A DNA stretch of 51,060 bases from Gammaproteobacteria bacterium (lineage in GTDB: Bacteria; Pseudomonadota; Gammaproteobacteria; DSM-19610), in assembly GCA_030621785.1 (NCBI GenBank), contig JAUXGZ010000004.1:1-51060 (forward strand), written 5' to 3'. The number at the start of each line of letters is the position of its first letter. The first letter of the stretch is position 1. The position numbers and the translations under genes are program-made. Of this stretch, positions 1 through 51,060 are shown piece after piece. The notes below the pieces were generated by a model. It was given only the letters and a program-made list of their open reading frames with translations. It searched no databases and was not told the origin of the DNA.

Positions 1-182
1 CGATTCATGCGCTGACCAACTGGGTGATCGATACAGCGCTGGCCCAGCTGCTGCGTTGGCAGGATGAGGGCTATGACCTTTGCATGGCCATTAATATTTC
101 TACGCGGAATCTGGTCGACATCCTTATCGATGAAGCCCGGTTATCGGGGAGGGAGATGCGAAACTATCTTCCTACACAATAA
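1..182 (+). pseudogene. Truncated EAL-domain (c-di-GMP phosphodiesterase) remnant
   Basis: An open frame enters from the left edge (codons in phase with base 3) and stops with TAA at 180-182. Its 59 residues read like the middle of an EAL domain: a helix with WVID and ALAQLLRW, then the strand AINISTRNLVD, equivalent to the 'VNLSARNL' strand of c-di-GMP phosphodiesterases. After that strand the expected helix and the EITES-type metal-binding motif are missing, and the frame ends within 25 unrelated residues. The last 19 bases overlap the 3' end of the convergent ugd gene. I read it as the broken 3' part of a signalling gene whose upstream part lies outside the window. A frameshift or a sequencing error is an alternative. 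Confidence 0.6.
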
Positions 183-1468
183 TAATTGAAGCCGATCTCC
201 CGCATGAAATCCGGTTCGTACACGTTCCTGAGGTCGACAAATACCGGTGTGCGCATATCGTTCAGCACCCGCTGCAGGTCCAGTCCACGATACTGATTCC
301 ACTCGGTCATTAAAACCGTAGCATCCGCGTCCTTCATGGCCTGGTATACGTCGTCCACAAAGGTAATATTTTCAGACAGCAGCTGTCGGGCTGCGTGCAT
401 CCCCTGCGGGTCGTGGGCGACGATTTTTGCGCCTTTGTCCAGTAGCGGGGGTAAAATCGCCAGTGCCGGAGAATCCCGCATATCATCGGTTTCCGGTTTG
501 AAAGTCAGTCCCAGTACGGCGATCGTTTTACCCGCTTCGTCACCGCCCAGTGCTTCGCGTATCTTGCCGACCATGCGAGCTTTCTGCGCGGCATTGACCT
601 CGACTACAGACTCCACAATACGACAGCTGGCACCGTGTTCCTGGGCAATTCTGATCAGGGCCAGGGTGTCTTTTGGAAAACAGGACCCGCCATAGCCCGG
701 CCCGGGATGCAAAAACTTTTTCCCGATTCGGCCATCCAGACCCATGCCCCGCGAAACCGCGTGTACATCGGCGCCCACTTTTTCGCAAAGTTGGGAGATC
801 TCGTTAATAAAACTGATTTTGGTCGCCAGAAAGGCATTCGCCGCATACTTGATCAGCTCGGCACTTTCCAGGTTGGTTGTGAAAATCGGCGCCTCGATCA
901 GGTTGATCGGCCGGTATAATTCCCTGAGCAGCTTCTCTGCACGCGTGCTCTCGACTCCCAGGACCACGCGATCCGGACGCATGAAGTCACTGATGGCGGC
1001 GCCTTCACGCAGAAATTCCGGGTTGGACGCTACGTCGAAATCGGCTTGCGGGTTTTCTTCCCGGATAATGCGCTCGACCTGTCGGGCCGTGCCCACGGGT
1101 ACGGTGGATTTATCCACAATCACCGTGTAATTCTTCAGCAAGCGGGCAATCTGTTTCGCTGCATCGTATACATAGCCGAGATCCGCATGCCCGTCGCCGC
1201 GGCGCGTAGGGGTGCCGACTGCAATAAATACCAGGTCCGCGTCGGGAACCGCTGCGTCAAAATTGGTGCTGAACGACAAACGGCCGGCCTGCACATTGCG
1301 TTCGACCAGCTCATCCAGGCCGGGCTCGTAGATGGGGATGTCGCCGGCGTTCAGCCGGTCAATCTTGTTCTGGTCAATATCGACGCAGGTGACATGGGCG
1401 CCAAATTCCGAAAAACAGGCTCCCGAAACCAGGCCTACATAGCCCGAACCGACTATTACAACATTCAT
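164..1468 (-). CDS. ugd: UDP-glucose 6-dehydrogenase
   Basis: This cytoplasmic enzyme oxidises UDP-glucose to UDP-glucuronate with two NAD+. The 434 residues start with a Rossmann motif (GSGYVGLVSG, residues 7-16), then a central helical domain with the K207/N211 pair in ELIKYAANAF. The catalytic cysteine is C263 in PGYGGSCFPKDT. A C-terminal UDP-binding domain follows, with GLTFKPETDDMRDSP. Length matches the bacterial UDP-glucose/GDP-mannose dehydrogenase family. It lies 37 bases downstream of a UDP-glucuronate epimerase on the same strand, so the pair can make UDP-glucuronate and UDP-galacturonate for exopolysaccharide, LPS or glycolipid. GDP-mannose dehydrogenase is less likely given the close match to Ugd/TuaD motifs. 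Confidence 0.93.
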   Translation of the reverse strand: MNVVIVGSGYVGLVSGACFSEFGAHVTCVDIDQNKIDRLNAGDIPIYEPGLDELVERNVQAGRLSFSTNFDAAVPDADLVFIAVGTPTRRGDGHADLGYVYDAAKQIARLLKNYTVIVDKSTVPVGTARQVERIIREENPQADFDVASNPEFLREGAAISDFMRPDRVVLGVESTRAEKLLRELYRPINLIEAPIFTTNLESAELIKYAANAFLATKISFINEISQLCEKVGADVHAVSRGMGLDGRIGKKFLHPGPGYGGSCFPKDTLALIRIAQEHGASCRIVESVVEVNAAQKARMVGKIREALGGDEAGKTIAVLGLTFKPETDDMRDSPALAILPPLLDKGAKIVAHDPQGMHAARQLLSENITFVDDVYQAMKDADATVLMTEWNQYRGLDLQRVLNDMRTPVFVDLRNVYEPDFMREIGFNYYCVGR

Positions 1469-1505
1469 GTGCTATTTCCCCGTTTCCGCTGTCTAGCGGT
1501 TTGCC

Positions 1506-2513
1506 CTAAAGCTGGTGATAGGCCCGGTACCAGTCAACGAACGCCTTGATACCCCGGTCCAGAGGCGTGGTCGGCCTGAAGCCCACCGCTGCATCCAGCG
1601 CATCGATATCCGCGCAGGTTGCCACGACATCGCCATTTTGCATGCCCAGCAGGTTTTTTTCCGCTTTTTTTCCCAACGCGGACTCAATAGTTTCAATAAA
1701 TTGCATCAGTTCCACCGGTTCATTGTTGCCGATGTTATAAATCCGGTACGGTGCATAACTGGTTGCGGGATCCGGTGCTGCCGTATCAAATGCAGGATCC
1801 GCTTCGGCAAGCTGATCGATGATCCGAACCACGCCTTCGACGATATCGTCGATACAGGTAAAATCACGCTGCATCCTGCCTTCATTGAATACGTTAATCG
1901 GCTCCCCGCGCAAAATTGCGCCGGCAAACAGGGAAGGCGACATATCCGGCCTGCCCCATGGACCATAGACGGTAAAGAAGCGCAGACCGGTTGTCGGCAG
2001 TTTGTACAGATGACTGTAGGTATGTGCCATCAGTTCACTGGCTTTTTTGGTCGCCGCGTACAGGCTCACCGGGTGGTCCACATTGTGATGTACGCTGAAT
2101 GGCATGTGCGTGTTGGCGCCGTATACGCTTGAACTGCTTGCATAAACCAGGTGTTCCACACCGTTGTGTCGACAGCCTTCGAGGATGTTCGCAAACCCGA
2201 CCAGGTTGCTGTCGATATAGGCATGCGGATTTTCCAGCGAGTAGCGTACGCCGGCCTGGGCCGCAAGGTTCATGACACGATTGAACTGTTGTTCCTCGAA
2301 CAGGGCGGCCATCGCTTCCCGGTCGGCCATATCCATTTTGATAAATACGAATCGATCAAAATGTTCAATCTGTGCCAGGCGGTCACGCTTTAACTGCACA
2401 TCATAGTAATCGTTGAGGTTGTCGATGCCGACGACCTCATCGCCGCGTTCCAGCAGCTTTTTTGCCAGGTGCATGCCGATAAAACCAGCTGCGCCGGTTA
2501 CCAGTATTTTCAT
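1506..2513 (-). CDS. UDP-glucuronate 4-epimerase (NAD-dependent SDR)
   Basis: Extended short-chain dehydrogenase of 335 residues that interconverts UDP-glucuronate and UDP-galacturonate. It begins with the NAD-binding motif TGAAGFIG (residues 6-13). SSSSVYG (127-132) and the catalytic YAATK (Y152, K156) follow, then [14 protein letters not shown], which is typical of UDP-GlcA epimerases rather than GalE. The open frame runs 22 codons further upstream. I chose the ATG at 2513 because the Rossmann strand starts there and an AGGTGG Shine-Dalgarno sits just upstream. It is followed by ugd on the same strand, whose product is its substrate. UDP-glucose 4-epimerase or another nucleotide-sugar epimerase cannot be excluded by sequence alone. 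Confidence 0.85.
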
Positions 2514-2643
2514 GATTTCCACCTGATGAAGACAAGCTTTTTTGATGTAAGCGATGACCAGATCATGATGAAAGTGCACCTCGGAGGTTCCATGCTAAAT
2601 GGCGGGGTATGACGGCGCGCGCAGACCTGCGGACCGAAACCCG

Positions 2644-3597
2644 TCAGCGAAATATACCACGTCGATACAGGCGCCATAAAAATCCCCATGCAAATATCAG
2701 AGGATGACGCCGTAACCGATCGGGGACTTCTATCGACTGACCCGAGTGGCGCTCCAGTTTCCAGATAAGGTAATCGAGCGCCCCCGTGAAGGTGAACAGG
2801 GTCTTGGTCAGTCTGGCTATGGAGAGCAATTTGCCCTGCAGGCCGCGGATTTTCCAGCCAAAGCGGTTCACCAGTCGCGATGCGGGGGTAATCTGTACCT
2901 GGTAGTGCTCGGATGCCTGTATTTTCAGCGGCCAGGCGAGCAATGGCGTCGCTGCAGCGGTTACCTGGTGATAGTATTCGCTGTAGTGCCTGACCAACTC
3001 CTCGGCGCGCCCGGGCGTCTCGGGGCGTAACTCTGATCCGTAACTGAGCGCCAGTCCACCGGTCCACAGTGACAGCAGTGAGCCCTGTTCGGGCAGGGCG
3101 GGCAACGTGCGGTCGAGAAAGGTGAGCACAGACTGTCGCAGACACTTTTCGACGCACGCCCGGGCATGATCATCGCGCGACCACGCAATCGCCGTTGGCT
3201 GGCTTAAACGGCCCCAGAGGTACGAGTGATACCAGTCACTGGATGTTCCTCGTAACAGGTCCCGGCAGGACAGTACGCCATACTTGCTGCGTACTGTGCG
3301 TTGCTCAAAGAGAAACTCTGCGTAGAATACATTCGGCGGTAGCGTGTGGTTCAGGAAGGTCCTTGACAGATTGTCGTTGGCCTTCCTGTAGCTGTCGACG
3401 ATCACGTAGAGGTCGACCAGGCCCTCGTACGGGTCACCACCGCGCAGGCAGGATCCATAGAATAGTACAGCGACCAGGTTCGTGCCGTATTGACGGTGCA
3501 ATGTATCTGTTATGTGGACCAGGGCGGGGTGCCCGGCAGTCGGAGACAGTGCGCGGATGGTGTCGCTTAATGCCTGCTGGTGAGAGTTTTGTTGCAT
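2644..3597 (-). CDS. Tam41/Mmp37-like phosphatidate cytidylyltransferase-type protein
   Basis: A 317-residue protein with the pattern of Tam41-type CDP-DAG synthases. It has a nucleotidyltransferase head FYGSC (46-50), a metal-binding strand VDLYVIVD (61-68), KYGVLSCRDL (105-114), WYHSYLWGRLSQP (122-134) and a LALSYGSELRPE segment matching the family's 'LSY-GD-R' motif. Tam41 makes CDP-diacylglycerol from CTP and phosphatidate in mitochondria. Here the gene follows a lipid kinase by 7 bases (AGGAAG Shine-Dalgarno inside the kinase end), so kinase product to CDP-lipid is a natural two-step reading. Whether the substrate is phosphatidate or ceramide-1-phosphate is unknown. The first acidic motif (VDL for the usual LDL) differs slightly from the canonical form. 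The C-terminal 50 residues are basic and hydrophobic, suggesting peripheral membrane attachment. Confidence 0.6.
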   Translation of the reverse strand: MQQNSHQQALSDTIRALSPTAGHPALVHITDTLHRQYGTNLVAVLFYGSCLRGGDPYEGLVDLYVIVDSYRKANDNLSRTFLNHTLPPNVFYAEFLFEQRTVRSKYGVLSCRDLLRGTSSDWYHSYLWGRLSQPTAIAWSRDDHARACVEKCLRQSVLTFLDRTLPALPEQGSLLSLWTGGLALSYGSELRPETPGRAEELVRHYSEYYHQVTAAATPLLAWPLKIQASEHYQVQITPASRLVNRFGWKIRGLQGKLLSIARLTKTLFTFTGALDYLIWKLERHSGQSIEVPDRLRRHPLIFAWGFLWRLYRRGIFR

Positions 3598-3604
3598 ACG
3601 GGCG

Positions 3605-4642
3605 TTAACTTCCTATGCGCAGGAATTCGAGTTCACCACCGTTATCGACAATGATCGGGTGCTCGTTGTCGGCGTGATAGATCTCCCCGTCGATAGCAAA
3701 GCTTCCGTCCAGCCACAGGCGGATCTGTGTTGCGTTGGCACTATAGTAGCCGTTCTCGCGGCTCATATGTTTGCATCGGCGTCCGCGCAGCATACCTGGA
3801 ATCACCCGTAACAGTTTGTTGGTCGGTTTCTGCAGCCAGGTGCAGTGGAGAGGGGCGTCTTCGTCACCCCAGTAGGGGTGGAAACCCAGGAACAGACGTT
3901 CCAGTGAACTAATGAGTAACAGGTTGAGTTCACGGATCGAGGTGTCCGTGCCACTGTCCAGCTCGACACGCGTTGGCTGCGCTGTAGTGAAGACCGGATC
4001 CTGTCGCAGCATGCCCCATATGGCGCGTATGGTTGTGACGGCCGGACCGAATTCGTTGGTCAGTCCAAGGGTGTGAACACTACCCTGGCAGTATTCCATG
4101 CCACGGGTTATGGAACCGGTGCCGAAGAACATGCCGTAGCAGGCTGCTTTCAGGGGCGAGTGTCGCACTCGCAACACCGGACGCACCAGTCGCTCGATGT
4201 TGTCGTGGCCACTTTCAGCCCAGTGGACCAGGTGTCCAATATTTTTTTTCAGGCGACCACGCATACCGATATCGGCCGCATTCATGTTGGTTGTACCACC
4301 CGGAAGCAGTACGATGGACGGCATCTGACTGAAAGGGCGCATGCTCAGCAGTTGAGTCAATACCCTCGCAACAGTTCCGTCGCCGCCGTTTATCGCCAGC
4401 ACGTTGACCCCGGCGGCGGCAAACTGTTCCAGTGCCCTGTCGGTATCGTCCTCGCCGGAGAGTACGCAATGGTGAATTGCGGGGTGATTTGCGATAATAC
4501 GTTCCAACTCGGGCAACTGTGAGCGGTTGCGCCGGGACCTCGGGTTGCTGACGATCCCGATCCGGGGGCGGTTGGTAATTTCTGCAGGAATGCTCAAATC
4601 GGGGCGCTGGTAATCTGGTGTGTCATTGTTGCACAATCCCAA
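3605..4642 (-). CDS. Lipid kinase of the DAG kinase / sphingosine-ceramide kinase fold
   Basis: 345 residues with the catalytic signature of the DAG-kinase superfamily: a nucleotide-binding strand RIGIVSNPRSRRNR (27-40), the active-site loop NGGDGT (85-90), a PGGTTNM turn (114-120), and the C-terminal FAIDGEI strand that completes the lid domain. Bacterial relatives phosphorylate diacylglycerol (DgkB, YegS) or ceramide (CpgB of Caulobacter). Given the neighbouring acyltransferase, acyl-AMP ligase and reductase, ceramide kinase is an attractive guess but not shown. The start is uncertain. No in-frame ATG precedes the domain, and the best candidate is TTG at 4642, directly next to the ATG of the divergent phosphoesterase gene and without a clear Shine-Dalgarno. 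Likely co-transcribed with the Tam41-like gene. Confidence 0.8.
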   Translation of the reverse strand: MGLCNNDTPDYQRPDLSIPAEITNRPRIGIVSNPRSRRNRSQLPELERIIANHPAIHHCVLSGEDDTDRALEQFAAAGVNVLAINGGDGTVARVLTQLLSMRPFSQMPSIVLLPGGTTNMNAADIGMRGRLKKNIGHLVHWAESGHDNIERLVRPVLRVRHSPLKAACYGMFFGTGSITRGMEYCQGSVHTLGLTNEFGPAVTTIRAIWGMLRQDPVFTTAQPTRVELDSGTDTSIRELNLLLISSLERLFLGFHPYWGDEDAPLHCTWLQKPTNKLLRVIPGMLRGRRCKHMSRENGYYSANATQIRLWLDGSFAIDGEIYHADNEHPIIVDNGGELEFLRIGS

Positions 4643-5599
4643 ATGAATACACGCCAGTCAACAACTATTGTCGGTAATCCATTGACAGAGAATCACACCA
4701 AACCATTCTGCTTCGCTCATCTGTCCGATCCGCATCTGTCCACCTTGCAGGGCGTACGCCCGGGGCAACTGATGAATAAGCGGGTGCTGGGGTATCTCTC
4801 CTGGCTCCGCCGGCGACGCGCAGAACACCGTATGGAGGTGCTGGAAGCGCTGCAGCGTGATCTGCAGCAGATGCATCCGGCGCATATTGTGGTGACCGGT
4901 GACCTTACCCATATCGGCCTGCCAGACGAATTCCTGCAAGCGCGCCGCTGGCTGGACTCGATCGGTAGCCCGCAGGATGTAACCGTTATACCCGGCAATC
5001 ATGATACCTATGTACACCTGCCGTGGAAGGACGGGTTTGCCCACTGGCTGCCATATATGCAGTCGGATGATGCCGGCAAGCTGTTTCCCGGTCTGCGCAT
5101 TCGCGAGTCGGTTGCCTTTATCAGTCTGTCCACCGCGGTTCCCAGCGCGCCATTTCTGGCTACCGGCAGTCTGGGTGCGCAGCAGCTCGAAAAACTGGCG
5201 CTGTTGCTGGATGAGACCGGCCGACGCGGTTTGTGCCGCGTGGTGCTGATACACCATCCACCGGTTCCCGGCAGCGAGAAATGGCGCAAGCGGCTTACCG
5301 ACGGACGGCAGTTCTGTGACGTGGTTGCGCGCCACGGTGCGGAACTTGTGTTGCACGGGCACGGGCATCGTACCCAGGAGAATTTTATCGAGGCGGAGGG
5401 TGTGCGTATACCGGTTTCAGGTATGCCATCCGCCTCGGCTACAGGGCTCAGGCCAGGAAGGCAGGCACAGTATAGTCTCTACCGTGTACGCAGGCAGGAA
5501 CCTGGCTGGCTTATCGATGTGGCGGTGCGCGGCTATGACGCCGATCGTGACGCATTTACCCCGCAAGCGAGGCGCAAGCCGGTTCTTCCCGACCGCTGA
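4643..5599 (+). CDS. Calcineurin-like metallophosphoesterase
   Basis: 318 residues containing the full set of metallophosphoesterase metal ligands in order: SDPH (28-31), GDLTH (86-90), GNHD (118-121), IHHPP (203-207) and HGHGH (238-242). No signal peptide or membrane segment is visible, so it is probably cytoplasmic. Members of this class cleave phosphomonoesters, phosphodiesters or CDP-type pyrophosphates (as in LpxH, which splits UDP-diacylglucosamine). In this setting it could remove a phosphate, or hydrolyse a CDP-lipid, in the lipid pathway. It is transcribed away from the lipid kinase, and the two start codons are adjacent. No Shine-Dalgarno precedes the ATG. An in-frame TTG at 4682 is a possible alternative, still upstream of the first motif. 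Confidence 0.85.
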   Translation: MNTRQSTTIVGNPLTENHTKPFCFAHLSDPHLSTLQGVRPGQLMNKRVLGYLSWLRRRRAEHRMEVLEALQRDLQQMHPAHIVVTGDLTHIGLPDEFLQARRWLDSIGSPQDVTVIPGNHDTYVHLPWKDGFAHWLPYMQSDDAGKLFPGLRIRESVAFISLSTAVPSAPFLATGSLGAQQLEKLALLLDETGRRGLCRVVLIHHPPVPGSEKWRKRLTDGRQFCDVVARHGAELVLHGHGHRTQENFIEAEGVRIPVSGMPSASATGLRPGRQAQYSLYRVRRQEPGWLIDVAVRGYDADRDAFTPQARRKPVLPDR

Positions 5600-5681
5600 C
5601 ATATTTCTGCCGGATGTTGATGCCATAAGCCCCGATATTTGCGGTCAGTACCCAAAGCGGCCGGGTATAAACGGGCGGTTT

Positions 5682-6506
5682 CTACGGGGGCGCGTTCATC
5701 CGGTTACTGGTCATTTTGCGTTGCACGATATCGTGGTCCGAAATGGAATCGACGTCGACGGCTGCCTCGGCCCAGGGTAGTAGCACAGTGCCGGCACGCA
5801 CTCCCAGTTTGTTCGACAGATTATCCAGCGCTTCGCGCAGGGTCAGCCGGTGAAGCAGGTATTTGAGTACGGATGCCCAGCCGAGTGCCCGGATTACCTT
5901 GAACGGATTTTTGCGTTCCTGTTCCACCTTGCGCCAGAACCTGGCGGCATCACGTCCTTCAGGCGTCATGAAAGTAAACAGGTTGCAGCCGCAGTAGTCG
6001 CCTTCTTTAAAGTGCATGACGGTTTTCTTCATGTCCGGAAACGCTTGCCGCACAAGTTCGTAGGGTGCCAGTCCGGCTGCTACATCCAGATCGTGTACGC
6101 GGCTCTGGCGACAGAACTCATCGACAATTTCTGCGCTAAGCAAGGGGTGGTCGGCAGTCGTCAGCAGGATCGGTGTCCCGGCAGGGACCGTCTGCATGGC
6201 GTGCCAGGCACTGGTGCTTGGGGATGACTGCGGGGCTTGCCAGTCGACGTCGCCGGAATCGACCAGTGTGCGGATGGCACTCTGCGGGTCGAGTTGCTGC
6301 AGGTCCGGACCGGAGATGATCCTGCGGTCCACCTGTTGTGAGGCGGCCAGTGTATCGAGTACGCGCTGCAGCATCGCCTTGCCATCGATTTCGATCATGG
6401 CCTTGCAGCCGGCATTGGAGCGCTGTACCAGCGGGTCAGCCGCACTGCGCTGGCCGGCAAGTACAATGGCGGTAAATGGTGTTCGCTGCGAGTCGGGCTG
6501 GTTCAT
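5682..6506 (-). CDS. MobA-like NTP transferase (candidate headgroup cytidylyltransferase)
   Basis: 274 residues of the GT-A/MobA-like nucleotidyltransferase fold. AIVLAGQR (13-20) and the lysine K35 in CKAMIEIDGKAML correspond to the usual LAGG-x-S-R...K signature, but the glycine-rich turn is altered and lengthened. The metal-binding acid is in LLTTADHPLL (114-123). A C-terminal extension of about 120 residues is rich in hydrophobic and basic residues. Relatives transfer CMP or GMP to a phosphorylated small molecule. From memory, a cytidylyltransferase of this type (CpgD) acts in Caulobacter anionic sphingolipid synthesis; this should be checked. The gene starts 7 bases after the stop of the acyltransferase gene upstream, so the two are one operon. 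The open frame extends 53 codons further, but ATG 6506 fits the fold. Confidence 0.7.
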   Translation of the reverse strand: MNQPDSQRTPFTAIVLAGQRSAADPLVQRSNAGCKAMIEIDGKAMLQRVLDTLAASQQVDRRIISGPDLQQLDPQSAIRTLVDSGDVDWQAPQSSPSTSAWHAMQTVPAGTPILLTTADHPLLSAEIVDEFCRQSRVHDLDVAAGLAPYELVRQAFPDMKKTVMHFKEGDYCGCNLFTFMTPEGRDAARFWRKVEQERKNPFKVIRALGWASVLKYLLHRLTLREALDNLSNKLGVRAGTVLLPWAEAAVDVDSISDHDIVQRKMTSNRMNAPP

Positions 6507-6513
6507 ATAATGG

Positions 6514-7638
6514 TTAGTAGAGGTCTTTCTGGTAGATGCGGTAGCGCTTGTAGACCGAGCCGCCGCAAGTCTCGATGAGGTTGCGTACGCCCTGATTGTT
6601 CTCCAGTATCCAGGATAGTTCAACGTCCATGATACCGCGTTTCTGCAGTGCTTCGCGCGCTGCATCGATGACCAGAAAAGCCAGCGCAGGGCCCAGTCGC
6701 GTTTGCTGGTATTCCTTGATTACGCCCATCAGCGGAATGCGTGCGGTGGTCGGATAACGAACCTTGAGCCCCCACAGCAGCCTGAGCCAGCCGAACGGGA
6801 GCAACTTCCCGTCCAGTTGTCGGGTGATTTCATGGATATTGGGTAATGCTACGGTCATGGCAACTGCCTTGCCGTCGATTTCCGCGATCTGGACAAATTC
6901 GTCGTCGACCAGCAGCGTCAGCATTTCTCCGATATCGGTAAATTCCGCTTCCGTGAACGGCACAAACCCCCAGTTGGCGGACCAGGCGTCGTTGAAGATA
7001 TTCCGCAGGGTCGTCAGCTCCTGTTCGAGCTTGTTACGCCGAAGCTTGCGCAGTTGTACCTGGTTTCTGGCGCGTTCGAGCAGCTTCCGCATTATCCGGG
7101 GGGGCTCAAAGTCCGGTTTGATCAGGTATGCGAGGAAGTTTTGCGCCGACCGGTAGCCGCAACTCTCGATACGATGCTCATAGTAGGTGCGGCTGTGCCC
7201 CATCATGATGCGTGGCGGGGTGTTGAAACCTTCGATCAGCAGGCCTGCCTCCTCATTAATGGAGAGGTTGAAGGGGCCGATCACCCGTTTCATACCCTGT
7301 TCACGGAGCCAGCGTTCCGCCGTCTGGCACAGCGCACTGAAGACGTCGGGGTCATCCTCGGCTTCCAGCATGCCGAAATAGCCGGTATCGTCCTGGTAGA
7401 TATCCAGGTGTAACTGGTCGACCTGTGCGCTGATCCGTCCCACCGGCCGGCCGTCGCGCCAGGCGATCCAGGCTTGCCAGCGGGCGTGTTGAAAGAACGG
7501 ATTTTTCTTTGTTAATCTTTGTTTCTGTTCGAAAAGCAGAGGAGGGACCCAGTTTGGATCCTGTTTGTAGATGGGCCAGGGAACCTGGATGAAGGTATCG
7601 AGCTCGTGGCGGCTAGTGACTGGTTCAACGCTTAGCAT
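6514..7638 (-). CDS. GNAT-fold N-acyltransferase, bacterial ceramide synthase (bCerS) type
   Basis: About 374 residues. The N-terminal half carries VPPLLFEQKQRL, NPFFQHA and GRPVGRISAQVD, then GPFNLSINEEAGLLIEGF and PPRIMMGHSRTYYEH. The C-terminal half ends with a GNAT-like ELSWILENNQGVRNLIE...YRIYQK. This two-part pattern belongs to a family long annotated as acetyltransferases, to which I believe the Caulobacter ceramide synthase bCerS belongs. That enzyme N-acylates 3-ketosphinganine. The adjacent acyl-AMP ligase and CerR-like reductase agree with this. It is followed within 7 bases by the MobA-like transferase. The start is not settled: ATG 7638 is preferred over the frame opening at 7722, but its Shine-Dalgarno is weak. 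Other N-acyltransfer reactions remain possible. Confidence 0.72.
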   Translation of the reverse strand: MLSVEPVTSRHELDTFIQVPWPIYKQDPNWVPPLLFEQKQRLTKKNPFFQHARWQAWIAWRDGRPVGRISAQVDQLHLDIYQDDTGYFGMLEAEDDPDVFSALCQTAERWLREQGMKRVIGPFNLSINEEAGLLIEGFNTPPRIMMGHSRTYYEHRIESCGYRSAQNFLAYLIKPDFEPPRIMRKLLERARNQVQLRKLRRNKLEQELTTLRNIFNDAWSANWGFVPFTEAEFTDIGEMLTLLVDDEFVQIAEIDGKAVAMTVALPNIHEITRQLDGKLLPFGWLRLLWGLKVRYPTTARIPLMGVIKEYQQTRLGPALAFLVIDAAREALQKRGIMDVELSWILENNQGVRNLIETCGGSVYKRYRIYQKDLY

Positions 7639-8170
7639 GAGTTTGACTGTTATCCCGGCGGCCGGACTGGATCCTGCGGAGCAGGCTCGATGATACCGGG
7701 CTGGTCTGTCAGCGACCAGCAATGAAAAAAAGCGTGCATTCAGGGCGTTTAAATATTAGAATACGCGCATGTACTGAAATACAGTTGATGTCTTGAGTTG
7801 GCCCGAAGATTGCGATTTTGGCCAATGTATTGACTTCGAATCCGGTTGCGGAGTTGTTGCGTCAATGACAACTTTTACTGTCTCAATCAGGCGACAGTCC
7901 GCTGAATACTGTGGTTTCCAGTGAAAATTTGGTGAAAAAGTGTTGTGTTTTCGTCTTATTGGATGAATAATGCACCTCCGACTAGTAATGGAGTACTGTA
8001 CTGCCAAGTTCGTTGTAAATATGCAACGCTTTATCAGGACCAGCTTGGCAGATGGAATTCGTGGTTAGCAGGTCAACCGGCTTCCAGGGTATGAAGTAGT
8101 TGAACTTTTTCGGGGTGTTTCTGCCTTTTTGGCTGAAACCGAAATTTGTACAAACCAAAGGGAAAGTCTC
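7639..8170. other. Long AT-rich divergent intergenic region
   Basis: This 532-base stretch separates the divergent acyltransferase and acyl-AMP ligase genes and is visibly richer in A+T than its flanks. No convincing gene was found. It contains a perfect 7-base inverted repeat around 7700-7720 and an AGTAC-T-GTACT palindrome at 7992-8002. It also has several weak promoter-like pairs, such as TTGTGT and AATAAT with a 17-base spacer near 7942-7970. It probably holds the promoters and operators for both halves of the lipid locus. Confidence 0.5.
7700..7720. promoter_or_regulatory. Inverted repeat upstream of the acyltransferase gene
   Basis: GCTGGTC (7700-7706) and GACCAGC (7714-7720) form perfect 7-base arms around a 7-base spacer, about 60 bases upstream of the minus-strand acyltransferase start. 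The half-sites resemble FadR half-sites, but FadR arms are almost contiguous, so I do not assign a regulator. It could be an operator or a small leader hairpin. Confidence 0.35.
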
Positions 8171-9949
8171 TTGGGCATAGAATCGACACCAACTTTACAC
8201 AATTTGCCGTTTCGTCCCGCTGACTTCACCAGTCTTGCTGAAGCGCTGGACTACGCGGCGCAGGGTGACACGGGCGCAAACTTCTACACTGGTAGGGGCG
8301 AGTTGTACGAGGTTCTCCCTTACGCAAAATTGCGCAAGGAATCTATCGCGCTGGCACGCAAGTTGCGGGGTATGGGTTTGCAGAAGGGCGACCGGGTTGC
8401 CCTGGTAGCTGAAACCACGCCGCACTTCCTGCGCTTCTTTTTCGCCTGTCAGTATGCGGGGCTGGTCCCTGTTTCACTGCCGGCATCCGTGAACCTTGGC
8501 GGGCACACTGTGTACGTAACCCAGTTACGTGGATTGCTGGAGTGCAGCCAGGCAGCCGTTGCCATGGCGCCGACCGGTTACCTGCCTTTCCTCACCGAGG
8601 CGGGTGAGGGGCTTGGGCTCAAATTGATCGGTGACCCGGAAATATTCGATGCTTTGCCGGAGCCGGAGATTGAATTCGATCCGATTCAGCCGGAAGACAT
8701 TGCTTACATCCAGTACACCTCGGGAAGTACACGTTTCCCGCGTGGCGTGATGATCGAGCAGCGTGCTGTCATGAGCAACCTGGCCGGAATTATTCGCCAT
8801 GGTGTCAAGATGGGTTCCGGCGACCGCTGTTGCTCCTGGTTGCCCTTCTACCATGATATGGGCCTGGTCGGGCTGGTTCTGGTTCCCGTTGCGTCGCAGG
8901 TTTCGGTGGATTACCTCGATACTCGTGAGTTTGCCATGCGTCCGCGTCAGTGGTTGAACCTGATGACCAAGACGAAGGCAACGATTTCTTTCGGCCCTCC
9001 CTTTGGTTACGAGCTGTGTACGCGCAGGTTGCGGCCGGGTGAGGCATCCAAATACGATCTGAGTAACTGGCGCGTTGCCGGTGTTGGCGCGGAAATGATT
9101 CGTTCCGAGACCTTGACTCGTTTTGCCAAGGCACTGGAGCCGGCCGGTTTTGATGCAAAGGCCTTCCTGGCATGCTACGGCATGGCCGAGTGTTCACTGG
9201 CGATCAGTTTTGCGCCGCTGTTCGAAGGTCACTCCACCGACTGTGTCGACGGGGATCACCATTCCGATCACCAGGAAGCATTGCCGATTCATCTGTCGGA
9301 GAATCCCGGTCGTGCACGCTGTTTTGTGGAGTGCGGTCAGCCGCTGCCGGAATACGAGGTTGAAATTCGCAACGATGATGGCAAGGTATTGCCGGATCGT
9401 CAGAGCGGCGGTATTTATGTGCGTGGCCCGAGCGTCATGGCAGGATACTTCAATGCGCCTGAAGAGACGGCCGCTGCACTTTCCGATGATGGTTGGCTCA
9501 ATACCGGTGATATTGGCTACCGGGTCGATGGCAGTCTGATCATTACCGGGCGTAAAAAGGATCTTATTATCATCAATGGCCGTAACATCTGGCCACAGGA
9601 TCTGGAGTATCTGGCGGAGCATCAGTCGGAAGTGCGTATGGGTGATGCGCTGGCGTTCTCCGTGCCGAATCCGGGTGATGGCGAAGAGATTTGCATCCTG
9701 GTTGTACAGTGCCGCGAGACGGACCCGAATAAACGCGCAAACCTGATTACCCGTTTGAACAAACTGGTGCACCTGGAGCTTGGCATCGATGTCTATGTGG
9801 AGCTCGTGCCCCTGCATACGTTGCCACGTACTTCATCGGGCAAGTTGTCGCGTTCCAAGGCGCGCCAGAATTTCATAGAATCGCATGATTTGACGGGGCT
9901 TGTTACCGAGATGTCCGACCAGCTTCAGCTCCGGCGGAGTGCGGTATAG
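8171..9949 (+). CDS. Fatty acyl-AMP ligase / acyl-ACP synthetase (ANL superfamily)
   Basis: Adenylate-forming enzyme of about 592 residues that activates a fatty acid with ATP and passes it to an acyl carrier protein or CoA. Visible motifs are the ATP loop YTSGSTRFPRG, the WLPFYHDMGLVG helix typical of fatty acyl-AMP ligases, the YGMAE motif, GWLNTGDIGY, the hinge GRKKDLIIINGRNIWPQDLE and the C-terminal lysine in PRTSSGKLSR. Family features favour transfer to an ACP. Caulobacter ceramide synthesis needs such an acyl-ACP synthetase, so it may feed the bCerS-like enzyme. The frame opens at a TTG at 8129. I prefer TTG 8171 because AGGGA lies 7 bases before it; no ATG is available. A strong terminator follows. 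Confidence 0.88.
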   Translation: MGIESTPTLHNLPFRPADFTSLAEALDYAAQGDTGANFYTGRGELYEVLPYAKLRKESIALARKLRGMGLQKGDRVALVAETTPHFLRFFFACQYAGLVPVSLPASVNLGGHTVYVTQLRGLLECSQAAVAMAPTGYLPFLTEAGEGLGLKLIGDPEIFDALPEPEIEFDPIQPEDIAYIQYTSGSTRFPRGVMIEQRAVMSNLAGIIRHGVKMGSGDRCCSWLPFYHDMGLVGLVLVPVASQVSVDYLDTREFAMRPRQWLNLMTKTKATISFGPPFGYELCTRRLRPGEASKYDLSNWRVAGVGAEMIRSETLTRFAKALEPAGFDAKAFLACYGMAECSLAISFAPLFEGHSTDCVDGDHHSDHQEALPIHLSENPGRARCFVECGQPLPEYEVEIRNDDGKVLPDRQSGGIYVRGPSVMAGYFNAPEETAAALSDDGWLNTGDIGYRVDGSLIITGRKKDLIIINGRNIWPQDLEYLAEHQSEVRMGDALAFSVPNPGDGEEICILVVQCRETDPNKRANLITRLNKLVHLELGIDVYVELVPLHTLPRTSSGKLSRSKARQNFIESHDLTGLVTEMSDQLQLRRSAV

Positions 9950-9972
9950 TTGCCTGCAACATCTTGAAACAA

Positions 9973-9999
9973 ATAACCGGCCGAGGCCGGTTATTTTTT
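9973..9999 (+). terminator. Rho-independent terminator after the acyl-AMP ligase gene
   Basis: ATAACCGGC and GCCGGTTAT arms form a 9-base stem with a small loop, followed directly by a run of six T residues (9994-9999). It lies 24 bases after the ligase stop and separates that gene from the CerR-like gene, which therefore probably has its own promoter. Confidence 0.9.
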
Positions 10000-10048
10000 G
10001 CTCGACGGTTCTCACAGGTCACGCCGGCTAACATACGTTCCCGTTAAT

Positions 10049-10990
10049 ATGTCTGACCAGGTTGCAGTTACCGGTGCCACGGGATTTATCGGCCGGGTTG
10101 TTTGTCGCGCCCTGAAGGCCGATGGCTGGCGGGTGCGCGCATTGGCGCGTTCTGTGGCGGGAAGTCGGTTGCTGGAACCGGTGGTCGATGAGTGTATTCA
10201 GGGGCACCTGGAAGATGCCGACTCGCTGAACGCACTGGTCGATGGTTCCCATGCGGTTATTCACTGCGCAGGAACCGTCCGCGGTGTAACTCAGCAGCAT
10301 TTCGAGCGCGTAAACGTTAGCGGTACCGAGCAACTGGTTACCGTGCTCTCATCCCTGCAGTCACCACCAAAATTGCTGGCACTGTCGTCGCTTGCTGCGC
10401 GCGAACCGGCGTTGTCTTTTTATGCGGCCAGTAAACGAAAGGCTGAAAAGGTGCTGGAACAGCGCGCATCCCGACTGGACTGGGTTGCGTTGCGCCCGCC
10501 GGCAGTCTATGGACCCGGTGACCGGGAACTGCTGCCACTGTTTCGTCTCATGGCGAGGGGCGTAGCGCCGGTGCCCGGTCGCAGGGATGCGCGTTTTTCA
10601 ATGATCTATGTTGAAGACATTGCCCGACTGATCATTGCATGGTTGCGACAGGATACTGTGGCAAGCGGCGTGTACAGTATCCATGATGGTTATTCGGGTG
10701 GCTATGCATGGGATGACGTAGCGGCTGCTGTAGCCGGGATTTGTCAACACCCGGTACGCCTGTTGCCGGTACCCCTGGCTCTGCTATGGTTGCCGGCACA
10801 TCTGAATCGTCTTGCTGGTCGGGTGGCCAACTACATGCCCATGCTGACCCCCGGGAAGCTGCGCGAATTGCGCCACCCGGACTGGGTGTGTGACAACCGG
10901 GAGATTGCAGCGGTTCTGGACTGGCAACCGCAGGTGCAACTGCAGGAAGGGCTGCGTCGTACCCCCGGCTGGTGTCCGTTGCTGGATTAG
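10049..10990 (+). CDS. NAD(P)-dependent epimerase/reductase, CerR-like
   Basis: Extended short-chain dehydrogenase of 313 residues with TGATGFIG (8-15), a NADP-compatible ALARS strand end, SSLAA, and the catalytic YAASK (Y125, K129), followed by RPPAVYGPGD. It is not a standard sugar epimerase: the C-terminal substrate domain lacks the usual nucleotide-sugar motifs and is hydrophobic (LLPVPLALLWLPAHL). In Caulobacter a gene annotated this way, CerR, reduces the keto group of 3-keto-ceramide. With the bCerS-like and acyl-AMP ligase genes next door, the same role is plausible here. The frame opens at 9998, but ATG 10049 begins the Rossmann strand. It ends 4 bases from the convergent glcD-like gene. 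Hopanoid- or terpenoid-linked SDRs are alternatives. Confidence 0.75.
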   Translation: MSDQVAVTGATGFIGRVVCRALKADGWRVRALARSVAGSRLLEPVVDECIQGHLEDADSLNALVDGSHAVIHCAGTVRGVTQQHFERVNVSGTEQLVTVLSSLQSPPKLLALSSLAAREPALSFYAASKRKAEKVLEQRASRLDWVALRPPAVYGPGDRELLPLFRLMARGVAPVPGRRDARFSMIYVEDIARLIIAWLRQDTVASGVYSIHDGYSGGYAWDDVAAAVAGICQHPVRLLPVPLALLWLPAHLNRLAGRVANYMPMLTPGKLRELRHPDWVCDNREIAAVLDWQPQVQLQEGLRRTPGWCPLLD

Positions 10991-10994
10991 CGGA

Positions 10995-12419
10995 TTATGC
11001 GCCATCCATCGGTGGCAGGGTTTTGCCCGGATTCAGGATGCCGGCGGGGTCAAATTGTCGCTTGATGGCCCGCATCAGGTCCAGGCTGACCGGGTCGAGC
11101 TCGCGGGCAACCCAGTCCCGCTTGACCAGGCCGACGCCGTGTTCACCGGAAATGGTTCCATCCATGTCGAGCACGGTGGCGAAGACTTCTTCCAGGCAGG
11201 CGTCGACGTTTGCTTTCTGCTGCGGATCCTGTGGGTCGTAGAGCAGATTAACGTGCAGGTTACCGTTGCCTGCGTGGCCGAAATTCACAATGCGGATCGC
11301 ATATTTTTCGGAGAGCTGCTCGAGCCGGGCGACCAGTCCCGGCATCCGGGAGACCGGGACCACCACATCTTCGTTTATCTTTTTGGGCGCCACCCGGCGC
11401 AATGCCGGTGACAGCGACTTGCGCAGGTTCCAGAGTTCGTCTACTTCCCGTGCCGATTGTGCGACCCGAATATCGAGCAGACCCTTGTTGTTTGCGGCTA
11501 TGCAGACCTGTTCTGCCATCTGGTCCAGCTGGCTCTCCATGCCATCGACTTCAATCATGAGCACTGCACCGGCGCCTTCCGGGATATCGGCGGGTGTCTC
11601 TGTGCGAACCATGGCCAGCGCAGCACCGTCCATGAATTCCAGTGCGCAAGGTGTGACGGGCTGGGCCATGATATTGGCTACTGCCTGCGCGGCGTTGTGC
11701 ATGTCTGTGTAGAGAGCCCGCATGGTGCGTTTTGCCGGTTGCAGGGGGACCAGTTTCAGTGTGGCTTCTGTGATGATGGCCAGTGTGCCTTCGGAGCCGA
11801 TCAGCAGGCGAGTCAAATCGTAGCCCACCACGCCCTTGGTCGTACGCGTGCCGGTACGGATAGTGCGGCCGTCCCCGGTTACGGCTTTCAGTGCCAGCGT
11901 GTACTCCCTTGGAGTTCCGTATTTGACCGCCCGGGGTCCGGCAGAATTGTAGGCCAGATTTCCGCCTATGGTGCAGATGGCCGAGCTGGTTGGATCGGGG
12001 GGCCAGAAAAACCCCTGTTCGGCAGCGGCTTGCTGGACTGCCTGATTGGATGTGCCGGGTTGCACCACCATCAGGCGATTATCCCGGTCAATTTCCAGAA
12101 TGTGGTCCATGCGCTGCAGTGAAAGAATCACGGAATGCTCGTCGATGGGCACCGTTGCTCCGGTTGTGCCGGTGCCCTGACCGCGTGCGATGACCGGGAT
12201 CCGGTGCTGATTGCAGAGCTGGATAACGGAGCACACCGCCTGGTGGGATTCGGGTAACGCCACCGCCACCGGCTGGCCCTGCAGCGTGCTGTTGTCGTAG
12301 CCGTAGGAATGGCAGTCGGCCGGGTCGGTTAACAGCCCCTGTTCGCCGAGTACAGGTCGAAGTGATTGTATCAGTCGGGACAGTGACTCCTGGTCAGTCG
12401 TGTTCGGGGAGCGGGTCAA
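10995..12419 (-). CDS. FAD-linked 2-hydroxyacid dehydrogenase, GlcD/D-lactate dehydrogenase type
   Basis: 474-residue flavoenzyme of the VAO/PCMH family, oxidising a 2-hydroxy acid such as glycolate or D-lactate and passing electrons to quinone or a partner. The N-terminal FAD-binding domain shows ARGQGTGTTGATVP and PPDPTSSAICTIGGNLAYNS, then LIGSEGTLAIIT. The C-terminal FAD-oxidase domain ends in NFGHAGNGNLHVN, SGEHGVG and KRQFDPAGILNPGK. All are standard. The start is TTG 12419, overlapping the dolP stop codon (TTGA), which implies translational coupling to dolP. No glcE/glcF partners are present, so a single-subunit D-lactate or 2-hydroxyglutarate dehydrogenase role is as likely as glycolate oxidase. 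Confidence 0.85.
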   Translation of the reverse strand: MTRSPNTTDQESLSRLIQSLRPVLGEQGLLTDPADCHSYGYDNSTLQGQPVAVALPESHQAVCSVIQLCNQHRIPVIARGQGTGTTGATVPIDEHSVILSLQRMDHILEIDRDNRLMVVQPGTSNQAVQQAAAEQGFFWPPDPTSSAICTIGGNLAYNSAGPRAVKYGTPREYTLALKAVTGDGRTIRTGTRTTKGVVGYDLTRLLIGSEGTLAIITEATLKLVPLQPAKRTMRALYTDMHNAAQAVANIMAQPVTPCALEFMDGAALAMVRTETPADIPEGAGAVLMIEVDGMESQLDQMAEQVCIAANNKGLLDIRVAQSAREVDELWNLRKSLSPALRRVAPKKINEDVVVPVSRMPGLVARLEQLSEKYAIRIVNFGHAGNGNLHVNLLYDPQDPQQKANVDACLEEVFATVLDMDGTISGEHGVGLVKRDWVARELDPVSLDLMRAIKRQFDPAGILNPGKTLPPMDGA

Positions 12420-12988
12420 TCCAGGTACTCGAACACTTTTACCACACGTTGCACGCCGCCGACCTGTTGCACCTGCTTTACGACCGCGTCGGCTTCCTCG
12501 CGCTTGAGCAGACCCATGAGATAGACGGTACCGTTTTCGGTGACCACTTTAACGCGGCTGGCGTCGATGCCAATCAGCGCGGCCTTGACCTTGCTGGTAA
12601 TCAGCGAATCACTCGAGCGGGCCACGAAGGCGCTGGGCGCAGCGATCTCGATTTCATTGTGTACACGGCGGACTTTTTCCACGTGGCGAGCCACTTCTCC
12701 GGCCTTCTCGCGCAATTGTTCAGTGGGTGTTTCACCGGTGAGCAGTACAACGCCGTTGAAACTGGTGACATTGACGTGTGCCTTGGCAACCAGTTCCTCA
12801 TTTTTTCCGAGTGCGGACGAGATCTTGAGCTTGATGGACTGGTCATCCACTATGGTACCGCCGGTGCGGCGGTCGTTGATAACGGCTGCGGCTCCGACGG
12901 CTGCGCCGCCGACAACCAGCGCTACACAACCACCAAGGTTGAGTGACGTAATGCTTATGGCAAAAATGATCAGCCAGCGGTGGATCAT
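12416..12988 (-). CDS. dolP: Outer-membrane BON-domain lipoprotein DolP (YraP)
   Basis: 190-residue lipoprotein with a signal sequence ending in the lipobox LGGC, then a short glycine/alanine-rich stretch and two BON domains. These run roughly from residues 50 to 120 (with TSFNGVVLLTGETPT) and 130 to 190 (with VVTENGTVYLMGLLKREEAD). In E. coli DolP binds anionic lipid at the division site and supports outer-membrane integrity. The order lpoA-yraN-dolP is the conserved one. ATG 12988 was chosen over the frame opening at 13024 because AGGAG lies 10 bases upstream and the lipobox is then about 20 residues in. It overlaps the TTG start of the flavin dehydrogenase by two bases. Confidence 0.9.
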   Translation of the reverse strand: MIHRWLIIFAISITSLNLGGCVALVVGGAAVGAAAVINDRRTGGTIVDDQSIKLKISSALGKNEELVAKAHVNVTSFNGVVLLTGETPTEQLREKAGEVARHVEKVRRVHNEIEIAAPSAFVARSSDSLITSKVKAALIGIDASRVKVVTENGTVYLMGLLKREEADAVVKQVQQVGGVQRVVKVFEYLD

Positions 12989-13004
12989 TCGGACTTTCTC
13001 CTGT

Positions 13005-13364
13005 TTAGTTCGGCCGGAAGGCATCTTTCAACCATTCAATCTGCAGTGCACCCGGTTCACCTTCGATCGCAATCACATCGAAACGTATAGCCTGTTCCGA
13101 TGCCTGATGCCGGCTCAGAAAATAACGTGCACAGTGTATGATTCGTCGGCACTTTGTCGGTGTAACGGATCCTGCGGCGCCCCCGTACCGGTTGTGCCGA
13201 CGGTATCGTACCTCAATGAATACCAGGCTGTCCCGGTCCTGCATAACCAGGTCGATTTCGCCGCGTCGGCAGTGAAAGTTTCTGCATAGTAGCCGGAGCC
13301 CGCGTCGCTCGAGAAACGTACAGGCCAGTGACTCAGCGTGGTTGCCCGTTTCCCTGTGGTTCAT
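13005..13364 (-). CDS. yraN: UPF0102 family protein YraN
   Basis: 119-residue protein with the nuclease-like YraN/UPF0102 core: GNHAESLACTFLERRG, LLCRNFHCRRGEIDLV (acidic residue before the conserved DLV) and VFIEVRYR. The family has a restriction endonuclease-like fold; its substrate is not known. A good Shine-Dalgarno (GGAGGG) precedes ATG 13364, which lies inside the end of lpoA (32-base overlap). The gene is followed 16 bases later by dolP. The position between lpoA and dolP is conserved in gammaproteobacteria. Confidence 0.92.
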   Translation of the reverse strand: MNHRETGNHAESLACTFLERRGLRLLCRNFHCRRGEIDLVMQDRDSLVFIEVRYRRHNRYGGAAGSVTPTKCRRIIHCARYFLSRHQASEQAIRFDVIAIEGEPGALQIEWLKDAFRPN

Positions 13365-15327
13365 ATTGTCCCTCCATGGACGAGTCTGGTTCCATTACGG
13401 TCATTTCCCGGGCTTCGCTTTCGGTTACCGGCATAACGTAGTGGCTGTCTTCCAGCAGAACCGGTATGCCTTTCCTGAAACGTGCCCACTTCAGGCGGCG
13501 GTGCAGATGTCGGTGCGAGTCCATGCTCAGGGCGCCGGTCGCGCCCGTGAAAGAACCGGGTCCCGGGTTTTCCAGAACCTCGAGCCAGGGGAGTACGCGA
13601 TAGGCATCGATGCCCAGTGCAAACAGTCGTGGATGGCGTTTGCTGCGGGCCGGCCACAGGGTGTTCAACTGCTTGCGTAGTTCGGCCCAGGTGTTTTTCC
13701 GGTCGAGGATCCAGGGGATGTCACAGAACTGTATGCCATCCATGTCCTTGTCCAGTTTCGCATTCCATTTCCCCGTGAACACGTGCGACGTACTGTATAC
13801 CGGTAGATCACCTGCTCCGTGGAAGCGTAATTGTGGCTGGATAAGTCGTGCCTGGCGGGGGAAGGCCAGCAGGAAAACGGCGCTGGCGTCCTGGCGTCGG
13901 CGCGGCTGAAACTCCAGGCTTTCACCAAACAGTCGCTCCACGGCCCGGCGGCGCTGCACGCTGCCGGTGAGGTTCAGGCTGTTCTTGATTGACGTGCCGA
14001 AATCCGCGCTGCCGGGGGCGTAGTTGCCGGTTGCCACGATCTCGCCACCCAGCTCGGTGTAGTGAATTCGGAAGGCTTCCAGTACGCGTTGACCCCAGGA
14101 GTTCTCCGGTACCATTGCCACGATCTTGAAGTGGTCGTCGGCCAGAATACGTTCTGCCGCTTGCCTGGCATCGTCTTCCGGTGCCAGGCCGAACTGGTAT
14201 AGCGTGCCGGCTTCCGCGGCGTCTGCTTCCCCGACTGCGGAATCAGCGTTGGTACCGATCTGGTTCAGTGCCAGTACCGGGATAGTCAGGGGGCCGGAGT
14301 CGGCCAGTTGCTGAATCTTGTCCTTGAGCAACGGGCCAATGATGATTTCTGCACCGTCCAGCACGGCCTGCTGGTAGAGCAACGCTACCGGCTGGTCCCC
14401 CGAGGTATCGTAGAAACGGATCTCGGGGCGGGCCTGGCCGTGGTAGCGGGCGGCCAGGATCCCGTCGCGTATCGACCCGGCAATGGTGGCGGTGCGGCCT
14501 GAAAACGGCAGCAGAACCGCAATTCGGTCTGGCGGTGGACCGATCCGGGCCGCCTGGTTCAGCATTACCGGCAGCAGTGCCTGTTCGGCAGGGTGATGCG
14601 GATAGCGGTAGCGCCAGTCTTCGAGGCTGCGGGACCATTCCTGCTGGTCGCCGGCGGCCTGGCGTGTGAGAAAAACCAGTTCCATCCAGCCGCTGAGTGA
14701 GTCGGGTGGCGGGCTGGTACGCAGCTGTATCAGGGCCTGGTCCGACAGGATGGATAGCTGTTCCCAGATGGCCAGCTGATTGGCTCTCTTTTCTTCCGGG
14801 TCTCTTAGCCGGCTGTCCAGCTTGATGAACTGGCGAGCGGCTTCCAGCGGGTTACCGGCCATGGCATAGGCGCGTGCCTGTAGCCGATAGTATTGTTGCC
14901 CGCCATCCGGGAGTGTGTCCGGGTTGTGGATTTGCCGGAGCAGCCCAAGAGCCTTGTCCTCGTTATTGCGGGCCAGGGCGAGTTCGGTTTCCAGCAGCTG
15001 GTACTGTGCCTTGCGCGCTGCGCTCAGACGGTTGCTGTCGAATGTTTTCAGTACGCTGTCGAGCTGGTCCCACAATGCCCCCTGTGCCAGATACTGCGCG
15101 GCACTCAGGCGCAGATCCGCCGCAGATTCGGTTGATGCAGTCCGGGATTTGTCGAGGTAGAGTTGCGCGGCGCCGGTAAAATCTCCCCGAGCAGCATATT
15201 GCCGGGCTTCCTCGGCCAGCCCTGCGTCGACAGGCGACGTTTTTTGCGGCGCCACGCCGGTACAGGCGGTCAGCATCAGCAGGTTTGCGAGCAGAATCAG
15301 GAAAAAGAGTGGCTGAGTTGGGTGCAC
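13333..15327 (-). CDS. lpoA: Penicillin-binding protein activator LpoA
   Basis: Outer-membrane lipoprotein that activates the bifunctional peptidoglycan synthase PBP1A. After a hydrophobic segment and lipobox LTAC come TPR-like helices for about 230 residues (EEARQYAARGDFTGAAQLYL, QYYRLQARAYAMAGNP). A periplasmic-binding-protein-like domain follows with IAVLLPFSGRTATIAGSIRDG and IIGPLLKDKIQQLA. The length (about 664 residues) fits. The start is unsettled: the frame opens at TTG 15402, but GTG 15327 gives a normal signal peptide length, and a TACAAT minus-10-like element lies between the two (15364-15369, minus strand). Divergent from rsmI and followed by yraN and dolP, as in E. coli. Confidence 0.88.
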   Translation of the reverse strand: MHPTQPLFFLILLANLLMLTACTGVAPQKTSPVDAGLAEEARQYAARGDFTGAAQLYLDKSRTASTESAADLRLSAAQYLAQGALWDQLDSVLKTFDSNRLSAARKAQYQLLETELALARNNEDKALGLLRQIHNPDTLPDGGQQYYRLQARAYAMAGNPLEAARQFIKLDSRLRDPEEKRANQLAIWEQLSILSDQALIQLRTSPPPDSLSGWMELVFLTRQAAGDQQEWSRSLEDWRYRYPHHPAEQALLPVMLNQAARIGPPPDRIAVLLPFSGRTATIAGSIRDGILAARYHGQARPEIRFYDTSGDQPVALLYQQAVLDGAEIIIGPLLKDKIQQLADSGPLTIPVLALNQIGTNADSAVGEADAAEAGTLYQFGLAPEDDARQAAERILADDHFKIVAMVPENSWGQRVLEAFRIHYTELGGEIVATGNYAPGSADFGTSIKNSLNLTGSVQRRRAVERLFGESLEFQPRRRQDASAVFLLAFPRQARLIQPQLRFHGAGDLPVYSTSHVFTGKWNAKLDKDMDGIQFCDIPWILDRKNTWAELRKQLNTLWPARSKRHPRLFALGIDAYRVLPWLEVLENPGPGSFTGATGALSMDSHRHLHRRLKWARFRKGIPVLLEDSHYVMPVTESEAREMTVMEPDSSMEGQYEPQGNGQPR

Positions 15328-15439
15328 GGTAGTCCGGAATGTATTTTTTCTGAGTTGCGGGTATTGTAATCGCCTGTGGCTGTGGATGTATATGTAAATC
15401 AACAGGACGTTATGGTGTTCTGCAGGCGGCGAAATTCAG

Positions 15440-16324
15440 GTGATTGATGACAACAAAGTACGGTCGGGATGCCTCTATGTGGTGGCCACACCGATCGGCA
15501 ATCTGGCTGATCTTGGCGGGCGCGCCATCGGCATACTTGCGAACGTGGACCGAATTGTTGCCGAAGACACTCGCCACAGCGGCAAGTTGTTGCAACACTA
15601 CGCGATCCAGACCCCCATGAATTCCCTGCATGAGCATAATGAGCGCACGGTGGCACCGGCACTCGTGGAGCAGATGCAGGCGGGTTTGTCCGTTGCCCTG
15701 ATTTCCGACGCCGGTACGCCGTTGATCAGTGATCCCGGATTCAACCTGGTACGTCTGGCACGTGAGTCCGGAGTGCCGGTTGTGCCGGTGCCGGGGCCCA
15801 GTGCCGTTATCTGTGCGTTGTCGGCATCGGGCCTGCCCACGGACCGGTTCGTGTTTGAGGGTTTTTTGCCGGCCAGACCCACGGCCCGCCGGGCACGACT
15901 GGAATGGCTGCAGCAGGAGCCCCGCACGCTGGTGTTCTATGAGACCGGTCATCGCATTGTCGAGTCTTTTGCGGATATGGCGACGATTTTGGGTGCCCAA
16001 CGCCCGGCGGTGCTGGCGCGCGAATTAACCAAACAGTTTGAGACTATTCTGGATGGCTCGCTGGGCGAGCTGGCCACCGTCGTACAGCAGGATTCCAATC
16101 AGCAGAAAGGTGAAATGGTAGTGCTGGTGCATGGTGTCGGCCGTGAGCGCGGTGATGTGATCAGTCCGGAAGATGAGCAGGTGCTGAAAACGCTGCTGCA
16201 GGAACTGCCCGTCCGGCAGGCGGCCAAGCTGACCGCCCGGATCACCGGTGGTAATCGCCGGCAGCTGTACGATCGGGCGCTGGCGCTACGTAACGCCATT
16301 CATCCTAAGGGTGATCGAATGTAG
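15440..16324 (+). CDS. rsmI: 16S rRNA 2'-O-ribose C1402 methyltransferase
   Basis: SAM-dependent tetrapyrrole-methylase fold enzyme (294 residues) that methylates the 2'-OH of C1402 in the ribosomal decoding centre. Motifs in order: LYVVATPIGNLADL, VAEDTRHSGKLL, LISDAGTPLISDPG, PVPGPSA, and FEGFLPA. The C-terminal part carries VRQAAKLTARITGGNRRQLY. GTG 15440 is the start in frame with no closer ATG. Its 3' end overlaps queG, on the other strand, by 20 bases. Confidence 0.95.
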   Translation: MIDDNKVRSGCLYVVATPIGNLADLGGRAIGILANVDRIVAEDTRHSGKLLQHYAIQTPMNSLHEHNERTVAPALVEQMQAGLSVALISDAGTPLISDPGFNLVRLARESGVPVVPVPGPSAVICALSASGLPTDRFVFEGFLPARPTARRARLEWLQQEPRTLVFYETGHRIVESFADMATILGAQRPAVLARELTKQFETILDGSLGELATVVQQDSNQQKGEMVVLVHGVGRERGDVISPEDEQVLKTLLQELPVRQAAKLTARITGGNRRQLYDRALALRNAIHPKGDRM

Positions 16325-17354
16325 CGTGCTGCCGGAGTGCCCAGCGGACATGTTCGCGCACCAGCTCGGACGAATGCTCGGCCCTCTCCCGTAACGCTGC
16401 GACTACCCGCTCGTCACCCGGTGCATTGCCGAGTGCTATGGCCAGATTACGCAGCCAGCATTCATAGCCGATGCGGCGTATAGCGGACCCCTCGGTGTTG
16501 GTCAGGAAATCCTGCTCCGACCAGCGAAACAGCTCGGCCAGTTGCACCTGGTCGAGTCCGTGCCGCGGGCTGAAATCGGCTTCTCCGCTTGCCTGCGAAA
16601 AACGATTCCAGGGACAAACCAGCTGGCAATCATCACACCCGTAGATGCGGTTGCCAATAAGCGGGCGCAGTGCTTCAGGGATGCTGCCGCGGAGTTCAAT
16701 AGTCAGGTAGGAAATGCAACGACGCGCGTCCAGTTGCCAGGGCGCGACAATAGCCTGTGTGGGACAGATGTCGATGCAGGCCTGGCAGGTGCCGCAGTGC
16801 GCTTCACCGGCGAGGTCAACCGGCAGTGGAAGATCGGTAAACAGCTCGCCAAGAAAAAACCACGAGCCGGCTTTTTCGTTAATCAGATTGGTGTGTTTGC
16901 CGATCCAGCCGAGTCCCGCTTTTTGCGCCAGCGCCTTTTCCAGAATTGGCGCGCTGTCGGTAAAGGCCCGGTAGCCGAACGGCCCCGCTGCCTGCTGGAT
17001 CCGTCCGGCCAGTTGTTGCAGTCGTTTGCGCAGCAGCCGGTGGTAGTCACGCCCGAGTGCATAACGCGACAGGTACGCTTGCAGTGGATCTTCCAGCATC
17101 TGGTTTGCGCTCGCCGCCGACTCAGGCCAGTAGTCCATGCGTACCGAAATGACGCGTGTGGTGCCTGGCAACAGTTCCTGCGGTCGGCTACGCAGCGTGC
17201 TGTGGTGTTCCATGTAGTCCATTTCTCCGTGCCGGCGCTGTGCCAGCCAGTCCAGCAACCGGATTTCATCCTGTCCGAGTTCGGTATCGGTAATGCCGAC
17301 CTGCTGAAAGCCCAGTTTCCGACCCCAGGTCTTTATCTGCCTGGCCAGCGTCAT
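16305..17354 (-). CDS. queG: Epoxyqueuosine reductase
   Basis: Iron-sulfur and cobalamin enzyme of about 349 residues that reduces epoxyqueuosine to queuosine in tRNA. Two 4Fe-4S clusters are visible: CGTCQACIDICP and CDDCQLVCPWN, the second sharing a cysteine with the upstream CISY segment. The cobalamin-binding N-terminal domain contains HGEMDYMEHH and RYALGRDYH. A short HEAT-like C-terminal repeat (GDERVVAALRERAEHSSELVREHVRWAL) ends the protein. ATG 17354 (MTLARQIKTWG) is preferred to the frame opening at 17429, which would overlap nnr. Divergent from nnr, as commonly found. Confidence 0.93.
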   Translation of the reverse strand: MTLARQIKTWGRKLGFQQVGITDTELGQDEIRLLDWLAQRRHGEMDYMEHHSTLRSRPQELLPGTTRVISVRMDYWPESAASANQMLEDPLQAYLSRYALGRDYHRLLRKRLQQLAGRIQQAAGPFGYRAFTDSAPILEKALAQKAGLGWIGKHTNLINEKAGSWFFLGELFTDLPLPVDLAGEAHCGTCQACIDICPTQAIVAPWQLDARRCISYLTIELRGSIPEALRPLIGNRIYGCDDCQLVCPWNRFSQASGEADFSPRHGLDQVQLAELFRWSEQDFLTNTEGSAIRRIGYECWLRNLAIALGNAPGDERVVAALRERAEHSSELVREHVRWALRQHATFDHP

Positions 17355-17436
17355 AAAATCAATTGATTCCCGGGAGGCGGCTGGCGGACTGGATTTGGAG
17401 GAAAGCTTCACGGTATGGTGTTTACACACTGACGAG

Positions 17437-18933
17437 ATGACCTATTGTATGCCGGAACCAGCCTGTATTCCTCTTTATACCGCCGCCCAGGTTCGCGAGT
17501 TCGACCGGATCGCCATCGAGGAAAATGGCATTCCCGGTTACGAACTCATGTGCCGCGCCGGCGTTGCATTGCTGCGTACCATTGAGTTGCGCTGGCCTGA
17601 CGCCAGGCTGGTCAGCCTGTTGTGCGGTCCTGGAAACAACGCCGGTGATGGCTATGTGCTGGCGCGCCTGCTGCATGAAACCGGCCGGGAGGTGCGGGTT
17701 TTCTACCTGACGGATCCTCAGCGGCTGACCGGTGCCGCCTGTCAGGCGGCGCAGGACTATCTGCAAGGTCCCGACCAGCCCGAGCCCTGGCGTGGCACCT
17801 TGCCCGAGTACAGTGATCTGCTGGTCGATGCCATGCTGGGGACCGGGCTGGACCGTGAGGTACAGGGTGTCTACCTGCAGGCTATCGAGGCCATGAACCA
17901 CCACCCCGCGCCGGCCCTCGCTGTGGATATTCCCAGCGGCCTGCACGCCGATAGCGGACGGGTGCTCGGCGCGGTGGTCGAAGCGCAACAGACCGTTACC
18001 TTCATCGGTCGGAAACGCGGCCTGTATACCGGCGAGGCCGCCTGTTATACCGGGCAAGTCGAATACGATGATCTCGGCGTTGGGCGTGGCGTATTCGAAC
18101 GCCAGTCGGCGGATGCCTGTTTGATGGTGCGGCCGCCGCTGGGCTGCCTGGCTGTGCCCCGCAAGCGCAGCGCCCACAAGGGCGGATTCGGACATGTGCT
18201 GGTGGTGGGCGGTGAATCCGGCATGTCGGGTGCCGCCCGGCTGGCGGCGGAGGCCGCGGCGCGCTGCGGTGCCGGCCTGGTATCGGTGGCAACCCGCAGG
18301 GAGCACGCCGGCATGCTGAATGCCGGGCGCCCGGAATTGATGGTGCGTGGAGTCACTGGCCGAGCGGATCTCGAAGTCCTGTTGACGCCTGCCACGGTCG
18401 TGGTGGTCGGGCCCGGCCTCGGGCGTGGCGGCTGGTCGCGGGAACTACTCGAGTCCGTGTTCGACAGCGGCTTGCCGCTGGTAGTCGATGCCGATGCACT
18501 TAACCTGCTGGCAGCCGATCCACTGGCGCGCGGTAACTGGATACTGACACCACACCCCGGGGAAGCCGGTCATTTGCTGGGAGTCCCGACCACTGACATA
18601 CAGCAGGATCGCTTTGCGGCGGTACACCGGTTGGCGGAGCGTTTCGGTGGTGTTGCGGTTCTGAAAGGCAGTGGCAGTCTGATCGCTACTGAAGGAGCAC
18701 CCGCAAGGGTGTGTAACCGGGGTAATCCGGGTATGGCCAGTGGCGGCATGGGTGACGTACTGAGTGGTGTGCTGGGTGCGTTGCTGGCGCAGGGTCTGAA
18801 TCTGTTCGATGCCGCCGGCGGCGGAGTCTGGTTGCATGCCCGTGCTGCGGAACTGGCCGCTGAACAGGGCGGTGAACGCGGCCTGCTGGCCAGTGATCTT
18901 ATGGTCCATCTGCGCCAGCTGGTCAATGTCTGA
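17437..18933 (+). CDS. nnr: Bifunctional NAD(P)HX epimerase / ADP-dependent dehydratase
   Basis: Repairs hydrated NADH and NADPH. The N-terminal YjeF epimerase domain (about 1-210) carries GPGNNAGDGYVLARLL and VDAMLGTGLDREV. The C-terminal ribokinase-like dehydratase domain (about 225-490) has the ADP site VLKGSGS and NPGMASGGMGDVLSG. The total of 498 residues matches the two-domain bacterial form. I took ATG 17437; an ATG four codons later is also possible, and the frame opens at TTG 17395. The stop overlaps the start of tsaE by 8 bases. Confidence 0.94.
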   Translation: MTYCMPEPACIPLYTAAQVREFDRIAIEENGIPGYELMCRAGVALLRTIELRWPDARLVSLLCGPGNNAGDGYVLARLLHETGREVRVFYLTDPQRLTGAACQAAQDYLQGPDQPEPWRGTLPEYSDLLVDAMLGTGLDREVQGVYLQAIEAMNHHPAPALAVDIPSGLHADSGRVLGAVVEAQQTVTFIGRKRGLYTGEAACYTGQVEYDDLGVGRGVFERQSADACLMVRPPLGCLAVPRKRSAHKGGFGHVLVVGGESGMSGAARLAAEAAARCGAGLVSVATRREHAGMLNAGRPELMVRGVTGRADLEVLLTPATVVVVGPGLGRGGWSRELLESVFDSGLPLVVDADALNLLAADPLARGNWILTPHPGEAGHLLGVPTTDIQQDRFAAVHRLAERFGGVAVLKGSGSLIATEGAPARVCNRGNPGMASGGMGDVLSGVLGALLAQGLNLFDAAGGGVWLHARAAELAAEQGGERGLLASDLMVHLRQLVNV

Positions 18934-19387
18934 ATACGTTCTTGCCGACGAAGCCGCGACGACCGCTTTTGGCGAGCGGCTGGCGCGCTGTACTGAACCA
19001 GGATGCCTGATTTTTTTGCGTGGCGATCTCGGTGCTGGCAAGACCACCCTGGCACGGGGTTTCCTGCGCGGGCTGGGCTACGCGGGGCGGGTCAAGAGTC
19101 CGACCTATACCCTGGTTGAGCCCTATGACACGCCACGGGGTGTGGCCTATCACCTGGATCTGTATCGTCTGGCGGATCCGGAGGAGCTGGAGTGGATCGG
19201 CATTCGTGACGTGCTGGACGGTAGCCACCGCTGCCTCATCGAGTGGCCCCAGCGCGGCCTCGGCATCCTGCCGGATCCCGACCTGACGGTCGAGCTGGAG
19301 ATGGATGATCGCGGCCGACAGCTTACGATTCTGGCGTACTCCATGGCTGGCAAAAGAGCCTTGACCAGTTTTCAGTATAAATCGTAA
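18926..19387 (+). CDS. tsaE: tRNA threonylcarbamoyladenosine biosynthesis ATPase TsaE
   Basis: 153-residue P-loop ATPase that works with TsaB and TsaD to put threonylcarbamoyl on A37 of ANN-decoding tRNAs. The Walker A motif is GDLGAGKTTLARG and a Walker B-type strand is YHLDLYRLADPEELEWIG. The family's IEWP motif follows. ATG 18926 lies inside the end of nnr, so translation is probably coupled. The frame extends further upstream, but only this start gives the normal length. The 200 bases after it are AT-rich and carry the amiB promoter region. Confidence 0.94.
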   Translation: MSEYVLADEAATTAFGERLARCTEPGCLIFLRGDLGAGKTTLARGFLRGLGYAGRVKSPTYTLVEPYDTPRGVAYHLDLYRLADPEELEWIGIRDVLDGSHRCLIEWPQRGLGILPDPDLTVELEMDDRGRQLTILAYSMAGKRALTSFQYKS

Positions 19388-19520
19388 CTAATTGTAATTT
19401 AAAGTAATATATATCAACCTTAAGCCTTTTTCGTTGCGCCGCACCAACAAACGGGTGGTTAGGGCGGGAACTTTCTTTATTTTTTAGCAAGTTACGCTAT
19501 CTTGATGAGATATAAAGAGA

Positions 19521-19545
19521 ATTTATTGAAATATTTATTGAAATA
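19521..19545 (+). repeat. 12-base tandem repeat in the amiB promoter region
   Basis: ATTTATTGAAAT occurs twice in tandem (19521-19532 and 19533-19544), followed by A. The first copy supplies a TTGAAA hexamer (19526-19531) that stands 17 bases before TATACC (19549-19554). The repeat may therefore be part of the amiB promoter or an upstream activator site. Confidence 0.7.
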
Positions 19546-19554
19546 AGGTATACC
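19526..19554 (+). promoter_or_regulatory. Candidate sigma-70 promoter for amiB
   Basis: TTGAAA (19526-19531), a 17-base spacer and TATACC (19549-19554) would start transcription near 19561, about 28 bases before the chosen amiB start. The minus-10 match is moderate (four of six), and a second TTGAAA one repeat later competes for the spacing. Confidence 0.4.
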
Positions 19555-19588
19555 GTATCCTCGGTATGGGGTGTCTGGAGGACTGCGC

Positions 19589-20899
19589 TTGAAACGCTTG
19601 GGTTGGTTGCTTTTGTTGCTGGTGACAGCGGTCGCCCAGGCCGGCAAGCTGGAGATCCAGGGCGTGCGCCTGTGGGCGGCACCGGATAATACCCGCGTGG
19701 TGTTCGACGTGAGTGGTCCCGTCGTACACCGTCTGTTTACCCTGAAAGGCCCCGACCGTCTGGTGATCGATCTGGACAACGCGCACATGGACGATGAGGT
19801 CCGGAAGGCGGTGGCCGGGGCGGGCATGGTGACCGGTTTGCGCAGCGGACCACGCAAACAGGGCGACCTGCGTGTGGTGCTGGACCTTTCCCGGCCCGTC
19901 AAACCAAAGAGTTTCGTCCTCAGACCCAACGATCAGTATGGGCACCGCCTGGTGGTCGACCTGTTCGATAGCGGCGCCGCGGATAAAAGCGTACCCCGGA
20001 GGACCCAAAGCACCAGCGCCCCGTCGCCAAAACAGCGCGATATCGTGGTTGCCGTCGACGCCGGGCACGGGGGTGAGGATCCGGGAGCACGTGGTAAGCG
20101 CGGTACACGGGAAAAGGATGTAGTGTTGGCTATTGCCCGCAAGCTGGCCGCATTGATCAATAAGGAACCGGGCATGAAAGCTGTTCTGGTTCGTAGTGGC
20201 GATTATTATGTGGGTTTGCGCAAGCGCATGGAGATTGCCCGCAAGCACCGCGCAGATCTGTTTATATCCATTCATGCCGACGCCTTTCGTGACCGACGGG
20301 TGAACGGGTCTTCGGTTTTCGTGCTTTCAAGGCGTGGCGCATCGTCAGAAATGGCGCGCTGGCTGGCGGCACGTGAAAATGCCGCTGATCTCGTCGGCGG
20401 TGTGAGCCTGGATGACAAGGATGACCTGCTGGCCGAGGTGTTGCTGGATCTGGCACAGGCTGCCACCCTGGAGGCCAGCACCGAAGTGGCTGACAAGGTG
20501 TTCTACCAGATGAAACAAGTCGGCAGTGTGCATAAGAAAACTGTGCAGCACGCCGGTTTCATGGTGTTGAAGTCCCCCGATATCCCCTCGTTGCTGGTCG
20601 AGACCGCCTTTATTTCCAACCCTTCTGAAGAGAACCGGTTGAAGAGTTCCCGTCACCAGCAGAAGATGGCAGAGGCGCTGTTCAAGGGCATCACCGGTTA
20701 CTTCTCCGACCACGCGCCGCCCGGCACCCGGATTGCCACGTCCCGGTCCCGCCGGCACGTCATTCGCAGCGGTGATACCCTGAGTCAGCTCGCCCGGCGC
20801 TACGGCATCAGCACGGGTGAACTGCGCACGGCCAACAGTTTGCGCAGCGACCGCCTGATGGTCGGCAAGGTGCTGAAAATCCCGCATCGTGGTAGTTAA
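19589..20899 (+). CDS. amiB: N-acetylmuramoyl-L-alanine amidase AmiB
   Basis: Periplasmic cell-separation amidase of 436 residues that cuts peptide stems off murein. It has a signal peptide (MKRLGWLLLLLVTAVAQA), an AMIN domain (about 20-125), and an Amidase_3 catalytic domain with the zinc ligands in VDAGHGGEDPGA, ISIHADAF and LVETAFISNP. A C-terminal LysM domain (HVIRSGDTLSQLARRYG) binds glycan. The LysM domain favours AmiB over AmiC. TTG 19589 is chosen because GGAGG lies 7 bases upstream; a GTG 6 codons earlier is possible. It is followed by mutL. Confidence 0.93.
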   Translation: MKRLGWLLLLLVTAVAQAGKLEIQGVRLWAAPDNTRVVFDVSGPVVHRLFTLKGPDRLVIDLDNAHMDDEVRKAVAGAGMVTGLRSGPRKQGDLRVVLDLSRPVKPKSFVLRPNDQYGHRLVVDLFDSGAADKSVPRRTQSTSAPSPKQRDIVVAVDAGHGGEDPGARGKRGTREKDVVLAIARKLAALINKEPGMKAVLVRSGDYYVGLRKRMEIARKHRADLFISIHADAFRDRRVNGSSVFVLSRRGASSEMARWLAARENAADLVGGVSLDDKDDLLAEVLLDLAQAATLEASTEVADKVFYQMKQVGSVHKKTVQHAGFMVLKSPDIPSLLVETAFISNPSEENRLKSSRHQQKMAEALFKGITGYFSDHAPPGTRIATSRSRRHVIRSGDTLSQLARRYGISTGELRTANSLRSDRLMVGKVLKIPHRGS

Positions 20900-20994
20900 G
20901 CCGCCGTAGAGCGTAGGTTTCGTTTTCCGGGATTCAGGCTGATTGCATTTCACGGTACTATCCCCGTTATCTAACTGACCGGGAACCGTCCCTG

Positions 20995-22782
20995 ATGCGC
21001 ATTCACCCCCTCGACCCCCAGCTCGTCAACCAGATCGCCGCCGGCGAGGTCGTGGAACGGCCGTCCTCGGTGGTCAAGGAGCTGCTGGAAAACAGTCTGG
21101 ATGCCGGCGCGACGAGTATCGAGATTGAAGTGGAGGAGGGCGGCAAGCGCCTGGTCAGGGTGCGGGACAACGGTCACGGCATCCATGTCGACGATCTCGC
21201 GCTGGCGCTTTGCCGCCATGCAACCAGCAAGATCGCTTCTCTCGACGACCTGGAAAAGGTAACCAGCCTGGGCTTTCGTGGCGAGGCGCTGCCGAGTATG
21301 GCATCGGTTTCGCGGCTGACTCTGCGGTCGCGCACCCGCGCGGACGAAAGTGGCTGGCTGGTTCGCAGCGATGGTAGTGAGCACAGTTCGCAAGCGGAGC
21401 CTGTCGCGCACCCGGTCGGCACCACGGTCGAGGTGCAGGATCTGTTTTTTAACGTGCCGGCCCGGCGCAAGTTCCTGCGTACCGAAAATACCGAACAGAA
21501 GCATCTGGATGCGGTGGTACAACAGATAGCGCTCAGCCGACCGGATGTCGAAATCCAGCTGCGACGTAACCGGAAAACCGTGTATCACCTGCGCGCGGCG
21601 GACGATGAAGCCGGTCAGCTGGCGCGCATGCAGGCACTGCTGGGCGAAGCATTCATCCAGCAAGTGATCAGCCTGGACCACACGGCCGCCGGGCTGCGGC
21701 TATCCGGCTGGGTAGCCCGGCCGGCCTTTTCCCGTAGCCAGGCCGATTTGCAGTTCTTTTTCGTCAACGGCCGCGTGGTGCGGGACCGGCTGCTGACCCA
21801 TGCGGTACGCCAGGCTTACCACGATGTGCTGTACCACGGCCGACACCCGGCCTTCGTGCTGCACCTGGAGATCGATCCGACGCTGGTCGATGTGAATGCT
21901 CATCCGGCCAAACACGAGGTGCGTTTTCGCGAATCCCGGCTGGTACACGACTTCCTGTACCGTACATTGCACCAGGTGCTGGCAGACGAGCGACCGGCTG
22001 CGGACCCGCCGGTAACGTTGCCGGTACAGCCCGCGCGTGCGACGACCTGGAACGGCGGCGGAGCCGGTTGCCAGGCCGGTATGCCATTGCAGGTTAGTGA
22101 TCAGGTGCCCCTTTATCAGCGCCTGCACGGCGACCTGCCGGTCTCCGCCGGTAGTGCGCCGCTGCCGGTGGAACGGAGCATGGCCGAGGCGGACGAAGTG
22201 CCGCCACTCGGATTTGCGCTGGCGCAGCTGAAAGGCATCTACATCCTGGCGGAAAACGCCCACGGTCTGATCCTGGTGGACATGCACGCGGCGCACGAAC
22301 GCATCCGTTATGAAAATCTGAAGCGCAGCTACCAGGAGGATGGCGTCCGTTCACAACCCTTGCTGGTGCCCATGGCGATCAATGTCAGTGAACCGGAGGC
22401 GGACCTGGCCGAGGAAGCACAGGCCTGGTTTTCGGCATTGGGTTTTGAACTTGACCGGGGCGGTCGGGAGCAACTGGTGGTGCGCCAGGTTCCTGCCCTG
22501 CTGTCCGACGTAGACATCGAGGCGCTGGTGCGCGATGTATTGTCCGATTTGCAGGTACACGGTCAGAGTCAGCGCGTCGAGGAACGGGTCAATGCACTGT
22601 TCTCGACCATGGCCTGCCATGGTTCCGTGCGGGCTAACCGGCACCTGAGCAGTGAGGAAATGAATGCCCTGCTGCGGGACATGGAGCATACCGAGCGCGC
22701 CGGACAGTGCAATCACGGCCGTCCGACCTGGACGCAGCTCGGCATGCAGGAGCTGGATGCGATGTTCCTGCGCGGACGCTAG
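20995..22782 (+). CDS. mutL: DNA mismatch repair protein MutL, endonuclease-type
   Basis: 595-residue GHKL ATPase that couples MutS recognition to strand removal. The N-terminal domain shows [22 protein letters not shown] and GFRGEAL. The C-terminal domain carries [12 protein letters not shown] (D429 to E440), which fits the DQHA-x2-E-x4-E endonuclease motif, plus ACHGS and CNHGRPT metal-site elements. E. coli MutL lacks these, so this host probably uses a nicking MutL without MutH. The stop codon TAG shares its G with the GTG start of miaA. Confidence 0.96.
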
Positions 22783-23723
22783 TGCCAAAGCCGCTGGCCA
22801 TCTTTCTTATGGGTCCGACGGCTTCCGGCAAAACCGGTGTCGCAGTGGAGCTGGTGCAGCGCCTGCCGCTGGAGATTATAAGCGTGGACTCGGCGCTGGT
22901 GTACCGTGGTATGAATATCGGTACCGCCAGGCCGGATGCCGAAACCCTGCGCCTGGCGCCGCATCGTCTGCTGGACATACGCGATCCTGCCGAGCCCTAT
23001 TCGGCGGCCATGTTTCGCCGTGATGCACTGGAGCACATGGCGCAGATCTGTGCGGCGGGCAGGGTGCCGCTGCTGGTCGGAGGCACCATGCTGTACTTCC
23101 GCGCCCTGGAGCAGGGGCTTTCGGATCTGCCCTGTGCCGATGCCGGGGTGCGCGCCGCACTGGAAGCCGAGGGTCGGCAGCGTGGCTGGCCCGCCATGCA
23201 TGAACGTTTGGCGCAGGTCGACCCGGAGGCGGCGCAGCGCATCCACCCCAACGACCCACAACGTATTCAGCGTGCACTGGAAGTCCACCAGCTGGCCGGT
23301 ATATCCATGACCCAACTTTGCCGGCAGGGGCGCGCGGCGTCGTCCGGTTACCGTTTTCTGAAGATCGTGCTCGCACCGCAGGATCGCACGCTACTGCATG
23401 AACGTATCAGGCAGCGTTTTTACGGTATGCTGGGCCAGGGCTTCCTCGAAGAGGTGCGCGGCCTGCGCGACCGGGGTGATCTTGATTCAGCGCTACCCTC
23501 GATGCGGGCGGTAGGTTATCGCCAGGCCTGGAGCTACCTGGACGGGAAACTAACGGCGGAGGAATGGGGTGAACGGGCAGTGATTGCGACGCGGCAGTAC
23601 GCCAAACGGCAGCTAACCTGGCTCAGGAGTGAAGCGAATACCCACTGGGTTGATCCGGTTGAAACCGATGCGATCGATGAAATATCTGATCTGCTTGCGA
23701 CGTATGGCGCGACAGCCGTTTGA
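22782..23723 (+). CDS. miaA: tRNA dimethylallyltransferase
   Basis: Transfers the dimethylallyl group to N6 of A37 in tRNAs reading UNN codons. The P-loop is [31 protein letters not shown] and the substrate motif [10 protein letters not shown] follow. 313 residues, close to the usual 316. GTG 22782 gives the correct N-terminus and overlaps the mutL stop by one base. An ATG further upstream would extend the protein deep into mutL. Translational coupling to mutL is likely, as in other gammaproteobacteria. Confidence 0.95.
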
Positions 23724-23794
23724 ATGTGCTATAGTTTTGCAAACTTGACCAGCACTGCACCGGTGCGGGTCGACGGCGCTCGAATGTAAACAGC

Positions 23795-23800
23795 TATAAT
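23795..23800 (+). promoter_or_regulatory. Minus-10 element of an hfq promoter
   Basis: A perfect TATAAT lies 55 bases before the hfq start. Upstream spacing gives only weak minus-35 matches (for example TCGACG at 23770-23775, 19 bases away). A GCACCGGTGC palindrome at 23757-23766 sits just above it. Hfq often has its own promoters in addition to miaA read-through, so this fits. Confidence 0.5.
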
Positions 23801-23854
23801 ATGCGGCGCAGGAGAACAGGATTGAGCCAAGACACCAGAACAAGGAGAAATGAC

Positions 23855-24118
23855 ATGGCCCGAGGTCAGTCGCTGCAAGAACCCTTCCTGAATGCACTTC
23901 GTAAAGAACGCATTCCGGTTGCCATTTATCTTGTTAATGGCATCAAGTTACAGGGCCAGATCGAATCATTCGATCAGTTTGTCGTATTACTGAAGAACAG
24001 CGTCAGCCAGATGGTCTACAAGCATGCCATCTCGACCGTGGTACCGGCGCGCAATGTCCGCCTGGCGCCGAGTGGTGAAGATGCTGCTCCCAGTGCGCCC
24101 GAACCGGGCAATTCCTGA
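23855..24118 (+). CDS. hfq: RNA-binding protein Hfq
   Basis: Sm-like RNA chaperone of 87 residues, forming hexamers that pair small RNAs with messengers. The Sm1 region includes [39 protein letters not shown] and the Sm2 motif [10 protein letters not shown] follow. A short tail rich in A, P and E is the variable C-terminus. AGGAG precedes ATG 23855 by about 8 bases; the frame extends 18 codons upstream but without support. The order miaA-hfq-hflX is conserved. Confidence 0.98.
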
Positions 24119-24143
24119 TCCCGTTGTACCCGTCAGGATGCAG

Positions 24144-24164
24144 TGTCACGGTCTGTGACATTTT
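24144..24164 (+). terminator. Weak hairpin with T-run after hfq
   Basis: TGTCAC (24144-24149) and GTGACA (24155-24160) form a 6-base stem with a 5-base loop, followed by four T. The stem is modest and G+C-poor, so it may only attenuate transcription into hflX. Confidence 0.4.
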
Positions 24165-24205
24165 ACCTGCGTGGATCACGATGATGGCCGAGAGCAGGGT
24201 GGCAC

Positions 24206-25525
24206 TTGTTTGAGCGTCCCGGCAGCGGGGAACGTGCCATTCTGGTGCACGTCGATTTCCCTGGCCAGTCAGAACCCGAGGACCTGCTTGAATTTACCGA
24301 TCTTGCCGTTTCGGCCGGTGCGCAACCGGTCGGGACGGTGTTGTCCAGTCGCAAGGTACCCGAGGCGCGGTACTTCATCGGTTCTGGCAAGGCGGAGGAA
24401 GTCCGTGACCTGCTAGTGGCTGAAGATGCCGGTCTGGTGATTTTCAATCACGAACTTGGCCCCAGCCAGGAACGCAATCTCGAACAGCTCTTTCAGGCCC
24501 GGGTGCTGGATCGCACCGGCCTGATCCTGGATATTTTCGCTCGTCGGGCGCGTTCCTTCGAAGGCAAGCTGCAGGTAGAACTCGCCCAGCTAAAACATTT
24601 GTCCACCCGACTGATTCGTGGCTGGACCCATCTGGAACGCCAGAAAGGTGGTATCGGTCTGCGCGGACCGGGTGAAACCCAGCTGGAAACCGACCGCCGT
24701 TTACTGGGAAATCGTATCAAGCAAATCCACAAAAGACTGGACAAGGTGCGCAGTCAGCGTGCCCAGGGCCGGCGAGCGAGAGAGCGGGCGGCGGTTCCGA
24801 CGGTTTCTCTGGTGGGGTATACCAATGCCGGTAAATCGACGCTGTTCAACCGTCTGTGCGATGCTGACGTGTATGCAGCCGACCAGCTGTTCGCAACCCT
24901 GGACCCGACCTTGCGACGTTTCGAACTGCCCGGTTTCGGTCCGGTGGTGCTGGCAGATACTGTGGGTTTCGTGCGTAAACTGCCGCACGAACTGGTGGCA
25001 GCTTTCCGCTCCACCCTGGAAGAGACGCTGGAAGCCGACGTGTTGCTGCATGTCATCGATGCCCACGACCCCGAGCGGCAAACCCGTCTGGAACAGGTCA
25101 ACGAGGTCCTGGACGCCATTGGCGCGTGTGATGTGCCGCAGCTTCTGGTATACAACAAGATCGATTTGACCGCAGAGCCGGCAAGATTATTGAGAGATGC
25201 GGATGGTCGCGTTACCCGGATCTGGTGTTCTGCGGCCTCGGGAGAGGGTCTGGACCTGCTGACACAGGCGCTGGGTGAGTATTTTCTATCCGACCAGGTA
25301 CAGGGCTGGCTGTTGCTGTCCCCCCGGGCCGGTCGGTTACGAGCCGCGATCTATGTCACCGGGGAGGTTCTGCAGGATATCCCGGATGATTCAGGGGGCT
25401 GGTGGCTGCAAGTGAGGATTAGTGAGCAAAAACTGGCCGGACTGTACCGGAATGAGGGGCTGGAATACGTCTTGAATCCTGGCTGCGAACCGGTTCATGT
25501 TGCGGCCGGCGCGCAAGCTCCTTAG
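24206..25525 (+). CDS. hflX: Ribosome-associated GTPase HflX
   Basis: 439-residue GTPase that binds the 50S subunit and rescues stalled or heat-damaged ribosomes. The N-terminal HflX domain contains FNHELGPSQERNLE and the glycine-rich linker GGIGLRGPGETQLETDRR. The G domain has G1 GYTNAGKST, G3 DTVGF and G4 NKID. The start is TTG 24206 with AGGG nearby; there is no suitable ATG. It lies between hfq and hflK as usual. Confidence 0.96.
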   Translation: MFERPGSGERAILVHVDFPGQSEPEDLLEFTDLAVSAGAQPVGTVLSSRKVPEARYFIGSGKAEEVRDLLVAEDAGLVIFNHELGPSQERNLEQLFQARVLDRTGLILDIFARRARSFEGKLQVELAQLKHLSTRLIRGWTHLERQKGGIGLRGPGETQLETDRRLLGNRIKQIHKRLDKVRSQRAQGRRARERAAVPTVSLVGYTNAGKSTLFNRLCDADVYAADQLFATLDPTLRRFELPGFGPVVLADTVGFVRKLPHELVAAFRSTLEETLEADVLLHVIDAHDPERQTRLEQVNEVLDAIGACDVPQLLVYNKIDLTAEPARLLRDADGRVTRIWCSAASGEGLDLLTQALGEYFLSDQVQGWLLLSPRAGRLRAAIYVTGEVLQDIPDDSGGWWLQVRISEQKLAGLYRNEGLEYVLNPGCEPVHVAAGAQAP

Positions 25526-25581
25526 AATCCCCCTCTGTAAATTTATTCAATTGGGTAATTTCCCACGCTACGGAGTTATAA

Positions 25582-26775
25582 ATGGCCTGGAACGAGCCGG
25601 GAGGCGGTAACAACAAGGATCCATGGGGCGGTCGCGGAGGTCAGGGTCCTCCGGACCTGGACGAGGTCGTGCGCAAGATGCAGCAAAAGCTCGGTGGCAT
25701 GTTCGGTGGCCGCAAGGGTGGCAGCGATAGCGGCGGTGGATCGGGTCCCGGTTTTGCGGGCCTCGGACTGATTGCTGCGATCGTGGCGGTGGTGTGGGTG
25801 TTTTCGGGCATTTACATCATCGACGCCGGCAAGCGTGGTGTAGTGCTGCGCTTCGGTGCTTTCAGCGAAATAACCGGTCCCGGACCACACTGGCACATTC
25901 CCTATCCGATCGAACAGGTTGAGACCGTCGATGTCGAACAGCGCCGCTTTGTCGAGATAGGCTACCGTTCGGCCGGTGGTGGCCAGGGTTCGGTAGCCGT
26001 GCCGCGCGAAGCGCTGATGCTCACCGAGGACGAGAATATCGTCAATATCCAGTTCGCCGTTCAATACCAGGTGGATGACCCGCGCAAGTACCTGTTCGAT
26101 GTGCGTGATCCCGAGCTGGTGCTGAAGCAGGTGGCGGAAAGTGCGATCCGCGAAGTAATCGGCAAGAGCAAGATGGATTTTGTATTGAAAGAGGGCCGGG
26201 CCGATGTGGTTGCTGAAGTCAGGGAGCTGATGCAAATAATCCTGGACAGCTATGGTAGCGGTCTGCGGGTGTCGGATGTCAATTTGCAGGATGCGCAGCC
26301 GCCCGAAGAAGTTCAGGCTGCCTTCTCGGATGCCATCCGGGCACGTGAAGACAAGGAACGTTACAAAAACGAGGCCGAGGCCTATTCCAACGAAGTGATT
26401 CCACAGGCGCGTGGTGCGGCTGCCCGCCAGATTCAGGAAGCGGATGCCTACAAGGAAGCCCTGGTAGCAAAGTCTACTGGTGAGGCCAGTCGTTTTATCG
26501 CCCTGTTGCAGGAGTATCGCAAGGCACCTGTAGTCACCCGCAAGCGTCTTTATCTGGAAACGATGGAAGCCGTGCTGGGCGGTACCGGCAAGGTGCTGGT
26601 TGACAGCAAGAGCTCGAATAACCTGATGTACCTGCCGCTCGATCAGCTGCTGAAGAAGAGTAGCAGTGTCCGGCCCGCGCAGGATGGTAACAATGTCGTG
26701 GATACCACGTCGCCGCGCAAACGGAATGCTGATCAGACGGCGCGACCGTCACGAACTGTGCGGGAGACTCGCTAA
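25582..26775 (+). CDS. hflK: FtsH protease modulator HflK
   Basis: 397-residue inner-membrane SPFH/band-7 protein that with HflC encloses FtsH and modulates its proteolysis. A glycine-rich cytoplasmic N-terminus (GGRKGGSDSGGGSGPG) precedes one membrane segment (about 54-75). The periplasmic SPFH domain includes KRGVVLRFG and VNIQFAVQYQVDDPRKYLF, then a long helical region (RAREDKERYKNEAEAYSNEV). The stop overlaps the hflC ATG by one base (TAATG). Confidence 0.97.
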   Translation: MAWNEPGGGNNKDPWGGRGGQGPPDLDEVVRKMQQKLGGMFGGRKGGSDSGGGSGPGFAGLGLIAAIVAVVWVFSGIYIIDAGKRGVVLRFGAFSEITGPGPHWHIPYPIEQVETVDVEQRRFVEIGYRSAGGGQGSVAVPREALMLTEDENIVNIQFAVQYQVDDPRKYLFDVRDPELVLKQVAESAIREVIGKSKMDFVLKEGRADVVAEVRELMQIILDSYGSGLRVSDVNLQDAQPPEEVQAAFSDAIRAREDKERYKNEAEAYSNEVIPQARGAAARQIQEADAYKEALVAKSTGEASRFIALLQEYRKAPVVTRKRLYLETMEAVLGGTGKVLVDSKSSNNLMYLPLDQLLKKSSSVRPAQDGNNVVDTTSPRKRNADQTARPSRTVRETR

Positions 26776-27647
26776 TGGCGAATAGCAAAAGTTTTGTTCT
26801 GTTGCTGGTTCTGGTCGCGTTGGTGGTCGGTGCTTTTTCGATGTTTCGTGTTACGGAGTGGGAAAAAGCCATCATGTTCCGGCTGGGTGAAATTGTCACC
26901 GCGGAATTCAAGCCGGGCCTGCACTTCAAGATTCCCTTTATCAACAATGTACGGGTCTTTGACGGTCGTATCATTACGCTGGATGTGGCTCCCGAACGTT
27001 TTCTCACGGCCGAGAAGAAGAATGTGATCGTCGATTCGTTTGTCATGTGGCGCATTGACAATACCAGCCGTTACTACACGGCCGTGCTGGGTGACGAGCG
27101 CCATGCCAATCAGCGCCTGGAGCAGATCATCAAGGATGGCATGCGCAGCCAGTTCAGTCGGCGCACCATCAACGACGTGATTTCCGGCGAGCGCGGGACC
27201 ATCATGCGGAATCTCACCGAGGACGCGAACCAGCAGGCGCAGGAAATCGGCATCAGCATCGTCGATGTGCGCGTGAAGCGTGTCGACCTGCCTGCCGAGG
27301 TGAGTAATTCGGTCTATAGCCGCATGCAGGCGGAGCGTACCCGGGTGGCCAAGGAATTTCGTTCCCAGGGTAAGGAAGAGGCCGAGAAGATACGGGCCAA
27401 CGCCGATCGCCAGCACCAGGTAATCATTGCCAATGCCTATCGGGACGCAGAGGAGACGCGTGGTGAGGGCGATGCGCTGGCCGCAGAAATCTATGCTGAT
27501 GCCTATAACCAGGATCAGGGTTTCTATGCCTTTACCCGTAGTCTCAAGGCCTATCGCAGCAGTTTCCGGAACAGTAACAATCTGATGCTGCTGGAGCCTG
27601 ACAGTGAGTTCTTCGAATACTTCAACGGGACCCCGGGCGCACAGTAG
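26775..27647 (+). CDS. hflC: FtsH protease modulator HflC
   Basis: 290-residue partner of HflK. A single N-terminal membrane segment (about 4-22) is followed by the SPFH domain (EWEKAIMFRLGEIV, KPGLHFKIPFINNVRVFD) and a helical stalk (MQAERTRVAKEFRSQGKEEA), then FYAFTRSLKAYR near the end. All are typical of HflC. The start codon overlaps the hflK stop, so the two are translated in step. Confidence 0.97.
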   Translation: MANSKSFVLLLVLVALVVGAFSMFRVTEWEKAIMFRLGEIVTAEFKPGLHFKIPFINNVRVFDGRIITLDVAPERFLTAEKKNVIVDSFVMWRIDNTSRYYTAVLGDERHANQRLEQIIKDGMRSQFSRRTINDVISGERGTIMRNLTEDANQQAQEIGISIVDVRVKRVDLPAEVSNSVYSRMQAERTRVAKEFRSQGKEEAEKIRANADRQHQVIIANAYRDAEETRGEGDALAAEIYADAYNQDQGFYAFTRSLKAYRSSFRNSNNLMLLEPDSEFFEYFNGTPGAQ

Positions 27648-27713
27648 CCGTCAACGGCCGCCTGCACCGGAATTCGGGCGACATCGAGTTGTCCGGTATT
27701 TCTGGACTGAGTG

Positions 27714-27899
27714 ATGTGGAATGATCTGTGGGTGGCGACGGCGCTGATGCTGGTGCTGGAAGGAATGATTCCTTTCCTGAGTCCGGAAGGTTTCCGGCGC
27801 ATGCTGGCTTCGGTTTTGCAGATGGATGACCGCAGCCTGCGTATTGCCGGCCTGGTCAGTATGCTGGGCGGTCTCGGATTGCTGTATCTGGTACGTTAG
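27714..27899 (+). CDS. Small membrane protein, DUF2065 (YjeT family)
   Basis: 61-residue protein with two hydrophobic helices (about 5-20 and 43-60) around a basic loop containing the family motif FLSPEGFRRML. YjeT-like proteins sit between hflC and purA or hisZ in many gammaproteobacteria; their function is unknown. A GTG one codon earlier is an alternative start. The TAG stop is immediately followed by the hisZ start. Confidence 0.85.
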   Translation: MWNDLWVATALMLVLEGMIPFLSPEGFRRMLASVLQMDDRSLRIAGLVSMLGGLGLLYLVR

Positions 27900-27901
27900 T
27901 G

Positions 27902-29095
27902 ATGATCAACAAAAAACGCTGGTTGTTGCCGGAGGGCGTCGAGGAGCTGCTGCCGGAGCCGGCCTGGCAGCTGGAGACACTCGGTCGCGAGTTGCTGGAT
28001 CTGTACCGTAGCTGGGGCTACGAACTGGTTATTCCGCCGTTTATTGAATACCTGGATTCATTATTGACGGGGTCGGGCTCTGATCTCGACCTGCAGACCT
28101 TCAAGCTGATCGACCAGATGTCGGGCCACCTGCTGGGCTTGCGTGCCGACATGACACCGCAGGTAGCCAGAATCGACGCGCACCGTCTGCGGCGTGAAGC
28201 GCCGAGTCGTCTGTGCTATCTGGGTACCGTGCTGCATACCTTGCCGGCCGGGTTTTCCGCTTCCCGTAGTCCCATGCAGGTGGGGGCCGAGCTGTTCGGT
28301 CACTCGGGCCCTGAGAGTGACGTGGAGATTCTGCAGCTCATGCTGGCAACGCTGGCGTTGACCGGTATCGATGCGGTGTATGTCGATCTTGGTCATGTCG
28401 GCATCTACCGGGGCCTCGCCCGCGACGCGGGTCTGGATGTGGATCAGGAGGCCTTCCTGTTCGATGCCCTGCAGCGCAAGGCCATTCCGGAAATCGAGGA
28501 ATTTCTTGCCGGGCTGGATTTGTCCACGGAGCTGCGCCAGCGGCTGGCCGCACTGGCGTTGCTCAATGGGGACAGCGAAGTGCTGCAGCAGGCACGAACC
28601 CGCCTGCAAGGTTGTGGCCAGGCTGCCGCAGAGGCGCTGGATAACCTGCTGGTCATTGCTGACCTGGCCGGCCGGCGTCTGCCAGGCGTACCATTGCACT
28701 TCGACCTGGCCGAACTGCGCGGGTACCAGTACCAGACCGGTGTGGTGTTTGCGGCTTTTGTGGCAGATCGCGGTCAGGAAATTGCTCGCGGCGGACGTTA
28801 TGACGAAATCGGCAGCGTGTTCGGGCGTGCCCGACCGGCGACCGGGTTCAGTACCGACCTGCGCACCCTGATGCAGCTGGGGCAGCGGAACCGTCCGGCA
28901 CCGGCAGACAGGGTGCTGGCACCGGCAGAAGATAATGAGGCATTGCGCGACACAGTGCGCGCATTACGGGCTGAAGGTGTGGCCGTTGTACAGCAGTTAC
29001 CCGGTCAGACCGGTACCTTTGCAGAGATGGGCTGTGACCGCATACTACGCTGGAACGGTACGGGCTGGATGATAGAGAATATTGCGCAGGACTGA
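27902..29095 (+). CDS. hisZ: ATP phosphoribosyltransferase regulatory subunit
   Basis: 397-residue HisRS-like protein that forms the hetero-octameric HisGZ enzyme and gives histidine feedback control to the short HisG form. It has a class II aminoacyl-tRNA synthetase core (LRADMTPQVARIDAHRL) but no histidyl-tRNA anticodon-binding domain, and it lacks the catalytic arginine motifs of HisRS. GTG 27899 is a one-codon-longer alternative. The location before purA is the same as in Pseudomonas. It predicts a short-form hisG elsewhere in the genome. Confidence 0.93.
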   Translation: MINKKRWLLPEGVEELLPEPAWQLETLGRELLDLYRSWGYELVIPPFIEYLDSLLTGSGSDLDLQTFKLIDQMSGHLLGLRADMTPQVARIDAHRLRREAPSRLCYLGTVLHTLPAGFSASRSPMQVGAELFGHSGPESDVEILQLMLATLALTGIDAVYVDLGHVGIYRGLARDAGLDVDQEAFLFDALQRKAIPEIEEFLAGLDLSTELRQRLAALALLNGDSEVLQQARTRLQGCGQAAAEALDNLLVIADLAGRRLPGVPLHFDLAELRGYQYQTGVVFAAFVADRGQEIARGGRYDEIGSVFGRARPATGFSTDLRTLMQLGQRNRPAPADRVLAPAEDNEALRDTVRALRAEGVAVVQQLPGQTGTFAEMGCDRILRWNGTGWMIENIAQD

Positions 29096-30403
<1,308 letters not shown>

Positions 30404-30415
30404 TTTCAGCGGGCC

Positions 30416-32680
30416 ATGCGATATTCTGGCGGCAACGGCATTCTTCAGGCTCCACTCAGGATACTGTTTATCGTCCTCACCCTGTTCATCCTGATCGGGT
30501 TCACTGCCTTTGCCTGGAATGCCTGGCAGGAAGTGCGGCATGACACCGAAACCGAACTGCATGCGATGAACCGGCTGCTGGTGCAGGCTACCCGGGAAAT
30601 CCTGGCGCACCACCAGACTGTACTGCGCATCCTCGGTGAACGTCTCCTGGATATCGATGCCGGACAGTACCCGGAGCGGGGTCGGAAACTGGTCGATGAG
30701 TTGCTGCGTCTGAATCCGGGTATGGCCGGTTTTGGCCTCGCACGGCCGGATGGTCAGCTGGTACTGGTCTCCGGTACCGAGCCGGGCGTCCGTCTTCCCA
30801 GCCTGATGGCCCGGTCGGAGTCGGCCATGAGTTTTCAGCAGGCGCTCGGTGCCGGGCATATGATTACCGGAAGAACCTACTTCCTTCCCCTCCTGCAGCG
30901 CTGGCTGATCCCGCTGCGTGTTGCGGTCCGCGATGCCAGCGGAAAAATCGTCCTGGTCATGACATCCGGCATCGATCTGGATTCACCGGCAACGACCTGG
31001 AATGTGCTGCAGGTAATGCGCGGTAGCGAGATGCGGCTGCTGCGTACCGATGGTTACTGGCAGTTCGCAAAGCCACTCGACAGGAGTCGTCGTGACGAGG
31101 AGTACAGCCAGCCCCTGCAAGCTGCACAGCTGGAGCAGGTCGGGGACTGGGCGCGCTCCGCCGACAGCGAACCGATGACCCATACTCATATGGGGAAACT
31201 GTGTATGACGTCCTGGTTGCCGGAGTGGCAACTGTATTCGGTGGTAAGCTGGCCGCAAGATCTGTTGCGCAAACAGTACCTGCGCCGTATAACCATGCCG
31301 GGCATACTGCTGTTCGCATTCCTGTTGGCCGGAACCCTGTTCTATCGTACCGCTCTGCGACAGCAGAGGACCTATGAGGCCATGCTGATCCAGAAGGCAA
31401 ACTACGATAGCCTGACGGGTTTGCCCAACCGCGCCCTGTTCCTGGACCGCCTTGGCCAGGCAATGGAACTTGCCCATCGCGAGCAGCACCATGTGATGCT
31501 GGCATTTCTCGACCTCGACCACTTCAAGCGTATCAATGACAGTTTTGGTCACGTTACCGGTGACGAGCTGCTATGTCGTTGCGGGGAACGGCTTGGCAAC
31601 GTGCTGCGGGGAGGGGATACCGTCGCCCGCATTGGTGGAGATGAATTTCTGTTCCTGTTTCTCAACCTGGATTCCCTGGATGCGGCAGAGGCCGTGGTAG
31701 CTAAAATCCAGGCGGTATTTTCCCGGCCGTTCATGATCGGACACCGGGAAATATTCAGCACGGCCAGCATTGGTCTGGCGGAATTTCCGGGTGACTTCAA
31801 CGATCCGGATGAACTGATGAAGGCAGCCGATACTGCCCTGTATAAGGCCAAGCAGGCCGGCCGTAACACGCATTGTTTCTATTCCGAACAGATGAACCGG
31901 GAAGCCGAGCGGCGCATGGAACTCGAATCTGCATTGCGGTATGCGCTGTCGAATGACGAGTTGCACCTGGTATACCAGCCGCAGGTGGATCTTGTATCCG
32001 GCCGCTGGGTGGGCTGCGAGGGTTTGCTGCGCTGGAAGAGCCCGTTACTGGGGCCGGTTTCGCCGGCTGAGTTTATCCCGGTCGCCGAGGAGTCCGGTTT
32101 GATCCGCGGCATCGGGGATTTTGTCCTGGAGACAGCCTGCCGGGATCTGGTGCATATCAGGCAGGTCGCCGCCCCGGACTTCTGCATGTCGGTAAATCTG
32201 TCCGCATGGCAGATGCACCAGCCGGGCCTCTCCGGGCAGATCGGAACGCTGCTGGCCCGTCATGGCCTGGGTGCCGCCAACCTGGAAGTCGAAATCACCG
32301 AAGGCATCATGGTTGAGACGGCCGAGCAGCTGGAGTTGTTGCGCGCTGCCGGGGTACGCATCGCCGTGGATGACTTCGGAACCGGTTTTTGTTCGCTGAG
32401 CTACCTGGAACGCTTTCCGGTTACCACGCTCAAGATCGACCAGTCTTTTGTCCGCAATATCGAATCCAGCGATGGCCAGGCAAAACTGGTCAAGGCCATT
32501 ATAAACATGGGGACCAGTCTGCAGCTGGAAATCGTTGCCGAGGGTATCGAGACCGCGCGGCAGCTGGACTTTCTGCGCCGCGCCGGCTGCCGGCTCGGCC
32601 AGGGTTACTATCTCTGCAAGCCGGTCGCGCTTGATAAATTTATGGCTCTTGTTCAGAGTGGACAGCTGGAAAATTCCTGA
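30416..32680 (+). CDS. Membrane GGDEF-EAL c-di-GMP signalling protein
   Basis: 754 residues. Two membrane segments (about 14-34 and 293-312) flank a periplasmic sensor of about 255 residues of CHASE/Cache type. The GGDEF domain has an intact active site (GGDEF 407-411) and an intact inhibitory I-site RGGD (398-401), so it should synthesise c-di-GMP. The EAL domain keeps E535 in EGLLRW, EITE, the DDFGTG loop, LKIDQSF and EGIET, so phosphodiesterase activity is also likely. Both domains look catalytically competent, and the sensor probably decides which dominates. The start, ATG 30416, is 13 bases after purA. Confidence 0.92.
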
Positions 32681-32709
32681 TACCCCGGTCAATCAGCTTG
32701 GGAGGGTCC

Positions 32710-34215
32710 GTGTCTGAAAATACATTGCGGCTCCGGCGTGTCGCCATCGATACCTACCGGGAGAATGTTGCCTACCTGCACCGGGACTGTGTGGTGTACC
32801 GGAGTGAAGGCTTTCAGGCATTATCCAGGGTCGAGATACAGGTTGAGGGCGATGGCCAGCCGGTGCTGGCGGTGCTGAATGTCGTCGATGATGAAGCCAT
32901 TACCACGCGCGATGAACTCGGCCTTAGCGAACAGGTTTTTCTCCAGCTGGGTCAGCCGGAAGGTGCGCACGTCAGCGTTTCACCGGCCAGGTTGCCCGAG
33001 TCGTTGCACGCGATTCACCGCAAGATCGCCGGCGACCGTCTCAGCCTGGAAGACTACCGGGCGATAGCCCGTGACATTGTTGAAAATCGCTACGCAAAAA
33101 TAGAAATGGCAGCCTTCCTGGTTGCCTGCACAGAATCCGGTATGGAGCGCGATGAGGTCATGTACCTGACGCGTGCCATGGTGGAGACCGGTGAGCGTCT
33201 CAGCTGGGGCGAAGCGCTGGTTGCCGATAAACACTGCATCGGCGGGATACCGGGCAACCGCACCACCATGCTGGTGGTGCCCATCGTTGCCTGTCACGGT
33301 ATGCTGATTCCGAAAACCTCCAGTCGTGCCATTACTTCTCCTGCGGGTACTGCGGATACCATGGAAGTGCTGGCCGATGTCGAAGTACCGCTGGAAAAGG
33401 TCAGGGACATCGTGCACCGCGAGCGCGGCTGCCTGGTGTGGGGCGGCACGGCCCGGCTGGCGCCGGTGGATGACATCCTGATTTCGGTAGAACGCCCGCT
33501 GTCACTGGATTCTCCCGGGCAGATGGTGGCTTCGATCCTGTCCAAGAAGCTGGCGGCCGGCGCGACCTACTTGCTGGTCGATATCCCGGTCGGGCCGACT
33601 GCCAAGATCCGTAGCCAGGCCGATGCCCTACGCCTGCGCAAACTGTTCGAATTTGTCGGTGATCGCCTCGGGCTTCAACTGGTGGTGGTGATTACCGACG
33701 GACGCCAGCCGGTCGGACGTGGCATAGGTCCGGTGCTCGAGGCCCGTGATGTCATGCAGGTACTGAACAACGAACCGCAGGCACCGGCCGATCTTCGCGA
33801 AAAGGGCTTGCAGCTTGCCGGGCGTATACTGGAGTTCGACCCGGATATCCGCGGTGGTCAGGGTTACAGCCTGGCGCGCGACATCCTCGAATCCGGCCGA
33901 GCGCTGCAAAAGATGCAGCAGATCATCGAACTGCAGGGAGCGCGTGCGCAGATGCCGGAAACCGGAAGCTTGTGCCACAAGGTGACGGCGCAGGACAGCG
34001 GCACGGTCAGTGCGATTGATAACCTGCAAATGGCCCGTATCGCTCGCCTGGCCGGCGCACCCCTGGACAAGGGGGCCGGTGTGGATCTCTATCGCAAGAC
34101 CGGTGACAGCGTACAGCAGGGCGAACCGCTGTACGCGATATACGCGGCTTTCGAGTCCAACTTTGATTTTGCCAGAGATGCGGCTTCGCAGTACAGCGGT
34201 TTCCAGCTAGCCTGA
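32710..34215 (+). CDS. Thymidine phosphorylase family protein, archaeal AMP phosphorylase-like
   Basis: 501 residues, longer than DeoA (about 440) because of an N-terminal extra domain. It has [11 protein letters not shown], which parallels DKHS-x-G-G-V-PGN of pyrimidine phosphorylases, then [23 protein letters not shown] and a C-terminal barrel domain with DSGTVSAID and [12 protein letters not shown]. This is the type II family shared with archaeal AMP phosphorylase. Such enzymes release ribose-1,5-bisphosphate from AMP in archaea, but bacterial members are mostly uncharacterised. GTG 32710 is preferred, with GGGAGG just upstream; TTG 32698 also opens the frame. No RuBisCO or ribose-1,5-bisphosphate isomerase gene is nearby. 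Confidence 0.85.
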
Positions 34216-34367
34216 CGCAGTCCGCCGGATACAAGCGGCAAGTGTTGGTATTTTTCGACTACAGTGATGCCGCACGGCGGCTGGCCGCCGGTCTGCACGG
34301 GACGGGGAATCTGGCCTGACATTGTGGCAGGCCGGGCCCGCACCCTTTTTCTTCCCGGGGGTTCGTC

Positions 34368-34373
34368 TATAAT
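34368..34373 (+). promoter_or_regulatory. Minus-10 element for the glycine-zipper lipoprotein gene
   Basis: A perfect TATAAT with a probable start near 34380, 24 bases before the lipoprotein GTG. The minus-35 position holds only a T-rich stretch (34346-34350). The intergenic region 34216-34403 also holds a CGGCGGC/GCCGCCG hairpin at 34275-34290 and a GGCCTG/CAGGCC hairpin at 34313-34333, without T-runs directly after them. Confidence 0.55.
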
Positions 34374-34403
34374 AGCGACCCCGTCAGACCGGTAAGCCCA
34401 GTT

Positions 34404-34847
34404 GTGAGTCATTCCACGTTTTTAAGCAGGGTTTCCAGAGCCGTGGTGCCGGGTATTCTGGTCGCATGGCTGCTGGGCGGTTGTGCCGGTACGCCGGACC
34501 CGGTGCTGTATCCGAATGCGCACCTCAAACAGGTCGGTCAGCAGGTGGCGCAGCAAGACATCGAGAGCTGCAGACAACTGGCGCGCGGCTCCGGTGTGGC
34601 GGAGAACAAGGATGGCAATGTGGCCGGCAAGGCGGCTGGTGGCGCCGCCGTGGGTGGCGCGGCGGGCGGCGCATGGGGCCTGGTGGGCGGTAATGCAGGC
34701 AAGCGCGCGGCAGCGGGCGCAGCCGCGGGGGCCGCTGCCGGTGCGGCGCGCGGCGGAATGCAGTCTTCCGAAACTTCACCGGTGTTCAAGAAGTTTGTTC
34801 AGAAATGCCTGCGTGACAAGGGCTACGAGGTTATTGGCTGGCAATGA
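34404..34847 (+). CDS. Glycine-zipper lipoprotein
   Basis: 147 residues. A signal sequence with lipobox LGGC leads to a short soluble segment with DIESCRQLA, then a long glycine/alanine zipper (GNVAGKAAGGAAVGG and onward). The last 25 residues are a small cysteine-containing domain (KFVQKCLRDKGYEVIGW). Such proteins insert zipper helices in the outer membrane. The GTG start follows a good minus-10 region. It precedes the MscS gene by 67 bases and may share a transcript with it. Confidence 0.8.
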   Translation: MSHSTFLSRVSRAVVPGILVAWLLGGCAGTPDPVLYPNAHLKQVGQQVAQQDIESCRQLARGSGVAENKDGNVAGKAAGGAAVGGAAGGAWGLVGGNAGKRAAAGAAAGAAAGAARGGMQSSETSPVFKKFVQKCLRDKGYEVIGWQ

Positions 34848-34914
34848 ACAGGTACTATTTTTCCGCAACAGAATGGCTGCAGCAGCAGCCCACAGTTTTA
34901 CAGGGGTAAGTGTC

Positions 34915-36723
34915 GTGAAAGAAAAGATTTTCCGGTTTGTCATTATCGCGTTGTTGGCGGTGGGTGTAGCTCCGATCGGGCTGGCTGCCGAGGCCGGTTC
35001 GCCGCCAGCGATTACCAGCACGGATCCCGATATCCCCCTCGATGAACTGAGCCTGCGGCTGACTCCGCTGACGCGCGATGAGCTCAAGGTGGAAGTGGAT
35101 GCCTGGCAGAAACTCCTGCAGGCCAAGGCCACCGAGATTGGCACCGCCGAGATCGCGGTGAAGCACCGGAAAGAGGAGCTCGCCAGGGTCGAGGATATCG
35201 AAGAGGCGATCAGCGATGTGGATGAAGCAAAAGAAGCATTGAGTGAGGTAGCCAGCGAAGACAAAAAAGATGTCAGCAGGGCAGAAGAAGACCTGAATGA
35301 AGCCGAGCAGGAAGTAAAAGCGGCGAAGGAAGAGGCGCTGGCAACCGTTGAGCGAACCTCGGCTGACGCGGACGTGAAGAAGGTCGAAGCGGTTGCAGCA
35401 AAAAAGGCAGCAGAAGAAAAGCGCCGGCAAGAACAGGAATCTGCTGATCAGGATCAGGGTGAGAAGGAAGGCGCGGACGACGCTGAGGCGAAGCAAGCGC
35501 TGACTGCTATCGAGAGGAAGTTGCAGCAGGCTACCGAGGAGCGGGAACAGAAGCGCGCCGAAGTGCTGACTTACCTTACGGAGCTGAGAGCGCAGCAGAC
35601 CTCGTTGATTGATCACCTTAATCTTGCCATCGATGCCTATGAAAAGAAGGGCGGGGCGCCGGAAGACATCGAGCAGTATCGCCAGTATGTAAGCGCGGTG
35701 TCGGGGATCAAGGTCGACATGTCGGATATGCAGGCAACCTGGGCCACCATCAGCGGATGGATGATGTCCGACGAGGGCGGGCTGCGCCTGCTGAAGAATA
35801 TTGCCCTGTTCCTGGTTATCGTGCTGGGCGCGGTATTTCTTTCACGCCTGGCCGCGCGGGGAACCGGCAAAGTCCTGGCGCGCACCGGGCAGACGTCCCG
35901 GTTGCTGGGAGACTTTATGGTGGCTACCGTTCGCCGGGTGGTATTGATCGTCGGCGTACTGGTCGGTCTGGCGGCGATGGAAGTCAATGTCGGTCCCTTG
36001 CTGGCTGTCATCGGTGCCGCCGGCTTCGTGATCGCATTCGCCCTGCAGGATTCCCTGGGCAATTTTGCCAGTGGTATCCTTATATTGCTTTTCCGGCCTT
36101 TCGATGTAGGTGATGTCATCGAAGTGGCCGGCGTGCTGGGCAAGGTCGAGAGCATGAACCTGCTGTCTGTACAGGTGCGCACACCGGATAACAAGGCGGT
36201 TATCATTCCAAACAACAACGTCTGGAGTAATTCCATAATCAATGTGACCGGTACCAGCACCCGGCGTGTGGACCTGGTTTTCGGCATTGCCTACGATGAT
36301 GACATGGGCAAGGCGCAGAAGATCATGGAGGATGTGGTTAGTGCACACGAGAAGGTACTGGAGGATCCGGAACCCGTCGTGCGTGTGAACGAACTGGCCG
36401 ATTCATCGGTCAACTTCGTGTGTCGGCCCTGGGTGCAGACCGAGGACTACTGGGACGTTTACTGGGATATTACGCGTGGCGTGAAGGAACGTTTTGACCA
36501 GGAAGGTATCTCGATACCGTTCCCGCAGAGCGATGTTCATTTCATCCAGGAACTGCCTGTCAGCGTTGGTGACAAGGCGCCTGCTGACAGCAGCGGCAAG
36601 CCCGGGGCGAGTGCCGGCCAGGAAAAGGCTTCAAAACCCGCTGGCAGGACAGCTTCTGTCGATGACCAGCTCCGAAAGAACCCCGAGGTGATCGGAGACG
36701 ACGTCGCCGACGACTCGGTATGA
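34915..36723 (+). CDS. MscS-family mechanosensitive channel with coiled-coil N-terminus
   Basis: 602 residues. A signal peptide (ending near GLAAEAG) is followed by a highly charged, glutamate/lysine/alanine-rich coiled coil from about 70 to 240. Three membrane segments follow, and the pore helix contains VIAFALQDSLGNFASGILILLFRPF, close to MscS TM3. The cytoplasmic beta domain has VRTPDNKAVIIPNN. The frame continues upstream to 34483 over the lipoprotein gene. GTG 34915 is chosen because it starts the signal peptide and has AGGGG 9 bases upstream. Its 3' end overlaps the convergent phosphatase gene by 93 bases. The C-terminal tail is low-complexity. Confidence 0.88.
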   Translation: MKEKIFRFVIIALLAVGVAPIGLAAEAGSPPAITSTDPDIPLDELSLRLTPLTRDELKVEVDAWQKLLQAKATEIGTAEIAVKHRKEELARVEDIEEAISDVDEAKEALSEVASEDKKDVSRAEEDLNEAEQEVKAAKEEALATVERTSADADVKKVEAVAAKKAAEEKRRQEQESADQDQGEKEGADDAEAKQALTAIERKLQQATEEREQKRAEVLTYLTELRAQQTSLIDHLNLAIDAYEKKGGAPEDIEQYRQYVSAVSGIKVDMSDMQATWATISGWMMSDEGGLRLLKNIALFLVIVLGAVFLSRLAARGTGKVLARTGQTSRLLGDFMVATVRRVVLIVGVLVGLAAMEVNVGPLLAVIGAAGFVIAFALQDSLGNFASGILILLFRPFDVGDVIEVAGVLGKVESMNLLSVQVRTPDNKAVIIPNNNVWSNSIINVTGTSTRRVDLVFGIAYDDDMGKAQKIMEDVVSAHEKVLEDPEPVVRVNELADSSVNFVCRPWVQTEDYWDVYWDITRGVKERFDQEGISIPFPQSDVHFIQELPVSVGDKAPADSSGKPGASAGQEKASKPAGRTASVDDQLRKNPEVIGDDVADDSV

Positions 36724-37578
36724 GCTGAAGCGGATCCCGGGGGAGACCAGGATCCAGTCGAGACGTTCTCCGAAGCCGGGGAAGGTGACCAGTCCTTCGC
36801 TGTCCGGCTGGTAGGTGTGCAGGTCCAGTTCGCGGGCAATCAGGCGCACTGCCGAATCCGGATCGTGCCAGTCGGTGTTGAAATCACCCATGATGACCAC
36901 CGGGCGGTTCCTGTCCTGCAGCGTGGATATCAGTTCTGTCGCCTGTTTGCGGCGGATCGATTCGCTGGCAAAATCGAGGTGGACGGAAACGATATCCACT
37001 TCGATACAGGGTTTGCCCGGCCAGGCGACGCTGGACACGACAAAGCCTTTCGGTATCGGTGACATGCCAGGTTTGAAAGTGACGGCCTGCGGGTTGCCGA
37101 GTTTCATTTTCGCCACCAGTGCGGTGCCGTAGGCCAGGCCCATGCCATCGACGTGTGTGCCACGCACCGACTGGTCAAAGGATCCGTGTTCAGCCAGAAA
37201 ATCCACATGGTCGAAACTACCGTTCCAGAAGGATCGGCTGTCTGCTTCCTGCAGGGATACCACATCGGGTGCTTCCCGTTTCAGCACCATGGCAATGGTG
37301 TCCAGATTGGTTTTCGTGGTGTCGGTACTCTGTAATAACTGGTGAAAGCTGTCACCACGGCCGTGCGCCATATTGAGTGTCATGACCCTGAGCCGGGATT
37401 CCCCCGCATTTTCATCTGCCTGCCCACCGGCTATCGCTTCGCCATGACTGCGCACCAGGGGTTCCGTACGACGTTCGGTTGTGGCGCAGGATGCCACCAG
37501 CAGCAGCAATAGCAGCAGGACCGACCTGCTGAAGCCGGTAGCGTGTGTTTTTCCGGTCGTGGTCAGGCTGACTGGCAT
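36631..37578 (-). CDS. Endonuclease/exonuclease/phosphatase family lipoprotein
   Basis: 315 residues: lipobox VASC after a leucine-rich signal, then the DNase I-like phosphatase fold. Motifs are LRVMTLNMAHGRG, VVSLQEAD, VDIVSVHLD, VVIMGDFNTDW and SDHLGVLSELV, which hold the metal-binding and catalytic residues. Envelope-anchored members act on phosphodiesters or phospholipids rather than DNA; the substrate is unknown. The ATG 37578 is 7 bases after the DUF5329 gene, so they are one operon. It overlaps the channel gene on the opposite strand. Confidence 0.85.
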   Translation of the reverse strand: MPVSLTTTGKTHATGFSRSVLLLLLLLVASCATTERRTEPLVRSHGEAIAGGQADENAGESRLRVMTLNMAHGRGDSFHQLLQSTDTTKTNLDTIAMVLKREAPDVVSLQEADSRSFWNGSFDHVDFLAEHGSFDQSVRGTHVDGMGLAYGTALVAKMKLGNPQAVTFKPGMSPIPKGFVVSSVAWPGKPCIEVDIVSVHLDFASESIRRKQATELISTLQDRNRPVVIMGDFNTDWHDPDSAVRLIARELDLHTYQPDSEGLVTFPGFGERLDWILVSPGIRFSSYRVVGDVVSDHLGVLSELVIDRSCPASGF

Positions 37579-37585
37579 ATAGAGC

Positions 37586-38020
37586 CTATTCTGATGGTGC
37601 CGGGCTTTGTTGTCTGCGATAGTTGCCCAGTTCATCCATGAGCCAGTCATGGGTGCGGAACTTACGCCCCTGATCGTCGATAATCCGATAGTCGCGACCG
37701 GTCATCAGGCTTTCCGTGGCGCACAGGTCGATGAATTCCTCGGGGGTTTCTATCTCGTCCCGAAAATGCCGGTACTTGTCCATAATGTGGCTGGCGGCTT
37801 CGACGGATGTGTGTTTGCTGAAGTTGCGTACGAATGTTACGTCGGAATTACGCACATAGTCGATCAGATGCAGGATCGTTCTGCTGCTGTCTTCATTCGG
37901 CGTCGCGGTGGCTGTCGTGCTTATGGCCAGGCAGGCGAGCAACAGCAGGCTGCTGAGTTGAATGGCAAACAGCCTGGCCGCGACCGGGCACAGGGCTGGG
38001 TTGGTGTGCTGGCACTGCAT
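37586..38020 (-). CDS. DUF5329 family periplasmic protein
   Basis: 144 residues with a signal peptide and a compact domain. The motif series IDYVRNSDVTFVRNF, AASHIMDKYRHF and ETPEEFIDLCATESLMTGRDY matches DUF5329, whose function is unknown. It contains a short C-terminal WLMDELGNYR helix. The gene is upstream of the phosphatase-fold lipoprotein gene in one operon. The start was kept at ATG 38020. Confidence 0.8.
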   Translation of the reverse strand: MQCQHTNPALCPVAARLFAIQLSSLLLLACLAISTTATATPNEDSSRTILHLIDYVRNSDVTFVRNFSKHTSVEAASHIMDKYRHFRDEIETPEEFIDLCATESLMTGRDYRIIDDQGRKFRTHDWLMDELGNYRRQQSPAPSE

Positions 38021-38206
38021 GTTTCTGTAACCCCGGATCTTGATGCTGAATGCCGTACAGGGTACCGCATGGCCGGCAGGTCAGGTAGTCTCGACGCGCC
38101 AGATGCCTGTCCCGGGAACCGGGGGCTGAAACCGGTCAACGCATTGGCATACAATACGGCCATGACGCTTCGCACACCGACACAGGCGGAACGGGCAGGG
38201 ATATGA

Positions 38207-38587
38207 ATGCCTGTTAAGCTGCTGTTTTCCATAATAGAGTCTCCGCAACACCCGAATTTCGGGGCGTTGTACGCGCGCCTGGGTATTGAAGAGATCAAGC
38301 CACGATCCGTGCGCGATGCCATCAAGCGACTCAAGCGGCAGAAGCCGGATTGCCTGGTGGCTGACTTCATCTATGGTTACGGTAACAATTACGCCGGGGT
38401 GAACGTCTGCAACCTGGATGTCCTGCTGTCCAGTTTGCAGAAATACTCACCGGAAACCCGTGTTATCGTGCTGGCGCAGAAGCAGGAGCAACAGTACGTG
38501 GCGAGGCTGGGCGAGTTGTTCACATTGCACCATGTGTTGGTCTACCCGGTATCCGAACAGCAGATCGAGGACGTATTGTTTCCATGA
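38207..38587 (+). CDS. Receiver-like (pseudo-response regulator) protein
   Basis: 126 residues resembling a receiver fold: alternating strands and helices with [14 protein letters not shown], where the phosphoacceptor aspartate would be expected, and RVIVLAQK and [17 protein letters not shown] later. The typical DD pair near the N-terminus is not evident and the DxxM pattern is altered, so phosphorylation is doubtful. The stop overlaps the RecQ start by ATGA, implying coupling. ATG 38207 has AGGGA 9 bases upstream. A 14-codon ORF ending right before it (38162-38206) lies in the leader. The function is unknown. Confidence 0.55.
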
Positions 38588-40470
38588 CCACCTACCAGGA
38601 TTCCTGTGAGGAAACGGGTGTTTTCCTGCCCGACAGCCGTCATACCGTGCACCCGGTGAACATGGCGAGCGCGCGTCAGGTACTCAACGATACGTTTGGC
38701 TACCATGATTTCCGCCACCACCAGTCAGATATTATTGCCAACCTTCTGGAAGGCGGAGATGCGCTGGTACTGATGCCCACCGGCGGCGGCAAATCGCTGT
38801 GTTTCCAGATTCCGGCCTTGCTGCGAGCCGGTACCGGCATCGTTATTTCGCCGTTGATTGCCCTGATGCAGGATCAGGTGGATGCGCTGCGCCAGCTCGG
38901 CCTGCGGGCCGCCTTTCTGAACTCCACACTGGACGGCCGCAGTCGACAGATGATCGAACAGGCCCTGCTCGATGGCGAGCTGGATCTGTTGTACATCGCT
39001 CCGGAGCGTTTGCTGACAGCGCACATGCAGGACCTTCTGCAGCGGGCGAGCATCTCGTTGTTCGCCATCGATGAAGCACACTGTGTGTCCCAGTGGGGGC
39101 ACGACTTCCGCAAGGAGTACCAGCAGCTGTCCGTACTGGCGGAGCGCTACCCCGGGGTGCCGCGTATCGCGCTGACCGCGACCGCGGACCAGCGCACCCG
39201 TGCTGAAATTATCGAGCAGCTCAGACTGCAGCAGGCGGCCGTATTCATCAATAGTTTCGACCGGCCCAATATTCGCTATTACATCAGCGAGGGTCGCAAT
39301 CCGCGCGAGCGTTTGTGGCGTTTCATCCAGGCCGAACACCCCGGCGACGCCGGTATCGTGTACTGCCTGTCGCGCAACAAGGTGGAGCAGGTGGCCGACT
39401 GGTTGTGCGGCAAGGGGCGGGTGGCGCTGGCGTACCACGCCGGGCTGCCGGAGCGGATGCGTCGCGAGCATCAGCAGCGCTTCCTGCAGGAGGACGGCGT
39501 CGTCATCGTCGCCACCATCGCCTTCGGTATGGGTATCGACAAGCCCGACGTGCGCTTCGTGGCGCACCTCAACTTGCCGAAAAGTGTTGAGGCTTATTAT
39601 CAGGAAACCGGACGTGCCGGACGTGACGGCCAGCCAGCCGATGCCTGGATGGCGTATAACCTGCAGGATGTCATCATGCTGCGGAAGATGATGAATGACA
39701 GCGACGCCGACGACTGCTTCAAGCGGGTCTCCAGCCACAAGCTGGAAACCATGCTTGGCCTGTGTGACCTCACCAGCTGTCGCCGCCAGGCGCTGCTGGC
39801 CTACTTCAACGAGCACCTGGATGAGCCTTGTGGTAACTGTGACACCTGCCTCGAACCACCGCGGACCTGGGATGCCACCGAGGCGGCGCAGAAGGCGCTG
39901 TCGTGCGTGTTCCGGACCGGTCAGCGCTTCGGTGTCAATTATGTGGTTGAAGTGCTGCTCGGCAAGGAGGATGCACGCATCCAGCGCAACGGCCATCAAC
40001 GTGCCACTACTTTCGGCATCGGGCGCGAGCACAACGCCACCGAGTGGCGTAGCATCTTTCGCCAGTTGATCGCCCAGGCCTACCTCGACATTGATCCCGA
40101 CGGACACGGTTCCATGCAGTTGACGGAGAAGGCACGACCGCTGTTACGCGGGGAGGCCCGGTTGCAACTGCGACACCAGCCCGGGCCGGAGAAAAAAGCG
40201 CGCCGGGAAAGATCGTCGCGTCCGGTAGTGGAGTTACAGCCAGACGACCAGTCACTGTTCGAAGCATTGCGCGCGCACCGCCTGCAGCTCGCCAAACAGC
40301 AGGGCGTGCCGCCCTACGTTATTTTCCACGACAGCACGTTGGTTGAAATGGCTGCTCGCCGGCCACACAGTGAGGCAGAACTGCGCGGCATTACTGGTGT
40401 AGGTGAGACCAAGCTGGACCGTTTCGGGCGCAGTTTTATCGAGCTCATCGCGGCTCACGCGGACCCGTAG
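38584..40470 (+). CDS. recQ: ATP-dependent DNA helicase RecQ
   Basis: 628-residue SF2 helicase. Motif I is PTGGGKS, motif II DEAH, and the HQSDII segment is the Q-like motif. The C-terminal zinc-binding region ([16 protein letters not shown]) and winged helix precede an HRDC domain ([19 protein letters not shown]...[14 protein letters not shown]). It unwinds recombination and replication-fork intermediates. The first 26 residues before MASARQVL have no family match, so a start at 38662 is possible, but the ATGA overlap with the receiver-like gene supports ATG 38584. Confidence 0.95.
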
Positions 40471-40504
40471 TACCAACAGACACGGCCGGCCAGAGGATGA
40501 GATT

Positions 40505-40930
40505 ATGATCGAGTATGTATTCTTTCACCGCCAGCCGCTGGAGCTGTTTCTGCGCTTCCTCACTGACCGCGGGCTGGAACCCGGGCGTCAGGATCACGAG
40601 GATCGCTTCGAGGTGTTGTTGCCGGAGGATCTTGACGATGCCCTGGCCGACCTGGTCGACGAGCAGTACGATCGAATGATGGAACTGGAAGGCGATCTTA
40701 CCGACCAGGAACAGGCTGATGGTAGCGGTGAGTTCGAGGCCGGTGGAGTGGTGGTGACCCTTAACGACGGCACCAGCGTGTACGCTTGTCTGGATGCCCA
40801 ACTACTGGCGCGCGTGCTGGCGGTGGTGACGCCGCAGGAGTTCGGCACGATTGTGAACGCCATTGCGGACGCGGTAGAAAACCGCGAACTGCGTTCCCGC
40901 TGCCAGCAGTTGCGGGACGGGGACGCCTGA
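40505..40930 (+). CDS. Conserved hypothetical protein (acidic, 141 aa)
   Basis: 141 residues, acidic, beginning MIEYVFFHRQPLELF. No known domain was recognised. LPEDLDDALADLVDEQYDRMMELE and a helical C-terminus LLARVLAVVTPQEFG suggest a mostly helical fold. ATG 40505 has GAGG about 10 bases upstream; the frame opens earlier, over recQ. The region after it contains an ACGGGCG/CGCCCGT inverted repeat (40930-40967) with only TTTC following. Confidence 0.55.
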   Translation: MIEYVFFHRQPLELFLRFLTDRGLEPGRQDHEDRFEVLLPEDLDDALADLVDEQYDRMMELEGDLTDQEQADGSGEFEAGGVVVTLNDGTSVYACLDAQLLARVLAVVTPQEFGTIVNAIADAVENRELRSRCQQLRDGDA

Positions 40931-41058
40931 CGGGCGAACCAGGCGGAGCGCGCAGCCGTCCGCCCGTTTCACCCCGCTCGGGATGAGAGGACGGCACCTG
41001 CCGGATTCCATTGGATAGTAGTAGATTTCGCGCAAATTAGTATAGATAATGCCCGGCT

Positions 41059-41694
41059 ATGCAATGCCAGCCGCGAAATTCCCCCGCCACCACGCTGGTC
41101 GCCTGCCACGAATGCGATTCCCTGTACCGGTTTGAGCCACTGGTGCCGGGCGCTACGGCGCGCTGCGGCTGTTGCGGTGCAGTATTGTTGCGCTATCCCA
41201 GGGGCGGGCTGACACGAGCCATCGCGCTGTATACCACGGCACTGCTCCTGCTGCTGCTGGCCAACGCCTTTCCCTTTCTGACGCTGGAGATTTCCGGGCG
41301 CCAGGAAGTGACTACCATCCTGGGGGCTTCCATCGCCCTGTACAGGCAGGGCATGGGCGAGCTGGCGGTCGTGGTATTGATCACCACGGTACTTGGACCG
41401 GCATTGCTGATTTCCAGCTCGCTGTATGTCACCTTTTCGGTGCACATGCGGCGCTATTTGCCGTTTACCCGCACACTGCTGAGCTGGATCAGTGATCTTG
41501 CTCCCTGGGTAATGCTGGATGTGTTTATGCTGGGGGTGCTGGTCGCGTTTGTGAAACTGGGCAATATGGCAACCATGCATGTAGGTCTGTCGCTGTACGC
41601 ATTTGTCGGCCTGATCCTGGTTTCCGCGGCCGCCTCAGCTGCATTCGACCCGCATATGTTGTGGCAGCAGCTCGACTACCGGAAGAAAAGCTGA
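41059..41694 (+). CDS. pqiA: Paraquat-inducible protein A, first half-size subunit
   Basis: 211-residue inner-membrane protein of the PqiA/LetA family. A cytosolic zinc motif pairs CHECD with CGCC near the N-terminus. Four membrane segments follow, and the conserved loop is TILGASIALYRQGMGELAVVV. E. coli PqiA is one protein of about 417 residues with two such domains; here it is split into two genes. No Shine-Dalgarno precedes ATG 41059, while TATAGATAAT lies directly upstream, so initiation may be near-leaderless. The partner gene follows after one base. Confidence 0.9.
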   Translation: MQCQPRNSPATTLVACHECDSLYRFEPLVPGATARCGCCGAVLLRYPRGGLTRAIALYTTALLLLLLANAFPFLTLEISGRQEVTTILGASIALYRQGMGELAVVVLITTVLGPALLISSSLYVTFSVHMRRYLPFTRTLLSWISDLAPWVMLDVFMLGVLVAFVKLGNMATMHVGLSLYAFVGLILVSAAASAAFDPHMLWQQLDYRKKS

Positions 41695-41695
41695 C

Positions 41696-42304
41696 ATGCG
41701 CGCCCGGGACTTCGGCCTGGCAAGTTGCCATACCTGCGGACTGGTGGTGAAGCTTCCCGCGGTGGGTCATGTACATTGTCCACGCTGTGCCTCACCGGTG
41801 CACTCGCGCAAGGTAAACAGTCTGAGTACCAGCTGGGCGCTGCTGTTGGCGGCCATGATTGCCTATGTGCCGGCCAACCTGTTCCCGGTCATGAGCGTGG
41901 TCTCGTTCGGCAAGCGGCAGTCCGACACCATCCTAAGCGGCGTGATTTACCTGTTCGTACACGGCGACTGGCCACTGGCACTGATCGTTTTTGTCGCCAG
42001 TGTACTGGTGCCGTTGCTCAAGATGATTGCGTTGACCTATTTGCTGGTGACGGTGCAGCGCAAGTCGTACCTGCGCCACCAGCAGCGCACCCGTTTGTAC
42101 CGCATCGTGGAACTGGTGGGACGCTGGTCAATGGTGGACATCTTTGTGGTTGCTTTGCTGGCCGCGCTGGTCAATATTGGCAATCTTGCCACCATCGAAC
42201 CGGGTGCCGGTGCCATTGCGTTTACAACGGTGGTCGTACTCACCATGCTTGCTGCAGCAAACTTCGATCCACGGCTGATCTGGGATCATCAGGGAGAAAA
42301 ATAA
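41696..42304 (+). CDS. pqiA: Paraquat-inducible protein A, second half-size subunit
   Basis: 202-residue member of the same family: zinc motif CHTCG/CPRCA near the N-terminus and four membrane helices, with GVIYLFVHGDWPLALIVF and a VDIFVVALLAALV segment. It corresponds to the C-terminal half of E. coli PqiA. Together with the upstream subunit it would form the inner-membrane partner of the MCE protein PqiB for lipid transfer. Start ATG follows the previous stop after one base; its own stop overlaps pqiB (TAATG). Confidence 0.9.
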   Translation: MRARDFGLASCHTCGLVVKLPAVGHVHCPRCASPVHSRKVNSLSTSWALLLAAMIAYVPANLFPVMSVVSFGKRQSDTILSGVIYLFVHGDWPLALIVFVASVLVPLLKMIALTYLLVTVQRKSYLRHQQRTRLYRIVELVGRWSMVDIFVVALLAALVNIGNLATIEPGAGAIAFTTVVVLTMLAAANFDPRLIWDHQGEK

Positions 42305-43938
42305 TGGCTTCATCGAGGGAACCGGTCGATCTGGACAATGTACCGGAGGCGGAGGTAGATACCGAGCACAAAGGCTTTCCCGTTGTATGGTTGCTGCCGA
42401 TCGTGGCCCTGGTGGTGGGCGGCTGGCTGTTCTACAAGACCATGTCCGAGAAAGGTCCGGAAATTACCATTGTTTTCAATAATGCAGAGGGTATCGAGGA
42501 AGGCAAGACCAAGATCAAGTTCCGCGATGTGACCCTGGGCCAGGTGGACCGGGTAGACCTTAGCGATGACCTGAAATCGGTGGTGCTGGTTGCGACCATG
42601 AGCCCGGGAGTCAAACATTATCTTACCGATGCCAGCCGTTTCTGGGTGGTGAAGCCGCGCGTCGGCGCGGGCGGGGTAAGCGGTCTGGGCACCCTGTTGA
42701 GTGGTGCCTACATCGCCTTTGAACCATCAACAGAAGGGAAGTCGCAAAAGAAATTTACCGGGCTGGAGAAACCCCCGGTCATATCGATCGACAAGAAAGG
42801 CACCAAATACCATTTGAAGGCCGATTCCCTTGGATCCATGTCGATCGGTGCGCCGGTCTATTTCCGGCAACTGGACATCGGCGAGGTCACCGGCTACCAA
42901 TTGGCGGATGACTACAGCCATGTGGATATCGGTATTTTCGTCGAGTCACCCTATGACAAGTACGTGCGTACCGGCACCCGCTTCTGGAACGCCGGCGGGG
43001 TCAGCCTTTCCATGACCGCTTCGGGGGTCAAGCTGGAGATGGAGTCACTGATTTCCCTGTTGGGCGGTGGTGTTGCCTTCGAGACCCTGCCCGAGTTTAC
43101 GGACTCGCCCCCCGCACCGGCTGAAACCATGTTTTCCCTGTACGAGAACCGTACCCGGAGTCTGGAGCAGCCGATTACCCGGGTGGTTACCTACATGCTT
43201 AAATTCACAGGTACCGTGCGTGGCCTCAGCGAAGGGGCGCCGGTGGAATACCGTGGACTGCGCATCGGCACGGTAAAGGCCATCGAGCTGGGTGAAGATC
43301 CGCTGCACCAGGGCATCCTTGTTCCGGTGGTGCTGATCGACATCGAACCACAGCGCACGATGGCTTACAAGGAGGTTAGCGCTACCAGCAAGAGGGAAGT
43401 CACAGCGCTGGAAAAGAATCCGCACAAGCGTATCGCAGAACTGGTGAAAAAGGGCTTGCGTGCACGCCTGCAGAGCGGCAATCTGGTTACCGGACAGCTA
43501 TTTGTCGACCTGGATTACTTCCCCGATGCAGCCCCCGCTGAGGTGCTGACGGCGGGCTTGTATCCCGAGCTGCCCACGGTTCCAAATTCGCTGGAAGGTA
43601 TCCTTGCCAGCGTCAACCGCATACTAGACCGGGTCGAAAAAGCCGATCTGCAGGGTACGCTGGTAAATCTCAATCAGCTGATGGTATCCACCAATAATCT
43701 GGTTGGCGAGCTGGAAAAGAAAACACCAGAACTGGCAAGCGAGCTGAGCACCACCCTGAAAACGGCCAACAGCGCACTGGTTAAGCTGGAATCGGCGGTT
43801 TCCCCGGACGGTGCGATTGGCAGTCAGGTACAGGATGCCTTGCGCGAAATCAGTTCGGCAGCACGTTCCATCCGGGTCATGGCGGAATATCTGGAGCGCC
43901 ATCCGGATTCACTGTTAAAGGGTAAAGGCGCACCATGA
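42304..43938 (+). CDS. pqiB: MCE-domain lipid transport protein PqiB
   Basis: 544 residues. One N-terminal membrane helix (about 26-45) is followed by three MCE domains (about 50-140, 165-255 and 285-420), each starting with a strand like ITIVFNNAEGIEEGKTKIKF, and a C-terminal helical region with LAQ-type heptads that builds the needle. PqiB hexamers form a tunnel across the periplasm for phospholipids. The frame extends upstream over pqiA, but ATG 42304 fits the family length (546 in E. coli). The last four bases overlap pqiC (ATGA). Confidence 0.94.
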   Translation: MASSREPVDLDNVPEAEVDTEHKGFPVVWLLPIVALVVGGWLFYKTMSEKGPEITIVFNNAEGIEEGKTKIKFRDVTLGQVDRVDLSDDLKSVVLVATMSPGVKHYLTDASRFWVVKPRVGAGGVSGLGTLLSGAYIAFEPSTEGKSQKKFTGLEKPPVISIDKKGTKYHLKADSLGSMSIGAPVYFRQLDIGEVTGYQLADDYSHVDIGIFVESPYDKYVRTGTRFWNAGGVSLSMTASGVKLEMESLISLLGGGVAFETLPEFTDSPPAPAETMFSLYENRTRSLEQPITRVVTYMLKFTGTVRGLSEGAPVEYRGLRIGTVKAIELGEDPLHQGILVPVVLIDIEPQRTMAYKEVSATSKREVTALEKNPHKRIAELVKKGLRARLQSGNLVTGQLFVDLDYFPDAAPAEVLTAGLYPELPTVPNSLEGILASVNRILDRVEKADLQGTLVNLNQLMVSTNNLVGELEKKTPELASELSTTLKTANSALVKLESAVSPDGAIGSQVQDALREISSAARSIRVMAEYLERHPDSLLKGKGAP

Positions 43939-44558
43939 GGGACAAAATGATGAATACACGGCGTTACTGGTTGCTTCTCGTGCTGGTGCTGGTTCAGGCC
44001 GGTTGCAGTATTGGCGGGCCTTCCCGGCCTTCCGAATTTTATGTGCTGAATGCCGAGCCGGGTACACCGATAGCCGGTGCTGCCAACCGACAGCTTGTGA
44101 TCGGCCTGGGTCCGGTATCGCTGCCCGATATTCTGGATCGACCGCAGATCGTGACACGCCCTGACTCGAACCGTATTACGCTTGCAGAGTTCGATCGCTG
44201 GGGCGGGGATCTGAACAAGGCGCTGGTCCGGGTATTGAGTCAGAATCTGATGAGTCGCCTGAATACAGATCGTGTTCTGCCTTATCCCTGGTCAAGCACC
44301 GGCAACCCCGATTTTCAGGTTGCCGTGCGGTTCTTCCGTTTCGACGGTGAACCGGGCAAGAGCACCCGCGTAGAAGGCGTCTGGCGATTGCTGAACGGTT
44401 CCGGACATTGCGAGTATTCGACGCAGCGTTTCCGTATCGAGAAGCAGCCTGCCGGTGATGGATACGCTGAATTTGTCGCAGCCATGAGTGACTCGGTTGC
44501 AGATCTCAGTCAGCAGATTGCCGAAAAGATTGCCACGACACAGTCAGGCTGCGAGTAA
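43935..44558 (+). CDS. pqiC: Outer-membrane lipoprotein PqiC (YmbA)
   Basis: 207 residues with lipobox QAGC and then the ABC-type transport auxiliary domain: PSEFYVLNAEPG, IGLGPVSLPDILDRPQIVTR and FDRWGGDLNKALVRVLSQNL. PqiC forms an outer-membrane ring that docks the PqiB needle. The ATG overlaps the pqiB stop; in-frame ATGs at 43947 and 43950 are possible starts. It is followed 6 bases later by an OmpA-family gene. Confidence 0.92.
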   Translation: MRDKMMNTRRYWLLLVLVLVQAGCSIGGPSRPSEFYVLNAEPGTPIAGAANRQLVIGLGPVSLPDILDRPQIVTRPDSNRITLAEFDRWGGDLNKALVRVLSQNLMSRLNTDRVLPYPWSSTGNPDFQVAVRFFRFDGEPGKSTRVEGVWRLLNGSGHCEYSTQRFRIEKQPAGDGYAEFVAAMSDSVADLSQQIAEKIATTQSGCE

Positions 44559-44564
44559 TAAACC

Positions 44565-45221
44565 ATGCACTTATACCGATTTCGCGTCGTTGCACTTACT
44601 GCAGTCATTACACTGACGGTCGGTGGTTGCCAGACGATCGATCCCTATACCGGGGAACAGAAAACCAGTGATACCACCAAGGGGGCGGGTATCGGTGCTG
44701 CCGGTGGCGCAATTGTTGGCGCCATCTTCGGTGGTCGCAAGGGTGCGCTGATCGGAGCCGGCATTGGCGCGCTGGGTGGTGGTCTGGTAGGTAACTATAT
44801 GGATCGCGAGGAAGCCAAATTGCGGGCCCGCCTGCAGGGTACCGGCGTCAGCGTGACGCGGGTCGGGGATACTGTGATTCTCAATATGCCGGGCAACGTG
44901 ACTTTTGCCACCGATTCGGCTGATATCTCGTCCAGTTTCTACCAGGTGCTGGATTCGGTGGGGCTGGTGATCAACGAATTTGAAAAGACCTACGTGGATG
45001 TCATCGGGCACACGGACAATACCGGCAAACCGGAATACAACCAGCAGCTGTCTGTTCGCCGGGCGGACAGTGTCGCCCGCTACCTGGAAAGCCAGCAGGT
45101 GTTGCCGCAACGGATTGTAACCCGGGGTGCGGGTCAGGATGAGCCGGTCGCAAGCAATGACACGCCGGAAGGCCGGACACTGAACCGCCGGGTCGAGATC
45201 CGGCTGACGCCGCTGACCTAG
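44565..45221 (+). CDS. OmpA-family lipoprotein with glycine zipper (YiaD-like)
   Basis: 218 residues. Lipobox VGGC, a glycine-zipper segment (GAGIGAAGGAIVGAIFGG and onward, about 40-80) and a C-terminal OmpA domain with GHTDNTGKPEYNQQLSVRR and GAGQDEPVASN...NRRVEI, which binds diaminopimelate in murein. It may anchor the Pqi complex or stabilise the envelope. Its 6-base distance to pqiC suggests co-transcription. A GGCTC/GAGCC hairpin follows (45232-45245) with a poor T-run. Confidence 0.87.
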   Translation: MHLYRFRVVALTAVITLTVGGCQTIDPYTGEQKTSDTTKGAGIGAAGGAIVGAIFGGRKGALIGAGIGALGGGLVGNYMDREEAKLRARLQGTGVSVTRVGDTVILNMPGNVTFATDSADISSSFYQVLDSVGLVINEFEKTYVDVIGHTDNTGKPEYNQQLSVRRADSVARYLESQQVLPQRIVTRGAGQDEPVASNDTPEGRTLNRRVEIRLTPLT

Positions 45222-45231
45222 CCTGTTTTCC

Positions 45232-45248
45232 GGCTCAAGAGAGCCTTC
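45232..45248 (+). terminator. Possible weak terminator after the pqi operon
   Basis: GGCTC (45232-45236), loop AAGA and GAGCC (45241-45245) form a 5-base stem, followed by TTCCC rather than a real T-tract. Support is low. Confidence 0.3.
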
Positions 45249-45324
45249 CCGCGAGCACGAGCAGTGTTCTTTCTATAATAAATACAATAAAATCAATAAG
45301 TTGAATCTTCATCTTTTTCGTATA

Positions 45325-45338
45325 TAGACATTCGTCTA
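45325..45338. promoter_or_regulatory. Palindrome upstream of the first yceI promoter
   Basis: TAGAC (45325-45329) and GTCTA (45334-45338) flank ATTC, 10 bases before the minus-35 element. Its position is right for an operator or activator site. It does not match the GACCGGTC motif near the tetR gene. Confidence 0.4.
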
Positions 45339-45348
45339 GTTGTGCTGG

Positions 45349-45376
45349 TTGACATCTTGGGATGAAAGTATATTAT
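45349..45376 (+). promoter_or_regulatory. Sigma-70 promoter of the first yceI gene
   Basis: TTGACA (45349-45354) is a perfect minus-35 and TATTAT (45371-45376) matches five of six minus-10 bases, with a 16-base spacer. Transcription would begin near 45383, giving a leader of about 31 bases with a GAGGTG ribosome-binding site before ATG 45414. Confidence 0.75.
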
Positions 45377-45413
45377 AAAACGCTAATATGATTATGCGTT
45401 GTAGAGGTGTCAT

Positions 45414-46097
45414 ATGAGTATCAGAATCTGGTTACGTCGTTCAGCTGCGCCGTTACTGCTACTGGCAAATATTGTGTCGTCCCCGGCGATGGCACTGGGA
45501 GACGGGAAGCTGTGTGCTGCCTTTGCGGATGGCAAGGTGGATCAGTCGATACTGAGTACCATGTTGAATGCCGCCGAGCGCGGGAACCTGTTCCGCATCG
45601 AGGCTTCGACCTCGAAGGTTGGTTTTTGCGTCGATACCACACTCACGCGGGTCGAAGGCACGTTTGGCGACTTCCAGGGCGGCATGGTACTCGACCAGCC
45701 GGACAGTCATGACGGTCAGACTCTGGTGGCGATTCAATCCGCCAGCCTGACCACCGGCGATCAGGTGGTTGGCAAGCTGATTAAAAGCGGGCAGTTCTTC
45801 GATGTAGAAAATTACCCGGAAATCCTGTTCGTCAGCAAAGGTTTTGAATGGATCAGTAACACCAGTGCCCTAATGCAGGGGGACCTGACTATGCACGGTG
45901 TTACCCGGGAGGTGACCTTTACTGTGCAGTTGCTGAAAGAGAAGGGGCGGGTAGACGATAACGACGTTCTGGTCAAGGCAAGCACCACCCTGAGCCGTTC
46001 CGACTTCGGCATGGATTCCATGCCCCTGCTCATCAGCGATAACGTTCAGCTGTGCATGACGGTGCGCGCGCGCCGATATAACGCCACGGAAACCTGA
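45414..46097 (+). CDS. YceI-family periplasmic protein
   Basis: 227 residues with a signal peptide cut near AMALGD and a YceI lipocalin-like domain: KVGFCVDTTLTRVEGTFGDFQGG, FFDVENYPEILFVSKG and GDLTMHGVTREVTFTV. YceI-like proteins bind polyisoprenoid or amphiphilic lipids in the periplasm. Three cysteines (in KLCAA, VGFCV, QLCMT) may form a disulfide. It has its own strong promoter and ends at a strong terminator. A second YceI gene lies just beyond a tetR gene. Confidence 0.86.
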   Translation: MSIRIWLRRSAAPLLLLANIVSSPAMALGDGKLCAAFADGKVDQSILSTMLNAAERGNLFRIEASTSKVGFCVDTTLTRVEGTFGDFQGGMVLDQPDSHDGQTLVAIQSASLTTGDQVVGKLIKSGQFFDVENYPEILFVSKGFEWISNTSALMQGDLTMHGVTREVTFTVQLLKEKGRVDDNDVLVKASTTLSRSDFGMDSMPLLISDNVQLCMTVRARRYNATET

Positions 46098-46100
46098 TAG

Positions 46101-46145
46101 TAATACGGTAACCTGTTTCCATTCCAGGTTGCCGTATTATTTTCT
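46101..46145 (+). terminator. Strong terminator after the first yceI gene
   Basis: A 15-base stem (46101-46115 with 46125-46139, including one T-G pair) with a 9-base loop, followed by ATTATTTTCTC. It ends the yceI transcript just before the tetR promoter. Confidence 0.8.
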
Positions 46146-46146
46146 C

Positions 46147-46175
46147 TTGACATTGACCGACCGGTCAACTATGTT
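46147..46175 (+). promoter_or_regulatory. tetR promoter, apparently giving a leaderless transcript
   Basis: TTGACA (46147-46152) and TATGTT (46170-46175) are 17 bases apart. Transcription would start near 46182, which is the A of the tetR ATG. No Shine-Dalgarno precedes that ATG, so the message is probably leaderless. Confidence 0.7.
46153..46168. promoter_or_regulatory. TetR operator in the tetR promoter
   Basis: TTGACCGACCGGTCAA is an inverted repeat (TTGACC / GGTCAA, 4-base centre) lying exactly between minus-35 and minus-10, where a bound repressor would block polymerase. It shares GACCGGTC with a second site at 46810-46819, which supports autoregulation. Confidence 0.7.
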
Positions 46176-46181
46176 TCGTTC

Positions 46182-46775
46182 ATGGAACCGCTCAAGGATA
46201 CAAGGCAACGCTTGCTGGATACTGCCCGGGAGTTGTTTTACCAGCGCAGCTATGCGGATGTCGGTGTCCAGGAAATCTGCCAGACCGCGGGTGTAAAGAA
46301 GGGCAGTTTCTATCATTTTTTTCCTTCCAAGCGCGATCTGACCCTGGCGGTGCTGGATGAATCCTGGGGCGGGTTCAGGGAATCTCTTCTGGGCAATGTG
46401 TTTCAGCCGGATGTGCCGCCATTGCAGCGTCTCCACCGTTTGCTGGATATGGCATACCAGCATCACAAGGCTATGAAAGAGCAGTGCGGTCACGTTCTGG
46501 GTTGTCCGTACGGCAATCTGGCTGGTGAGATGAGTACCCAGGACGAACCCATTCGGGTGCGCGTGAACCGGATTTTCAGAGAACTGGAAGCGCCGATCGC
46601 CGCCGCGCTTGACGAGGCTGTTGCCGCCGGCGATGTGCAGGCGCTGGATACCACCGCCACCGCGGCCGCTATGGTTGCCTATCTGGAGGGGCTGTCGCTA
46701 ATGGCCAAGACTCGTAACGACCCTGAAGTCATCACCAAACTCGGTCCCGCTATGCTGGACCTTGCTATTCGATAA
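46182..46775 (+). CDS. TetR/AcrR-family transcriptional regulator
   Basis: 197 residues: an N-terminal helix-turn-helix (YADVGVQEICQTAGVKKGSFYHFFPSKRDLTLAVL, split over three helices) and an all-helical ligand domain with DMAYQHHKAMKEQCGHVLGCPYGN. It likely represses itself and the neighbouring yceI genes through the GACCGGTC operators. The inducer is unknown, but a small hydrophobic molecule is usual for this family. The ATG has no ribosome-binding site because it appears to be the first transcribed codon. Confidence 0.88.
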   Translation: MEPLKDTRQRLLDTARELFYQRSYADVGVQEICQTAGVKKGSFYHFFPSKRDLTLAVLDESWGGFRESLLGNVFQPDVPPLQRLHRLLDMAYQHHKAMKEQCGHVLGCPYGNLAGEMSTQDEPIRVRVNRIFRELEAPIAAALDEAVAAGDVQALDTTATAAAMVAYLEGLSLMAKTRNDPEVITKLGPAMLDLAIR

Positions 46776-46809
46776 GTTACTACTGGTCTGTTTTGCACTG
46801 CGACTAAAC

Positions 46810-46819
46810 TGACCGGTCA
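46810..46819. promoter_or_regulatory. Second TetR operator, before the second yceI gene
   Basis: TGACCGGTCA is a perfect 10-base palindrome that repeats the core of the tetR operator. It lies 22 bases upstream of ATG 46842, so the regulator probably controls this gene too. No clear minus-10/minus-35 pair was seen around it. Confidence 0.6.
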
Positions 46820-46841
46820 ACCAAGGCAGGGAGAATACGTC

Positions 46842-47432
46842 ATGAATCGATTTGTACGGGTGGCACTGATGGTTTTGGTTCTGGCTGCCAGCCAGCCGTT
46901 TGCGATGCAGGCCCGGGCAGAAAGCGTGCCTGAAGAGTTGTCCTCCATGGTGACCGAGCTGCATGATATTTATGTGCATTTCAAGGTCAGGGTGTTTGGC
47001 CTGGCGCGGATTACCGGCAGATTTGAGCGCTTGCAGGGGGAGGTGATTACCACCCGGGATGGAGTCGCGACAGATGTTCGCATGCACATCGAGGTTGCCA
47101 GTATAACCACGGACGATGGCTGGCGGGATGCGTATTTGCGGGGTGATTCCTTTTTTGAGGCGGGTCGCTATCCGCGCATTGTGTTCTCCGGTTCCTGTGA
47201 GGATGCTACCGGGCAACACGCACGCATTGTCGGCAACATGAGTTTGCACGGGGTAACCCGTCCGGTTGTTTTTCGTGTGGAGCCGGTAGCTTCAGAGGAT
47301 GGTGGCGGTGCGGAAAGCTACCTGGCGACAGCTGTCATCCGGCGCAGTGACTTTGGCCTCCATAGCTTGCAGCACGTTGTCGGTGACGAAGTGGAAATCG
47401 TCGTTGCGATGGGGAGCGGTGCAGGCGGATAA
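46842..47432 (+). CDS. YceI-family periplasmic protein, second copy
   Basis: 196 residues: signal peptide (cut near MQARAES) and a YceI domain with YVHFKVRVFGLARITGRFERLQG, FFEAGRYPRIVFSG and GNMSLHGVTRPVVFRVEP, ending in SDFGLHSLQHVVGDEVEI. It is shorter than and clearly diverged from the first copy, so this is not a recent duplicate. A GGGAG ribosome-binding site precedes ATG 46842. A small gene follows after 34 bases. Confidence 0.86.
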   Translation: MNRFVRVALMVLVLAASQPFAMQARAESVPEELSSMVTELHDIYVHFKVRVFGLARITGRFERLQGEVITTRDGVATDVRMHIEVASITTDDGWRDAYLRGDSFFEAGRYPRIVFSGSCEDATGQHARIVGNMSLHGVTRPVVFRVEPVASEDGGGAESYLATAVIRRSDFGLHSLQHVVGDEVEIVVAMGSGAGG

Positions 47433-47466
47433 TGTCGCCTGGCCGCGGTATCGACGGGAAGGGAAC

Positions 47467-47664
47467 ATGAACGGAAAAATGCTGGTCTACCTCGCCTTGC
47501 TGGTTGGTGCGGGGACCTGGGCGCTGTACACCTGGCGTGACTCCCAGCCGCCGGATCAGGAGCAGATCGAACGTTGCAACGAGCTGGTGCGCGGTATGCC
47601 TGAAAATACCCGGGAGGAGATCGATCGCAGTATCAGTCGCTTTGTCGATTGTCTTGACGAGTGA
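47467..47664 (+). CDS. Small membrane-anchored protein, 65 aa
   Basis: 65 residues: one hydrophobic helix (about 4-20, KMLVYLALLVGAGTWALY) and an acidic soluble tail with two cysteines (RCNELV and VDCLDE). No family was recognised. AGGGAAC directly upstream of ATG supports translation. It follows the second yceI gene and may be in its operon. Its last 32 bases overlap the end of the convergent mscS gene. Confidence 0.55.
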   Translation: MNGKMLVYLALLVGAGTWALYTWRDSQPPDQEQIERCNELVRGMPENTREEIDRSISRFVDCLDE

Positions 47665-49381
47665 GGCCGGTGTCGTCGTACGGGACGGGTAAGGCGAAAC
47701 GGACGTGCATCGATTCGGCCAGTTTCAGAATCTGCATCAGGATGCGTTGCCGTTCTTCCTGTTCGGTCTGCCAGTCGGGAACTTCCAGGTAGAAATTAAC
47801 CAGAATCTGCAGCCCGTATTCGCCGAAATCATCCAGCCGTATACGGTATTCGTCCTTGCGCGTGCTGGGGTCGTCGATAACAATTTCGCGGATTGCGGCG
47901 ACGAACGCCTCCACCCGGTCGGCGGGCGTGTCATAGCGGATCTGTAGCACGGTGCGTACCCGTCGGTAGTGGCGTAATTCCATGTTGTCGACGGTGCTGT
48001 TGACCAGCGTGTTGCTGGGAATGGATACCAGCGAGTCATAGAAGGTGCGAATGCGCGTGCTGCGGAAGCCGATGCTTTCCACTACGCCTTCGGTATCCCC
48101 CAGCTTGATCCAGTGTCCTACGCGGAAAGGTTTCTCGAACATGATGAGCAACGAGCCCAGCAGGTTGGCGAGACTGTCCTTGGCTGCCAGTGCCACCGCG
48201 ATACCGCCGACACCGAGGCCGGCGATTACCGAGTAGGCCGGGATACCCAGGTGCTGGGCACCGACGACCAGGATGGTGATCGAAAGTATGGTGGCAAACA
48301 GTCGTATGCCCAGGCGGATAAGCTGGCTGTCAATGCTGCCGGTGTTCAGTTGCTGGGCGGTAACGATGCTTTCAGCCAGGGCATGGCTGCCGCTCCACAC
48401 CAGCCAGGTCAGCGAAAGGGTGAACATGGCCCACAAGGCCAGCGTGCTGAGCTCCATCACCGCGCCACTGAGTCGCAGGTTCCAGCTGAAGATATGTACG
48501 AGCAACGGTACCAGCACCAGCACCAGTGCGGGTGGCACCAGACCGGCCCACAGCTCCCGCAACCCCTGGTTGGCGCCGTAGCTCACCCAGGCCCTGGCGG
48601 CCCGGCGACCCAGCCGGTATACCAGCATCGCGGCCAGCAGCACCACTGCGACACCGAACCAGCGCCACAGCGGCTGATCCAGCAGCAGGGTTGTCGACCA
48701 GTCAGGCAGTGCGTTCATCCAGCGGTAGGGAACCACCTTGTACAGACCGCCACCGCCGTAACGGTAGCGTTCGTACCAGCCGGCCGTTGCGCCAGGGAGG
48801 TAGGGCAGGTGCTGTATTTTGCGGTAGAATTCGGGGATCCGCTCAACCGTTTCCGGTGAAAACAGGTATTCACCGGCGCGCGCGCCCTGTTCGACCCGGG
48901 CGATGGTGATTTCGGTATTGGGGATGGTCCACTGCCTGAATTCCCTGGATCGCATGTCCGTAGCGTCGGGAACTGTTTCGAATGGCGGTAGATCGATGCG
49001 ATCCAGCACTTCTTTTAGCTGTAATACCCGGGCTTCCGCCAGTTTGTCTGCCAGCGCCTGCGGCATTTCGCTCAGATCCAGCGTCCCCCGGATACGTTCC
49101 AGTTGCTGCAGTGCCTGGTTTACCTCGGCCTGTTCTGCAGCCGAAAGGTACAACCGTTTTGACGCAAAATAGGAGCGGATTATCTTGCCGATCTGTACGT
49201 GGGTTCTGTTCAGTGTTTCCACGAAACCCTGCAGTGTGTCCCGTGGACTGCCCGTGGTGGCTGGCTGGAGCGGGTTCGGGCCGCTGTTGTCAGCCAACGG
49301 GCTGCCGGTCAGCGTCAGCAGGCTGATCAGCAGCAAGCAGTTCAGTTGCGGGAAACGCATCGATGGAAGAAATCCGGACAT
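47633..49381 (-). CDS. MscS-family mechanosensitive channel with periplasmic N-terminal domain
   Basis: 582 residues. Signal peptide (MRFPQLNCLLLISLLTLTGSPLA with a preceding MSGFLPS), then about 200 periplasmic residues, and at least four membrane helices. The pore region is GLGVGGIAVALAAKDSLANLLGSLLIMFEKPF, followed by the MscS beta domain (VESIGFRSTRIRTFYDSLVSIPSN). A downstream in-frame ATG at 49360 would give a tidier signal peptide. It opens under membrane tension to protect against osmotic downshift. This is the second MscS gene in the window, of different architecture from the first. Confidence 0.88.
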   Translation of the reverse strand: MSGFLPSMRFPQLNCLLLISLLTLTGSPLADNSGPNPLQPATTGSPRDTLQGFVETLNRTHVQIGKIIRSYFASKRLYLSAAEQAEVNQALQQLERIRGTLDLSEMPQALADKLAEARVLQLKEVLDRIDLPPFETVPDATDMRSREFRQWTIPNTEITIARVEQGARAGEYLFSPETVERIPEFYRKIQHLPYLPGATAGWYERYRYGGGGLYKVVPYRWMNALPDWSTTLLLDQPLWRWFGVAVVLLAAMLVYRLGRRAARAWVSYGANQGLRELWAGLVPPALVLVLVPLLVHIFSWNLRLSGAVMELSTLALWAMFTLSLTWLVWSGSHALAESIVTAQQLNTGSIDSQLIRLGIRLFATILSITILVVGAQHLGIPAYSVIAGLGVGGIAVALAAKDSLANLLGSLLIMFEKPFRVGHWIKLGDTEGVVESIGFRSTRIRTFYDSLVSIPSNTLVNSTVDNMELRHYRRVRTVLQIRYDTPADRVEAFVAAIREIVIDDPSTRKDEYRIRLDDFGEYGLQILVNFYLEVPDWQTEQEERQRILMQILKLAESMHVRFALPVPYDDTGLTRQDNRQSD

Positions 49382-49414
49382 GTGAACAGCTTACTGCCGT
49401 ATGCCTGCAAAGGG

Positions 49415-49435
49415 TAGCCACCGGCGGCTATTTTT
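49415..49435 (+). terminator. T-tailed hairpin upstream of the mscS gene
   Basis: TAGCC (49415-49419) and GGCTA (49426-49430) pair around ACCGGC, followed by five T. On the plus strand it would end any transcript running antisense through the mscS gene; no plus-strand gene ends nearby. It could be incidental. Confidence 0.35.
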
Positions 49436-49476
49436 AGAGTGATCCCGGGCAGACTTCTTTCCGGTTAAATACTGAT

Positions 49477-49547
49477 GCCGGTCAATCAATTGCCGGTCGC
49501 AAAGATATATATTGGTGCTGAGGGTGCAGGAGTGGTGATTGACCGGC
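49477..49547. repeat. 11-base inverted repeat flanking the cytochrome promoter region
   Basis: GCCGGTCAATC (49477-49487) and GATTGACCGGC (49537-49547) are perfect inverted copies 49 bases apart. The half-sites resemble the GGTCAA/TTGACC arms of the tetR operator. They may be a pair of sites for a looping regulator upstream of the cytochrome gene. Confidence 0.5.
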
Positions 49548-49609
49548 GTCGGTGGGTCGTTGTCCGGTGAGTCGTTGCGATCCGGCTGTCCGGAGGGGAG
49601 TGTTCTATT

Positions 49610-50509
49610 ATGAAGGCAATCAGTGCAGTAGTTGTCGTGCTTGGCTGGGTTGTTGGCATGCATGAAGTAAGGGCCTTTGACAACCCTTTCGAACGGGGTA
49701 TGTACGTATCCTATGCTGCGGGTTGTGCCACCTGTCATACGCGTAGCGAATTTCTGGCCGGGGGGCGGCCGATCAGTACGCCTGTAGGAATTTTCTATAC
49801 GCCAAATATTACACCCGATAGAAAATATGGCCTTGGTTCCTGGACCGAGGAGAATTTTGTACGCGCCATGCGTGAAGGAATCGGGGCGAAAGGCGAATAT
49901 CTCTACCCGGCCTGTCCCTATCCATCGTTCAGCAGCATGACCGAGGATGACCGTTCCGATTTATGGGTCTATCTGAACTCGCAATATCCGGTAGCAAAGG
50001 AAAATCAGGTGCATGTGCTGCCCTGGTTCCTGTCGTCCAGAAAATTGCTGGCCACCTGGCAAAGGAGCTGGTTTGAACCGGGCCGGTTTATCGATGATCC
50101 GAGCCGGTCGAAGCAGTGGAACCGCGGTGCCTATCTGGTCGAGGTGCTGGGACATTGTGGTGAGTGTCATACGCCCCGCGGTTCCCTGGGCAGGCCCGAC
50201 CAGCACTATTATCTTGCCGGAGCGCACAAGGGAACGGAGGGACTCGTTATCCCCAATATCACACCGGACTGGCGCACCGGTATTGGTCGCTGGTCAGGCG
50301 CCGAGCTGGAGGAGTTTCTCTATACCGGTGAGCGGCCCGACGGAACTCTCGCCCGGAGCCTGATGCAGGAAGTACTGCGAACCAGTATTATGCATCTCGT
50401 CGCGGAAGACCGGCGGGCAATCGCGGCCTATCTTCGTTCCCTGCCGCCGATGTACCATAATCCACACCTCATGGTCGACCCGTTTGAAGAGGATGATCAT
50501 TTCCAGTAG
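49610..50509 (+). CDS. Di-haem cytochrome c
   Basis: 299 residues. Signal peptide (cut near VRAFD), then two class I cytochrome c domains with haem motifs CATCH (C39, C42, H43) and CGECH (C183, C186, H187). Candidate axial methionines and a conserved NITPD turn appear in each half (residues 66-70 and again near 225). The arrangement matches the cytochrome subunit of alcohol/aldehyde dehydrogenases and related periplasmic electron carriers. No dehydrogenase gene is adjacent in the window. A GGAGGGG ribosome-binding site precedes ATG 49610. Confidence 0.9.
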   Translation: MKAISAVVVVLGWVVGMHEVRAFDNPFERGMYVSYAAGCATCHTRSEFLAGGRPISTPVGIFYTPNITPDRKYGLGSWTEENFVRAMREGIGAKGEYLYPACPYPSFSSMTEDDRSDLWVYLNSQYPVAKENQVHVLPWFLSSRKLLATWQRSWFEPGRFIDDPSRSKQWNRGAYLVEVLGHCGECHTPRGSLGRPDQHYYLAGAHKGTEGLVIPNITPDWRTGIGRWSGAELEEFLYTGERPDGTLARSLMQEVLRTSIMHLVAEDRRAIAAYLRSLPPMYHNPHLMVDPFEEDDHFQ

Positions 50510-50693
50510 TGGCGGAACTCCAGGTGGTTCCAGGTGAAGCTGCGTGGATAACACCATGCGCATGACATTCCAGGATCTAGGTGGAGTCATGAAGGCCTGT
50601 CCACATCTACTGACGCAGCGGCAATTGAAACCGTAATCGGGTTACAGAGGCGTAAGATGTTCAGCTGTATTGGCAGGAATAATCGGAGGCGTC

Positions 50694-51060
50694 ATGAAAC
50701 GATTTAAGAACATTCTTCTGGTTTGTAATTTTGATGCGAAGCAGCACATGGCTATGGAGCGTGCCGTGTCGCTGGCCAAACAAAACGAGGCGCGCCTGAC
50801 GCTGTTTTCCGTGGTCAAGGAACTTCCAGCGGATGCGCGCATGGCAATCACCAGCATGCTGCCCCAGGAGCTTCTTGAGCTGGTGATCAATGATCGTCAG
50901 GAAAAGGTTGATGCACTTGCCGCCGACATGGGCCGGCAAGAGGTTGATACAAGAACGCAGGTGGTGACCGGAACGCCGTTCCTGGAGATTGTCCGTCAGG
51001 TGCTGCGTGACAAGCACGATCTGGTTATTCTGGCGGCGGAAGGAAAGGGCGGCGTCAAGG
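50694..51060 (+). CDS. Universal stress protein (UspA family), truncated by window end
   Basis: About 122 codons are present, starting at ATG 50694 behind GGAGG. The first strand FKNILLVCNFD, the helix AMERAVSLAKQNEARLTLFSVVKELP and the strand VVTGTPFLEIVRQVLRDKHDLVILAAEGKGG are typical of the Usp fold. The ATP-binding G-x2-G-x9-G motif lies beyond the window edge, and a tandem second Usp domain is possible. The 184 bases between this gene and the cytochrome gene show nothing clear. Confidence 0.85.
   Translation, partial: MKRFKNILLVCNFDAKQHMAMERAVSLAKQNEARLTLFSVVKELPADARMAITSMLPQELLELVINDRQEKVDALAADMGRQEVDTRTQVVTGTPFLEIVRQVLRDKHDLVILAAEGKGGVK

Follow-up and report, generated by a model that had tools for sequence, protein, structure and literature searches.

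The closest described system is the cluster CC_1168-CC_1152 of Caulobacter crescentus, in which five genes were assigned to ceramide and six to the head group (PMC11324152). CpgB was reported to be a ceramide kinase (PMC10331486), CpgD to make CDP-glycerate (PMC12275187), and CC_1161, which carries a CDP-DAG-synthase InterPro domain, was suggested as an enzyme that might form NDP-activated ceramide (PMC11324152). In a 2026 preprint the mechanism of CpgC is called unidentified (PMC13228409); that CC_1161 is CCNA_01219/CpgC is our reading, obtained by counting locus tags onward from CC_1160, which is CpgB. It was already reported that gammaproteobacteria have spt together with genes for ACP and synthetase (PMC9386255), and Spt-like genes were described from 38 phyla in Black Sea genomes (PMC11334938). 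In the open-access library searched, the term 'CDP-ceramide' was not found (5.39 million papers), Thiogranum was not found in combination with sphingolipid, and among the 15 papers listed for Tam41 with sphingolipid, Tam41 occurred only in a yeast lipid paper.

The stretch of DNA that was analysed, called the window, comprises 51,060 nucleotides and is contig C40 of a genome (G000) of 2.15 Mb in 112 contigs that is 75% complete; the genus of this genome and of its same-genus relatives is taken as Thiogranum, a relative of sulfur bacteria. We consider it probable that a block of seven genes in this window constitutes one part of a two-part phosphosphingolipid locus, in which the kinase produces ceramide-1-phosphate and a Tam41-like equivalent of CpgC converts this to CDP-ceramide. 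All seven genes that the first-pass annotation had claimed (kinase, Tam41-like enzyme, MobA-like nucleotidyltransferase, phosphoesterase, GNAT protein, acyl-AMP ligase and SDR) are present on the strands and in the families given there, with profile scores above the cut-offs:

2644..3597, minus strand: Tam41-fold nucleotidyltransferase, CpgC (CC_1161) equivalent, proposed CTP:ceramide-1-phosphate cytidylyltransferase (Tam41_Mmp37, 24.2 bits, cut-off 24)
3605..4642, minus strand: DAGK-type lipid kinase with GGDGT, equivalent of the ceramide kinase CpgB (CC_1160) (DAGK_cat PF00781, 44.0 bits, cut-off 23.6)
4643..5599, plus strand: calcineurin-like metallophosphoesterase, CC_1158 equivalent (Metallophos PF00149, 48.0 bits, cut-off 21.5)
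5682..~6506, minus strand: MobA/CofC/IspD-fold nucleotidyltransferase, CC_1153 equivalent (NTP_transf_3 PF12804, 50.9 bits, cut-off 27)
6514..7638, minus strand: GNAT-fold N-acyltransferase, cerS/bCerS (CC_1154) equivalent (Acetyltransf_1 PF00583, 31.2 bits, cut-off 20.7)
8129..9949, plus strand: fatty acyl-AMP ligase, equivalent of the acyl-ACP synthetase aasR (CC_1165) (NF006624, 801 bits, cut-off 600)
10049..10990, plus strand: atypical short-chain dehydrogenase, cerR (CC_1164) equivalent (Epimerase PF01370, 94.0 bits, cut-off 20.9)

The bCerS and CerR assignments were made by relation to named clusters and not to Caulobacter sequences; the C. crescentus proteins themselves lay outside the comparison, and the CC_1161 assignment is based on the gene slot, from P. 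luteola and from the published domain note.

The block is not a product of chance, since the complete set occurs in the same order in 8 of the 11 further same-genus genomes examined; in the other three, a contig end cuts the stretch (G001, G008) or the gene set is apparently split (G004). On its left, a UDP-glucose-dehydrogenase-like gene and an epimerase gene (window 164-2579) adjoin the Tam41-like gene, a position that is held by an ELM1 gene in G002, G005 and G009. On its right, cerR is adjoined by a GlcD-like FAD oxidase gene (window 10995-12419), which also stands beside cerR in all eight relatives whose fetched stretch extends beyond cerR.

The proposal of a ceramide pathway, which had been made dependent on an Spt elsewhere in the genome, is supported by the presence of both Spt and an acyl carrier protein on contig C77. 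Spt (G000:C77:10749-11930; NF047599, 616 bits, cut-off 500) has serine palmitoyltransferase 2x8u as its best solved match (E 7e-137); the acyl carrier protein gene that ends 4 bases upstream encodes about 80 residues, including a phosphopantetheine site (PF00550). The set of five ceramide genes (Spt, AcpR, AasR, bCerS, CerR) is complete in this genome, with three genes in the window and acp and spt on C77; no acyl carrier protein occurs among the listed open reading frames of at least 30 residues in the gap 7639-8128. Contig C77 also carries LptF, LptG, an ABC half-transporter and two ELM1-family genes (L062, 3783-5042 and 9234-10439), and a further LptF/LptG pair is located on contig C64. In G009, a single-contig relative rated 100% complete, cerR and Spt are separated by about 23 kb, and the Tam41-like gene and acp by about 15 kb. 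Spt is found in the stretches of 4 of 11 relatives (G002, G005, G006, G009), each time with ACP upstream, and is absent from the stretches of the remaining relatives, several of which stop at a contig end.

The identities proposed for the other ceramide genes hold as well: the GNAT, acyl-AMP-ligase and SDR proteins fit the cerS, aasR and cerR places of named clusters such as that of Nitrococcus; in the P. luteola cluster the fit is less complete for the SDR. Of 13 genomes of the genus, counting the window's own, 12 contain a match to the bCerS-like gene. Its product is 52-54% identical to cluster members from P. luteola, Nitrococcus and Desulfoprunum; a sequence search of the PDB gave no meaningful match for it. 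For the AasR-like protein, identities to the members from P. luteola, Desulfoprunum and Nitrococcus are 52-57%, and for the CerR-like protein 46-48% to the Nitrococcus and Desulfoprunum members, which are located near acp and spt.

The combination with a Tam41-like enzyme had been regarded as undescribed, which is not borne out, as the gene corresponds to the published CC_1161/CpgC slot. The protein exceeds the Pfam cut-off for Tam41_Mmp37 by only 0.2 bits, and structure comparison places it in the Tam41 fold, with a match over residues 20-270 of 317 that includes the CTP complex 7ecd. With the Tam41 CDP-DAG synthases (6ig4, 7ecd) it shares a common fold over 222-224 residues and one acid at the DxD position, and the K, RF..P and Y..[ED][LI]R elements of yeast Tam41 align with it; E189 and E193 are invariant. 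It differs from these synthases in being 17-19% identical, in its location in sphingolipid clusters and in its proposed substrate. Because PF09139 missed the window's own gene and was silent in 14 control genomes (3 hits in 274 genomes of the class), the distribution based on it was discarded and a custom Tam41-like profile was used, which gave matches in 28 of 398 genomes; the window's own genome is among the 28, and a single match is weak and broken. A 33-codon piece with an internal stop (G000:C59:14242-14340) matches the C-terminal end of this profile.

The equivalents of CpgB and CpgC lie side by side (window 2644-4642), and their slots are matched in locus L113 and in P. luteola. The GDGT motif of the kinase is invariant across 14 aligned sequences; the PDB returned only YegS/BmrU/DAG-type lipid kinases (E 1e-4 to 1.3e-3), a comparison that does not separate ceramide kinases from DAG kinases. 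Among the best 80 of 585 matches, the kinase stands beside the Tam41-like gene in 68 of 80 named loci and, where 1.3 kb of upstream sequence is included (74 loci), in 63; judged by their titles, the carriers include Desulfobacterota, Nitrospirota, Nitrospinota, Calditrichota and Planctomycetota. The same adjacency was found in 18 of 20 other loci (19 of the 27 other profile-positive genomes, and G213); in 14 of these 20, the stretch of up to 20 kb also contains Spt. A public MAG titled Klebsiella pneumoniae (L158), a label that is probably wrong, shows the order kinase-Tam41-ELM1-LptFG-ABC, as in Thiogranum. A CdsA-type gene is present in each of the 4 Thiogranum genomes tested. For CpgC, a step in anionic sphingolipid synthesis, the confident Tam41 fold, the kinase next door and the separate CdsA-type gene point to ceramide-1-phosphate and CTP as candidate substrates.

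In comparison with the Caulobacter cluster (PMC11324152), the window has equivalents of aasR, cerR, cerS, CC_1161, CC_1160, CC_1158 and CC_1153, and acp, spt and a second LptF/LptG pair are found on C77. Thiogranum differs in that its genes are in two separated loci, in that neither a CpgA equivalent nor a full CpgD equivalent was found, and in having several ELM1-family genes. The published order is seen in L113, itself a seed of the CpgA-like profile (AasR, CerR, ACP, Spt, Tam41-like, kinase, CpgA-like, phosphoesterase, LptF/G, CerS, NTase, CpgD-like). P. luteola (L170), Nitrosomonas europaea (L173) and Nitrococcus (L168) share the CerS-NTase...kinase-Tam41 core, whereas the phosphoesterase of the window is in none of these three stretches; CpgA is present in the first two and absent from the Nitrococcus stretch.

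Seeds for the CpgA-like and CpgD-like profiles were not Caulobacter proteins but members of other clusters, including L113 and P. luteola, selected for their position and family; the profiles were run on 11 of the 14 Thiogranum genomes (G004, G007 and G216 left out). The best CpgA-like match in these 11 genomes was 28 bits, as against 426-665 bits in five of six others. CpgD-like matches remained at or below 49.5 bits in 9 of the 11; those in G011 and G012 reached 103-106 bits but were confined to the first half, as against 301-336 bits in five of six others; none of the 11 gave a full-length match. Both genes are present in G213, G375, G368, G621 and G290, and neither in G585. The best solved match of the CpgD-like profile is CTP:phosphocholine cytidylyltransferase 1jyk (E 1.5e-22), with 3e-12 for the published CpgD look-alike 4jd0. 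Within the stretches of 53 named loci with 9 kb upstream (among the best 80 of 585), both genes occur in 22, CpgA only in 6, CpgD only in 0 and neither in 25, from which it follows that CpgA and CpgD travel together, as expected for a second phosphoglycerate. Judged by its gene content, Thiogranum is on the short side, with no CpgA-like and no full-length CpgD-like match in the 11 genomes, and its gene set may be a shorter version of the Caulobacter pathway with a different head group at the end. Such a short form is not new in kind, since CPG without CPG2 was already inferred for Zymomonas, which is without CC_1159 (PMC11324152). CpgA-less gene sets provide natural test cases for the product of the core pair alone.

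For Thiogranum, we infer every reaction as follows. AasR would charge the acyl carrier protein, Spt, encoded on the other contig, would link serine with the acyl chain, and ceramide would be completed by bCerS and CerR as in Caulobacter. The kinase would then form ceramide-1-phosphate, to which the Tam41-like CpgC equivalent most likely transfers CMP from CTP, and a head group (glycerate in Caulobacter) would displace CMP from the resulting CDP-ceramide; no enzyme using CDP-ceramide was found here. Transport of the lipid towards the outer membrane is probably the task of the second LptF/LptG pair, the one next to Spt.

Tam41 homology alone is also compatible with CDP-DAG, which is made by the Tam41 enzymes of yeast and a Firmicutes bacterium, and CpgB phosphorylates DAG too in vitro (PMC10331486). 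Kinase and Tam41-like enzyme might belong to general glycerolipid synthesis, leading from DAG via phosphatidate to CDP-DAG, and merely lie beside ceramide genes. This is very unlikely, however, in view of the recurrence of the pair with ceramide genes across classes and phyla, the CdsA-type gene already present in all four Thiogranum genomes tested, and the unchanged phosphatidate reported after cpgB deletion in Caulobacter (PMC10331486). The Tam41-like protein could also transfer a nucleotide or glycerate unit otherwise, e.g. onto CPG, without activating ceramide, which would agree with Caulobacter data that put CC_1161 only somewhere between the kinase and CPG (PMC11324152) and with the wording of the preprint on CpgC (PMC13228409). 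The match to the Tam41 fold over residues 20-270, CTP complex included, speaks against such other transfers, which are rather unlikely.

With respect to the head group, it can be envisaged that Thiogranum makes the full diphosphoglycerate lipid CPG2 by means of unrelated replacements for CpgA and CpgD. The equivalents of CC_1153 and CC_1158, which are tied to CPG2 in Caulobacter (PMC11324152), are retained, and the half-length CpgD-like matches in G011 and G012 point in the same direction. Given the gap between CpgA-like scores of at most 28 bits in the 11 Thiogranum genomes and at least 426 bits in five of six others, and given that the PF01066 members (3 in each of 5 Thiogranum genomes) are all away from the cluster, we regard full CPG2 as quite improbable.

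Retention of the CC_1153 and CC_1158 equivalents finds no explanation in the Caulobacter mutant data. A homolog of the metallophosphoesterase occupies the CC_1158 slot of L113, and homologs of the MobA-like nucleotidyltransferase (predicted model pLDDT 93.1; nearest solved structure 2dpw) adjoin cerS in many named clusters among the best 80 of 585. The latter enzyme was considered as the maker of a glycerate donor for the first head group, as it is kept without CpgA, and its weak match to 3-phospho-D-glycerate guanylyltransferase 7p97 (E 0.005) is no more than a hint at such a role. Against this idea stands the report that Caulobacter CC_1153 mutants still make CPG (PMC11324152).

Five Thiogranum genomes each contain 2 to 9 ELM1-family genes (PF06258), part of them within the sphingolipid loci; of 14 control genomes, that of Caulobacter alone matches. 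Proteins of this family are, we assume, glycosyltransferases; ELM1 was not found together with glycosyltransferase in the open-access library searched. Among the best 80 of 585, named loci that extend at least 9 kb upstream have ELM1 genes in 14 of 25 cases without CpgA and in 3 of 28 with it (Fisher p 0.0009); when 9 kb on both sides is required, the figures are 10 of 18 and 3 of 20 (p 0.016). These statistics ignore kinship of the loci, so the opposition of ELM1 and CpgA is to be taken as a lead, and it is weakened at the level of whole genomes because ELM1, absent from the CpgA-bearing G213 and G375, is present in the CpgA-bearing G368, G621 and G290. As a tentative proposal, possible but still somewhat doubtful, a dedicated Tam41-family enzyme activates bacterial sphingolipids as CDP-ceramide from Pseudomonadota to Nitrospirota, Desulfobacterota, Calditrichota and Planctomycetota, and in lineages that lack CpgA and CpgD, Thiogranum among them, CDP-ceramide then serves for a different head group with participation of ELM1-family putative glycosyltransferases.

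An ELM1 gene in L105:3021-5882 precedes the ABC gene and AasR, which is the published place of CC_1167; from this position, our guess is that CC_1167 is ELM1-like. Its authors called CC_1167 probably unrelated, yet reported a cofitness of 0.57 with spt (PMC11324152). Between the two loci of G009 (L045:1359-2276 and 4485-6452) there are a sulfotransferase-family gene and a repeated gene family starting with xHxVFIQTNHKQI, one member of which is without any Pfam family match.
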